From contig NC_003283.11 of the NCBI RefSeq assembly GCF_000002985.6, positions 7,874,001 through 7,938,000 on the forward strand: a stretch of DNA of 64,000 nt, given 5' to 3'. Below, piece by piece: positions 1-64,000 of this stretch; positions within the stretch are counted from its first letter, which is position 1, and each line of letters begins with the position of its first letter. Made by a program: the position numbers and the translations under genes. The DNA comes from Caenorhabditis elegans (taxonomy: Eukaryota > Nematoda > Chromadorea > Rhabditida > Rhabditidae). The notes below the pieces were generated by a model, which was not told the DNA's origin, searched no databases, and saw nothing but the letters and a program-made list of their open reading frames with translations.

Positions 1-174
1 GAATATAAAATACATTTTAATCTTCATTTAAATATATTATTGGAAGCTTGAATTCTTGAATCCCATCATGGAAATTTCAGTAAATTTCATAGTTAATTTT
101 GCAGCAGATGTTTTTAGGTCCTATGTTCTGATCTACCCACCTACTAGATCGCCTTCATTATGCTTACGCGTTTA

Positions 175-258
175 CAAACTGCAGGTAGACGTCGATATAA
201 GACCACCTTGAAATCTCAAACTGCAGGTAGACGTCGATATAAGACCACCTTGAAATCT
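175..258. repeat. 42 bp tandem duplication
   Basis: Two exact, adjacent copies of a 42 bp unit that starts CAAACTGCAGGTAGACGTCG occupy 175-216 and 217-258. There are no mismatches, so the duplication is recent or maintained. It lies in non-coding DNA and I see no reading frame that uses it. Confidence 0.95.
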
Positions 259-1762
259 CTTGCTTATGAAGTTTTTACAAAAACTTAGGCATTAATACCA
301 CTTGAGAACGTTCTATCCAAATGTTCTGTCATCTAACACTGCTTTTCCTAATCCATTGTTTATAAGAAAAGGTTGTGAGTCTGTTTGTATGTCGTCGGCA
401 AATGTAACACAAACTCAAAACCTCAGCACTTCCTCGAAAGGGTGAGACGATGTGCTCACCAATAATTAAGCAGAGAAGGACTCGGTTACTTTTCACCTTT
501 TGTGTTTTTATTAGCTTGTTGTCTGCCGTTTCGTATTCTAGTTCTGAAAATCAATTTCACGATTTCTAAAAATGTTTTCTTTAGCAGTAAAAAGTTTCAT
601 ACTTCCGATCAGACCGTTTAAAGTTTAATTCAAAATTTATAAAACATTCCTTGGATTTCAAAATTCTTTTGTTTCATAACATTTTTGATAACATGTTTGA
701 TATTTGTACATATTTTACCAAAAATTGTGATTTTAAATATTAAAGCTCAAATTGAATCCAGAAAACATACATCATCAACACAATAAACCAAAAAATGGCA
801 ACTATTGAAAACAAATTTAATGGTGAAAAGTATCAAATTTCGAAAAATGAAACCAAATGTTTTTTTAAATTGAAACGCATACCCTTTTTCTTGAGAACAA
901 AAACTTAAAATTGTCTCAACCGAACCAAAATTCACCAAAAATTCAACACTTCTTTTCCATCAATTAAACCTGTCAAAAACTAGCACCCGATTCTCCAATT
1001 AGATCATCCGATTCCCAATTTAAAATGTATCCTCCTGCCAGATATCTCCTTAGACCCCCCACATTTTTCTTGAGCAAACAAAAAAAGAAATCCGTCCACC
1101 AGAATTTCTAGAGTATGGAGAAATAGTTTACTTTTTTCTTCTCGCGTTTTTTTTCTCCACAAACATCAGTATTTTTTTGCGCGATATAGCTGATTCAATT
1201 TGACACCTGCTTTAAAGCACTAATTTGGCATTTTGCGTATTTTCGACAATATCAGTGCGGGTTGAAACTGAGACTAGGGTTTGGTGAGCTGAACATATAA
1301 TAATAGGAAAATTGCTTGCTGGTTGATTTTAATTATTAAAAAGTTAGTAGGCGCATCTTTATGCCTGCATGCCTACTGCCTGTAATTTAGGTTTGAACTC
1401 TGATGCTTGCACAGAATTCATCAACGTTTTTGAAGTTATTTACATAGGACAAATTGATGAGTTTTTTTTTGGCATTTCGACTAAAAATAGCAACATTATT
1501 TACCTAGACTGTCTGAATAATTAATTTTAAATTCAAAGATATTTCTAGATTACCTGTGACGGTACATAAACTGCTTTTAACAGATCTTCAATATTAATTT
1601 ATAAAAACGAAAAAAAACGTGTCAAAGTGACTTTGCACTTTTAAAGTAATCCCTCTCTCAATTTCATTTTTATCCAAAATACCCTCTATATTTCGAACTC
1701 ATTTCGTTTTCATTTGACCTCCTCTTATTTTTTATCCAATTTCCTCTAACTTTTTTTTGCAG
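259..1762. other. AT-rich intergenic DNA upstream of the first gene
   Basis: I found no coding exon, RNA gene or repeat family here that I could support. The last 100 bases become pyrimidine-rich and end in TTTTTTTTGCAG at 1751-1762, a good nematode splice acceptor. It probably marks where a spliced leader or an upstream non-coding exon joins the next gene. Confidence 0.5.
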
Positions 1763-1848
1763 TTTCCGGCGAAAAAGGATCAAATGTGTCGTCCGTGAAC
1801 TCGTCCATCATCAGTTTTCTCCAAACAAGAAACAAAAAACAACAAACC

Positions 1849-2703
1849 ATGTCGCGAATGGATAGTTATAGTTCATCGATTCGTGAGGAGCAGAAAGCCA
1901 TTCTTAATGGTCTTTTAGGTATTCTTTTTGCGGACGGTTAGTCAAAAGTGTACTGTAGTAGAAACGAAAATGTGCTTTGGTGCATGTGGATTTTGTGATG
2001 AGATACTAATAATTTGTACGCGTGAGGGTGAATTATTCTTTTTTTGTAAAATTTGACGCACTAATTTTTTTTGGAAATCAAACATTTGCTCGTAAAATGT
2101 GATGTATTGAATCGGCACACTGCACCTTTTCCTTTTGATCTTAAACCAGTAATTAAAAAAAACAATTTATACTCGTTTATTTTTCCACTGGTGTCGCACG
2201 GTAAATTTAGTATGACGTCACTATATCCGGACAACAATTTCTAATTTTCAGTTGCTTCTTTTTCAATCAATTATTTCTGAAGATTTACTAAAAAAAATAG
2301 TCAAAAATTCCTGAAATCTCAAGTTAGTCCATGTCCCCAAGAGCCGCGAAGTTACACATGTTTTTTGCATTTTTGTTGAGTGAAAACTGTTTTTAAAAAG
2401 AAGTTCGAGACAATTACAAAAAATTAATTTTTTTTTCAGGAATAATCTATGACAACTATGACACAACTAGGAAAATTCATCAAACCGTCGATGGAATCTA
2501 TCGGTTAGTTCCTTCAATTCATTCTTAATATTCTTCTTGGTGAGACCCATTTTTTCAGAATGGTCGTCGCCTTATTGCTCATCGTGATAGCTCTCATCAT
2601 CATTGCCGTATTTCTCATTTGTTTCTTTCATTGTCGCCGTGCCAACAACGAGGAGAGATCTCCACTGCACTCGAATCGAAAAAGTCATCCCATTGAAATT
2701 TGA
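1849..2703 (+). CDS. Small single-pass membrane protein, 92 aa
   Basis: Three exons join in phase: 1849-1918, 2440-2503 and 2559-2703, with GT/AG borders and stop TGA at 2701. The protein is about 92 residues. It has a polar N-terminal half rich in Ser, Asp and Tyr, then one strongly hydrophobic helix around residues 47-64 (VVALLLIVIALIIIAVFLIC), then a basic tail with HCRR and a Ser/Pro/His-rich end. It lacks a cleavable signal peptide, so the helix is more likely an anchor. An acceptor at 1762 leaves an 86-base leader holding a four-codon upstream ORF (ATG at 1783, TGA). AATAAA lies at 2770-2775. I do not recognise a family. It is too short for the 60-residue ORF cut because every exon is small. 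Confidence 0.8.
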
Positions 2704-2775
2704 ACATTATTTAAGAATTTTGTAATTTTCGATAGAATACGTTTTGTTATGGGTCTTGCCTTGTGTACCAATAAA

Positions 2776-3614
2776 TTTTTGAACTATGCAGAATATCTAA
2801 CAATTATGGCTGATTTTAGTCGTTTTTATGTAAAAGCGAAGAAAAATCAGCGATTTTGGACCTAATAATTTGTATAAGGTTTTTGTATAAGGCCATGAAA
2901 CCTTTTGAAACCAGGCTGTACCTTTAAAGAGGTACCGTAATTTTATCATTTTTTTCGATGTTTTCTGAAACCAGTTTTTTTTTCACTTTTCTAGTCGATT
3001 TTTAATTTAACATTTCTCCAAAAGACACAAACATTACAATTATGTGTTGACAGTTAGACAGGAAAAGTGCAGCGAGACGCAGAGAACAACGAAACTCCGT
3101 TGCAGGCGCTGCGCCCGTATTAATGTGAACCGAAGATTTTTTTGTAAATAAATTTGATGATTTCAAAACTGTTATCTGATCGAAAATTCATTTTTAAATG
3201 AAAATGTTTGCGAAAATAATAAATAATACAGTAACTTTAGGTATTTATTAAAGGCGCATCCAGGATTTTTTAGTAAGGTCTCGCCACGAGTTAGCTCCGT
3301 ACTACTCGTGGGCAAGATATACATTTTAATAATTAATTCGCTGTTTTTTTTTAAATTTTTTCTTCACTTTTATCGCCATTTAAACCGAGAAAAAAGCTTT
3401 CGATGTTCAAATTGATATCTTTTACATTCTCAAATAATAAATTTTCGTTCTGACACGACCTAAATAAGTTTCTCTCGACATGTTTCGTTGTTTGCATCCA
3501 TTCCTGATATTTTGTCTTCTGACAAAACATGATTTCTCATCGGTATGTAGTGAAAACTAATTGATTGTATTGTTTTTCTTTCGCGTGAGAAAATAATAAA
3601 AAAATAAATTAAGG
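2776..3614. other. Intergenic DNA with scattered repeat fragments
   Basis: No coding exon is supported. It contains short dispersed-repeat fragments common in this window, including GAGGTACCGTAATTTT near 2930, and one copy of GGTCTCGCCACGA near 3278-3291. The latter is the same word that is tandemly amplified at 40.0 and 41.9 kb. The interval serves as upstream region of the PEBP gene. Confidence 0.45.
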
Positions 3615-4392
3615 ATGGTCGTCCTGGTAACGAGATCTCTGCTCCCCGCCTTATTTTTTGCTTCTAGAGCTCCATTCGCTGCCGCAACTACTTCTGCTAG
3701 ATTCCAAAGGTTTTCGTTCATATTTTTCTTCTTTTCCAATTTTTTTATTCAACTAAACCTTTTTGTTTATTTCAGAGGTCTCGCTACAATGGCCGCCGAA
3801 GCATTCACCAAACACGAGGTCATTCCAGACGTTCTCGCTTCCAACCCACCATCCAAGGTTGTGTCTGTCAAGTTCAACTCTGGCGTCGAGGTAATTCAAA
3901 AAAAAGAAATTTAAAAATGTTTAAAAATGTTTTCAGGCTAATCTTGGAAACGTTCTCACTCCAACCCAAGTAAAGGATACTCCAGAAGTAAAATGGGATG
4001 CTGAGCCAGGAGCACTCTACACTCTCATCAAGACGGATCCAGATGCTCCATCTCGCAAAGAGCCAACCTACCGAGAGTGGCATCACTGGCTCGTCGTCAA
4101 CATTCCAGGAAACGACATTGCCAAAGGAGACACTCTTTCCGAGTACATCGGCGCCGGACCACCACCAAAAACTGGACTCCATCGTTACGTTTACCTGATC
4201 TACAAGCAATCTGGACGCATCGAAGATGCCGAGCACGGACGTCTAACCAACACTTCCGGAGACAAAAGAGGAGGATGGAAGGCTGCCGATTTCGTCGCAA
4301 AGCACAAGCTCGGTGCTCCAGTCTTCGGAAATCTGTTCCAGGCCGAGTACGACGACTACGTGCCAATTCTCAACAAGCAACTCGGAGCATGA
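3615..4392 (+). CDS. F40A3.3: Phosphatidylethanolamine-binding protein (PEBP/RKIP family)
   Basis: Exons 3615-3709, 3776-3890 and 3937-4392 give 221 residues. The PEBP fold signature is complete: the DPDAP ligand-pocket motif at 104-108, [10 protein letters not shown] at 119-128, and the [10 protein letters not shown] strand at 150-159. PEBP proteins bind anionic phospholipids and, in animals, can modulate Raf-type kinases. The core starts at Met37 in a good context (ACAATGG). The 36 residues before it are rich in Arg, Ala and Ser with no acids, which looks like a mitochondrial or other targeting presequence. The first intron (3710-3775) is 66 bases long and has no in-frame stop. Use of the 3775 acceptor as a trans-splice site would give the 185-residue core form. 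AATAAA is at 4480-4485. I recognise the sequence from memory as C. elegans F40A3.3. Confidence 0.97.
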
Positions 4393-4485
4393 GTTGTTCT
4401 TCTGTAAAATTGCTAAATACAAAGTTTGTAATTTATATTGTGATTTTCTATCAGCCAGTTTTTTCCTATCCAAGAAGTAAATAAA

Positions 4486-4932
4486 TTTGATGAAACGATG
4501 ATAAACAAATCGCAATCTTCAGACGATTCTAACTTTGTTATCTTCTCTCCCTATCCGTCCTCCAATCATCGTTACTGATTACCAGGCAGTGGCCATTCGA
4601 ATTCTCCCATTTCGACATTCTCGTCTCTTCTCATTTTTCTTCTCTCTGACGCCGACGACTTCCAAATTTCTGTCTTCTTCGCTCGCAGGTTATCATGTTA
4701 ACCCTCCATTCTCATCCACAGTCTATTTACAATACAATTCTCCAATTTCTTTTCCGTTTTCCAAATTGATTCCAGTGTCTTTCTTCGAATCCAAAAATTT
4801 TCTTAATTTCTTTCTTGTCTTCTCCGATATTTTACCTAATTGCACCCACTTGACTTTGAAACTAAAGTTGAACTAAGGGCAGAAAAAGAAAAACACACAG
4901 GTTTTTTGTTGAGGTAATTGCTGCAGCAGAAA
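4486..4932. promoter_or_regulatory. Pyrimidine-rich promoter region of the EGF-like gene
   Basis: This spacer is strongly C/T-rich on the + strand (about 4540-4860), which opens a spurious 113-codon frame without coding character. It separates the PEBP poly(A) signal at 4480 from the EGF-like gene start at 4933. Such tracts are common in nematode promoters. No specific factor site is claimed. Confidence 0.4.
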
Positions 4933-7276
4933 ATGCTTCGGAGGATTCTTCTCTCCGCTATACTAATTGTTTTAGTAGCCTGCGTTCTCCGCAAGAAGAA
5001 GCCATGTATCAATGGAACTCCTGAAGGTGATTAATAAATCTTTCAGGGCTAACATATAAATTTCAAATTAGAAAATTTGATGTATGACATGAGAAACCTA
5101 GAATTAAAATCGAAAGGTTTTGTAGAATAAATTTGAAAATAAAAGGTGAAAACCGGATACATTTATTGCCCTGTTTCTAGAATTTATTCTATTCTTCTTA
5201 ACATTCATTGAATTTTTCGTTCTTTTAGTTTTCAAAATAAGAAAACTTTCTCAAAAAACGGAATGAAAACGTTTATACAAAAAATATTCCAATTAAACTA
5301 CTTAAAAACTACTTTAAAAAAATACAGGTACCGCCACGAACGTAATATTTTCAAATGACCATGCGGGATCGTATGCGTTTTTAAATAATACGGTATTTTT
5401 GCTACGTTTTTTTACCAAAAGCATGGTTTTGTTGAAGAACTGGACTAACACAAAAGAAAATAACAAAACTATTTAATTTCGGAAAATTTGAATAAAACTA
5501 GGTAAGTGTTATTACTGTACTTCTTAAAGGCGCTAACGTTCGCGGCCTCAAATGCCTCAATTAGAAAATATATCGTTCGTGGCAAAAGCAGGTACCGTAA
5601 TTTTAGGTTTAAAAATGCCTGAAAAGATGTATTTTGAAAACAACTTTTTGAAAAGTTGTGGATGAGTTACATACGTGGAAAATTCAAATATTAAATAGAA
5701 ATTTCCACAATACAACCTAAAAGGCGCACTCTCAAAATTTGTAGAGAATGCTCTTGTAAAATCCGTTCGAGACCCAATTATATAATCGGCGGTGTTCGAA
5801 AATCACCTGAAACATCCAAAAGTTGAAAAATCATACTTTCTAGGTGACCGCTGTTACTGTATCGAAGGCTGGACGGGTACACTATGCCATCGCAAAATGT
5901 ACTGTTCTGGATTCGAACGCCTTCAGAATGGAAGTTGTATTGAGTGTGAACTCGGATGGGCGGGTACCGATTGTGACATCATTGACTGTCATGGAAATGG
6001 AATGCCAAATTATGACTTGACCGAATGCACGTGTACCGTACCATATTCTGGAAAGTATTGCGAGATTGCTGACACTAAAGATATTTACAAATGGTACAAT
6101 AACTTCACGTCAAGCATCGGTCCTATTGGAATTTTAACAATTATTCCATTGGCTTTGATTTATATGTGTGAGTTGATATTATCATAAATTGGGAAGCCGG
6201 AAAAATATTTTTTTATCACTTCAAATTTATCAAAAATGGATTGTTTGAAGCGTTCCTTTAAAAATGTTAATCGTCTTTTGAAAACATAAAAATAAAAGTA
6301 TGCAGACTTTTCAAAAACTAGGATCCACATTATGTTTAAGTTTTTGCAAAACCGCACAATTTTTTCACAGTTATCAAATCATTCTTGTAAATTTCACTTT
6401 AATTAATTACCCTATTTTTGAAGGAAAATTTCTCGTATTATTCCAAGCAATCTTCAATAAAATCCTGAATTTTTTAAAATAGATCTTTTATTGGTGCATT
6501 TAATGCTGTTGGATAATTAAAGGTCGCATATCCCCAGAAATGGTGTTTATTTTTTTAAAAGTGTCTTATGACCAAATGATTTAAATTGTGTTTTGGTTTG
6601 TATGTTCTTTGAACGATTTGTTTCCACAATTTTCCATATAATAGAAACCTTATCGAACATATAAATATTGAAAGAAACTTCACAATCCTTTAAAAATTTT
6701 GTAGAGAAGAAGCTTGTCGCCACAAACTGTCGTACAGAAATGAATCTGCGACATTGCAAAAAATTGATGTGAACTAGTTGTTTTCTAAATTGGACGTTTC
6801 ATCACAGTCGCTCTTCTTGAAAATAGTCTAAAAATAAGATGCTCACAATTCTAAATACATATCAATTTTTTCCGAGGATCTCAAATAAATTGCACCGACT
6901 ACTGTAATTATATTCGTTGAATGCAAATTTATTTACTTATTCCAGGTTGTGAGCACTTTGCCAAGAAGCGTCAGCTCCGTCGTGTTGAGCAACATCTAAA
7001 TGGTGTCTATATTACCACCGGAAGAAAACAGGTTGACAAAATGCTTGTCAAGGGTCTCCTTGAAGCATCCGACGATGAAAAATCCGTGAAGTCAGTGAAA
7101 ATAGCAGCGGATTCTGGAAAAGAGGACAAGGACAAAGAAGAAGGTCAGAATGGCGCATAGTTTATTTCTAAATGTATTTAAGTTTCTAATCAATTTTAGA
7201 AGAAGTCATAAAAATGAGAAATTCAGCAACGACCAGCGAGAAGAAGGCTCTGCTCGCCGATCCTGCCGATATGTAA
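4933..7276 (+). CDS. EGF-like repeat type I membrane protein, 230 aa
   Basis: Exons are 4933-5026, 5844-6167, 6946-7143 and 7200-7276, all phase-compatible. An N-terminal hydrophobic stretch (residues 4-18) can act as signal peptide. Residues 25-104 are cysteine-rich with three EGF-like blocks: C25-C46, C52-C75 and C80-C104, with EGF-type spacing such as CYCIEGWTGTLC. A transmembrane helix spans about 123-140, ending MCC. The cytoplasmic tail is long, first basic (HFAKKRQLRRVEQ) then acidic (KEDKDKEEEE). The extracellular face probably binds a protein partner; no specific ligand or pathway can be named. If the last intron (7144-7199) is retained, translation ends at 7160 with EEGQNGA instead of the 26-residue final exon. 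The first intron (817 bases) carries dispersed-repeat fragments with TACCGTAAT words. Confidence 0.85.
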
Positions 7277-8898
7277 TGTATATGATTTTGGTTCAACAAT
7301 CTGTGATCTTCTGACCTTGCATATTTTTTTTTGGTTTTCTGTTTATTTAGTGAAGTTTCTTTAAAAAAAATCATAATAAATAAATACATTTTACGACTGC
7401 CTAAAGTATTTGCATAGACTATTTTCATTACAAATAATTTTAAGAATAACATTCTAAATTTCAAATTTTTATCACGATTACTCAGAGCATCAACAAGATG
7501 TTTGTAAAATTTGTATTTTATTTATTAGATCTTCTTTTGTCAAGGTTTAAACTTTGCAAAAAATCACCACGCGCTGACCATGCCAGTCTGATGGATAAGG
7601 AAGTTCGATAAAGATTTATGTACTTGTCATTTTTTGAAACAAAAAACGAAACGTTTTAGTCATAGACAAGCTGTCAAGAACACTCAAATAAAAGAGAAAA
7701 CGTTTCCAATTTTGAAAAGTTAAAAAAATTTAACTAGAGTCAGAAAGTCTAAAGACGCTGAATGAAAATATGCCATGAACACTTCGAATTCTGAGTTCTT
7801 AGATTTTTAAGGCACCTTATGACAATTGCAATCATTTTAGACCACTTTCAATAGATCGAATTATTATGGTGGCATTTTTTCCAGGAAATAATCAGTTATC
7901 AAATTTGATAGTTTGAACTAAGTTTGCTAAGTTTGTTGAAGACTGTTTTTAAACTCAATTTTTAACGGGTTGCTCAACTTATAAAACAACTAGACAACAT
8001 TTTTAACGGCAAAAGGTAGAGCTACCACAAGCTGTCAATATAGGGAAAAAAGCTTTTAGACCCCTCTTACACCACCATTTAAATCTACATGCACTCCCCA
8101 CTCAAGCTGTGAATATTCATGTTAGATTGAACTGGTATAATAAACTCTTGTCCCTCAATCCCGAAACACTACTCCCCAGAGCTTTTGATGGCCACTTTTT
8201 TTGGCGGAAACTCTATTCTATCGGCAGCGCCAACAACACAATGTTCACGAAGGAGTATCGAGAGTTAATTCGTTCTGGCATCTTTCCTCCCGGCCAATTT
8301 CGAAACGATCAACAGGTCGGTTTCGATTTCCCGTTCAGATGGGGAGAAGTCATTACGGTGTGTCGTAAGGCCTGCCATCCAAATGTATTGCAACCAAACA
8401 ATTATACAGTCTTCTTCATTCCCACTTTTCAACTTTTCTCCTCACTTCCAATGTTTTTACCATGAGAGTTTTTGAAATGGTTTGTATACCATTTATTTAT
8501 TGCACAAAAATGTTTTCAACCATCGCTTTGTAATGTTGTGTTGTTTATAATCTTACTTTCATTTCTCTCCTGAAAAGCACTATAGATTAATCTTCAAAGA
8601 ACATGCCGAATTTAAATACTTTGACCAAAACACGTCTCCACACTTTTTTACTTCAAGATAACATAGTTTGATTTGAATATGTCATGGATTGTTTGCATAA
8701 CTCTCGACAGTTTTTTGTTGTGGCCTCTTCTATCAGTTACTCCTGTCTTCAACATGCGATTCCATTAACTTCCTGCGGTCTGGAATTGAGTCATGTTGTT
8801 TCGTAACAAAGAAAGTTAAGCAGTGAAAGTTATATTGCCTTTAATTATTTGGTTGTGTGTCCTAGTAGTGGTCACTTACCGATTTTAGACAACATAGA

Positions 8899-8982
8899 GG
8901 TTTTGCCTGATATATTCAGGTTAACCATTACATGGGGACTGTCCGCTTTCCCTTGTGTCCAGCCGTGGCCCGGGAACGGGCC
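8899..8982 (+). ncRNA. Candidate structured RNA with three consecutive hairpins
   Basis: Three adjacent stems can form. Hairpin 1 pairs GGTT 8899-8902 with AACC 8923-8926 and CCTGA 8906-8910 with TCAGG 8916-8920. Hairpin 2 pairs CATGG 8931-8935 with CCGTG 8963-8967 (one G-U) and GGAC 8936-8939 with GTCC 8957-8960. Hairpin 3 pairs GGCCCG 8967-8972 with CGGGCC 8977-8982 around a GGAA loop of GNRA type. The local GC content stands out from the AT-rich spacer. I see no Sm site or snoRNA boxes in proper places, so the class is unknown and this could be chance. Confidence 0.25.
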
Positions 8983-9541
8983 CTATAAATTAAAAGCGCG
9001 GTGTTGCTCCCAGCAAAAATCACATGTTTTCCAATCATAAACCAATAAATAAAATACTGTAATTGTTACTAATTGGCAGAATTGTGCACTATTGAAACTT
9101 CAACTCCCAGATAGAATTTATATGTTGTTCTCGGTTTTTAAATAAAATTGAACACTCGTCCACTTGAATTTTAAACCCCACGCTTCCCATATCATAATTC
9201 ATCCCATCACTTCAACAACTCTCATTTTGATACATCCATGTGGGTCCCAGAGGCACTAGAGTGTGCTCAAATTTGAACTATTCTGTTGCCAGAAATATTT
9301 TGGAAGGATTTTCTGCATACTGAAAAAAAAACTTTCTAATGTACTGTTAACGTATCTTCCATTTGCTTCTCCCGTCAAGTTTTTCAGTATGTTTCAAGGA
9401 AATCTGTTATGATAAATAGCATCGAACATCAGTGTTTTATTTATTCACTTCTTCCACTGATGTTTATTTGTGAATTTACTACAATATTTTGAAATTCGCT
9501 TGAAAAATTAAATTTTTAACTCATTTGAAAGTTAGACCCAG

Positions 9542-9605
9542 GATGATTCTAAACCGTGACCTATGCCCTCCTTCTGTCTTCCCACTCATGTATTCCGTTT
9601 CAATT
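9542..9605. repeat. 64 bp direct repeat, copy 1
   Basis: This segment starts GATGATTCTAAACCGTGACC and recurs at 9753-9816 with two mismatches (C/T in TATGCCC, C/A in ATTCCG). The copies are in the same orientation, 147 bases apart. Confidence 0.9.
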
Positions 9606-9752
9606 AAGTTTTTTAGGCTGTTTCGGCTTGAATGAATAACACCTTACATTAGACAGATATGATCGAGAATTTACTCCAATGTGCAATCTTATACCGATTT
9701 TGTCAATGAGGATCCTTCTCCTTAACTTTCCCAAATCACCTGGCTAGCACAA

Positions 9753-9816
9753 GATGATTCTAAACCGTGACCTATGTCCTCCTTCTGTCTTCCCACTCAT
9801 GTATTCAGTTTCAATT
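9753..9816. repeat. 64 bp direct repeat, copy 2
   Basis: Second copy of the 9542-9605 segment, 62 of 64 bases identical. It runs straight into a long C/T-rich tract. Neither copy has an obvious reading frame or hairpin. Confidence 0.9.
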
Positions 9817-11237
9817 TCTTCTTACTTTTCATCCTTTGCTTTTTTCCCTTTCTTTCTATGTGTTTTTTGTGTCGCCGAGAAGTAGTGACCAGTTTCCGGT
9901 GTTGAACTCGTCCCTTGCTTCCCGTCTCTCGTCGCTCATTTCCATCCCATTTATTCTCATTTTCCTTGAGTCTCCTCTCAACTCGATAGTTTTTTTGTCG
10001 CTATCGTTGGGGTGGTCTTTTGCGTCTGAAAATTTCTTTGTTTTCGTTCAAAGAGGAAGAAATTGGAAAAGAAAACGAATATAGAAAGACAGAGAGAATG
10101 ACGACCCCTAACTCAAAAAAAACAAGAAAGGTTCTCGTAGTTTGAGCCAATGTGTCCCTGTTCTATAACTAGATGCACACAGATATTGTAGAGACCACTG
10201 AGCTTACACGACTACAGGCTTCCCTTCTTTCCCCGCAAAGTCGCCTCGCAAAACGCCTCCGAAAGATTGAGAAAAAATACTCAAAATAATAGAACAAAAA
10301 CGAAACTTTCATTCTGTATTTTTAATTTTTTTTTAATTAAAAATTATTTTTTAGAGGCACATAAACTTTCCGATGCCAACGCCCTCAGATTTCCCAACTT
10401 TTTTCAAACTCTGATCTCTACCCTATCTTCCACAACTCGCCGCTTCTATTTATATCTCACAAAATCATGTGACATTTTCCCATCTCTCCGGATTCGACCT
10501 TTTCCACCCGAAAATGAGCTGAACCCATCTGCAACTTCCGATTTTCTAATCCAATTTTCTCTCAGGGCAGTAAAAAGTAGCAAATGTTTTCGAAAATTAC
10601 CCAGAGATTATTCTATACTGGGAGTTTCAAAGCAGAGAGGGGAAGACAGATAAAAACGTGCTCTCGGAGCCAAATTAATTAGATGACGACAACACAAGAA
10701 AAGGCGCGACAAGCTACTCGTCTGTTTCCGGCGCGAGATTTTTTTTTGTTTACGGCACGATGTTGAAAAGGGAAAGATAGAGTGTTGAGCCTGGTGGCCG
10801 TTGATGATGAGGCTAGGCTTTAAATGGGAAGTTGTGAACCTCGTTTATGGGCTCAAAGCTATTTTTTCTCTTTTGAGGTGGCACAAAAGACTAGACACCA
10901 GTTGAATGGTAAAGAACTAGCCAAAAATATGTATTTTTCCATTTTGCAGAAAAATAAATGTTGAGTATTGGAAAAACTAGATTTTTCTCAAGATATGATG
11001 TATCTCAATTCTCAGGTTCCATCTCAGAATCGGGTTACTTCATCTTCTGTTTCAAAACTTTTTGCATGTCAGAGATTTGGTGTCTTACCTCAGAATTTGA
11101 CCGATGCGGAAATCATGAAGACTTTTATTCTAACCTATGCTTATGTTCAGACTAGGTCATTACAAAAGTTCACCCAGTGGGACTGAAGTCCACTGAAAAA
11201 GCTATCTGAAATTAGTTTAAGGTTCATTAAATTTACT

Positions 11238-11285
11238 TTTGAAATTATTTAGCAATACACATTTGAAATTATTTAGCAATACAAA
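11238..11285. repeat. 24 bp tandem pair
   Basis: The unit TTTGAAATTATTTAGCAATA plus ACAC/ACAA occurs twice in a row at 11238-11261 and 11262-11285 in non-coding DNA, with at most one or two differences. Confidence 0.8.
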
Positions 11286-14200
11286 TTTTTGACCATAGTT
11301 AATAATTGCTTTGAAACAGTGTTCTTTTTCTTTAAACGTTTGGGTCAATTTTTGTTCTGTGGGATTTTTCGCTACAAGGCCTTAATCGCTTCTCTTTAGA
11401 GTATTCATACTTAATTCAAAAACAAAATCCAATGAATACACTAACTCACCCCGTTCATAAATTTACCCTTGGAGACACCGAACTCTCAATTCTAGTAAAA
11501 CGATTAAAAGTGTACCTGCCCTAGTACTTCCCGTCTGATTTCCTCTATTTCGTATGCTTTAGGTTAGTTTTTTGGGTTACCTAGGTTATGAAAAATATAA
11601 TTCTAAAAACTTAAATGGTTATTCAACACTGAAAATTTTGCTTTGTGTAGAGTAAGCTTAAAAAGTGAAATAGTACTCAGACATCCAACGTTTTGCCAAG
11701 TCCGTTTCCCACGCATTTAAATATTCCATTTTAACTTTGAACTTGAAATGAAAAAACCGACCTTCAAGACAACCAACATACTTCCAAAGCAAATTTGAAT
11801 ATTTTCTAGATGAAATATGCTTTAACATTGTAGAAACCCAAAACAATTAATTCATACCAACATTCAAAAAGAAAGACGATATTCCTGAGACCGTACCTAC
11901 CTGGGATTAATGCCTGAAATGTTCAGTTATTTTAGATTTAGGATTTGAAAGAAACACAAATAATAAATCATTAAAAGTGATGGAGAATGTCAAATTCTCC
12001 AAAATGTGTAATTTGTCACCTGAAGCAACACTCACTAATCCCTCCGATTTCAGTGGTCCCCAGAATGTTTGGAACCCCACTCTAACCTACCACTGTTCGG
12101 TCAATCTCATCATCATTTTCCCCCTTCTTAACTCCGCCCTTTCCGTTTTTTTTCCTTCTTCGGGCTCTCAATTAAATTCCCGGCTCTTCTTTTTTCTTTT
12201 TTTTTTGCTTGGGGGAAAAAGAAGCCTGTCGTGGCCTGCCGCCTCATTTGTTTCTTTCGAATTCTCACTGAATTATTCACAATGTTGTTCGAACATTTCT
12301 TCCCTTTTTGCCCGGCCTCCTCACCATTTATGCGCCTTTTCTATTCCATCTGTAAGCATTTTTCGGGTTCGCTGCAAATTATTAGAAGATAAATTTCCAA
12401 TTTAAATTAGGATTTGGGAAAATTATTAGGGCAATTTTTAAAATTTCAATAATAAGTCATCAAGTCTAGTTAATGGACAAAATTTGAAAAACTAATCGCA
12501 AAATTATTTTTTTGTTTTTTGACGACACCTAGTTCTAGCGAATTTTCTAATGTATATTTCAATATTAAAATTAGACAATAGTTGAAATAATTATTTTTTT
12601 CAACAAATGGAAAAATTACAGTTATTTGTTTATTAATTCCAAACAATTATTGAAGTCATTCCGGAAAAGTATTCGAACGAGCCGTGAAAAACGTCAAAGA
12701 TAACCATCGGCATGCAAATTTTATTTTCTACCCACGCTGAAAATTTGAGATAGACCCTCATCACTAATTTTACATCTACATAGTCACTCCACTTTGGTAA
12801 CTCACATTTCGGCCTTTCTTGAAGGTTTTAAATAAATTTCTGAACTGAAAATTGTTTTGCCTGTTAATTAATTAATTTTGAAATCAACAAAAATGCCTGC
12901 TTTGAGAAATGAATGATAAAGATTTTTGTTCAAACATGAGATAGTCTTTGCAAATCCATTCACTCTGTTCTTCACTTCTTCATTAACTTCCCACCCGTAT
13001 CAGGTCAGTTATCATTTTTTTATTTAATTTCCACTTTTTTATTGGCTGTCGCAATCGTCAAGATTGGCGTGAAACCATTCAGCTAATCAATCAATCCCAT
13101 TTGTCTGCTAGGCCATTAGATGTCTCATTTCATTCTTGCATTCATATATTCCCTCCTTGTCAAAACCTCACACATAATAAATCTGACATGTAGGCAATAA
13201 ATTACTCGGCGGCAAAATTAATCTGAATCTAATTCCGCCCTCCCTCCTTCATCTTCTACCACCACCACCACCAACTAATGATATACGTGTATCAAATGTT
13301 AATTGGGTCGAGATAATCCTCTCATTTTACGGTTTAGAGAGTTTCACTTTCGAACGGTGAACACTTTCGGATAATTTATGTGGAATCCTAATGAATTTCT
13401 CGTAAAAGGCGTGCCACCTCAAACTTCCGATTCATTTCCTTTTTCGAAAATCCTCAGATCTCTAAGTTAATCTGATTACGCACATCTGATCAGCTGCTTA
13501 CTTTCGCCACTAACTCAATTTCGCACAGGACTTTTTTTTGAGAGTTATTTTTTTATTTTCGAAGTGAGATTTTCTATTACTGGTATTTTGCACCTTTTGA
13601 AAAACTTTCGAAAAATGTTTAGAAGTTGAATTTTTTGAATACCAAACTGTCATTTTAAAAGGAAAAGGTGATCTTTCGCTAAAGGTTTGATATACATTGT
13701 TGCTGATCTTTAATTATTTTGACTGAAACTTTTTAAAACAGAATTTTGTTCTTATGCAAATTTGACCAAAAACCAACATCTGGAAATCAAATTTGTTTTT
13801 AAAATTCATTTATTTCCCACACATATCTATACTGTCACTTAATTAATATTTCAACTCAAATTATTTGGAAACATTTTAGAATTTTTCTGTAATAATACTC
13901 ATGTTTTTAACTTTATTTTGTAGTTAAGAAAGTTCTAGTTTTATGGAACTATTGAAGACTATTCGATCCAGATAATTAATCTAGAATAAAAATTGAATTG
14001 TTTCTGGACAATTATTTAAATAGCCAATCGGGAAAATGTTTTAAAAAATGTAATAAACTTGCAAGAGTGCAAAAATCTTTCACTAGGCAACCTGACAGCA
14101 TTGTTTTTGATAGAATATTGATAGTACTGTTTTCTATGTGCATCTTGACTCACAAATTCTTTATCATTTCAAGCCTTTTCCTCACCCGATACGTTTTCAC

Positions 14201-14566
14201 TTTTCTCACTATTCCCTCTATTGATAGAAGCGGCCGACCGAAACTGTTAAAAGCGCAAAAAGTCCTGGGAAGCGTTGTCTGCGCGCCCGGTGTTACCTAT
14301 TGTGCAAACAACATCGATTGATTTCTTCCCGAGTGACACGCTTTTTCCACTTTTTAACAGTCTGTGTATTTCTTTCAAAAAATAATTTAATTTTGCCTTT
14401 CCGGCTTCAAATTCGTAGGATAAGAATATAATCTCAAAAGAATCAAAAGGTAACTTTGTTTGAAATAATAATCCATTTTAGTGGCGCTAATTAATTTTTA
14501 AGTTGTGACGTCAAATCAGATAGGACCTGACCCACTCAAGGGAGTGGAGCCGGTTTGACCGCGCTC

Positions 14567-14575
14567 ATTTTTCTG
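14567..14575. repeat. Left 9 bp target-site duplication
   Basis: ATTTTTCTG directly precedes the first base of the inverted-repeat element and is repeated exactly at 16989-16997 directly after its last base. Confidence 0.9.
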
Positions 14576-15511
14576 GGCTAATTATCTTTTACAATGATAT
14601 CTTTTACTTTTTTATCTTTTACTCATCCATTTTTTTCGAAATTATCTTTTACTCATTTACTCATTTTTTTTTCAAATTTATTTTTTTTATCTTTTACTCA
14701 TCCATTTTGAAAAAAATTATCTTTTACTCATTTACTCATTTTTTCCATTTTTTGCTAAAAATCAGTTTTTCGGGTAAAAAAGTTGTCAGGATGCCGATTT
14801 GGGACCTAAATTTGGCCAAATTTCTTTAGTTAATGATAAGGTTATCGTTATCTATTAGATAAAGTACTCCGACCACCCATCCGGTCTTCACTAGTCATAT
14901 ATCTCGATATGTATGTATATTCAGGAAAAATTATTGAGAAAACTGATGGAGTCCTTTCTAAAATGTCTTTAATTGATGGAATTAACAGTTTTTATCGCTC
15001 ATCTACTCAAATTTTCCAATTTTAATTTTTTATCTTTTACTCATAATTTTGAAAAAAAATTATCTTTTACTCATTTACTCATTTTTTTGAAATTTTACCA
15101 AAAAAAGAGTTTTTCGTGTAAAGAAATATTTTCAAGCCGATTTGGTTGATCAAACTGCTCAGTTAACGTTGGTTACTGATGTTCTATAGATAAACTGTTG
15201 GAAAAAATTTTCCAACTGAAAAGTTGCCATTATATCATCAAAGATCCAGACAAGCGAGTTCAAGTGACTATGTGGAGTCTACCCACTCAAAAAATTTTTT
15301 TTTCAAAAATCAAAATTTTGAGAAAATTGATGGAGTTCTTCCTGAAATGCATATAATAGATGAAATTAACTGTTCTGAAAAAAATTTACTACACTTTAAC
15401 TGGAATTTTAACCAAATTTTTGCCGATTCAGTTACCCAACGTAGAATTTTGAGAACACAAGAGAACACAAACTTATATCAGATCATTTGAAGAAGTTCAA
15501 AAAAAATTCTG

Positions 15512-15584
15512 AATGGATCCGGATTCGAACCAGGATTGTTTCTACTGAAGAGCCCGCGCTTTACCACTTCACCAAACAGGTGAG
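15512..15584 (-). tRNA. tRNA-like sequence, probably a degenerate copy
   Basis: Read on the minus strand, this 73-base stretch has a perfect B box (GGTTCGAATCC, 15521-15531) and an A box matching 10 of 11 consensus positions (TGGTGAAGTGG, 15564-15574) at tRNA-like spacing. The T arm folds with one mismatch. The anticodon stem does not pair properly (around CGCGGGCTCTTCAGTAG), and the acceptor ends CTCACCT/GGATCCATT do not form seven pairs. It is best read as a tRNA-derived pseudogene or SINE-like head inside the transposon, with a possibly working internal Pol III promoter. Confidence 0.45.
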
Positions 15585-15929
15585 AGGCGCCCTCGTTTCA
15601 AAGCTATATATGAAATCTGTTCCATCTTGAATTTGGTAACTCAAATTGACAACTCTTCATGATAACACGAAAGTATTCTATTCTGGAATGTTGTGCAACT
15701 ATTCTTATCCATAGCTAACTTGTCCAAATTGATCTTATCCATAACGGGAATGTAGCTTATTTGATTTTGTAGTCTTAGAATGTGCCTGTATTCTTCAGTG
15801 AAACCCTCCCGGCGGCCTAAAATGTTTTTAAAACTATTATATCCGAGTATATTTTTCTAAACTTCACTAGATAACAGTTTGGGAATTTCTGTGATTCATC
15901 GAAAAAGCCTTTTGCGAAAAAATCATCGT

Positions 15930-16307
15930 AGGCCTAAAAATTTTTTCTCAAAAACACCTCGAGTCTTGTCTTTTCGTGGAGATAATATGCTCAGTAATTT
16001 TTATAAATTATTTTTTTCATCAAAAGCCCTGTTTTCGAGCTTAAAACGTCTTTTTTTGCGGTTTTATACCTTTCAAAAATAAAAATGTCGTCAAATAAAA
16101 TGCACGATACGCAAATATACGCAAACACCGAGGTGTACCGTACTCTGAACAATTTTTAATTTCGATTTTTGAAAGGAATAAAACCGCAAAAAAAGACGTT
16201 TTAAGCTCGAAAACAGGGCTTTTGATGAAAAAAATAATTTATAAAAATTACTGAGCATATTATCTCCACGAAAATACAAGACTCGAGGTGTTTTTGAAAA
16301 AAATTTT
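15930..16307. repeat. Inner inverted repeat nested in the transposon
   Basis: The left arm, about 15930-16080, and right arm, about 16162-16307, are near-perfect reverse complements of roughly 146 bases around an 80-base loop. Shared blocks include AACACCTCGAG, AGCCCTGTTTTCGAGCTTAA and GCGGTTTTAT. The right inner arm runs directly into the right outer arm of the element. Confidence 0.9.
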
Positions 16308-16988
16308 TTTGAGTGGGTAGACTCCACATAGTCACTTGAACTCGCTTGTCTGGATCTTTAATGATATAATGGCAACTTTTCAGTTGGAAAATTTTTTCCA
16401 ACAGTTTATCTATAGAACATCACTAACCAACGTTAACTGAGCAGTTTGATCAACCAAATCGGCTTGAAAATATTTCTTTACACGAAAAACTCTTTTTTTG
16501 GTAAAATTTCAAAAAAATGAGTAAATGAGTAAAAGATAATTTTTTTTCAAAATGATGAGTAAAAGATAAAAAATTAAAATTGGAAAACTTGAGTAGATGA
16601 GCGATAAAAACTGTTAATTCCATCAATTAAAGGCATTTTAGAAAGGACTCCATCAGTTTTCTCAATAATTTTTCCTGAATATACATATCGAGATATATGA
16701 CTAGTGAAGACCGGATAGGTGGTCGGAGTACTTTATCTAATAGATAACGATAACCTTATCATTAACTAAAGAAATTTGGCCAAATTTAGGTTCCAAATCG
16801 GCTTCCTGACAACTTTTTTACCCGAAAAACTGATTTTTAGCAAAAAATGGAAAAAATGAGTAAATGAGTAAAAGATAAAAAAAATAAATTTGAAAAAAAA
16901 TGAGTAAATGAGTAAAAGATAATTTCGAAAAAAATGGATGAGTAAAAGATAAAAAAGTAAAAGATATCATAGTAAAAGATAATTAGCC

Positions 16989-16997
16989 ATTTTTCTG
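16989..16997. repeat. Right 9 bp target-site duplication
   Basis: ATTTTTCTG directly follows the last base of the element and is identical to 14567-14575. Confidence 0.9.
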
Positions 16998-18255
16998 ATA
17001 GCGCCGCGAGAAGAGAACGGTAGTTCAAAATTTCAGAAAATTTCAGAAATAGATTAAAAAATAAAATTCAAAACAAATTATGTGTGCTTTCAAAGTTTGA
17101 TAATTACAATAATTGAGAAATTTTCAAAATACCACTTTGATTTCACAATACAGTTCTTGAAAAACTGCACCAATTATCGTCTCAACCACTTGAATGGTCA
17201 CCATCCTCAGTTTTCAAATGTTTGTCAGCGTCTTCCTCACTCATTCATAAATTTTCTGTTTCTCCTGTAGGTTCTTTTTTGTCCTCTTCCCCTTCTACTT
17301 GTCTTCCCCTCATTCTCCATTTTTTGCCCCTTTCAACAAGTGGGGGCATGAAAAATGGATGCATGTCAAAAAAAGTATGCATGTGCCGCCGCAATGACTT
17401 ATTACCTTCATCGCTTGTCAGTTTGCGTGCCATTCTCTATTGAATATCTTCATCTTGTTGATTCGCATTAGCAGCAGCACTCCTACCAATGGAGGGCATT
17501 CCAACAGAATTTATAAATTATTTTTACAGCAAAAACATACACTTATAGCCGTCTCGCTATGCCATGATGCGGAGCCAGCTTCGAAATTCTTTGAACGTCG
17601 TTGCAGTCATAATACTTCTTTTACCAACCGCCACGTGGCAAAATCATCTAGAAGTGAGTTGTTATTTCAAAAAAAATGTACATAAAAAAATACTTCTGCA
17701 ATAAGCAAAAAAAAATCAAACTTCGTGGACCGTCTTGTGCTCTGCGATCGGAACAATAAATTGAGCTTGGCCAGCCTATCTAAAAACTGTGGAATTGTTA
17801 GAAGAATTTTTTTTAGTTTGGAAAATATTGTTGCTGTACTACAAATTCTGAAAAAAACATATCCAGTAAACCTGAATTTTTCCAATAATTAAAATGGATA
17901 GAAAACTCGTGATAGAAAAACTAGAACATTTTGATAATTTCCAAAATAAAAAAAAAACAATTCCTCAATATCAGCAATTCTCTTAGCTGCTATGAATAGG
18001 TCGAGATAAATAAAAGCTTTAACACTTGTGTATCCCAACTATATATATTTTTTAAAATTTAAGTGTTTTTAATTCAAAAATCACTTTTTCCCATATTAAA
18101 AAGTTTCAAAATTTAAAGACTATATTCAATGTTTATTCATTCATATATTTCCTCAAATCATACAACACCGGAAGTACATAGAATTTTCAGAATCGGAGTA
18201 AGAAAACACTTTTTTTTTTTAATTTGAAAAAAAAAGAATTCATAAGAAAATTTTA
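16998..18255. other. Intergenic DNA, no supported gene
   Basis: Frames near 17222-17685 are open on both strands but have no splice context or recognisable product. A C/T-rich stretch covers 17220-17330. The right end leads into the 3' end of the minus-strand gene at 18256. Confidence 0.4.
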
Positions 18256-19862
18256 TTAATATCTTGGCATATCACGGACCATAGCCAAGGTCTCCTCAAT
18301 TTTTGAGATAAATTTGTCTTTCGGGCGGGAAGTTAGCTGCACAAAGTTGGATCCGATGATTCTTGAGTCTTGACTGCGAACGTAAGGGTGGGATTGGTAG
18401 AGGTATGGGGAGAGTGGGGAGCTGGAAGAATTTTGGTTTAACGGAAATTTTTTTAACTGAAAATATAGACTAGTTTTTTTTCCTTCCTTTTTTGTAAGGT
18501 CGAAGTGAGAAAGAATGGGATATTTTGAATAGCTGTTCAGCATTTTTTTTGAAAAAAAAATCCAATCTTGTATTAAAATTGGCACAAATCAAACTTTATT
18601 CAATTGCTAAAAATTGCCTACCTGTCAAAATCCTTATAATCAATAAGCGTTTTTCTATTGTTTTTTTCATATTCCTCATCTTCGCGAGACTTGTAGCTGC
18701 TCAGTGGCTGAAATTTTGAAATTCAAAAAATTTTAAAAGTCTTTTAAACTTACTGGTCTATAGCTTGAAATGCTCGAATACAAGTTTTTCTTTGGCTCTC
18801 CGGTAAAGTCCTCGTAATCTTCCTTATCATATGAAGCCAATTCCCGTTCCAAATCCTTCTTTCGTCTTTCACGTTCAGCCTCGTAACTTGCCGCAAAATA
18901 TTCTGACGATGATTTTGGCTCATATACTTGGAAACTACGGTAGTTCGAAGCCTGAAAAATACACTTATTTAAATTTCAAGTTTAAAAAAGTTACCGCTGG
19001 ATTTTTGAGCCCCAACTCGGCGTAGAGACTCTCGAGAGGCATTTTCTCGAAGAAGTGCTCTCTATCGTACTTGTCGTCAAGAGCACTTCTTCCGAACTCA
19101 CGTTCAGCTCTCAACATGCTAGTGGCTGACAATCCGTGGTCTCGCACCAGTTGATCCTTATCCTAAAATAGAAATATTGTTAACCATGGAAACAAAATTG
19201 AGTGCTTAGAATTTATTTTAAAATAAAAGCAACTCACGATTGCTCACTGTTCTCCTATAATAGTTTTCGAAGTCAACCAAAATTGCTAGTTTCATGTTTT
19301 GATTATGTTTTATGTAGGTTTTTGAACTTACAGCATTGCAAGAAATCGTTCGCAAACCTAATCGTTCGAAAAGTTTGACAGAAAATTTTTTTAATTTTTT
19401 TTTAATATTTGGCCATGTTGGGCTTTTATAAAAGTTTGCGCACAAAACGTCCAATTTTTAAATTAAAAAAAAACAACTGAGGATTATGGTGGTGATTTTC
19501 TGCGGATTTTTCTGGGTTCCACAAATCACAATAGTTATTTGAATAAATCTTTAATGAGTCGCAGAGCCAAGAAATTAACGGGCGTTTTTTTGTTGAAATG
19601 CCACTTATTCCAATTTAAAAGCAGAAACGTACAAGGGGCCTTCATAATTTTAATTGAAAGTACATCGAACTATAGAAAAATAAAAACTGTTCCAAAACAT
19701 TACTTTTGCTCTGAGACGATTCGTTGGATGAAAAATATTCTTGACATAGCTCTCGTAGCTCTTTGTGTGAGCCCCACCGGGCACAATATCTCGATCAAAA
19801 CTTGAATTTCCTCTACTTCCAGCGGCCGGCTTACGGTTATGCCATCCAAGGTATTCGGACAT
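18256..19862 (-). CDS. Charged 258 aa protein of unknown function
   Basis: Five minus-strand exons join in phase: 19704-19862, 18995-19162, 18754-18951, 18622-18707 and 18256-18421. The start ATG at 19862 directly follows CAG (19863-19865), as expected for a spliced-leader acceptor. The product is soluble, with no signal peptide or membrane helix. Residues 1-53 are Gly/Ser/Arg-rich and residues 54-109 are mixed-charge. Residues 135-165 are highly charged (YEAERERRKKDLEREL) and predicted helical or coiled. The rest is rich in Ser, Tyr, Pro and Asp. This composition suggests a structural or scaffold protein, but I recognise no domain. The stop codon is embedded in TTAATAAAA, so a poly(A) signal may overlap the end of the coding region. 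It starts 216 bases from the divergent + strand gene. Confidence 0.85.
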
Positions 19863-19865
19863 CTG

Positions 19866-20077
19866 AACAGTGGGAAAAATTTCGAAAAACTACAGTTTCA
19901 CGTTAAAATTTAAAAAAACAGTCAGCTAAAGTCAAAATCACTGACAAACAAAAATAATCAACAAAACGTTTTGACTCGCCACAACGAATAAATGCGTGAG
20001 ATAGGCAGGAGGATGTTGGAAAACGAAAGAAGAGCAGTTCTCTTCAGTTGTATTACACAATATCTTCTAACTTCTCA
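19866..20077. promoter_or_regulatory. Shared divergent promoter
   Basis: Only about 210 bases separate the start of the minus gene (19862) from the start of the plus gene (20078). The promoters must overlap or share elements. A TCTCTTCAG acceptor at 20040-20048 precedes the plus-strand ATG and is a likely trans-splice site. Confidence 0.6.
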
Positions 20078-21253
20078 ATGAGTGAAATAGTGAGGTTACC
20101 TGAAGAGACGCAGGAAACCGAGATGCCATTACATCATGCCAATCGTGCTTTCGGTGCGAGGAAGCAGGATGCGGGATGGATGGCAAAAAATGAGGGGAAA
20201 ACATTTAGAGTTGTCATGTGACATGGAATTAATTTGATAGTTTCATATGATTAAAAATTACTCTCAAACCGGGAAAGACCCGGCTAACTTGAAATTTTCA
20301 AAATCTAGCAAAAATATTGAAATTTTTCAGATCAATGACTGGGAACTAATTGGAAGCAGAACATATTCTTGGAAAGGAAACGAAGTATTAAGATGTAAAC
20401 ATTGGGATAAAGTTGCAATCAGATGGCACTTATCAACATGTACCGAACATGGAGTTTGCGATGGAGGAACCAATGTGGATTACGCTACTCGAGCCCAAAA
20501 CTGGACCGAGATGCCAGTTTGGAGAAATGCGTTCACCTATGTGCAGATTCCGGGTCAACTGCAGGTAATTCAATGCATTCAGCTTTTAATAATATTTTTA
20601 ATTCTAGAAAACAAAATTTCTACGACTAGGTCTTACTGGCTACGACAGTAGGAAAACCCAACTCGAAGCATTTTCACCACTAAAAATTGATGTGGATTGG
20701 AGATGGCAAGTTACTCGGGACGGATGCAATAATTTCGTTGTCAGGTATGTAACATTCTACAAAAGTTTGAAACGAGATTAATAGTAAGCCAAAACATCAA
20801 TTTGGTTAAATTTTCACATGAAATATGACACGTTGAGTCTGTTAACTGCGGATTTATATCAACAAAAATATCTTTAAAAGTGGATATATCGCTTCTATGG
20901 CAGTTAAGAAATTTAACCTTTTTTTGAAAGAATAGCATAGTCTTGAAGATTGTGAATTCTAATGAACGTACGATCGCCGCAAGATGGCAATCTCTAAAGT
21001 TTGGTACTTCTACGCAATTGCGTTAAATGTTGGAATATAACCTATTCTGATGCACATTTTTGGCAGTAGGTACGGCAGTAAGCGAGGCGAAATAGGCAGG
21101 AAAGTAGTCAGTTTTCAATCAAAATTTTAATTCAATGTTTTTTTTTTCAGAATGTCCGCAATGAGCATGATCAACGAAAAAATGCGTCCAAAATTGGAGC
21201 GATTCTGCCGTCTCTTTGACAAAGACCATTTCGTAGATTGTACTAATCTCTAG
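20078..21253 (+). CDS. Small protein of unknown function, about 161 aa
   Basis: Exons 2-4 are firm: 20331-20564, 20608-20744 and 21151-21253, phase-consistent, ending TAG. The best first exon is 20078-20089 (MSEI) with donor GTGAGG, which keeps phase 0. An alternative start is ATG 20247 read straight into exon 2. The product is Trp- and Cys-containing (WDKVAIRWHLSTCTEHGVC, DWRWQVTRDGCNNF, ERFCRLFDKDHFVDC) with no membrane helix. Six cysteines are spread along it. I recognise no family. Poly(A) signal AATAAA is at 21499-21504, inside the 3' region of the opposing GPCR gene. Confidence 0.72.
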
Positions 21254-21629
21254 TTTTTTGTTCCAAAATGTTCATCAGCTTCCCCACACCGCCTATCATC
21301 CTCTACTTGTGTCCTCTAACTCCTAAAGGGTCGAATAATTTCAAAAAACATGTCAAAATGTGATTCACTTTTCATAAGTTCGTCCCCCTTCCCCCATCCC
21401 CTCCACTGCTTTATCTTCTGTAAATATGAGTGCTCTCTCAATTTATAACAGGTATCCCATATATCAAAAATATTGATCATTTTATTGAATCAAGTAATAA
21501 TAAACAATATCCAAGTTTTTTGAGATCATCATTGTTTCAATTTACCCGTGTTAGTCGAGAATCAGAAAATTGAATTAAAAAAAAACAATAATTCAAAAAC
21601 AAGAATATAAATTTTAAAAACCAATAAAA

Positions 21630-24600
21630 TCAAAAATCTCCTTTTCGATTCCCATTCAAAAGTGGTTGATAAATTGTTTCGACAGTGCTTAGAGCCCTGT
21701 TCTTGGCTACCAGTGGAGCACACGATGATGATCGTTTTTTCTCTTGAATTGGCATTGAAGTACGTCTGGATGAAGCCGTGCTAAGTTTTGTCGTATGAAC
21801 AAGTGAACCAGTGATAGAATCTGAAAATTTGAATAATTTTAAATTTGCATTGTTGCAGATTGGGGATTTGTGAGTGCTGCAAGATCGCTCTAATACAAAT
21901 ATTTTGAAAAAGTTCAAAACTTGAAAATTGCCTTTGTTTTAGGGGTTGAGAAAACAATATCGGCTTTAAAAATTCCAAACAAAAAATTCAAACTGATTAA
22001 CATTAGAGCGCTCTTGCACTTCTGAATCATGATGGATACTGCTTGCAAGCATGGGTTCAGCGTATGGATTACAGCGACTTTATGGTATTTTGCAAAATGT
22101 TCCAGAATCTAGTTGGAGTTTAATTATATTTTTTTGAACGTTTTTCATGTGAGTTATAAGATCTAAAAAGATATTTTTGATTTCTGACAATTTTATTATT
22201 TAAGAAAACACGTATTTCCTCTACTAATCTTTCAACCTCAAATAGTCTGGAATCCCTACGAGCCAATTGAAAATTAACCATGCAGACCCTATTGATGTTG
22301 TACTAACTTGTAGTCACACCAGACACAGGAAAGTTTTAGTAAATGTAACGTAGGCTTTTTTTTAACCCAATGGAACATTTTGCAAACCCCATAAGCTTAA
22401 ATCAGTAGGTGTAGTTAAAAATAGGTTAACCAAGTTAGGTGAAATGACAAATCACACAGATGGTAGCAGGTGAAGTAAAACAGATTTGAGGGAAAGAGAT
22501 TTGGAAATCAAATGTGCAAAAACTGCAAAGCGTGACAATTTTTGGTGGCGGCCCTTCTTGTGCTCGTGTATGAACAAAAAATTGTGCAAAATGTATGCGA
22601 ACCGTTACGAGATGATCCAGACTCTCGCCAGTGACGAATTATGGTGAATAGTGTTGCAAGATTCTCGTGGAGAGCAATAACTCGGCCTGAACGCGGGCGG
22701 TATAAAAATGCAAAAGTTGAAAAATATTTTAGAAAACAAACAAAAAATCAATGCACTAAAAACAAAGGAATAACTATCGGGGGAATGTGAGTGTCAGTGT
22801 GTTAGAAGGAGGTGATTCAAAAACTCAAACAATCCAGGTGAGTATGAATGTCACACATAAACCTACTGATATGTTCAAGTGTGATATGGACCCATTATTG
22901 GTTATCCTAGTCTTGAGAATGATGTTCCCGTCGGTTTGTAGAGATACGAATTATGGAGCACTAAGAGATGGTTTTCGGTAGAAGCGAAAGAAAATACAAG
23001 AAATGGAAATAATAGCGACTTACCTATTTTTCGGTTTATCTTCTTTCGAGTCAGCTTGAGCAGCCGGAGTCTGAAGTGTTTGGAGCCGAGGCAAAAGAGG
23101 ATGAAGTTAGAAGCCTTTCCACAAATTACAAGAGTACTGGAAGAGAATATGAGTTAATTTTAAAAAACATTCTATTCTGCTTTGAAAAAAAGAAGAAACC
23201 AGACAATTTAAAGTTTCAATTGTTTGCTTCTCCTAGAGTGAAATTCAAATTGGAATTCAATAAACGTTCGAATAAAATTAGCTGAAAAATTAAATCTTCC
23301 ACCAACCTGGAAATCATAGTCAAATCATAGAGCTCCTCATGAGTTGCATACATTACTAGATGCACGAGAGCTGATGGCCCATTAGTTAATGTGAACATTG
23401 TCACAATAAACGTTACGGTTAACGTGACTCTGTGCTCAGTTTTTTGCATGTGAACGTCGTTTTGTCGTCTGAAAATTGTTTATTGATTTTCAAGTAATCT
23501 CAACAAAGTAATGAAAAAAATTACCTATCCGCATTAAAATCCTTTCCAATTGACAAATGCTTCTGACGTTTTCTCAACGCCCAAAGAAGTGTCAAGTTAA
23601 GGAATAATAAAAGAATAATGGGGAGAATAATCATAAGGAAGATATGAGCCAACTTGCAAATTGCAATAAAACTCTGGTATCGCTGGGAGAACGGGTTAGG
23701 GCGGTGGCCAAACCATTTTCTGAAAATTGGAAGTTTGTGGTGCTAATTTGAAATAGTTGTGTCTAATATGTCTTGGTGAGGCTGCCTCGCAAACACAAAA
23801 TCACTCGCCTGCCTACAGCAGAGTAACCATAAGATACTTTGAATCCGATGTAGGTGTTTGTTTGAAATTCAACTTCACAGAATGTGAAAATTATTTTTGT
23901 TACACTTGTGGATCTTTAAATTTTCACAGTAGAGGAGATAGGGTCAATAAATTTCAAACATCAGATAGTTTGGTGAAGTATTGCTCAACTTTTTAATTTA
24001 TTCTAAATCCCCTCAGAAACGTTACGCAAAATTCAAATTTATGTATCAACAACATTATATTTTCCCAAAAACGAAAATAGTTGAACTTTTCAGGTTTCCG
24101 GGAATTACATATTTTCGTATAGATGAAATAGGGTGGAACCTTAAAATTGAATGTTATTCTTCATACAAATAAAAGTACAACCACACACTCACCTTTGCGT
24201 TTTATATGAATTTTTGAGGAACGAACTCGTGGATACTTGGAAATGGGCTCGGGTGACCGGGTCAAATACTCAAATTTATGAAAAAAGTACGTGTGACATA
24301 TTGTATCTTAGAGTATAATACAAGAAAAAAGATCAAGTGAGCAATTTATGCATAACAACTTATTCCCCGAACTGGTAGAAACCTTGGATTGGCAAATTTT
24401 TACGATTTTCAGGTAGTGAGCACATTAAGACAAAACCTTTCTAGACGATTTTTTCTTTAACATTTTAATCACTAATCTGGTAACTTAATCATTAACCAGA
24501 TTCTCCCTAATGCTCAATAATTTAAAGGTTAGTCATCTCCGATTTTAAAGTCAAAATAGGTTGCAGTTCCTCCTTCTCATTTCTCACATGTTTTTGACAC

Positions 24601-25861
24601 CCGGCGCCAGGCACCCAAGACTCGAGCAGCCAGTCAATTCTATTTCCTAATTTTTGTTTATTTCCATTTTGAGTTGGGTTTTCATGAAGAGAAATGCAAA
24701 AATTCGTGACTCATTTCTGACACTTACTCTGCATTCACAGGAAGGCACCTCGAATAGAGTTGAGTCTCGCGGCAGTAAGATCTGACTAAGCAGAAATATT
24801 CGAAATGCTGGTAGCATGTGAGAAGACCACATGTGAAGACGATGATTGTGGTAACAAGTGGGAGTTTCCACCTGAAATATTTTCTATTAGTACACCCAAA
24901 ACATTGGCACGTAGATTACTTACCATCTCCAAGTCGCTCGCGCATAAAGTGGGTTCTGAATTCCAAGAAGCCGATCACCACACACTGCTATTACGCACCA
25001 ATGCGCCACAGACGAACACCAGTTTGCTAGAGAGATCAGGTGAACCTAAAAAGGAAATAAATAATTGTTATTTCGTAGATCAAATGTGGGTGCTTAACAT
25101 AAATAATTGCATGTCTGATTAAAATAAATAATTATTTGAAAATTAATTTGCCCGGTGCTGAGTGGATACCGTTATCATTAACGCGCGAACTTGAAAACTG
25201 AATCAGACAGAAAACAGGTCCCTTTTCTTATGATAGATTTGGATGCATTATTGTGATTATATACTTTCACATCGACACAAGAAGTAACATCTGCTTTGTT
25301 TCTACACGATGGCACACTTGTATTTTTTCAAATTAATTTCTAGCAGGCAGTCATAAATACTCTCCTGCAAATTAATAAAGAAAGAGCCTTTTCCCAGTTG
25401 ATATTCTGACATAATCAAATAAAAAAAGTTTAACCTGGATTCTGTAAACTCTCCCCAACATTCTTCTTCACTAGAAACCCGAGTCCTTTCAGGGCATTCG
25501 GCTTACCTTTGAGTGCAAGTAGAACCACCGAAAATACCAATTAAATGTGAAAAATGAGTAGTTCGCGAGAATATTTGGAAACAGGAGAAATAGAAAAATA
25601 ATGTCAGCAAATGCCAAAACTGCTAGAAACGAATTGGCTCGACTCCTCATGCTTCGATTTAGCAGAACTGTCAGGTTGAGTACGTTTCCTAGAATTCCGA
25701 ATATTGCTAACGCTGGGTAGAAGTACCTGGAACATTAATAATTATTTAGAAAAATGTACCAGTAAATAAAACGAATACCTTTGTAAATTGTATTCCAAAT
25801 TGGTACCCGACATTCTCTGCTGCTCATCGGTTAGGCATAGATGCGAGAAATTCGCAGACAT
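21630..25861 (-). CDS. FMRFamide-type neuropeptide GPCR (class A rhodopsin-like), 409 aa
   Basis: Eight minus-strand exons: 25779-25861, 25507-25726, 24924-25045, 24728-24871, 23525-23719, 23307-23468, 23024-23136 and 21630-21820. All join in phase. TM1 holds GILGNVLN (N42), TM2 LAFAD (D69), TM3 ends CGDRLLGI (D125-R126, a DRY variant), TM4 is WKLPLVTTIIV, and ECL2 is Cys-rich. TM5 is IFLMIILPIILLLF, TM6 TVTFIVTMFTLTNGPSA, and TM7 TLVICGKASNFILFCL followed by helix 8 GSKHFRLRLL. The long Ser/Arg-rich tail has phosphorylation-type sequence. The pattern matches FMRFamide/related peptide receptors of insects and nematodes (frpr/npr class), acting through G proteins at the neuronal or muscle surface. 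The NPxxY motif is degenerate (SNFILF). The long penultimate intron (21821-23023) may contain alternative tails. Confidence 0.9.
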
Positions 25862-28800
25862 TTCTGAAATTTCACATTTTAGAACAAAACAGTGTCAAAT
25901 TTCAGAGATATTAAAAACGAACAAGAAGAAGAAGAAGAAACGAGATATCTGAAAGGAGCGTCAAAAAGTTCTGTCTGGAAGTGGGCGTTCCTAGGTGGTC
26001 ACTGAACCATAATTAAAGAATTTGAGTTCTCCGTGTGTGTTTTTGCGCAGAGCAAGTGGAGCAATCGGAGCAAGAAAAGGAAACACGTGAAAATTAAAAG
26101 AAAGGGGTTCGAGAACAGGGTAGAAGATGCTCAAGGAGCAAGGAACTGCACTCTAAAGATTTTTAGGGATGATAAGTTTTCAGGGATTTTTTATTGCAAA
26201 ATTTAATGGATTGGGGATTTAATTTTCAGAATCAAATCTTTGTATAGCTTTCCACTTACACACAAATATGCCTGCCTTATATCTTTTACGCCGTGCCTAC
26301 AAACACACTTGATATAAATAGATATTAGATTTACTAGTTTGAGAGTGTTTCCCAAACTTTTAGTTGTTTTAGATTTGAAACCAGAACACCAAATTTTCAG
26401 GAAAAAATATAGACTTTGCTGCAAAAAATTCTGCTTCGAGATTTTTCTTAAATGGTTTGAACAAAATCTTGGCTCGCAGAAAAGAAAACAAAATAAACAA
26501 GGTAAATCTAATGATCTAGAAGCACACAAGTTGGTGAACTTTTCGAGTGGCAGGCACACCTTATCATGTGTCTTATCAAATTCAATTTATAAAGTTAATT
26601 ATCAACACAATAATCGCATTGTGGTGACTCGAGTTCGATGTAGGGTTCTTGATTTTTAATACTTTTTTAGCCGACAAATGTTCCTTCTCTTTTCCGAAAT
26701 ATGTAAACTTTGAACAAGAATATGAGGAAGGAAAACAAAAAAAAAGAGTTTGTTTTGTTAATCTTCTACTTTAAAGAAAAGGAAAGAAGTAGCAGGCGGT
26801 GTGAGTTATGAGTATGAACTAAGTCGGTGCATATTTATTCTGAAGACGAAGCTTAGGTGTTGTTTATTCAGGGGGAGAAGCGAGAGCTCTCAGAAATCAG
26901 CTTAGTCATAACCCAACATTTTAGAACTTAGAAGCAGAGATGATCTTGGGTGAACGTCGGTGAAATGAGTTTTGGAAATGATTGGTTCTTTGGTTTTAAG
27001 ATGCTCACAAGCACAAAAGAGCAATTTTTAGAAGATTGCAAAAAGTTTCACGACATATTTTTAATAGACGATTTTAGGTAGTGATATGATTATATGAAAA
27101 CCCTGCCCCAATGAACTTTCTAAATAAAAAAATACAAGTTCAGAATAAGTAGTTCTTAGACTGAAGATCCCGTAACGACATTGAAAATTCTGACATGGAT
27201 GAATAACAATTTATGGGTATTCAATATGAGGGCAACCAGCCAAGCTTGGAATTGAAAGGTTGGTATTCAATCTTTAGTCGAAAATATCTGGCGAACTTTG
27301 TTTGTCGTAACTTCCGGCTATTTTGTCTAGATCCTGAGTACGGGAATTTCGGAGAAAATCACACATGTTAACAAAACTATTACATCTTGAATACTCTGAA
27401 TCATTTTTTGATGCTTCGCTCAACTCCTGACATTTCTAATCTCAAAATAATCGAGATAACATATAATTTTCATACGTCAATAGTTTCAGTACTAATGCTA
27501 ATCTTTTGAGTACTTCATTTCAACCTAGATCTATGAAACTCTTCGCGCTTGTGTTTTGTTGTATTATTCAGTTTCTCAGAAATATCAAATTTTTGAATTT
27601 TAAATTTCCATACGAATTATAATTATAGCCGCAAAAGGGGAAGCGTTCAATTAATGATATTCATGAGAAGAAACCAAATAAGGAAGAGAAGATATGGATA
27701 TAATGAGAAAAATATTTAAAATGACGTTTTTGTTTGGAAAACTGTTGACCTGTGTAAATATTTTCAGTTTTGTTTCCGAACGAAATTAACTTAAGCTCAG
27801 TACGCTTTTTATTTTAAACCCGGAAAAACACAAAAAATTGAGAAATTACTGTTTGGAGGTTATTTTTAGAAGCTTTCACAAACGAAGGTACTCAAAAGAA
27901 TTAAAATAGCAAGTGAAAAAAGAAAGTCTGATGAAAAGTGTTTGAATTTGAGTTTTTAATTCATTTGTGAAAATATTTATGAAGAAATTAAAATGGTGAA
28001 CTACACAATGAAACGTCCTATCTTGAAATCATAATAGAACCGAGACACTCAGAAAGTCGACTCAACTGTCTGCCGAACTTTGCCAATTTTTCTGCGGTGT
28101 ATTGTAGTCCTTCTATAATTTTCTCCAGGAGTTGACAATCTTCGACAAAAAACCGTGTCGATTTGTAGTATTAAGACCGCTAAAATTGCTAAAAAAAAAA
28201 AGAAAAGAAAAGTGCCCGCAAATCTCTCAATTTACCACAACTGGAAATTTCAAAAAAAATTCTATCGTCTGGAAAACAAAAAAGTAAATATTGCTACTGA
28301 CCATTGGCTAACCAGAGACCTCTTATTACTGCTCTTTCTCTATCTTAAAAACAGCTGTTTTTCTTTCCCACCAATTATATAAACTTGACGCTATTATGGT
28401 ACCAACGGAACAACGAAGAAGAGCACACCCTCTAATGGAGCAAAAAAGGAAAAATGGCAGTGCTGGTGGAAAGTGAAAATTTTCGTACTTTTTTTGTCAT
28501 TGATGCACAAAATTATGAATTATTGAGGAAGTTAAAAATGTGGAGAGAAAGAAGAAAAAGTTTGAAAACATATGAAATGGGGCACTTAGCGGGACCTCCT
28601 GCCTGTTTTCATGTCGGAAATAGATATGAGATATGCATGTCCGAAAGCGAGTAAACCTTATTGCTTTTCTACTTTTCTTAAGATTCTTTCTTTTGATGCT
28701 TTCTAGAAAGCATAGTGGTTCCAGAAAGATGAAAGATGATGAAGATGTTTACATATCTTTTGAGGTTACTTATAGTTGTAGCTAATATCACATGAACCTA

Positions 28801-31800
28801 ACCTTGTCAGAAAAGTTACTCGGGTCAATGTCCATCGTAGCCTAGAAGTGTATTTATTGTTAGCAGCCAAGAAGATTTTGGGTTTTTGATTTTGAATATA
28901 ATTCCCGCCATGATATAAATTCTGAAAAGGCTAATCAGAAAAAGGAAAACATGAGTTTAATTAGAGATTTTCCGAAATACTCTTGGCTATTTTAAAATGA
29001 AATTAAAAATAGTCAAGTAATGGGAAACTTTTCTTCGAAATAAAAATATAAATCTTACTATTTTTAATGTATTGTGAAAGTGAAAACATCAAAAGTTAAA
29101 GCAATGGGAACGATGGCTTTTTGGGTAAAAAATGGTGTCAGATGCGACCCAAAATTTAATTTGTTCAAAAGTAATATTGAAAATTTAATTACAACTTTTT
29201 ATGATTTTTATGCTTTTTAACAATGTTGTAACGTGGTTAAAAATTAATAAAATAAATTATATCGTTTCAGAACTTCTTAAAACTTTTTTGTACAAACAAA
29301 ACCCTATCGGAATGATAAAGCCACCTACTTCTCAATTAAAAGAATCAAACAAAAGTTTCCAAGTGTCGAAAAGTGCCCTTTTTAGTGAGGCATCGACACG
29401 ATACCCAGATAAGATGTGAAAGGGACAAAAAATTCGTTTAAACGGAAGTGAAGACAAGGCTCTCGGAAGTGGCATCGGACGGCGACAAAAACATGCGTCG
29501 AAGTTCCGTTTTATGGTGTTTGAATAGAAAACTTGAGGGCCAAGATTCCGAAGAATTTTGTTTTTTTTCACAAATTTCACCAATCTATAAGTGTCTAAAA
29601 TTCAGGAACATAAAAAAAGGAAGTAGATATGAATACAGACAGAGAATAAAAAAAAATATTTACATGGGAATGATTTCACAAATATTTAAAAAATACAGAG
29701 CTCACGTCTACTGCAATTTCATCTAATAAATCCCATACCGATCATTACAATGATCAAGCTCAATGACTTCTAGCTTTTGATAATTAACTGAAATTCATAT
29801 TCAGTGTACCGTAAAACATTGATGCATTGATGCTTATGACAGCAACGTCGTGATCAGAAAAATATCATGGAGATAGTTGATATTTGAATTTTCAAGCTAC
29901 AAAACATATATTTGTTTACCTAAAGCATTTTTGCAGAAAATGGGGACGAGAATTACGAGTCTAGTAAACAAGGGTCCATTTATAATGTCAGACACTTAGC
30001 AGAATTATTTCAGGAAAAGGTTAAAATAATTTAAGTATATCAACGCCCGACCAAATCAGTTCGAAAGCTTCATATTGTTATAGGCTTGCTGAAACAGCTT
30101 TGTCCCAGCGAAACTCTGTGGCACCGATTTAACATATAACTTGTTGAATTCCAACAAAAACCACGTCTGATGTACGCTAAAAGATCATGAAACCAAATCT
30201 AACGACTAGTACATCTAAATACGTCATTTAAAAATTCTTGGAAAACATTATATCCGGAGCCGTATTGGTGCATTTCCGGTAACTTTATGAACATGTTTTG
30301 TTTGCACACCGAAAAAATAAATACAAAAACTAATAACAAAAATTCAAGCTCTCACAAAAATCCTACTTCCATTCCTACCTCCCAATTGTGCCTAGCAAGC
30401 TGGAAAACTTTGCTTAAACAAATTTATATATTGACAAGAGTTCAAGATTTTTTTCGGAATTCTTTACTTTATCAAGCGAAAAGTTCTCACACTTCACAAA
30501 GTTCCACTCTCTCATGAAAATTTCTAAAATTTCCAAAGAAAAATATTGTTATAGTTGAGCTTTTGAAGTATTTTCTAAGAAAAGGGTTCTATGGGAACAA
30601 GCAAAAAAGATTCCCCTTCACGTCAGGAATCTCAATTGAATTACTCTGATCAAACTGGGATGTGCACAAAGAAAGAGTGTTTATGACTAGAGAAAAGGTT
30701 CAGGTTCATAAGTTCACAGACAATATGATGCATATGTAGTATTCGGAAAAAATTGGAAACTTGTAAAATCTCTAACGTAAGGGTGCTCTGCAACAATTAA
30801 ATACTGAACATTCTTATCATTCGGTAGACTAATAAGCTTATTGACCTCATCTCGCCCACATAATTATCAACTGATAATTTTGATAAATTCGAAAAATGTT
30901 ATTGCTTTCACAGTGTACCTAAAACTCCAAAACCGCCTGATATTTTTAATCATTTACATCAAAAAATAGCCGTTAAGGCAACTATTTTAAGACTGCGTAG
31001 AAGGCTCAGACTTTTTCTGAAGGCAATAAATACAGAATATGCTCCAGGTCAAGCCAATCAGATTACACACAAAAAAGTCCTATCCAATTTTGAGAAATGT
31101 TCAAACTTTAAAACTTATTGCTAATACTTTTCGTGTTATCTATAAAACCTTGACGACACCGAAGGAAACAAATCAAAAAGTTCAAAAAATTGGTGAAAAG
31201 TCACACTCTTCGTGCATTTTCACATGAATAGGTGAAGAGCCGCTTCTCTCGAATTTGCCCTCCATAACTCGAAACCTTTTTGCAAAATTATAGGGCGTAC
31301 CCTCCCCAAAAAAATGGGCCGATGAACGAATAATCGAATTTTTATCCAGAAATTGTGTGAGAATAAATGCAGAGAATAGAGAAGATAAGAAGAGGGCTCG
31401 ACGGGTACACATCGCCACAAAAATTCCTATTTAGAAAAGCGACAAGGATTCGATTATGCATGCGCACTCACACCATTTGCTCTAATTGCCCACCAATTTC
31501 TGGTCCGTTTTTGAAACAAAAGGATTCGGACTGGTTCTTCTGAGAAATGTGAGATTTGATTGAAACCGAAGATTCGAAGACGCCAAGTTTTTGTCTCGTG
31601 GTATCAGGAAATTAGACAACAGCGAGTTGCAGGCGCCGAAGAGCAACAGGAATTTTTAGAAAATCAAAAGATGCAAAACATTGAATTAAGTTTTTTTTTG
31701 TTTTGTAATTTCAAAGAAATCGATAATGAACAACAGGAATTTTCAAACAAAAACAAAAATTAATTAGTGTTTGTACTTTTCAAGCAGTCACTGTTTTAAT

Positions 31801-34800
31801 ATTTATGTTTAGAAAGTTTTTTAACATTTAAAAATGAAAGATTCACACCTCGAAAACGTTGAAGAACACGGAAACAAGGGAAAAGGGTACAAATAGAATA
31901 GGAATGAGCTGATTTTGAAATTAGATTAGCTTGGATTCAAAGTCACGCAAAAAGATTCACGACATATATCAAACTAGAATCTATTTTTGACGATGAAATT
32001 TGTTTGATCGCCAAACTTTTCTAAATGCTTTAAAACGTCCACGCAAAAAAACTTACCGTACTTTCCCTATTAGACTTGCACCCCCACTGCTCTACTTTGA
32101 AAATATATATCTCGGCTGTGTTAACTTTTTCCAAATCATTTTCAAAGATCAAAATATATAAGAATATTTTTCACATAATTTGCCAATTGACAAAGTTCTG
32201 GTAAAGTTAAAGACAACCGAGATAGTTGACAAAATAGAGCAGAAGGGAATGCAAATCCAATAGGGAAAATACGGTAATTGGAAATTCAAATACCGTTCAC
32301 AAATCATGAAAATTGAAATATTCATAAATCTAATTAATCATCTACTCTGCGCATGGAAAAAAAAATTAAAATTTGTGATATTAATAGAAAAGAAGTTACC
32401 AGACGTGTTAGACGATCATCCCCACACTTCCTCGTCTTACAGACAATTCAATTTCCGTGGTCGCATACGGGCGTACATTCGAAAACAAGTGTCACACATA
32501 AGTGTCAAAACTCGTCTCAAATATCAGAGCTTCATCGCTGGTCTGATGAAGTTCCAGACATTTGGGCGTTGCAATTTGACTAGTATCAATAACATATTTA
32601 GTAAATCTTTGACCGTATTTTGAAATATTTCATTACTTATTCAGAGACTTGGAAGATAAATCATGTGCAAATAAAAAAACGATCAATCCTTGCGTGTAAC
32701 TTTGAGCTTGGTATAGTCTCAAGCGTGAGCCGTTGACTTTTAAGTTCAAGTTCAGTTGAAACAACAAAAATACAAAGTTTCATATTACAAAGCCATCACA
32801 TTTGGCCATATATTAAATCTGTGAATTCTGCAATAGTAAAAAAGGCAAAGAGAAATGAATGTTTATGTCAAAATGAAAGGTCCGAAGCCAAAACATTGTG
32901 GGGAAACGACATCAAGAAACAAAGGACACGGAGGGGCAACACATAGATGGCGGCAAGAAACTATTAAAGTTTTTGGAAAAAAATGAGAAAAATGGAAGCC
33001 AAAAGGAAAGGCTCAAAAAATGTGTTGCAGACGTGATGGATCATAAATCGGAAATGGGTCCGGTGGTTCAAGTTTGAATGGAAAATGAGATAAGCGAATC
33101 TGGTGGAAAAGGTTGTTTCGAAAATGTTTATGATCTATGATCCTTTGAGAAAAGAAAGAGTTTACTCTTGGGAGGGAAAAAGGGACACTTTTTGAATGGC
33201 ATTCATCGTTATGAAGAGGTAGACAAAGTGTCTTTTGTGCATATGTTCGAACTATATTTCAGAAATATTTGAAATTCACAAAGCTATAATGTGTAGTTGG
33301 AAATCGAGAAAGACAATAGAATAGTGAGATGTGAAGTGCTTCGAGCAATCGAACATTTTTGGTAATCGGTTATATCAGTGCAGACTATGATAATATCCGC
33401 CAAGCCAAAGTTGCATAGCTTGCTGAAACTTAGAATGCCCAGGAGCAACGCAACATTGCCACATGTTGACCTTATTGCTTTAAATCAAATTTAACAAAAA
33501 ATAAATTAAAATTTTTAGAGCTAGTGTTTGAAGTTTTATTGCAGTGAAATGAAATTTTGGGCATTGTTTATCAAAAAGTCAAATAGTATGGTTTTGCAAC
33601 AATAAAGCTGACCAAATAAATAGTTTAAATTTCAAATCCAGTTCTGAACAAAGCTGCAAATCTTCTAATGACAAATTAGTTTTTAGTTGTTATCAGTTGA
33701 AAAATCGTACAGGCAACTTGAAACTTTTTCTCAAAAAGCTCAAGTTTTGTTAATAAGATTTAAAAAAATGTTCTAAAATTAGGAGTAAACTTCTCATAGC
33801 AATACAATTATGGCAACCGAATTCACATCATTTTCTCCAACTTGTGATTTAGTAAACTCAATCAGAAATTTGTCACAAGTGATATAAATACTTTTTGACA
33901 CTAGTATGATTTCATTCCACTTAAAATATAATTTTGACACCTACAAGTGGTCAGTCTAGCCCGGTAACTTCCGAAAAACACACTTTTGGATTGGTTCTAG
34001 ATGTATTCCAATATTATATTGCCTGGTAATATGATCATACGGGCAGCAAAAAATTTAGTTTTTCCTACACGCTTTCAACGGAAAAAAAAAGTTCAAGCGA
34101 ACTGGATAAAATTATATCAAAAGAGTTGAACTGTTCGAGAGCACATAATTAAATAACAAGAATTTTTGCTGCGCTTCACTTTCGGTGAGCTGACAACAAA
34201 AAGATAGCTCGTGACAGAAGCCCAGACTCATAAATGGGACATATAGAAAACATTATTTAATTAGATGTCTTCGATGAAAATTCCAAACTCTTGATTGGTG
34301 ATGGGAATTATTCTAGGACACGAAATAGTCTCTGATAAACAAAAAAATTTAATTCAACATATAAAAATGATAACTAAAGAAATTCATTATCATAAATCCT
34401 TAAACTAATCAAATTATTCCAAAAATATCACTCTATTTTTTGAAACTCGTAGATCCGAACCTATTGGTGTTTGATGAAGAGGAGTGAACTTTTTGCATGA
34501 CTTGACTCAATTTTGTTCAAAGAAAACACGGACCCGCCTACCGAGTAAACATTTTATTTCCGAACTTTATCTTCTTTTTCATCATCTTTTTATCTTCTCA
34601 CCCTCCCGTGATCTATCTCTTGTCAACACGATGGTCCTCATCAGGTAGTTTTTTGAAAATATGTTGAAAACATTAATCAAAATATTGTTGGAGAAATATT
34701 TTGAAACTAATCAATTTGAATGGTCAATAAAATATTGCACAAGAAAAACATTGAATGTTTTTTTCAAAATATTTTTGGTGTTTGTTTTCTTTTTAACTTT

Positions 34801-35289
34801 TCTATAAAATAAATTAATGATCCAAAAAGAAGCCATAACGTTTCATTAGTTTAGTTTTTATCTATATTTTTTTTCATGAAATAAATTTAAAAAAAAACAT
34901 TCAGAATACAAAATATGAGACGAATCTGCAGGCGTGCCACTTACCTATCAAACGCCTATTTGCCATGTCGATGTTTTTTTTCGGTGTTTTCACTCTTATT
35001 AGTCTCTTATTAGTATTAATGTTGACAGTTTGAATACAGAATTAAAAATTTTCTGACAGTTAACCTAAGTCTAAGCCTATACCTTTCTCAAATCAGATTT
35101 TGCCATTTTGGTTCAAACCATATTTTCACTATGAACTGCGGATATGGCTATAGCTCATATTTTTCTTTTTGGCAACTGATTTTTGTTAGCTTCTTCTTTC
35201 TAAATAGAAAAAGAAACACAATCAAAATAGAATACATGACGAAAAACGTTTTATTTTTATTTCCTAGTTTTATCTACTCCTCCTCATCA

Positions 35290-35560
35290 TCATCATCAGC
35301 TCCACCCTCCAACATGATCTCTCTGTTTTCATTGTGGTCACAAACACACGTGGTCCAACTCATCTTAAATTGGCGGGGTGTCCAAAAGACACATTGTTGA
35401 TACAACGGTCGTGGCTCCAGACACCGACTTGCTCCAGCAGGCTCCACACAAACAATTTAGAGAACCGCCTTTTCAGCAGAGAAGCACACCGCGCTTCACA
35501 CAAGTTGTTTCGATATCCTGCATGGCTTTCACAAGAAATTGAAATGTGTTTACTCGGGTG
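35290..35560 (-). other. Possible cryptic exon(s)
   Basis: On the minus strand an open frame runs about 60 codons to a TAG near 35277, with cysteines, the segment CVFWTPRQFKMSWTTC and an acidic GGADDDDEEE end. Another reading uses a donor after AAGCGCG and an acceptor at GTGTGGAG (48-base intron) and ends CLLDTPPI. Base composition is clearly less AT-rich than the surroundings, as in exons. The acidic end may only reflect a GAT/GAG microsatellite. I cannot choose a model or name a product. Confidence 0.2.
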
Positions 35561-38554
35561 CTTTTCTCATTATCAACGTGAGTTTCAGCGAAGAAATGGA
35601 AGAAATCATTTTCGTAAATTTCGAGAAGTTTGAACAAAGAGAACAACGAAATAACAAAAAAACTGGGACAGAAAAAGCGTTGAATTAGATGGATTCTGTT
35701 GAATTGGTAATTGGATAAAAAAATAGAGCAACAGAACATCAAACAAAAAACTTTATGATCTCTCAAAGAACATATGTCTCTTTTTTATTTTCTTTTGTTC
35801 AGAATTTTATAATTTGTACAAATTTTGATGCGAATTATTTCAGAAGTGCAATTTACGCAAATTAGTGTTGAAACTGATTTTAGTTGAACTTGAGTTTATG
35901 CTCAGATTCGGGCTCAGTAGCAGACCGAGGCTTAATTTTTGAAATCTGAAAATTATGACCTTGATTGGCCGAAAAATTTTGTTAAGGAAATCTCTTAATT
36001 AAAGCTCTTAAATAAAAACAAATCTTCTCATTCTTAAAATATCAGTCATGCCAAGATCTACATATAAATTAGAAAACAACATCTCATTAACTTTCAGACA
36101 ACCTCTGAATAATACTGACGAAACTTTGTTATGAAAATCAAGCCAAGCTTGAATAGTGCCAATTTACCAAGTCAGAAGTATGACTACATACGTCTGACAT
36201 TTATATACAAAAATTTTGAAAGTTTGAACTTGTTATTAATTGGAAGCAAACCATTAACAAAGATCAACAATTTAACTTAGAATCGGCCAACTTTCAGCTT
36301 TTTGATTCAAAAAAAATTGAAATTTTTGAGTTTCAAGTGCCTTCTGTGAAAAACTAACTATTTCAGCTTTCCAATAACATGAATTCTAATATGAATGTTT
36401 TTGATAAATTTTTTTATGTCTAATTTTTCAGTAACTATTGTAAATATTCACTTCTCAATGGAAGAATTAATAATTTAAATTTTTTAAATGCCTTACAAAA
36501 TATACAAAATGATTTTTTTCAAATGAATGCACATAGGATGCGCACAAAGATCTTTTCCAAATAAAAGCCAGCTCTCAAAAAATCCAAGATGCTTTTGAGT
36601 TTGTTTAAATAAAAAAATCTCTTCAATTTCTTTTAAGAAAACACTCAAAAATTTGATGTCTACACCCTAAGATCATCGAGTGGTTCGGTGACGTGGAAAA
36701 AAGTGGAATAGGAGTTCGTAGATTGGGTTGGAATACAACTAATACCAACAAGCTGTGGGGGTGTTTATTATGTTTATTAGTATATAAAGTTTGAGCCACT
36801 GGACTGGTCAAGTAAGAGTGGTCCTTGACGATGTCCTGTAGATAAGGAGGGCTTCAAATGAATATGTGATTTATGAACATCGACAGAGCAATCGAAACAA
36901 CAGAAAAACCGAAATAGAACTGTTGCAGATTTATTGCAATTTCATCGAAATCCCATTACAAATTGTTAAAGATCTTGACGACTCTAACTGTAATGCAACT
37001 TCAAAAATTAGAATTTTGAGGGGGAGATTGCTTGGAACCACTTTGAATATTTTTAGTATTCAATTTTAGTAAACTTTCAGCATGTTTTATGTGTTCACTT
37101 CCGGAATACTTACCATTAAATGTACTAATAAATGTACAATAATTTCGAAAGAAAGTATATCGGCTCCACGATGAATCAAAATTTTTGCAAGAATGACACA
37201 AGAATGGGTAACAAGTCAGAAAAATTAGTTTTGCAAAAAGGTTGAATATTATAATTTTCTGAAACTGATTGTAACGGTGCAGTTAGTGATAGACTTCCCA
37301 TTAGAAGTTTCCCAGGAAGGCAGACTTGCTCAAAACTTTACCTAGTCCGCTACAAATGAATATTTTGACTCAAAAACATCAAAACTCCAACAAAACGTTC
37401 AAAAATGCTCACATTTTCCAGATCACTAACCTTCTAATTACCGGAGCTGTTCCCCCTCATAGCCCACGTCATTTCCGGGTTCTCAACTATATTATAGATG
37501 ACCTATATAGTGGCTCAATGTTGAGCTGAACTGATACGTCCTAAAACTCACTTCAAAATTAAAAATTTGGAGAGTTAAGGTAAAATAAGAAGGAAAGTCT
37601 GTCAAGTTTTTGAGGTTATTCTATACATTTAAAATGAATACGAATTGGGGTGGGTAAAAGTTCAGAAAAACATACAATTTTCAAAGATTTTTGCAAAAAA
37701 ACTTATGAAAATAGGATTCGAATAAGAAAAAGTAAAGAAAAGCAAATAGCCGTCAGGCACGACTAGGGGGGGAATCTCGATTTTGAAAATTAGCTTCATA
37801 TACTTTTTCTTCGAGAGATTTTCACATAATTGGAAAATTTGACTGGAAGTTAGAAGACAAGGAAGATGTTATGAATGCCGCGTCATTTCCAGAAAAACAT
37901 ATAGAGAAAATGTTTTTCTTAATAATGGCGTTTGGAATTTTCTGAAAATTTCCGGTTTAGCATGTCTGATGGTGTGAAATAAATCTATTGGTGTGCCTTG
38001 TTTAACCAAATTTCTATGAAAAAAATGTAAATTTAAACAAGAAACATTTATGGAGTTTGTATGCAGACCATAAAAGTTTTTAAAAGCAGCACACATCGGG
38101 ATATTCCAAAATCGCTGTACCTCTAGGCCTGAAAATTTCAACAAAGACATCAACTCCCAACTTTCATTTGCAACACAAATTCGTGGGGACCACAAAAACA
38201 CGCAAAACGTCAATGTGCGGAGAAATGTGGAAATGTGCTGTTGAGCGTGAAAATGAGCAAATTCATTCGGGCTTCTGGTGAAGGGCGTTTGCTCTCCTCG
38301 AGTGGTCCCCTGGTTTTTTGTGTGTCATTCGATCCTTGATTTAGTGTCAGTTCGTCTGGAGAACATTTCTGGTATTTTTCTTTAAAAACATTTGTTTTAA
38401 ATAAAAATCTTTCAAAGCTTAATTTTGTCCAATTTAGACGGAACTATTTTTCTTTTTAGGGTAAAAAATACATAGACAGAACTATACGAAAACATTATCC
38501 AAAAGGAATGAAAATCAGCATAATAAAATAAAACATAATGAAACCAGCCGCTGA

Positions 38555-38571
38555 CCGCGCCTACGGCGCGG
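38555..38571. repeat. Perfect GC hairpin
   Basis: CCGCGCC, loop TAC, GGCGCGG: a seven-pair, all-GC stem in DNA that is otherwise about 65-70% AT. It resembles the end of a small foldback repeat rather than a gene part. Confidence 0.6.
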
Positions 38572-38770
38572 GCAACGACTGGCACCATTAAAAGTATTTG
38601 ACACACATACCTTCAATCACTCAAAAAATTTCTCATCATGAAAAAAACTTGAAACGCGGTTTAATGGCACTGTTAAATGTATGTATTTTTCTACGACATG
38701 CATGTTTCAAAAATTCACAGACAGTATGAAAACTTTCTGTTACTTTTTGACCAAGACAGTAACCTTACAA

Positions 38771-38950
38771 TACCACTACAGTACCTTGACATTATCCTCC
38801 ACCGACTCCTAACCCAATACCTCTTCAAAGGACGAAATGCCAATTTTTCCAAAACTACAGTACCCCTATAGTACCACTACAGTACCTTGACTTGATCCCC
38901 CATCAACTCCCAAATAACTACCTCTTCTAAAGCTCTAAGCTCAATTTTTC
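38771..38950. repeat. Diverged 80 bp direct repeat with ACTACAGTACC words
   Basis: Two related units (38771-38850 and about 38872-38950) both start TACCACTACAGTACCTTGAC and end CAATTTTTC, separated by a short AAAACTACAGTACCCCTATAG segment. It sits at the outer edge of the left minisatellite arm. No counterpart exists at the outer edge of the right arm, suggesting that the right arm is truncated. Confidence 0.7.
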
Positions 38951-39662
38951 GGAACATTCCAAAAATTTCCCAATTTTTCTAGAAAGTTCTGGAACATTCC
39001 AGAATTTCCTCGATTTTTCTAGAAAGTTCTGGAACATTCCAGAATTTTCTCGATTTTTCTAAAAAGTTCTGGAACATTCCAGAAATTTCCCGATTTTTCT
39101 AGAAAGTTCTGGAACATTCCAGAAATTTCTCGATTTTTTTAAAAAGTTCTGGAACATTCCAGACTTTTCCCAATTTTTCTAGAATGTTCTGGAACATTCC
39201 AGACATTTCCTAATTTTTCTAGAAAGTTCTGGAACATTCCAGACTTTTCCCAATTTTTCTAGAAAGTTCTGGAACATTCCAGACTTTTCCCAATTTTTCT
39301 GGAAAGTTCTGGAACATTCCAGACTTTTCCCAATTTTTCTAGAAAGTTCTGGAACATTCCAGAATTTTCTCGATTTTTCTAGAAAGTTCTGGAACATTCC
39401 AAAAATTTCCCAATTTTTCTAGAAATATCTGGAACATTTCAGAATTTTCCCAATTTTTCTAGAAAGTTCTGGAACATTCCAGAATTTTCCCAATTTTTCT
39501 AGAAAGTTCTGGAACATTCCAGAATTTTCTCGATTTTTTTAGAAAGTTCTGGAACATTCCAGAATTTTCTCGATTTTTCTAGAATGTTCTGGAACATTCC
39601 AGACTTTTCCTAATTTTTCTAGAAAGTTCTGGAACATTCCAGACTTTTCCCAATTTTTCTAG
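38951..39662 (-). repeat. Left 40 bp heat-shock-element minisatellite, about 18 copies
   Basis: Tandem 40 bp units, reverse complement of those at 42.9-51.0 kb. The core read here is TTCTAGAAAGTTCTGGAAC plus ATTCC, i.e. alternating TTC and GAA pentamers as in heat-shock factor sites. Variation between units is mainly in the spacer TTTTCCCAATTTT / TTTTCTCGATTTT. Confidence 0.95.
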
Positions 39663-39712
39663 TTTTTTCGAAATTTCCAGAAGATTCTAGATTTCCAGAA
39701 TTTTAGAATTTT

Positions 39713-40020
39713 CAGAAAATTTAAATTTCCCGCAAAAATATTTTTCACAGAAAATTTAAATTTCCCGCAAAAATATTTTTCACAGAAAATTTAAATTTCC
39801 CGCCAAAATATTTTTCACAGAAAATTTAAATTTCCCGCCAAAATATTTTTCACAGAAAATTTAAATTTCCCGCCAAAATATTTTTCTCAGAAAATTTAAA
39901 TTTCCCGCCAAAATATTTTTCACAGAAAATTTTAATTTCCCGCCAAAATATTTTTCACAGAAAATTTAAATTTCCCGCCAAAATATTTTTCACAGAAAAT
40001 TTAAATTTCCCGCCAAAATT
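39713..40020. repeat. Left 35 bp minisatellite with E2F-type sites, about 9 copies
   Basis: Unit is AAAATTTAAATTTCCCGCC followed by AAAATATTTTTCACAG. Most units hold TTTCCCGCCAAAA, a perfect match to the E2F consensus TTTSSCGC with the extended nematode form. The first two units read CCCGCAAAAA and lose the second C. Confidence 0.92.
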
Positions 40021-40245
40021 TTGGGTCTTACCACGACGGGTCTCACCACGGTGGGTCTTACCACGATGGGTCTCACCACGACGGGTCTCACCACGATGGG
40101 TCTCGCCACGATGGGTCTCACCACGGTGGGTCTCACCACGATGGGTCTCGCCACGACGGGTCTCACCACGATGGGTCTTACCACGATGGGTATCGCCACG
40201 ATGGGTCTCACCACGATGGGTCTCGCCACGATGGGTCTCACCGCG
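40021..40245. repeat. Left 15 bp minisatellite, about 15 copies
   Basis: Tandem units of GGTCTCACCACGATG with variants TCTTACC, TCTCGCC and ACGACGG. Because 15 is a multiple of three, the array is open in all frames and translates as GETHR-type repeats on one strand, but there is no start context or splice signal and it is not a gene. Confidence 0.95.
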
Positions 40246-40367
40246 AAGGATGACAGACCCCGCCCACAATTCTCAGTGACTTTGGGTGTGACGTCACAGA
40301 CTACAAAGACTACATAGACTACAAACTATGGAACAAACGGAATTATTTTTTTATATATAAGTAATGA

Positions 40368-41797
40368 ATATATAAGTAATGATGGTAATCTAAACGGAGA
40401 TCAATTTTTCTCCAGCTTGTTAACTTTTTTTTTCAGAAATTCTATGGTTTCTTTCATATCCAACAACATTGATGCTCTTCTTTTTTTTGTTAAAAATTTT
40501 ATTTTTGATCTGAAAATGACAATATAATTTTAAAACTAATACAAATTTCAAACCTCTTGATTCAAAAATAAGTATATGCATGCGTCGGCACAACAATGCA
40601 AAGCATAGCAAATTGGACAAATGATATTACTTTCGATGTTATCAAATAAGATTGGAACAATCTTAAATGACGCAAAGCTCAATAATGAAAACATTGAAAC
40701 CGAAAAAAACTGAATTAATATCGAAACTTCGCGTGCACGGATTTTGCGAGCATGTTCGGAATTAACGGATATCTTAATGATGATGCTTGAAATTTTGATC
40801 TTCATAAATATCTGAAAAATACTCAATTGGGTCATCGTCAATTAAGCTGGCAATTGCGGACGAATGATGATAGTTAAATATAGAAGGGTAGGACAGTGTT
40901 ACGCAGCACCTGTCTTTGTCCGGGTTCAGCGATTCGTTAATTAATGGAAAGAATGACCATATTTTTCTGTGTATATTGGCAGGCCAGAAAAACAGTTAGC
41001 CAGACATTCTTATAGCCTATAGCCACTACTTGAAAGAAGCGTCGTGCAGAAAGTTTACAAAAATGTTGCGTTCCTCAAATCCGAAATTTGAAACTCTTAC
41101 GGCAAAATAACATCCAATTGTTAAAACAAAACAAGTACTATGAACAACTGTGCTAATTAAAAATCCCCAGTTATACTCCTTTAAAGGTGTTATAGACCAA
41201 AAACCATATTTTGTATGATCCAAGATTACCCTTAATTATTATCATTGAGAATATGACTGATTTTTTTGTGAGAAACGTACGTGCAACATAAAAAGAATTG
41301 ATCAGAAATTAGTTTCAATGCGGATAAAAAAAAACAAAACAAAAAATAAGCCTACGATAACCAATCGGTTCAGAGCCATCACAATCATAATAAAAACAGT
41401 GTTATTCCACGAGAAGTGAGATATGTTTGACATTAACCAAGGTCCAAAAGCGTATGGTGAGTCACCAAAAATATGGTTCTGAAAATAATTCTACAGATAC
41501 GTATAACATTGAAACCCCCTTACACTGAAAATAAGTGCCGGAGAAGTAGCAGATATTCACGATTAAGTTGATAATATCATTGAGCATTGTGATAACTGAT
41601 ATCAAATTGACGCAGTTTTCATCCCGCTTCTTTTGAATTCTTCTTAATGGGACGAGCACAGTCAAATTAATCAAAACTCCAATAAAGTTGAGCAGGAGAA
41701 AAAGGCAACCAACTATAATCTTGAACATGAAGCTTTGACTAAATCTGAATAAAATAACTTGTTATTGTTCACAGTCAATCAATCATTCTACTCAATA
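40368..41797. other. Unique spacer of the giant inverted repeat
   Basis: About 1.43 kb of non-repeated DNA lies between the inner arm ends (AAGTAATGA at 40359-40367 and TCATTACTT at 41798-41806). It contains only the SRX-like pseudogene. The left edge carries an extra 13-16 bp copy of ATATAAGTAATGA. Confidence 0.8.
40420..41744 (-). pseudogene. SRX-like chemoreceptor, frame-disrupted, between inverted repeat arms
   Basis: Recognisable minus-strand exons are 41524-41744 (ATG 41728, TM1 LLLNFIGVLINLTVL and TM2), 41356-41478 (TM3, FIMIVMALNRLVI), about 41101-41230 (ECL2/TM5, WGFLISTVVHSTCFVLTIGCYF), 40554-40811 (TM6-TM7) and 40420-40509 (basic tail KNKIFNKKKK, TAA). The pattern resembles nematode SRX/SRT chemosensory receptors. 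Joining exon 1 at its only good donor (GTAAGG, 41523) to exon 2 creates TAA at the junction, and exon 3 has only a weak AAG acceptor in the wrong phase. These two conflicts suggest a pseudogene. An upstream N-terminal exon may have been lost at the repeat border (41797). Confidence 0.65.
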
Positions 41798-41930
41798 TCA
41801 TTACTTATATATAAAAAAATAATTCCGTTTGTTCCATAGTTTGTAGTCTATGTAGTCTTTGTAGACTGTGACGTCACACCCAAAGTCACTGAGAATTGTG
41901 GGCGGGGTCTGTCATCCTTCGCGGTGAGAC

Positions 41931-42129
41931 CCATCGTGGCGAGACCCATCGTGGTGAGACCCATCGTGGCGAGACCCATCGTGGAGATACCCATCGTGGT
42001 GAGACCCATCGTGGTGAGACCCGTCGTGGCGAGACCCATCGTGGTGAGACCCGTCGTAGCGAGACCCATCGTGGTGAGACCCATCGTGGTGAGACCCATC
42101 GTGGCGAGACCCATCGTGGTAAGACCCAA
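41931..42129. repeat. Right 15 bp minisatellite, about 13 copies
   Basis: Units of CATCGTGGTGAGACC, the reverse complement of the left array, with matching variant forms (GGCGAGACC, GGAGATACC, CGTAGCGAG). Copy number differs from the left arm. Confidence 0.95.
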
Positions 42130-42130
42130 A

Positions 42131-42860
42131 ATTTTGGCGGGAAATTTAAATTTTCTGTGAAAAATATTTTGGCGGGAAATTTAAATTTTCTGTGAAAATT
42201 ATTTTGGCGGGAAATTTAAATTTTCTGTGAAAAATATTTTGGCGGGAAATTTAAATTTTCTGTGAAAAATATTTTGGCGGGAAATTTAAATTTTCTGAGA
42301 AAAATATTTTGGAGGGAAATTTAAATTTTCTGTGAAAAATATTTTGGCGGGAAATTAAAAATTTTTTGTGAAAAATATTTTGGAGGGAAATTTAAATTTT
42401 CTGTGAAAAATATTTTGGCGGGAAATTTAAATTTTCTGTGAAAAATATTTTGGCGGGAAATTTAAATTTTCTGTGAAAATTATTTTGGCGGGAAATTTAA
42501 ATTTTCTGTGAAAAATATTTTGGCGGGAAATTTAAATTTTCTGTGAAAATTATTTTGGCGGGAAATTTAAATTTTCTGTGAAAAATATTTTGGCGGGAAA
42601 TTTAAATTTTCTGTGAAAAATATTTTGGCGGGAAATTTAAATTTTCTGAGAAAAATATTTTGGAGGGAAATTTAAATTTTCTGTGAAAAATATTTTGGCG
42701 GGAAATTAAAATTTTTTTGTGAAAAATATTTTGGAGGGAAATTTAAATTTTCTGTGAAAAATATTTTGGCGGGAAATTTAAATTTTTTTGTGAAAAATAT
42801 TTTGGAGGGAAATTTAAATTTTCTGTGAAAAATATTTTGGCGGGAAATTTAAATTTTCTG
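42131..42860. repeat. Right 35 bp minisatellite with E2F-type sites, about 21 copies
   Basis: Units of TTTTGGCGGGAAATTTAAAT and TTTCTGTGAAAAATA. Most keep TTTTGGCGGGAAA, the E2F-type site on this strand. Several units read GGAGGGAAA and lose it. A block of several units is duplicated in order (for example the GAGGG-bearing units recur at 42312, 42662 and later), which indicates multi-unit expansion. Confidence 0.93.
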
Positions 42861-42945
42861 AAAATTCTAAAATTCTGGAAATCTAGAATCTTCTGGAAAT
42901 TTCGAAAAAACTAGAAAAATTGGGAAAAACTAGAAAAATTGGGAA

Positions 42946-45900
42946 AAGTCTGGAATGTTCCAGAACTTTCTAGAAAAATTGGGAAAAGTCTGGAATGTTC
43001 CAGAACTTTCTAGAAAAATTGGGAAAAGTCTGGAATGTTCCAGAACTTTCTAGAAAAATTAGGAAAAGTCTGGAATGTTCCAAAACATTCTAGAAAAATT
43101 GGGAAAAGTCTGGAATGTTCCAAAACTTTCTAGAAAAATTGGGAAAATTCTGAAATGTTCCAGAAATTTCTAGAAAAATCGAGAAAATTCTGGAATGTTC
43201 CAAAACATTCTAGAAAAATTGGGAAAAGTCTGGAATGTTCCAAAACTTTCTAGAAAAATTGGGAAAATTCTGAAATGTTCCAGAAATTTCTAGAAAAATC
43301 GAGAAAATTCTGGAATGTTCCAGAACTTTCTAGAAAAATTGGCAAAATTCTGGAATGTTCCAGAACTTTCTAGAAAAATTGGGAAAATTCTGGAATGTTC
43401 CAGAACTTTCTAGAAAAATCGGGAAATTTCTGTAATGTTCCAGAACTTTCTAGAAAAATTGGGAAAAGTCTGGAATGTTCCAGAACTTTCTAGAAAAATT
43501 GGGAAAAGTCTGGAATGTTCCAGAACTTTCTAGAAAAATTAGGAAATGTCTGGAATGTTCCAGAACATTCTAGAAAAATTGGGAAAAGTCTGGAATGTTC
43601 CAAAACTTTCTAGAAAAATTGGGAAAATTCTGAAATGTTCCAGAAATTTCTAGAAAAATCGAGAAAATTCTGGAATGTTCCAGAACTTTCTAAAAAAATC
43701 GAGAAAATTCTGGAATGTTCCAGAACTTTCTAGAAAAATTGGGAAAAGTCTGGAATGTTCCAGAACTTTCTAGAAAAATTGGGAAAAGTCTGGAATGTTC
43801 CAAAACTTTCTAGAAAAATTGGGAAAAGTCTGGAATGTTCCAGAACTTTCTAGAAAAATTGGGAAAAGTCTGGAATGTTCCAAAACTTTCTAGAAAAATT
43901 GGTAAAATTGTGAAATGTTCCAGAAATTTCTAGAAAAATTGGGAAATTTTTGGAATGTTCCAGAACTTTCTAGAAAAATCGAGAAAATTCTGGAATGTTC
44001 CAGAACTTTCTAGAAAAATTGGGAAAAGTCTGGAATGTTCCAGAACTTTCTAGAAAAATTAAGAAAAGTCTGGAATGTTCCAGAACTTTCTAGAAAAATT
44101 GGGAAAAGTCTGGAATGTTCCAGAACTTTCTAGAAAAATTGGGAAAAGTCTGGAATGTTCCAGAACTTTCTAGAAAAATTGGGAAAAGTCTGGAATGTTC
44201 CAGAACTTTCTAGAAAAATCGAGAAAATTCTGGAATGTTCCAGAACTTTCTAGAAAAATTGGGAAAAGTCTGGAATGTTCCAGAACTTTCTAGAAAAATT
44301 GGGAAAAGTCTGGAATGTTCCAGAACTTTCTAGAAAAATTAGGAAAAGTCTGGAATGTTCCAGAACATTCTAGAAAAATTGGGAAAAGTCTGGAATGTTC
44401 CAAAACTTTCTAGAAAAATTGGGAAAATTCTGAAATGTTCCAGAAATTTCTAGAAAAATTGGGAAAATTCTGAAATGTTCCAGAACTTTCTAAAAAAATC
44501 GAGAAATTTTTGGAATGTTCCAGAACTTTCTAGAAAAATTGGGAAAAGTCTGGAATGTTCCAGAACTTTCTAGAAAAATTGGGAAATTTTTGGAATGTTC
44601 CAAAACTTTCTAGAAAAATTGGGAAAAGTCTGGAATGTTCCAGAACTTTCTAGAAAAATTGGGAAAAGTCTGGAATGTTCCAGAACTTTCTAGAAAAATT
44701 GGGAAAAGTCTGGAATGTTCCAGAACTTTCTAGAAAAATTGGGAAAAGTCTGGAATGTTCCAGAACTTTCTAGAAAAATTAGGAAAAGTCTGGAATGTTC
44801 CAGAACATTCTAGAAAAATTGGGAAAAGTCTGGAATGTTCCAGAACTTTCTAGAAAAATTAGGAAATGTCTGGAATGTTCCAGAACTTTCTAGAAAAATT
44901 GGGAAAAGTCTGGAATGTTCCAGAACTTTCTAGAAAAATTAGGAAAAGTCTGGAATGTTCCAGAACATTCTAGAAAAATCGGGAAATTTCTGGAATGTTC
45001 CAGAACTTTCTAGAAAAATTGGGAAAAGTCTGGAATGTTCCAAAACTTTCTAGAAAAATTGGGAAAAGTCTGGAATGTTCCAAAACTTTCTAGAAAAATT
45101 GGGAAAATTCTGAAATGTTCCAGAAATTTCTAGAAAAATCGAGAAAATTCTGGAATGTTCCAGAACTTTCTAAAAAAATCGAGAAAATTCTGGAATGTTC
45201 CAGAACTTTCTAGAAAAATTGGGAAAAGTCTGGAATGTTCCAGAACTTTCTAGAAAAATTGGGAAAAGTCTGGAATGTTCCAGAACTTTCTAGAAAAATT
45301 AGGAAAAGTCTGGAATGTTCCAGAACATTCTAGAAAAATTGGGAAAAGTCTGGAATGTTCCAGAACTTTCTAGAAAAATTGGGAAATTTTTGGAATGTTC
45401 CAAAACTTTCTAGAAAAATTGGGAAAAGTCTGGAATGTTCCAGAACTTTCTAGAAAAATTGGGAAATTTTTGGAATGTTCCAAAACTTTCTAGAAAAATT
45501 GGGAAAAGTCTGGAATGTTCCAGAACTTTCTAGAAAAATTGGGAAAAGTCTGGAATGTTCCAAAAACTTTCTAGAAAAATTGGGAAAAGTCTGGAATGTT
45601 CCAGAACTTTCTAGAAAAATTGGGAAAAGTCTGGAATGTTCCAGAACTTTCTAGAAAAATTAGGAAAAGTCTGGAATGTTCCAGAACATTCTAGAAAAAT
45701 TAGGAAAAGTCTGGAATGTTCCAGAACTTTCTAGAAAAATTAGGAAATGTCTGGAATGTTCCAGAACTTTCTAGAAAAATTGGGAAAAGTCTGGAATGTT
45801 CCAGAACTTTCTAGAAAAATTAGGAAAAGTCTGGAATGTTCCAGAACATTCTAGAAAAATTGGGAAAAGTCTGGAATGTTCCAGAACTTTCTAGAAAAAT

Positions 45901-48900
45901 TGGGAAAAGTCTGGAATGTTCCAAAACTTTCTAGAAAAATTGGGAAATGTCTGGAATGTTCCAGAACATTCTAGAAAAATTGGGAAAAGTCTGGAATGTT
46001 CCAAAACTTTCTAGAAAAATTGGGAAAATTCTGAAATGTTCCAGAACTTTCTAGAAAAATTGGGAAAAGTCTGGAATGTTCCAGAACTTTCTAGAAAAAT
46101 TGGGAAAAGTCTGGAATGTTCCAGAACTTTCTAGAAAAATTAGGAAAAGTCTGGAATGTTCCAGAACATTCTAGAAAAATTGGGAAAAGTCTGGAATGTT
46201 CCAGAACTTTCTAGAAAAATTAGGAAATGTCTGGAATGTTCCAGAACTTTCTAGAAAAATTAGGAAAAGTCTGGAATGTTCCAGAACATTCTAGAAAAGT
46301 TGGGAAAAGTCTGGAATGTTCCAGAACTTTCTAGAAAAATTGGGAAAAGTCTGGAATGTTCCAAAACTTTCTAGAAAAATTGGGAAAAGTCTGGAATGTT
46401 CCAAAACTTTCTAGAAAAATTGGGAAAATTCTGAAATGTTCCAGAACTTTCTAGAAAAATTGGGAAATTTTTGGAATGTTCCAATACTTTCTAGAAAAAT
46501 TGGGAAAAGTCTGGAATGTTCCAGAACTTTCTAGAAAAATTGGGAAATTTTTGGAATGTTCCAAAACTTTCTAGAAAAATTGGGAAAAGTCTGGAATGTT
46601 CCAGAACTTTCTAGAAAAATTGGGAAAAGTCTGGAATGTTCCAAAACTTTCTAGAAAAATTGGGAAAAGTCTGGAATGTTCCAGAACTTTCTAGAAAAAT
46701 TGGGAAAAGTCTGGAATGTTCCAGAACTTTCTAGAAAAATTAGGAAAAGTCTGGAATGTTCCAGAACATTCTAGAAAAATTGGGAAAAGTCTGGAATGTT
46801 CCAGAACTTTCTAGAAAAATTAGGAAATGTCTGGAATGTTCCAGAACTTTCTAGAAAAATTGGGAAAAGTCTGGAATGTTCCAGAACTTTCTAGAAAAAT
46901 TAGGAAAAGTCTGGAATGTTCCAGAACATTCTAGAAAAATTGGGAAAAGTCTGGAATGTTCCAGAACTTTCTAGAAAAATTGGGAAAAGTCTGGAATGTT
47001 CCAAAACTTTTTAGAAAAATTGGGAAAAGTCTGGAATGTTCCAGAACTTTCTAGAAAAATCGAGAAAATTCTGGAATGTTCCAGAACTTTCTAGAAAAAT
47101 TGGGAAAAGTCTGGAATGTTCCAGAACTTTCTAGAAAAATTGGGAAAAGTCTGGAATGTTCCAGAACTTTCTAGAAAAATTGGGAAATTTTTGGAATGTT
47201 CCAGAACTTTTTAGAAAAATCGAGAAAATTCTGGAATGTTCCAGAACTTTCTAGAAAAATTGGGAAAAGTCTGGAATGTTCCAGAACTTTCTAGAAAAAT
47301 TGGGAAATTTTTGGAATGTTCCAAAACTTTCTAGAAAAATTGGGAAAAGTCTGGAATGTTCCAGAACTTTCTAGAAAAATTGGGAAAAGTCTGGAATGTT
47401 CCAAAACTTTCTAGAAAAATTAGGAAAAGTCTGGAATGTTCCAGAACATTCTAGAAAAATTGGGAAAAGTCTGGAATGTTCCAGAACTTTCTAGAAAAAT
47501 TAGGAAAAGTCTGGAATGTTTCAGAACATTCTAGAAAAATTGGGAAAAGTCTGGAATGTTCCAAAACTTTCTAGAAAAATTAGGAAAAGTCTGGAATGTT
47601 TCAGAACATTCTAGAAAAATTGGGAAAAGTCTGGAATGTTCCAAAACTTTCTAGAAAAATTGGGAAAAGTCTGGAATGTTCCAAAACTTTCTAGAAAAAT
47701 TGGGAAAATTCTGAAATGTTCCAGAAATTTCTAGAAAAATCGAGAAAATTCTGGAATGTTCCAGAACTTTCTAAAAAAATCGAGAAAATTCTGGAATGTT
47801 CCAGAACTTTCTAGAAAAATTGGGAAAAGTCTGGAATGTTCCAGAACTTTCTAGAAAAATTGGGAAAAGCCTGGAATGTTCCAGAACTTTCTAGAAAAAT
47901 TAGGAAAAGTCTGGAATGTTCCAGAACTTTCTAGAAAAATTAGGAAAAGTCTGGAATGTTCCAGAACATTCTAGAAAAATTGGGAAAAGTCTGGAATGTT
48001 CCAGAACTTTCTAGAAAAATTAGGAAATGTCTGGAATGTTCCAGAACTTTCTAGAAAAATTAGGAAAAGTCTGGAATGTTCCAGAACATTCTAGAAAAAT
48101 TGGGAAAAGTCTGGAATGTTCCAGAACTTTCTAGAAAAATTGGGAAAAGTCTGGAATGTTCCAGAACTTTCTAGAAAAATTGGGAAAAGTCTGGAATGTT
48201 CCAGAACTTTCTAGAAAAATTGGGAAAAGTCTGGAATGTTCCAGAACTTTCTAGAAAAATTGGGAAAAGTCTGGAATGTTCCAGAACTTTCTAGAAAAAT
48301 TGGGAAAAGCCTGGAATGTTCCAGAACTTTCTAGAAAAATTAGGAAAAGTCTGGAATGTTCCAGAACATTCTAGAAAAATTGGGAAAAGTCTGGAATGTT
48401 CCAGAACTTTCTAGAAAAATTAGGAAATGTCTGGAATGTTCCAGAACTTTCTAGAAAAATTAGGAAAAGTCTGGAATGTTCCAGAACATTCTAGAAAAAT
48501 TGGGAAAAGTCTGGAATGTTCCAGAACTTTCTAGAAAAATTGGGAAATGTTTGGAATGTTCCAAAACTTTCTAGAAAAATTGGAAAAAGTCTGGAATGTT
48601 CCAGAACTTTCTAGAAAAATTGGGAAAAGTCTGGAATGTTCCAAAACTTTCTAGAAAAATTGGGAAAATTCTGAAATGTTCCAGAAATTTCTAGAAAAAT
48701 TGGGAAATTTTTGGAATGTTCCAGAACTTTCTAGAAAAATCGAGAAAATTCTGGAATGTTCCAGAACTTTCTAGAAAAATTGGGAAAAGTCTGGAATGTT
48801 CCAGAACTTTCTAGAAAAATTGGGAAAAGTCTGGAATGTTCCAGAACTTTCTAGAAAAATTGGGAAAAGTCTGGAATGTTCCAGAACTTTCTAGAAAAAT

Positions 48901-51019
48901 TAGGAAAAGTCTGGAATGTTCCAGAACATTCTAGAAAAATTGGGAAAAGTCTGGAATGTTCCAAAACTTTCTAGAAAAATTGGGAAAATTCTGAAATGTT
49001 CCAGAACTTTCTAGAAAAATTGGGAAGAGTCTGGAATGTTCCAGAACTTTCTAGAAAAATTGGGAAAAGTCTGGAATGTTCCAGAACTTTCTAGAAAAAT
49101 TAGGAAAAGTCTGGAATGTTCCAGAACATTCTAGAAAAATTGGGAAAAGTCTGGAATGTTCCAGAACTTTCTAGAAAAATTAGGAAATGTCTGGAATGTT
49201 CCAGAACTTTCTAGAAAAATTAGGAAAAGTCTGGAATGTTCCAGAACATTCTAGAAAAGTTGGGAAAAGTCTGGAATGTTCCAGAACTTTCTAGAAAAAT
49301 TGGGAAAAGTCTGGAATGTTCCAAAACTTTCTAGAAAAATTGGGAAAAGTCTGGAATGTTCCAAAACTTTCTAGAAAAATTGGGAAAAGTCTGGAATGTT
49401 CCAAAACTTTCTAGAAAAATTGGGAAAATTCTGAAATGTTCCAAAACTTTCTAGAAAAATTGGGAAAATTCTGAAATGTTCCAGAAATTTCTAGAAAAAT
49501 CGAGAAAATTCTGGAATGTTCCAGAACTTTCTAAAAAAATCGAGAAAATTCTGGAATGTTCCAGAACTTTCTAGAAAAATTGGGAAAAGTCTGGAATGTT
49601 CCAGAACTTTCTAGAAAAATTGGGAAATTTTTGGAATGTTCCAAAACTTTCTAGAAAAATTGGGAAAAGTCTGGAATGTTCCAGAACTTTCTAGAAAAAT
49701 TGGGAAAAGTCTGGAATGTTCCAGAACTTTCTAGAAAAATTAGGAAATGTCTGGAATGTTCCAGAACATTCTAGAAAAATTGGGAAAAGTCTGGAATGTT
49801 CCAAAACTTTCTAGAAAAATTGGGAAAATTCTGAAATGTTCCAGAAATTTCTAGAAAAATCGAGAAAATTTTGGAATGTTCCAGAACTTTCTAAAAAAAT
49901 CGAGATAATTCTGGAATGTTCCAGAACTTTCTAGAAAAATTGGGAAAAGTCTGGAATGTTCCAGAACTTTCTAGAAAAATTGGGAAATTTTTGGAATGTT
50001 CCAGAACTTTTTAGAAAAATCGAGAAAATTCTGGAATGTTCCAGAACTTTCTAGAAAAATTGGGAAAAGTCTGGAATGTTCCAGAACTTTCTAGAAAAAT
50101 TGGGAAATTTTTGGAATGTTCCAAAACTTTCTAGAAAAATTGGGAAAAGTCTGGAATGTTCCAGAACTTTCTAGAAAAATTGGGAAAAGTCTGGAATGTT
50201 CCAAAACTTTCTAGAAAAATTGGGAAAAGTCTGGAATGTTCCAGAAATTTCTAGAAAAATTGGGAAAAGTCTGGAATGTTCCAGAACTTTCTAGAAAAAT
50301 CGAGAAAATTCTGGAATGTTCCAGAACTTTCTAGAAAAATTGGGAAATTTTTGGAATGTTCCAAAACTTTCTAGAAAAATTGGGAAAATTCTGAAATGTT
50401 CCAGAAATTTCTAAAAAAATCGAGAAAATTCTGGAATGTTCCAGAACTTTCTAGAAAAATTGGGAAAAGTCTGGAATGTTCCAGAACTTTCTAGAAAAAT
50501 TGGGAAAAGTTTGGAATGTTCCAAAACTTTCTAGAAAAATTGGGAAATTTTTGGAATGTTCCAGAACTTTCTAGAAAAATTGGGAAAATTCTGGAATGTT
50601 CCAGAAATTTCTAGAAAAATTGGGAAATTTTTGGAATGTTCCAGAACTTTCTAGAAAAATCGAGAAAAGTCTGGAATGTTCCAGAACTTTCTAGAAAAAT
50701 TGGGAAATTTTTGGAATGTTCCAAAACTTTCTAGAAAAATTGGGAAAAGTCTGGAATGTTCCAGAACTTTCTAGAAAAATTGGGAAAAGTCTGGAATGTT
50801 CCAAAACTTTCTAGAAAAATTGGGAAAAGTCTGGAATGTTCCAGAACTTTCTAGAAAAATTGGGAAAAGTCTGGAATGTTCCAGAACTTTCTAGAAAAAT
50901 TAGGAAAAGTCTGGAATGTTCCAGAACATTCTAGAAAAATTGGGAAAAGTCTGGAATGTTCCAGAACTTTCTAGAAAAATTAGGAAAAGTCTGGAATGTT
51001 CCAGAACATTCTAGAAAAA
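42946..51019 (+). repeat. Giant 40 bp heat-shock-element satellite, about 200 copies
   Basis: The unit is GGGAAAAGTC TGGAATGTTC CAGAACTTTC TAGAAAAATT. It contains five contiguous alternating pentamers gGAAt-gTTCc-aGAAc-tTTCt-aGAAa, the ideal heat-shock factor trimer target in extended form. Common variants change CAGAAC to CAAAAC (loses one pentamer), TTTCTAG to ATTCTAG (keeps TTC), or the spacer to ATCGAGAAAATTC. Over 8 kb only one indel is apparent (an extra A near 45563). Higher-order blocks of several variant units recur. The array ends abruptly inside an SRSX coding exon. Confidence 0.97.
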
Positions 51020-51351
51020 TCATTGAAAACTGTAAAACGTCTTCGGCTTTCTGTATTAATTTTTATCTTCACATGGTTTTTTAGCCAAATTATTTCACTA
51101 CTAATTCTTAAACAATATACTTTTTTGGATTGGGAAACTATTATTTATGTTCACAATGTAAGTGGCTGAGTTAAAATACTTCAATTTGGTAAAATTTACA
51201 GTCGGTTTTCATTTCTCTATCATACAGCAACACGTTTTATGTGACACTGTGGAACAGTAAAGAGTATCGTGAGCAGTTTTATAGCATCTGGTGCCCAAAG
51301 AGAACTAACAAAAACGTATTAACAGCTTTTTATATTAATAATCTGACTTGA
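51017..51351 (+). pseudogene. SRSX chemoreceptor, C-terminal remnant cut by the satellite
   Basis: Exon 51017-51157 encodes the TM6 region (VKRLRLSVLIFIFTWFFSQI), homologous to MKRLKVSIMFFIFTWYIG of the neighbour at 54960. Exon 51202-51351 encodes TM7 and tail (YSNTFYVTLWNSKEYREQF), ending TGA. The intron and donor GTAAGTG match the neighbours' gene structure exactly. The first Lys codon overlaps the last satellite unit; TM1-TM5 are absent upstream for 8 kb and I found them nowhere else in the window. The gene was cut by insertion or expansion of the repeat, or by a deletion at its edge. Confidence 0.88.
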
Positions 51352-51782
51352 TCAAATTCAAAATATCAATACTCCTACTATTTACATTGTGTTTACAAAA
51401 AAAAGTTAACACCAAGGAATAAACTGTAGTCAGGCACTTACGCCAGAAAACTCATACAATGCTTAATTATAACAAAAAAGGAATTTATAATTTTGCAGAT
51501 TCTTGTCATAGTCAGTTAGAAGAAAACTTTCTGACTTTTTCTCGAAGTTATGCGTATTATTATTTTGAACAGGTGTTTGTTTCAATTAACTCAACATTGA
51601 CATTTTCGCAGAACTGTTTTTATCAAGTGGGTGTTTAATATTTAACTGACTGACTTTTGTGTTAAGGTTTTATTAACAGCTTTGTTTTTGAAATAACTGG
51701 AACTCGTTTCCCTGTCTGTTAATTCACCAAATCACTTTCTGTTTTGCTTTTTTTTGACATATTTACTTTTTCACATTTAGTA

Positions 51783-52920
51783 ATGCTCCACGATTGGATT
51801 GAAAGAACTGATCAACTTTTTGTCGCCAGTTTCAAAATCTTATTTTTCGTCTTTGGAACATTTGGAAACTGTTGCTTTATTGCTTTAATATTCAAAAACC
51901 AAAGATTGAGATCAAAATCTTGTAAGTTCTTAGAAAAAATCATTTTTAAATGATAACTTCTTTAAAGCATACCTGCAATGTTTTCAATGCCTTTTCCAAA
52001 TTATTTGCCTTCTGGGGACCATGGTTGATGTTGGATTAGCTTTCCCAGATATTCAGTTGGATAGAACATCCTGTTTTCACGTTATGATTCCATTTATTTT
52101 CTTTGAAGCGGCCCAAGCAGTCATCATTTTAGAGCTAGTTGCTGATGTTTATATAATCGTGAAACTACCAGTTCTCTATAAAAAATGTGATACGTGGATG
52201 TATCTATCAGGTGCTCTAGTGGTTCCTTCAATTGTTGGAGCAATATTTGTGAGCTGGGGATTCACGAATTTGGACTACGAAGAAATCTATTTTTGTAGTC
52301 CAACTTCGTGTAAGTTTAAAACTCGTAAATTTCGCCCTTTTTTAAGCATTTGAGGTTTAGCCCTGCACACCGTGGCAAGTAAAAACTACACACGATGCAT
52401 TGTTCTAACAAACACATTAACCGTTATCATATTTGCCACGTTGATAACAATATTTTATAAGAAAAGCAAGAATAATAATAAAGAATCTACAAAAGTAATG
52501 AAACGTCTTCAATTCTCAGTTGCAGTGTTTCTAGGATCTTGGTATATTACCATTTTCACATATTACGTATGCATCGCCGTTGGTGTGACAGGAGAAGATT
52601 TACACTTTGTAATCAATAATATGGTATGTGACTTTGAAAAAAAAACATCAATTTTATAATTTAATTACGTTTTAGTCATTTTTCACATGTCTTGCATATA
52701 CACAAACGTTTTATATAATAATCTACACATCAAAAGAATATAGAATAGTAAGTTAAAATTCAAATATTTTTTTTGAAACTAAAGAAAAGAAACAACGCAT
52801 AACATCTTAACGTTTAAGGCATTTAAAGAATTGATCGGTGAAAAGCAAAAACAAATGGATATGCTGAACACTCATTCATCACGAGTATCTGCACTTCATG
52901 GACCTACAAGGATCGCCTAA
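51783..52920 (+). CDS. SRSX-family chemoreceptor GPCR, 305 aa
   Basis: Five exons: 51783-51921, 51968-52309, 52361-52623, 52676-52747 and 52819-52920. TM1 has FFVFGTFGNCCFIALI, followed by LRSKS. Exon 2 opens with YLQCFQCLFQIICLLG (TM2), typical of SRSX. TM3 is EAAQAVIILELVADVYIIV, and TM4-ECL2 runs VSWGFTNLDYEEIYFCSP. TM5 is NTLTVIIFATLITIFY, then KVMKRLQFSVAVFLGSWY opens TM6. TM7 is SFFTCLAYTQTFYIIIYTSKEYRI. The tail is hydrophilic. The protein probably sits in sensory neuron cilia; its ligand is unknown. It begins 764 bases after the end of the heat-shock-element array, which could affect its transcription. Confidence 0.9.
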
Positions 52921-53083
52921 ATGAGTAATATGATATATCAATAGTATTGAAATTTCCCACCTTGTGATCTATGTTTTCTACTTTTCAGACTTCAAACTTT
53001 CCCACACACAATGTCTGACAAGACATATACTTTGTACTAATGAGGCGCCGAATTTTAGTTCGCCTCATTCGCCATTACGAAAA

Positions 53084-54451
53084 ATGTACGGCACGCTGGC
53101 CAGAATCAACCAGCTGGTTATTGTGAGCTATAAAATTGTTTACTTATTTTTTGGGGTATTTGGAAACGCATCACTTATTTATCTGATCGCAAGAAGAAAA
53201 AAGCTTCAAACAAAATCATGTAGGTGAAAACATTGAATTTTAAATTCAGTCTATATTTTCAGCGATACTTCAAGCAATTCAATGTTTATGTCATATAATA
53301 TGCCTCATTGGTACTCAAGTTGACACTGTTCTCACTATACTCGGTAAACGTTTCATTCAAGTATTCACTTAAATGATAAGTTTTCAGATATAAAGCTTCC
53401 AAGAAACCAATGTTATACCAAAGTTTCAATTTACACATTTTTCGAAACTGTACAAGCAATGATCATGCTTTTCCTAGTTGTGGATATTTTAGTAATTGTC
53501 AAGTTTCCAAGATTGTAATTTTAAAATATTTATCGTTCAAATTGAATTTCTTAAATTTCAGTTACCATACTTTTTCAACCGAATGGTATATTATTCTCGC
53601 ACTAATTCTTCCAGTGATTTTTGGTATAATATTTTTCATTTGGGGATTCATAGAAACAGATGATGAAATTGTTATATTTTGTAATCCGCCACTTGGTAAA
53701 ATAATTTATGATTGTGAGAAAAATTAATTCAAATTGCTGAAATTCAGGATTGAACATTACTGCAAGCACTTGGTTCTTTAGATATATTCTTTTCCTCAAT
53801 CTCCTTACTCTCATTGTTTTTCTAATTTTGATTAGAATTTTTTATGCTAAAGGTTTGACAAAGCTTTATAACCACCTATACACGTCAATCTTCTAGATCA
53901 AGCAAAACGTGGGGATTCGTGGAAAGTCATGAAACGACTTCAAATATCTGTTGTAATTTTTGTGTGCTCCTGGTTTATAGCACAATCAGCTAACTCTGTG
54001 TTCATCGCATTGGGAATTACAGGAGAGACGTTCAATTTTCTCGTAGCTAATGTGGTAGGTAAAAAAACATTTGAAATAAGCGCGTTTACTGCATTAACTT
54101 GTACCAACTGCATATTGAGCAGATTTTAAAATGAGCAAAACTGGTTTCAAAAAGTAAAAATTCTTTCCAATTTCAAAACGTTTTCCAAAATTCATATTTA
54201 ATGTAGAAACCGAAAAATTATTTCAAGAAAAAACATTAAAAACTTAATAGTTGAAATGTAATATTTTTCAGTCCTTCTTTGTCTTGCTCTCATTCAGTCA
54301 ATCATTTTATGTAATAATCTGGAAATCGAAAGAATATCGTCAACACTTCAAGTCTCTTTGGTGTTTCGGGTCCACTGGATCTCGAGACGTCACGGGGGCT
54401 CATTCTTCAATCAAACCTGGCCCGATTGCAATGATTTCTCGAACTTTTTAG
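53084..54451 (+). CDS. SRSX-family chemoreceptor GPCR, 306 aa
   Basis: Seven exons: 53084-53219, 53263-53343, 53388-53514, 53562-53695, 53748-53852, 53897-54054 and 54272-54451. All are phase-compatible. Landmarks are GVFGNASLIYLI and LQTKS (TM1), LQAIQCLCHIICLIG (TM2), ETVQAMIMLFLVVDILVIV (TM3), FIWGFIETDDEIVIFCNPPL (TM4/ECL2), VMKRLQISVVIFVCSWF (TM6) and SFSQSFYVIIWKSKEYR (TM7). It has more introns than its neighbours, splitting TM2/TM3, TM3/TM4 and TM5. A further in-frame Met at 52964 (upstream) would add about 40 residues without receptor character and is not used. Confidence 0.88.
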
Positions 54452-54959
54452 GTCTTTGACGTATGAAGTTTTTTTTTAACTTTTTATCTTTCTTTTTTTG
54501 CGTTTCTATGCTGATAAATTAGTTCATCAGAGCATAACGACTGTTATGATAGTTTTATCCTTAAAAACTTTTCTTATAGGAAGAATGCCTGTGATTCAAT
54601 ACAACAGAAAGAATGTGCCGATGTCGAGTAATAAAATGTAGGGTTTGTGACCATCTTTGCAGTTTTGCTCATATGATCTTAATCACAAAGACAGCTTAAG
54701 ATAATTCAGTAACAATTCCCTCGAAAACAACTATTGTTCCGCCAATTCCCCTTCCGGAATAAAGATTGAAGATCACATCATGCAGGCCTCCATTCAATTC
54801 GAGACACCCATCATCCTTATAAATACCTAAGTTCTTAGATAATACTTCTGTCACAATACTTCATAATTTTATAAACGAAAGGATACGTGCAATCCGCACC
54901 CACGTTTGTCCGCAATTCTATACAAGGAATCTAATCTGTACTGAGAAAATAACTTCGGT
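54452..54959. promoter_or_regulatory. Spacer between SRSX genes
   Basis: About 500 bases separate the stop of the 306-residue gene from the start of the 314-residue gene. No further exon is visible, so it must hold the 3' end of one gene and the promoter of the next. No specific factor site is claimed. Confidence 0.4.
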
Positions 54960-56337
54960 ATGGCTCTGTCTACTCTTCAGTTAATAAATCAGATTTTCAT
55001 TGCCTCTGAAATTTTATTTTTTAATATTTTTGGACTATTTGGGAACGTCAACTTTATTGTACTTACGGCTACTAAAAACAAGCTGAAGTCGAAGTCATGT
55101 AAGTTTTAATTCGTGAAAAAAAACGCAATGAGAATATTATCGGAATAGTGGGATGCTCCCTAAGCTAGGCTATTCGGCTAATAGAATCTTGTGCCCTGTA
55201 AAAATCAAATTACAGTTGCCAAAAAATTTTTAATTTGTCAGTAACAAAAATATTTTCAAATTTTCACTGTGACTCTGTGAGTTCATATTAGATTTTTTTT
55301 TTTCTTGTAAACTGATTTAATTCGGGTCTGAATAGTGTTTATCAGGTTTTACGTCAGAAAAGTAAAAATACTATACAATGGCCGATATAGAGCAAATCAC
55401 TTCCAATTTATTTCGTTTATTAGTTTCCACATCAACTAAAAGTTTAAGAGAAGTTCTGTAATAGGGAATATATCTGAGAATATTACAGCTTATTTGCAAT
55501 GTGCATTGTGTTTTTCTCACATCATTTGCTTACTCTTTGAGCTTCCAAACGCTGGATTATTGTTCACTGGCATTCAACTGAAACGCAATGAATGCTTCTC
55601 TGCAATTTCAATATATGTTTTCTTCATTTGTGCGCAAGCAGTAATCATCCTGATGATGACAATTGACATATTCGTTATAATTTTCCTGCCAACTTTCTAC
55701 CGAACTATTACCACGTGGAAGTATCTTACTGGAATGCTCACTATCCCAGTTTTCTATTCGTCTGGAATTGTTGCCTGGGGATTTATATTGATGGATGATG
55801 AGATCGTAATGTTCTGTAACCCGCCACTTGCGCTCTATCCCACAGTGTCCCGGTTCTGGACATTTTCTAACGTCGTTATAAATACAATAACGCTGATTTT
55901 GTTTATCAGCTTAATTTTGGTATTTTATTACAAAGGAAAAACACAGAAAAGTGATACCAGGAAAATCATGAAGCGGCTGAAAGTATCAATTATGTTTTTC
56001 ATTTTCACCTGGTATATCGGATTGTTAGCCGCTGATTTGTTTGTCGCTCTTGGTTTCACTGGACCAACTTTAATATTTATGATGAGTAATTTGGTAAGAA
56101 CGTGGTTTATTAGGCAATAACAAGATAATAATTCAGGTTTTCTTCGTACTAATCTCCTATTCTCAGTTTTTCTATATTGTCATTTGGAGATCCCCAGACT
56201 ATCGTAACGCGTTTCTGGAATCGTGGAGCTGTATTCCATGCTGTCGCAAGCTGCACAAGATCTACAAGAAATCTACAAAAGTATCAGCTACAGGACATTC
56301 TCAACAAGTGCATTCAATAGTTTCATCAGCAAATTAA
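54960..56337 (+). CDS. SRSX-family chemoreceptor GPCR, 314 aa
   Basis: Three exons: 54960-55098, 55489-56093 and 56137-56337. The large middle exon carries TM2 to TM6 without interruption: YLQCALCFSHIICLLFELPN, AQAVIILMMTIDIFVIIFLP, VAWGFILMDDEIVMFCNPPL, TITLILFISLILVFYYKGK and KIMKRLKVSIMFFIFTWY. TM7 is VLISYSQFFYIVIWRSPDYR. The tail has KKSTKVSATGHSQQ. A 390-base first intron holds non-coding sequence. A + strand AATAAA lies near 56436. The 3' end converges with the exchanger gene, whose stop is at 56475, so the two 3' UTRs probably overlap. Confidence 0.93.
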
Positions 56338-56474
56338 ATGATTTTATTCAAATCAAGCACACATTTTTCCAGTATTCAAACTTTTTTAAACTCTCTATTG
56401 ATACCCGTAATATTAAACAATTGAGAGTATTGAATAAATATGACATTTTAGAAGTTGATTCGAGTAACGAAAAA

Positions 56475-59022
56475 CTAGTTCCATTCCAATGTGTGAGTCT
56501 CCGATAGAAGTACAAATATAAGAAAAGCTACAAAAACTGTGAGAAGTGCAACTGCATGTGGCCATCGAACCTTGAACCTTTGAACAAATATTGCTGAAAT
56601 TCGATTATTGAAGATAATGTGATATATATATATATCTATAGGTTAAAAAACAAACCGATAAGGGAAGTGAATAGAGAAATCGCCAAAAATAGCATGAGAA
56701 GACGATAGACCGGTGTTATGATAAGATCAATTTGTTTTCCTTGCAAACATGCGATTGTGAATGGGAGACCAAATCCAATAAGGAGATCTGAAATATAAGT
56801 GGTTATTTTTATTTGACAGGGCCTCGAGTACAACTTACTAAAAAGTGGTCCTCCGATCGCAGCTGCCATCGCCATTTTAGGGAATCCTTGTTTCACAACA
56901 GCTACGTCAGAAACAATATCTCCAATGCAATTACTCCACGCCATGATGGTTAAACCAAGAATTTCCTGTGAGACTCCAGTCGCCACGCCGATCATTGTGA
57001 TGACATTGATGATTTCAGAAGAAATTGTATAAATCCAGGCAATTGACATCAAAAATCCTAAGTATGAATACACTTCCTAAAGTATAGTTTTAGAAAAATG
57101 AAGCAATAAAACAAGATAAAAATACCCGGTAATACTTTTGCTCCCTGTCAAGCGGAGTGAACCTGAGAGCAAGAAGACTCAATATTATTGAAATGAGTAA
57201 CCCATACAACCAAAGGCCTGGGCTTCCATGAAATGGTGATTTGGCAGATATTTGAACAGCAAAAAGGGCAAGCTGGATGGAGCAGAAACAATGAATTATC
57301 AGAATTGGCTTTGACCATGGCATTTCGTTGGAAGGAATTGTCAATTTCAAAAAGAAAGTTGGAATAACGGCTACAACAGTGATGAACCTAGAGAAATAGT
57401 TCATCTCGTAAAATTCATCGTTTCCAGGCCAAGGTCTCAAGTGGTTTCGGACATCTCGGACCCATTCCCAGGATTTCCAAGTTTTTGGTTGAATTTCCTC
57501 CACGTCAGTAAATGCGAGACTAGCTTCGTCATAAGATTTGTAGACGTGACGATGAGCATAGTGAAACTCTGCCTCAACACCTTCATCATCACTCGTTTCA
57601 TCGACAAGTCCGTCTTCCAATGAATCTTCTTTTCCATCGAGAAAGTTTTTGACATTGTTGGTCATTGAAGAGACTGTAGTTATATGAATAATTAACAATG
57701 AATGAAAAACAAATATTTGCTTAGATGGCTTTCTGAATCAAACAATTAAGTTATCCACTCACTTTTGTTATTAGCGAAAAAGTTGATCACGTGAGCATAA
57801 TCCATGAAAAATCCAATAAATGTGGAAATTTTGTGGGTGTGATGGTTCATCGCACTTTCTTTTCTAGCATCTGAAACGTATTCGTGTAAAATTTCAGAAA
57901 TTAAGTTTTTCAGCTTACTTTCAATTTTTTCGTGCCTCGCTCTTTTCCTCCGTTTGGAGTTTAGCCGCATCAAAATCACGGAGACTACATATGCAGCATA
58001 CAAACCAAGAAAAGCTGAAATTTTTTAATTGTTCAATTTCTTGAAATATCGAAGCTTACTGAGAGGCATCCAAATCTCTACATGGTTGAATGTGAGAAAC
58101 CAAATTGCTAGAAATATATCCGCAATAATGAAGAAGACAATATCACGAATAGTTGCAAGAATCTAAAAGTGAAACTTGTATATTGGAAACGTTTACAATT
58201 AACCTACCGCAATTCGAAACGATTTTGTGAGAATAATTGCCGACAAGACTACTGTAGTGACAAAAATTCCTCCGCCAATAATATCCCCAATTGCAAGATC
58301 AGCTTTCGGTTTTGGTGTTGTGATTACTGAAGCAATGCTTCCAAATACATCTGGAGCACCGTTTCCGAACGCCAGAAATGTAACACCCTAAATTTTTGAA
58401 ATTCAAAAATACTAGACAATTGAACAATCTAATTTTCTGTATTTAGGTTTAAAAAAAAAATTATGTTATATGGAAACTTCTTGGCTCAGAACAATTCAAA
58501 CTTGTTTACTCACCGCAATAGATTCACTAATTTTCAAATGTCGAACTATTCCGGCAATTGAAGGAGAGAAAAAGTCATCAGCTACCACAGTCATTACAAC
58601 GAACAAGAAGAGCAAATATATAATGCTGATAATTATTAAGATGATCTGAAATAAATAGTTTACGATTGTTAAAAAATAACTCAGTCCGTTTGCATACAAC
58701 GTTGAATTTTTTTTTCACTTACCCGTATTGATCTGCTGTGCTCACATTTGATATATTCCGACCACTGAAGATAACCACCACCTTCACAAGCATCTTTATT
58801 ACATTTAATGTATGCACATGTATCTTCTCGAGTCCAATGTTTTTGAATCAAGCACTCATCTTGTGAACAAAGCTCGTCAGTTAACACAAGCCGAGATGCA
58901 TTTCTAGGTGTATTTGAATTAGTAAGATAAGGTTGAAATAGTTGGCCAAGTTGTGCTCCCGAGTTATCAATCAGAAGCAGTAAGCAGGTAAGAACAACAA
59001 AAAAAGTTTTTGGTTTTGGCAT
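56475..59022 (-). CDS. Cation/calcium exchanger of NCLX (SLC8B1) type, 651 aa
   Basis: Ten minus-strand exons: 58723-59022, 58514-58645, 58208-58387, 58060-58162, 57919-58014, 57763-57870, 57126-57673, 56839-57076, 56656-56787 and 56475-56593. A signal peptide (residues 1-23) precedes a Cys-containing luminal segment. Alpha repeat 1 holds FLAFGNGAPDVFGSIAS (GNGAPD 152-157). A cytosolic loop of about 200 residues is basic then acidic (DGKEDSLEDG). Alpha repeat 2 has LTIMAWSNCIGDIVSD (536-546). The GNGAPD and SNCIGD pair marks the NCLX/CCX branch, which exchanges Ca2+ for Na+ or Li+ in mitochondria or internal membranes. The intron at 57871-57918 is 48 bases with no in-frame stop, so retention would add 16 residues. 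C. elegans has two such genes close together on chromosome V (ncx-8, ncx-9, from memory); I cannot tell which this is. Confidence 0.93.
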
Positions 59023-60461
59023 ACCTGAAAAAGAAACAGTTGATAAGCGGGTATTTATATTGTGCTTCAACGCATTGAAAGGATGTAATGTTGCCAATAA
59101 ACAAATGGAACAGTAAAAAAAGGTTGAGCACAAGTTTAAATGAAGGGAAACTAACCTAGGGTATACTGTATCGCACCCATTAAAATAGAGGGGAGGGGGC
59201 ACCTGATGAGTTTTCGTTTTTCACCTAGACCTCGAGAACGCGGAGCAAACTAAATTTGTTTAGAAAAGCGATTAATTTGAACCGTAGGGCACAGATGCCC
59301 ACTTTTTAATGATAGCTCGAGAAGAAAAAGTTTGTTGGGCACAAATGGAAAGTAAGTTATTAGAGGAAAAAAGAGGAGGATTGTTGAACTTTAGTTGTTG
59401 TGAAGTCTAAAAACGAAATCAAATAGTCAAATAAAAGTATCTCCAATACGATTTTGACTGATTATCGAAACATTAAAATAGCGGAAAACTATTTCTAATA
59501 TTTCCAGATGTACATAATGTAATTCCTATAAAAACTACGGTACCAAGTTGCAAAAGTTGGTAGTACTTCTTGGCAGTGTGCCAGGAAGTCAACTTTTTTC
59601 AAATTGTCTAAACTTTTTTATGTACTGTAACAATTATTACTTCGTGTCATTCACATTAGAACCATTTTATTAAAATTTAAAGCTAAATTTTTTCCTATTT
59701 TTTAAACGATTCAGGCCAATCTTAGTTTCGCAAAACGAAAATTCATATTTCGAATAGTAGGCTAGTTGTTCATATTTTATTGACTTTTGGGTGTGGAAAT
59801 TATCTTCTAGAACTTGGATTTGCTTTAATTTGTAAAGTCAATGATTAGGTAATTGAAGTTAATTAACCGAGTTTTGGAAAAACATCTGAATAAAGAGTTT
59901 GCTCGAATATGGGATCAAACCCGTTTTTTTCGGATTTATGGACAATTCCTAGTAACTAGTCTTAATGATGACCTATGTATATTAAAAAAATACCCCTCTC
60001 ACCCAGTTGTAACACCGAATCATGTCGTTATATAACTTTTGCGCGACCATATCCATAGATATTATTACATTTATATAATAGAACACTTCCTGATAATGGT
60101 GTCAGGTTTATCCCGGTCCACTTTTGGTCTCACTTGGTTTTTCAAAGGATTTGAAAATTCCCAAATTTTGTGAAATGGATAAAAATAAGATCAAGTGAAG
60201 TCACTCTTTTAGAATGAATGCCGTTCGATCTTCCGATTTTTTGATTGTCTACTACATTTTTCGCGGAACATCAAACATCGGGATGTAAAATTAAATGTTG
60301 GTCTATCTGATTAAACGCCTCTGCAACTGTGTAGTTGATATCATTTAACTTTTCCAAGTTTTCTTATAAATTTGCACAATTGGTGCCTTTTTGCAATGTT
60401 GAAAGAACAAGAAAACTACATTCAAAATAGATGTTTATTCGTGTAAATGCAGTAAATTAAA
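59023..60461. other. Intergenic region upstream of the exchanger
   Basis: No supported exon. The first 200 bases hold the exchanger's leader and probable trans-splice acceptor (CAG at 59025-59027). The remainder is AT-rich with only short frames. It ends at the 3' end of the SRSX pseudogene, whose poly(A)-like AATAAA (minus) lies near 60433. Confidence 0.45.
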
Positions 60462-61113
60462 ATCTTGATAGGCCATATGTAGAAGTTGCTGTTGACACTT
60501 TTGTAGATCTCTCGAGCCATTTCTTAAATCTTGAGTCTTTGAACCACTTAAACGCGTATACCATGAAAAAACAATCACAAACAGAAACTTTAAAACTTTT
60601 CATGTGTTTTCGAGTATCACTTCTCTCCTTTCGACCTGCATGTTTCGCTGTTTTTTAGTATTTTAGGTCTAACTGTTTTACCTCTATGGTGAAAAACAGC
60701 AATTAAGAACAAGAAACGAATGATAGTTACAGTATTCATGAAAACATTTGACATAGACCACCATCTGCTGACTATTGGATGAAGTCGAATTGGTGGATTA
60801 CAGAAGAGTATAACTTCATCATCAAACCTTGAAAAATTGAACAATTGGCTAAATGCTAAATTTAATTTCATCACTATTGACATTTTGCACCATTTCAAAA
60901 GTCATTATAAAATTGAATCTCTAGTTGGAAGTTTGATCAGCACACATTTGTATAGTTCATCACTTTATTAAACTCACCTGTTTTTGAACGCAACTGGGGT
61001 TTGAAGAAAGTCAAACAAAGTATATTTACATTTCCGAGCTGTCCAAGAATATTGAAAATGACTATTTCAGTTGATATGAAGATGTTCTTACTAAATTGAA
61101 CTATGTAATTCAT
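60462..61113 (-). pseudogene. SRSX pseudogene lacking TM2-TM4 and most of TM6-TM7
   Basis: Exon 1 is intact (60978-61113, 136 bases, phase 1, TM1 IVIFNILGQLGNVNILCL, then LRSKT). The next recognisable piece, about 60690-60830, begins in ECL2 (FDDEVILFCNPPI) and covers TM5 (VFMNTVTIIRFLFLIAVFHHRGK). The whole TM2-TM4 exon is missing: only about 150 bases separate the two. Downstream, SDTRKHMKSFKVSVC starts TM6 in another frame but jumps straight to the tail KWLERSTKVSTATSTYG, which matches WLEKTSKVTTAVSV of the gene at 62144. At least two deletions and a frameshift have destroyed it. Confidence 0.85.
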
Positions 61114-62143
61114 TCTGGATAACTTTGAATTTTTCAATAAAGTTTATATATACAAGTTACCAAATGTATGGGATAAAACGTTAGGTATATCTCGAGATCA
61201 AAATTTATCCTCCAATCTGGAAACTACAAGTAAAATGGTTTCGAACTTCGTAATAAAAAATGCTGCCTAATCCTTGGATACATAATATTTTATAGCTAAA
61301 ATGCTAAAACAGTGTGACACATCGGATTTCATTTAGAAAGAATAATGACCGACTAAGAAGTCAATTTTATCACATGATATTATTTGTTTCTGTGTGGTAT
61401 TCTTTCAAAAAAAAAAAACAGAGCATAGTTCAGTTTTTGAAGATTACTCCTAACAATAAGTAAAGCTTTAGTCGTTTAGGGAAATGCTGCATAACCATAA
61501 ATTACGTGAGTTTTCAGTTTGCAATAAATTAATCTTTAGGTAGGAGCACATTTACACAAACTACACTGTGCACAACCCTGGGCACATTTCTTAAATAAGA
61601 TTGTCTTGAAAAAAGACATCTGTTACAAAAATTACAAAGACACCTGCATGAAAGCACACTTTCTGCTTTGTTGTTCTTGTTATTTTTCCATTACAGCCGA
61701 TACAGCATTATTTAGAATTACTAAATTTTTCACAATAAACTACAAATTGGCTGAAAAGTTGTACAGCAAAAATTGTAGCAATGGAAATGAGTTGTCCTTC
61801 AATTTATAATAACAGAATGAGTATATTTTCGAATATTAATATGTTTTATTTGTTCTGAATTATTAGATTTTTTAGAGACAAAAGATCAAGGAATGTCCCT
61901 CAAAAAATATTTGCAAGAGAACTATTTTTTTAAATTATGGGACGTAATATACACTTAAATATTAATAAATTGAAAAACTACAATTTTTTATTTGTGTGCA
62001 TTATAGAGATAGATAAAACTTTTGCAGTTTGGCTCAATCATCCATCGATGAAATTTTCAAAAAATGCTTTTAAAATATTAAATCGAGCCCGGTTTATTCA
62101 GATTTTAGAAATTATGTAAATAAGTAAATAAATTGTAAAGTTT
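61114..62143. other. Intergenic DNA between SRSX copies
   Basis: About 1 kb with no coding homology. Short frames at 61606 and 61937 lack any receptor features or splice context. It separates the upstream region of the pseudogene from the 3' end of the intact gene at 62144. Confidence 0.45.
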
Positions 62144-63252
62144 TTATTGTTTGCTTGAATCCATCACAGAGACCGCAGTTGTAACTTTTGAAGTTTTTTC
62201 CAACCATCCTTTTGATTTCATGCTTTTCACACATCCCAGGAAACTCCACATCTCTACAAACGCAATTCGATATTCGGATGATCTCCAGAGCATTACATAA
62301 AATGGTTGAGTATAGCAGAGAAGTGCGAAGAAAACCATATTGCTTTGGAAAAACACAAGAACAGATCCGGTCATTCCGATTGCAACAAACAAATCGACAC
62401 CGAGAGTACACATGTACCAAGAGAAAACGAATACAACCACGGAAACTTTCAAACGTTTCATCAGTTTTCTTGTGTCGCTTTTTTGTTTCTTTCCTGAAAT
62501 ATTGATTTTTCTCATGATCTGGTAATTCACATACCTCTAAAATGAAAAGTAATTATTAAGAACAGAAACAGGCAGAGAGTGATTGAATTGAGAGCAACAT
62601 TAGACATTGACCACCATCTACTGACAACTGGATGAAGACTGATCGGTGGATTACAGAAGATCACCAATTCATCATCCATTTTCACAAAACCCCACGCAAC
62701 TGTGAATGCTGAATAGACAAAAGGTATGAATAACATCATAGCCGTGTAAGTTGTGTTTTCAATCCGACGGTAGCTGAAAAGAAAACGGTTTTAGGAAGCA
62801 TGTTCATAAAAACAAACAAAGTGGTGAAGAAGACAATAATGAAAAGATCGACGACCAGCATGAGCATTATTACAGCTTGAGCACAGATAAAGAATATGTA
62901 AAGCGATATTGCCGGAAAGCAAATGTTGCGTCTGAGCTGGATTCCAGTGAACAGAAGAACGGCATTTGGTAGTTCGAAGAGCAGACAAAATATGTGGGAT
63001 ACGCTTAGAGCACACTGGATATAATCTAAAAATTATGAACTTCACGAGATGAGAATCTCTTTAAAATAAGAAAGTAAAAATGGCGTTTTATTGTTATTTA
63101 AATATTTATTACTTACAAGATTTAGATCGTAATGCAGGTTTGATGTATGTCAGACATAGAAAATTGATATTTCCAAACAGTCCAAGAACATTGAAAACGA
63201 CGATTTCCGTTGAGATACAAATCTGGTTAATCATTGCCACAGTCGAGCTCAT
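62144..63252 (-). CDS. SRSX-family chemoreceptor GPCR, 310 aa
   Basis: Four minus-strand exons: 63117-63252, 62818-63025, 62535-62773 and 62144-62493. TM1 is VVFNVLGLFGNINFLCL followed by LRSKS. TM2 is IQCALSVSHIFCLLFELPN, TM3 CAQAVIMLMLVVDLFIIVFF, and TM4/ECL2 VAWGFVKMDDELVIFCNPPI. TM5 is NSITLCLFLFLIITFHF, and KLMKRLKVSVVVFVFSWY opens TM6. TM7 is FALLCYTQPFYVMLWRSSEYR. Unlike the + strand paralogues it has no intron between TM6 and TM7. The TM3-TM4 junction uses a GTTTGT donor at 62817. It is the closest relative of the adjacent pseudogene, sharing CNPPI-LHP-VSRWWSMSNV. Confidence 0.92.
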
Positions 63253-64000
63253 TCCGAAAAATATGTATTCTTATGGTCTTAGAACAAGTTTTTAGCACGT
63301 ATACCCGGAAATTTGTCTTACCGTTTGTTTAAAAACGATTCGAAATTTGTTCTGTTAGACAATTTGAAATGGTAATATTTGTAAAAAGTTGTGACGAAAT
63401 GTCAAGAATAGACTACACAACTCGCGATTATCAAATTTGTTAACGTATTCATTGAATGATGTCGCTTTCAATTGAAAAATTGCGTACGAGCATTTTTCAA
63501 AACTTACTTGAATTACGCGATAACGAGTCTTGCAGTCAAAAATCTTAGAGATGAGTTCGAATAAAAAAAAATTTCTGCTACTTTATATAGGAACTATTCT
63601 CTTTTGTATTGTCTGATAAAAAAAAATCGCCAGACAAATATAATAATCTTCATTTAAAACCTTCCTTTTAGTATTGTGTTAAGGGATTTGGAAAACAAAA
63701 GTCTGAGATCTGCTTGAATGCGCGTTGTCACTTCAATTGTATAAGATTGGGAATCTTCAAGGCATATTTTGATTCTAGCTCACACATGAATTCGATATTT
63801 GAAAAATGAAAAACGAAAAATGAGTAAAGTAAAGTTTGAGTGCACAATAATTTCACGGGTGCACGGACTATTCTAAATCGACACGTAACTCTATCAACAA
63901 TGAGTCCAAATTGGTTGTGTTTTCTCACGGTGATGCATGGAGTATTTTCATGCAGGTTCATGTTAATTTGAGACTATTTCATGTTAATTTGAGACTATTT
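63253..64000. other. Upstream region of the last SRSX gene
   Basis: No supported exon up to the window edge. AT-rich, with a short exact tandem repeat at the very end (CATGTTAATTTGAGACTATTT, given twice between 63959 and 64000). It probably contains the promoter of the minus-strand SRSX gene. Confidence 0.4.

Follow-up and report, generated by a model that had tools for sequence, protein, structure and literature searches.

Introduction

Human satellite III, the repeat of nuclear stress bodies, is a long tandem HSF-binding repeat, far longer than the 8.1 kb array described here; a satellite that nucleates such bodies co-localizes with HSF1 foci and is transcribed upon heat shock. In Caenorhabditis elegans, tandem repeats of two kinds have been published for the transposon family HelitronY4_CE, a 15-mer, CCATCGTGG(T/C)GAGAC, and a 40-mer (PMC4039745). 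The available text of Garrigues et al. (2019; PMC6927752) reports HSF-1 ChIP-seq signal on HelitronY4_CE that increases with heat shock, and eight copies of the element with more than 100 heat-shock elements (HSEs) each. By the same account 61.4% of HSEs lie within Helitrons, and Hac-HSE genes are enriched for GPCR and smell GO terms and carry more repressive marks. A 40-nt satellite family, Fam_5_40_94, has a member listed within HelitronY4_CE in Table 1 of PMC9918286. At the level of the nucleus, a review describes worm HSF-1 granules that re-form in similar locations and whose composition is largely unknown (PMC9737000).

The window analyzed here is a stretch of 64,000 nucleotides (C5:7874001-7938000), and the genome searched comprised 100,286,401 bases in 7 contigs. 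Judged by its sequence, the 8.1 kb array in this window is the expanded internal 40-bp repeat of a HelitronY4_CE-type Helitron. It shares with the published element the 15- and 40-bp units, the Helitron ends, more than 100 HSEs per copy and receptor-gene surroundings, and it is very likely among the eight copies with more than 100 HSEs (PMC6927752); the copy that carries it differs in its 202 units, its missing 3' end and its head-to-head arrangement with a second copy. With Fam_5_40_94 it shares the 40-nt period and Helitron membership, and the member III:8344363 overlaps matches to a 35-mer of the unit among the matches listed, although that member is given as 281 nt and the window array spans 8.1 kb (PMC9918286). 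The likeness to satellite III is that of a long tandem HSF-binding repeat, whereas the worm array is single, lies inside a transposon and is known here from sequence alone. Binding of HSF-1 to the family, copies with more than 100 HSEs, GPCR enrichment and the decoy idea are already published, and since the HelitronY4 family is known, the array on its own does not bring in a new mechanism.

Organization of the locus

A decayed 7TM-like gene of 1.4 kb separates two Helitrons that face each other head to head (Table 1). Read from 38544 to 51020, the left copy comes first with its 3' end, 40-bp, 35-bp and 15-bp repeats and 5' end; the core follows, and then the 5' end, 15-bp and 35-bp repeats and 40-bp array of the right copy. 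An earlier note had placed the array at 42946..51019 and likened it to the HSE-bearing Helitrons described in Caenorhabditis. The observation of the array holds; the array is itself a Helitron array, and the coordinates of the note left out both the 18 inverted units at 38951-39662 and the intervening Helitron parts. A free-standing satellite is ruled out, as the array sits within a Helitron frame. The mirrored layout had also raised the idea of a foldback or TIR transposon, which is ruled out because most other copies are one-sided and the 5' flanks of the two window copies differ. With an intact 5' end and a flank unlike that of the left copy, the right copy is taken as a separate insertion.

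Table 1. Features of the facing Helitron pair and its right flank (window positions).
Feature	Position	Strand	Evidence
Left Helitron, HelitronY4_CE type, complete	38544..40382	-	5' TC at 40382, 3' CTGG at 38544; shared termini, TRF
Left 3' terminal region, hairpin CCGCGCC-GTA-GGCGCGG and CTGG	38544..38950	-	shared termini
Left 40-bp HSE array, 17.8 units	38951..39662	-	TRF; 94 pentamers in runs of at least 3
Left 35-bp tandem repeat, 8.8 units	39713..40019	-	TRF
Left 15-bp tandem repeat TGGGTCTCACCACGA, 15 units	40022..40246	-	TRF; matches the HelitronY4_CE 15-mer in the available published text
Inter-Helitron core, decayed 7TM-like frames	40383..41797	-	judged by eye
Right Helitron, 3'-truncated	41798..51020	+	5' TC at 41798; 3' terminal region missing
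Right 15-bp tandem repeat, 14 units	41919..42128	+	TRF
Right 35-bp tandem repeat, 20.8 units	42131..42860	+	TRF
Right 40-bp HSE array, 8.1 kb, 202 units	42930..51020	+	TRF, unit cutting, pentamer count
5'-truncated srsx chemoreceptor fragment, abuts array	51021..51350	+	PF10320 profile 184-257, two frames
Next srsx gene past array	51783..52656	+	PF10320 in three frames, two above Pfam cut-off

The core gave no significant Pfam match, and none of 562 protein candidates reached E <= 0.001. No structured RNA was found in the window at Rfam gathering scores, and no such RNA or tRNA by ARAGORN with the bacterial code. The 3' terminal region of the left copy has at least 22 near-full-length matches in the genome, its own locus included; within the window its full-length match is at 38544-38950 only. 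The terminal 15 bp at the 5' end of the left copy are tandemly duplicated (40353-40382), and another locus, L007, has a similar partial duplication. Between the 35- and 40-bp repeats, 68 bp are identical in both facing copies (39645-39712 and 42861-42929) and are closer than the remaining arms, which may reflect recent copying or gene conversion.

The right edge of the array coincides with a gene break. An srsx fragment that lacks its 5' part begins exactly at the array end (51020/51021). For a paralogue at C5:4971.8-4973.7 kb, whose own frame runs further upstream, the alignment to the window is confined to 51020-51334, apart from two short, weaker matches inside 51015-51163. Because the array stops where the alignment of the paralogue starts, the Helitron 3' end and the srsx 5' part were probably lost in a single deletion, the alternative being a misjoin. 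The first ATG of the downstream srsx gene lies 763 bp past the array end.

Helitron ends and family assignment

Helitrons are recognized by a 5' TC end that follows a target A and by a 3' CTRR end that follows a short hairpin and precedes a T. Both window copies have the 5' TC after A, and the left copy has the 3' hairpin and CTGG/T, which the right copy has lost with its 3' end. The 3' CTGG/T was present in 15 of 15 rows examined (the left window copy and 14 others). These rows represent 13 elements at 12 sites: two of them show an element a second time, and the loci L028 and L034 have flanks in common. Among these rows the hairpin preceding CTGG was altered in L020 only. At the 5' end, A/TCATTAC was found in 17 of 20 rows, namely both window copies and 15 of the 18 others; the exceptions are truncated (L018), diverged (L021) or have C before TC (L023). 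The termini and the 3' hairpin are thus common to other insertions with different flanks.

The internal order is shared as well. Outside the window, 20 of the 22 loci having all four parts show the order 40-bp, 35-bp, 15-bp and 5' end, three of these 20 being second views of the same element; L009 and L035 are the misfits. In L024 the 40-bp array has its best match in normal orientation. The TRF consensus of the 15- and 40-bp units matches by eye the repeats in the available text on HelitronY4_CE (PMC4039745). Autonomous Helitrons encode a RepHel transposase; the longest ORF within either window Helitron is 104 aa, and both are therefore taken as non-autonomous. Elsewhere in the genome, L006 carries at 1471-1501 a second Helitron-like 3' end (CTGG) a few bases before its own 5' TC end, as if one Helitron had inserted beside the other. 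At L028 and L034, L013 and L008 (C5:6.09 and 6.07 Mb), two copies have flanks in common on either side, which points to a probable duplication of the segment around them.

Structure and size of the array

TRF describes a 40-bp tandem array of 202.2 copies with 93% match (score 13989), and cutting gave 202 units with a spacing of 40 throughout and a single exception of 41, which confirms the 8 kb repeat of about 200 units first claimed for this DNA. The units fall into 39 distinct types in irregular order along the array; 70 are identical to the consensus, and the longest exact internal repeat is 361 bp at the lags tested. The consensus contains GGAAT GTTCC AGAAC TTTCT AGAAA, that is, five contiguous pentamers, and two of its eight pentamer slots are degenerate (AATTG and AGTCT). 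It divides into four decamers (TAGAAAAATT, GGGAAAAGTC, TGGAATGTTC and CAGAACTTTC), so that the 40-bp unit can be read as an HSE dyad repeated every 10 bp, in which two of the TTC slots have decayed. The autocorrelation of the array is 0.52-0.57 at lags 10, 20 and 30, compared with 0.16-0.44 at the off-register lags tested.

The outstanding feature of the array is its size. The longest other contiguous array examined measures about 1.6 kb (C3:424778-426379, L031 plus L035), and C4:8464000-8474000 holds broken clusters only, of up to 725 bp. At 8.1 kb the array is thus about five times the length of any other examined, a comparison that covers L001-L042, many of them overlapping, and is no exhaustive ranking of the genome. 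A 35-mer of the unit has 547 genome matches with up to 3 mismatches, 194 of them in the window, and its reversed control has 0. For the three-pentamer motif GAANNTTCNNGAA, 493 of 16898 genomic matches (2.9%) lie in the array and 555 (3.3%) in the window, while the reversed control gives 1023 matches genome-wide.

Heat-shock-element content

Of the 1196 GAA and TTC pentamers in the array, 815 belong to contiguous alternating runs of at least 3; first-order Markov sequences, 200 of which were generated, contain 2.74 such pentamers on average. By length, 117 runs comprise exactly 5 pentamers, 22 comprise 6-7 and 22 comprise 3-4, and there are 97 pairs and 187 singles besides. The description of five contiguous pentamers in every unit is thus true of the consensus and not of every actual unit, and the figure of about 1000 pentamers is reached only when isolated ones are counted. 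To call the units the best possible HSF-1 target goes too far: besides the degenerate slots, the window has 21 of the 2038 genomic matches to a pattern of seven pentamers (a count that includes overlapping matches), which limits the word "ideal". The HSEs of the array are good, yet longer runs exist elsewhere in the genome.

Across the family, the GAA/TTC letters vary less within units than the spacers do in 27 of 28 other loci (each with at least 3 units; the loci share ancestry), L016, with 3 units, showing the opposite direction. A pooled permutation of core against spacer gave p = 0.007 for 19 picked loci whose rows share ancestry; in the 8.1 kb array alone this constraint did not reach significance (p = 0.17).

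Discussion

The reading we consider probable is that the array is an expanded internal minisatellite of HelitronY4_CE onto which HSF-1 loads, as family-level data suggest. The minisatellite of a non-autonomous element has grown to about 11 times the length of the array in the facing copy, presumably via unequal exchange or slippage, and the product is a tandem block of HSEs in 10-bp register, whose anatomy, family and size are shown by the sequence. Upon heat shock, HSF-1 and Pol II would load onto the array, as the published data on the family lead one to expect, and loading is predicted to be modest because such copies tend toward repressive chromatin. The same family-level data suggest that the array may make the receptor genes on its flank heat-inducible. 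Repeat instability most likely produced the expansion as a side effect, without selection for it as a device. That the array is an HSF-1 target sequence, as the earlier note proposed, is supported at the level of the family by the available HelitronY4_CE ChIP-seq account (PMC6927752); since reads from 40-bp units map to many places, the published occupancy is difficult to attribute to this array in particular.

Other readings concern the identity of the sites and the reality of the array. The unit also contains TGGAATGT, which we take to be a TEAD/EGL-44-like motif, and its 185 matches in the 202 units, exclusively on the plus strand of 42930-51020, would fit a unit that mainly serves another factor. 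This is most improbable, since contiguous alternating pentamers in a 10-bp register suit HSF and not TEAD, and the available text of a G3 2022 paper is without EGL-44 or TEAD, which is weak evidence. An assembly artefact is very unlikely as the source of the length of the array. The exact internal repeats of up to 361 bp, the abrupt joining of the right edge to a truncated gene and the 68 bp at the left edge that are identical in the facing copy could all be expected of one, but the 39 unit types in irregular order argue against it, as do the sequence past the right edge, whose next best genome match is at 78%, and the presence of the same array type at many other loci.

Roles in the nucleus beyond the expanded HelitronY4_CE minisatellite have also to be weighed. 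Granules that re-form in similar locations imply a scaffold (PMC9737000), the available text of PMC6453478 calls the binding sites of HSF-1 granules unknown, and an array with 815 pentamers in runs, whose length is about five times that of any other examined, could be the preferred candidate scaffold on which nuclear stress bodies of HSF-1 form in the worm, a functional analogue of satellite III. The dsRNA foci induced by heat coincide in part with HSF-1 granules (PMC6453478), and the locus is an inverted Helitron pair. Such a role is unlikely given that the array holds just 2.9% of genomic three-pentamer matches, that many other HSE clusters could serve, and that, in a published example, HSF-1 occupies a Helitron promoter less than it does hsp-70 (PMC6927752); in addition, the available text of PMC6453478 is without mention of Helitrons and ties the dsRNA to translation-related and downstream-of-gene transcripts. 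We consider it quite unlikely that this single array is the very scaffold of the HSF-1 bodies, with read-through of the facing pair as the source of the partly overlapping dsRNA, a satellite-III-like system that would have evolved independently from a transposon. A proposal of Helitron arrays as worm stress-body scaffolds was not found in the available text of PMC6927752, PMC6453478, PMC9918286, PMC4039745, PMC9737000, PMC9261439, PMC6765114, PMC12062965 and PMC8896005, a set with most subscription papers outside its coverage. The array could also act as a decoy that sequesters HSF-1 and weakens the response to heat shock, in line with the speculation on decoy roles of transposon-borne sites in PMC8896005 and with the preferential binding of HSF-1 to Helitrons in heat-stressed germ cells stated in a review (PMC9737000). 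With 493 of 16898 three-pentamer matches in the array, titration by the array alone, as the earlier note envisaged, is highly improbable, and the share of HSEs held by Helitrons as a class would make any decoy effect a property of the family.

As an expanded HelitronY4_CE minisatellite, the array offers a single, well-delimited target of about 8 kb that could be deleted in a lab strain to ask what seeds HSF-1 granules in the worm.
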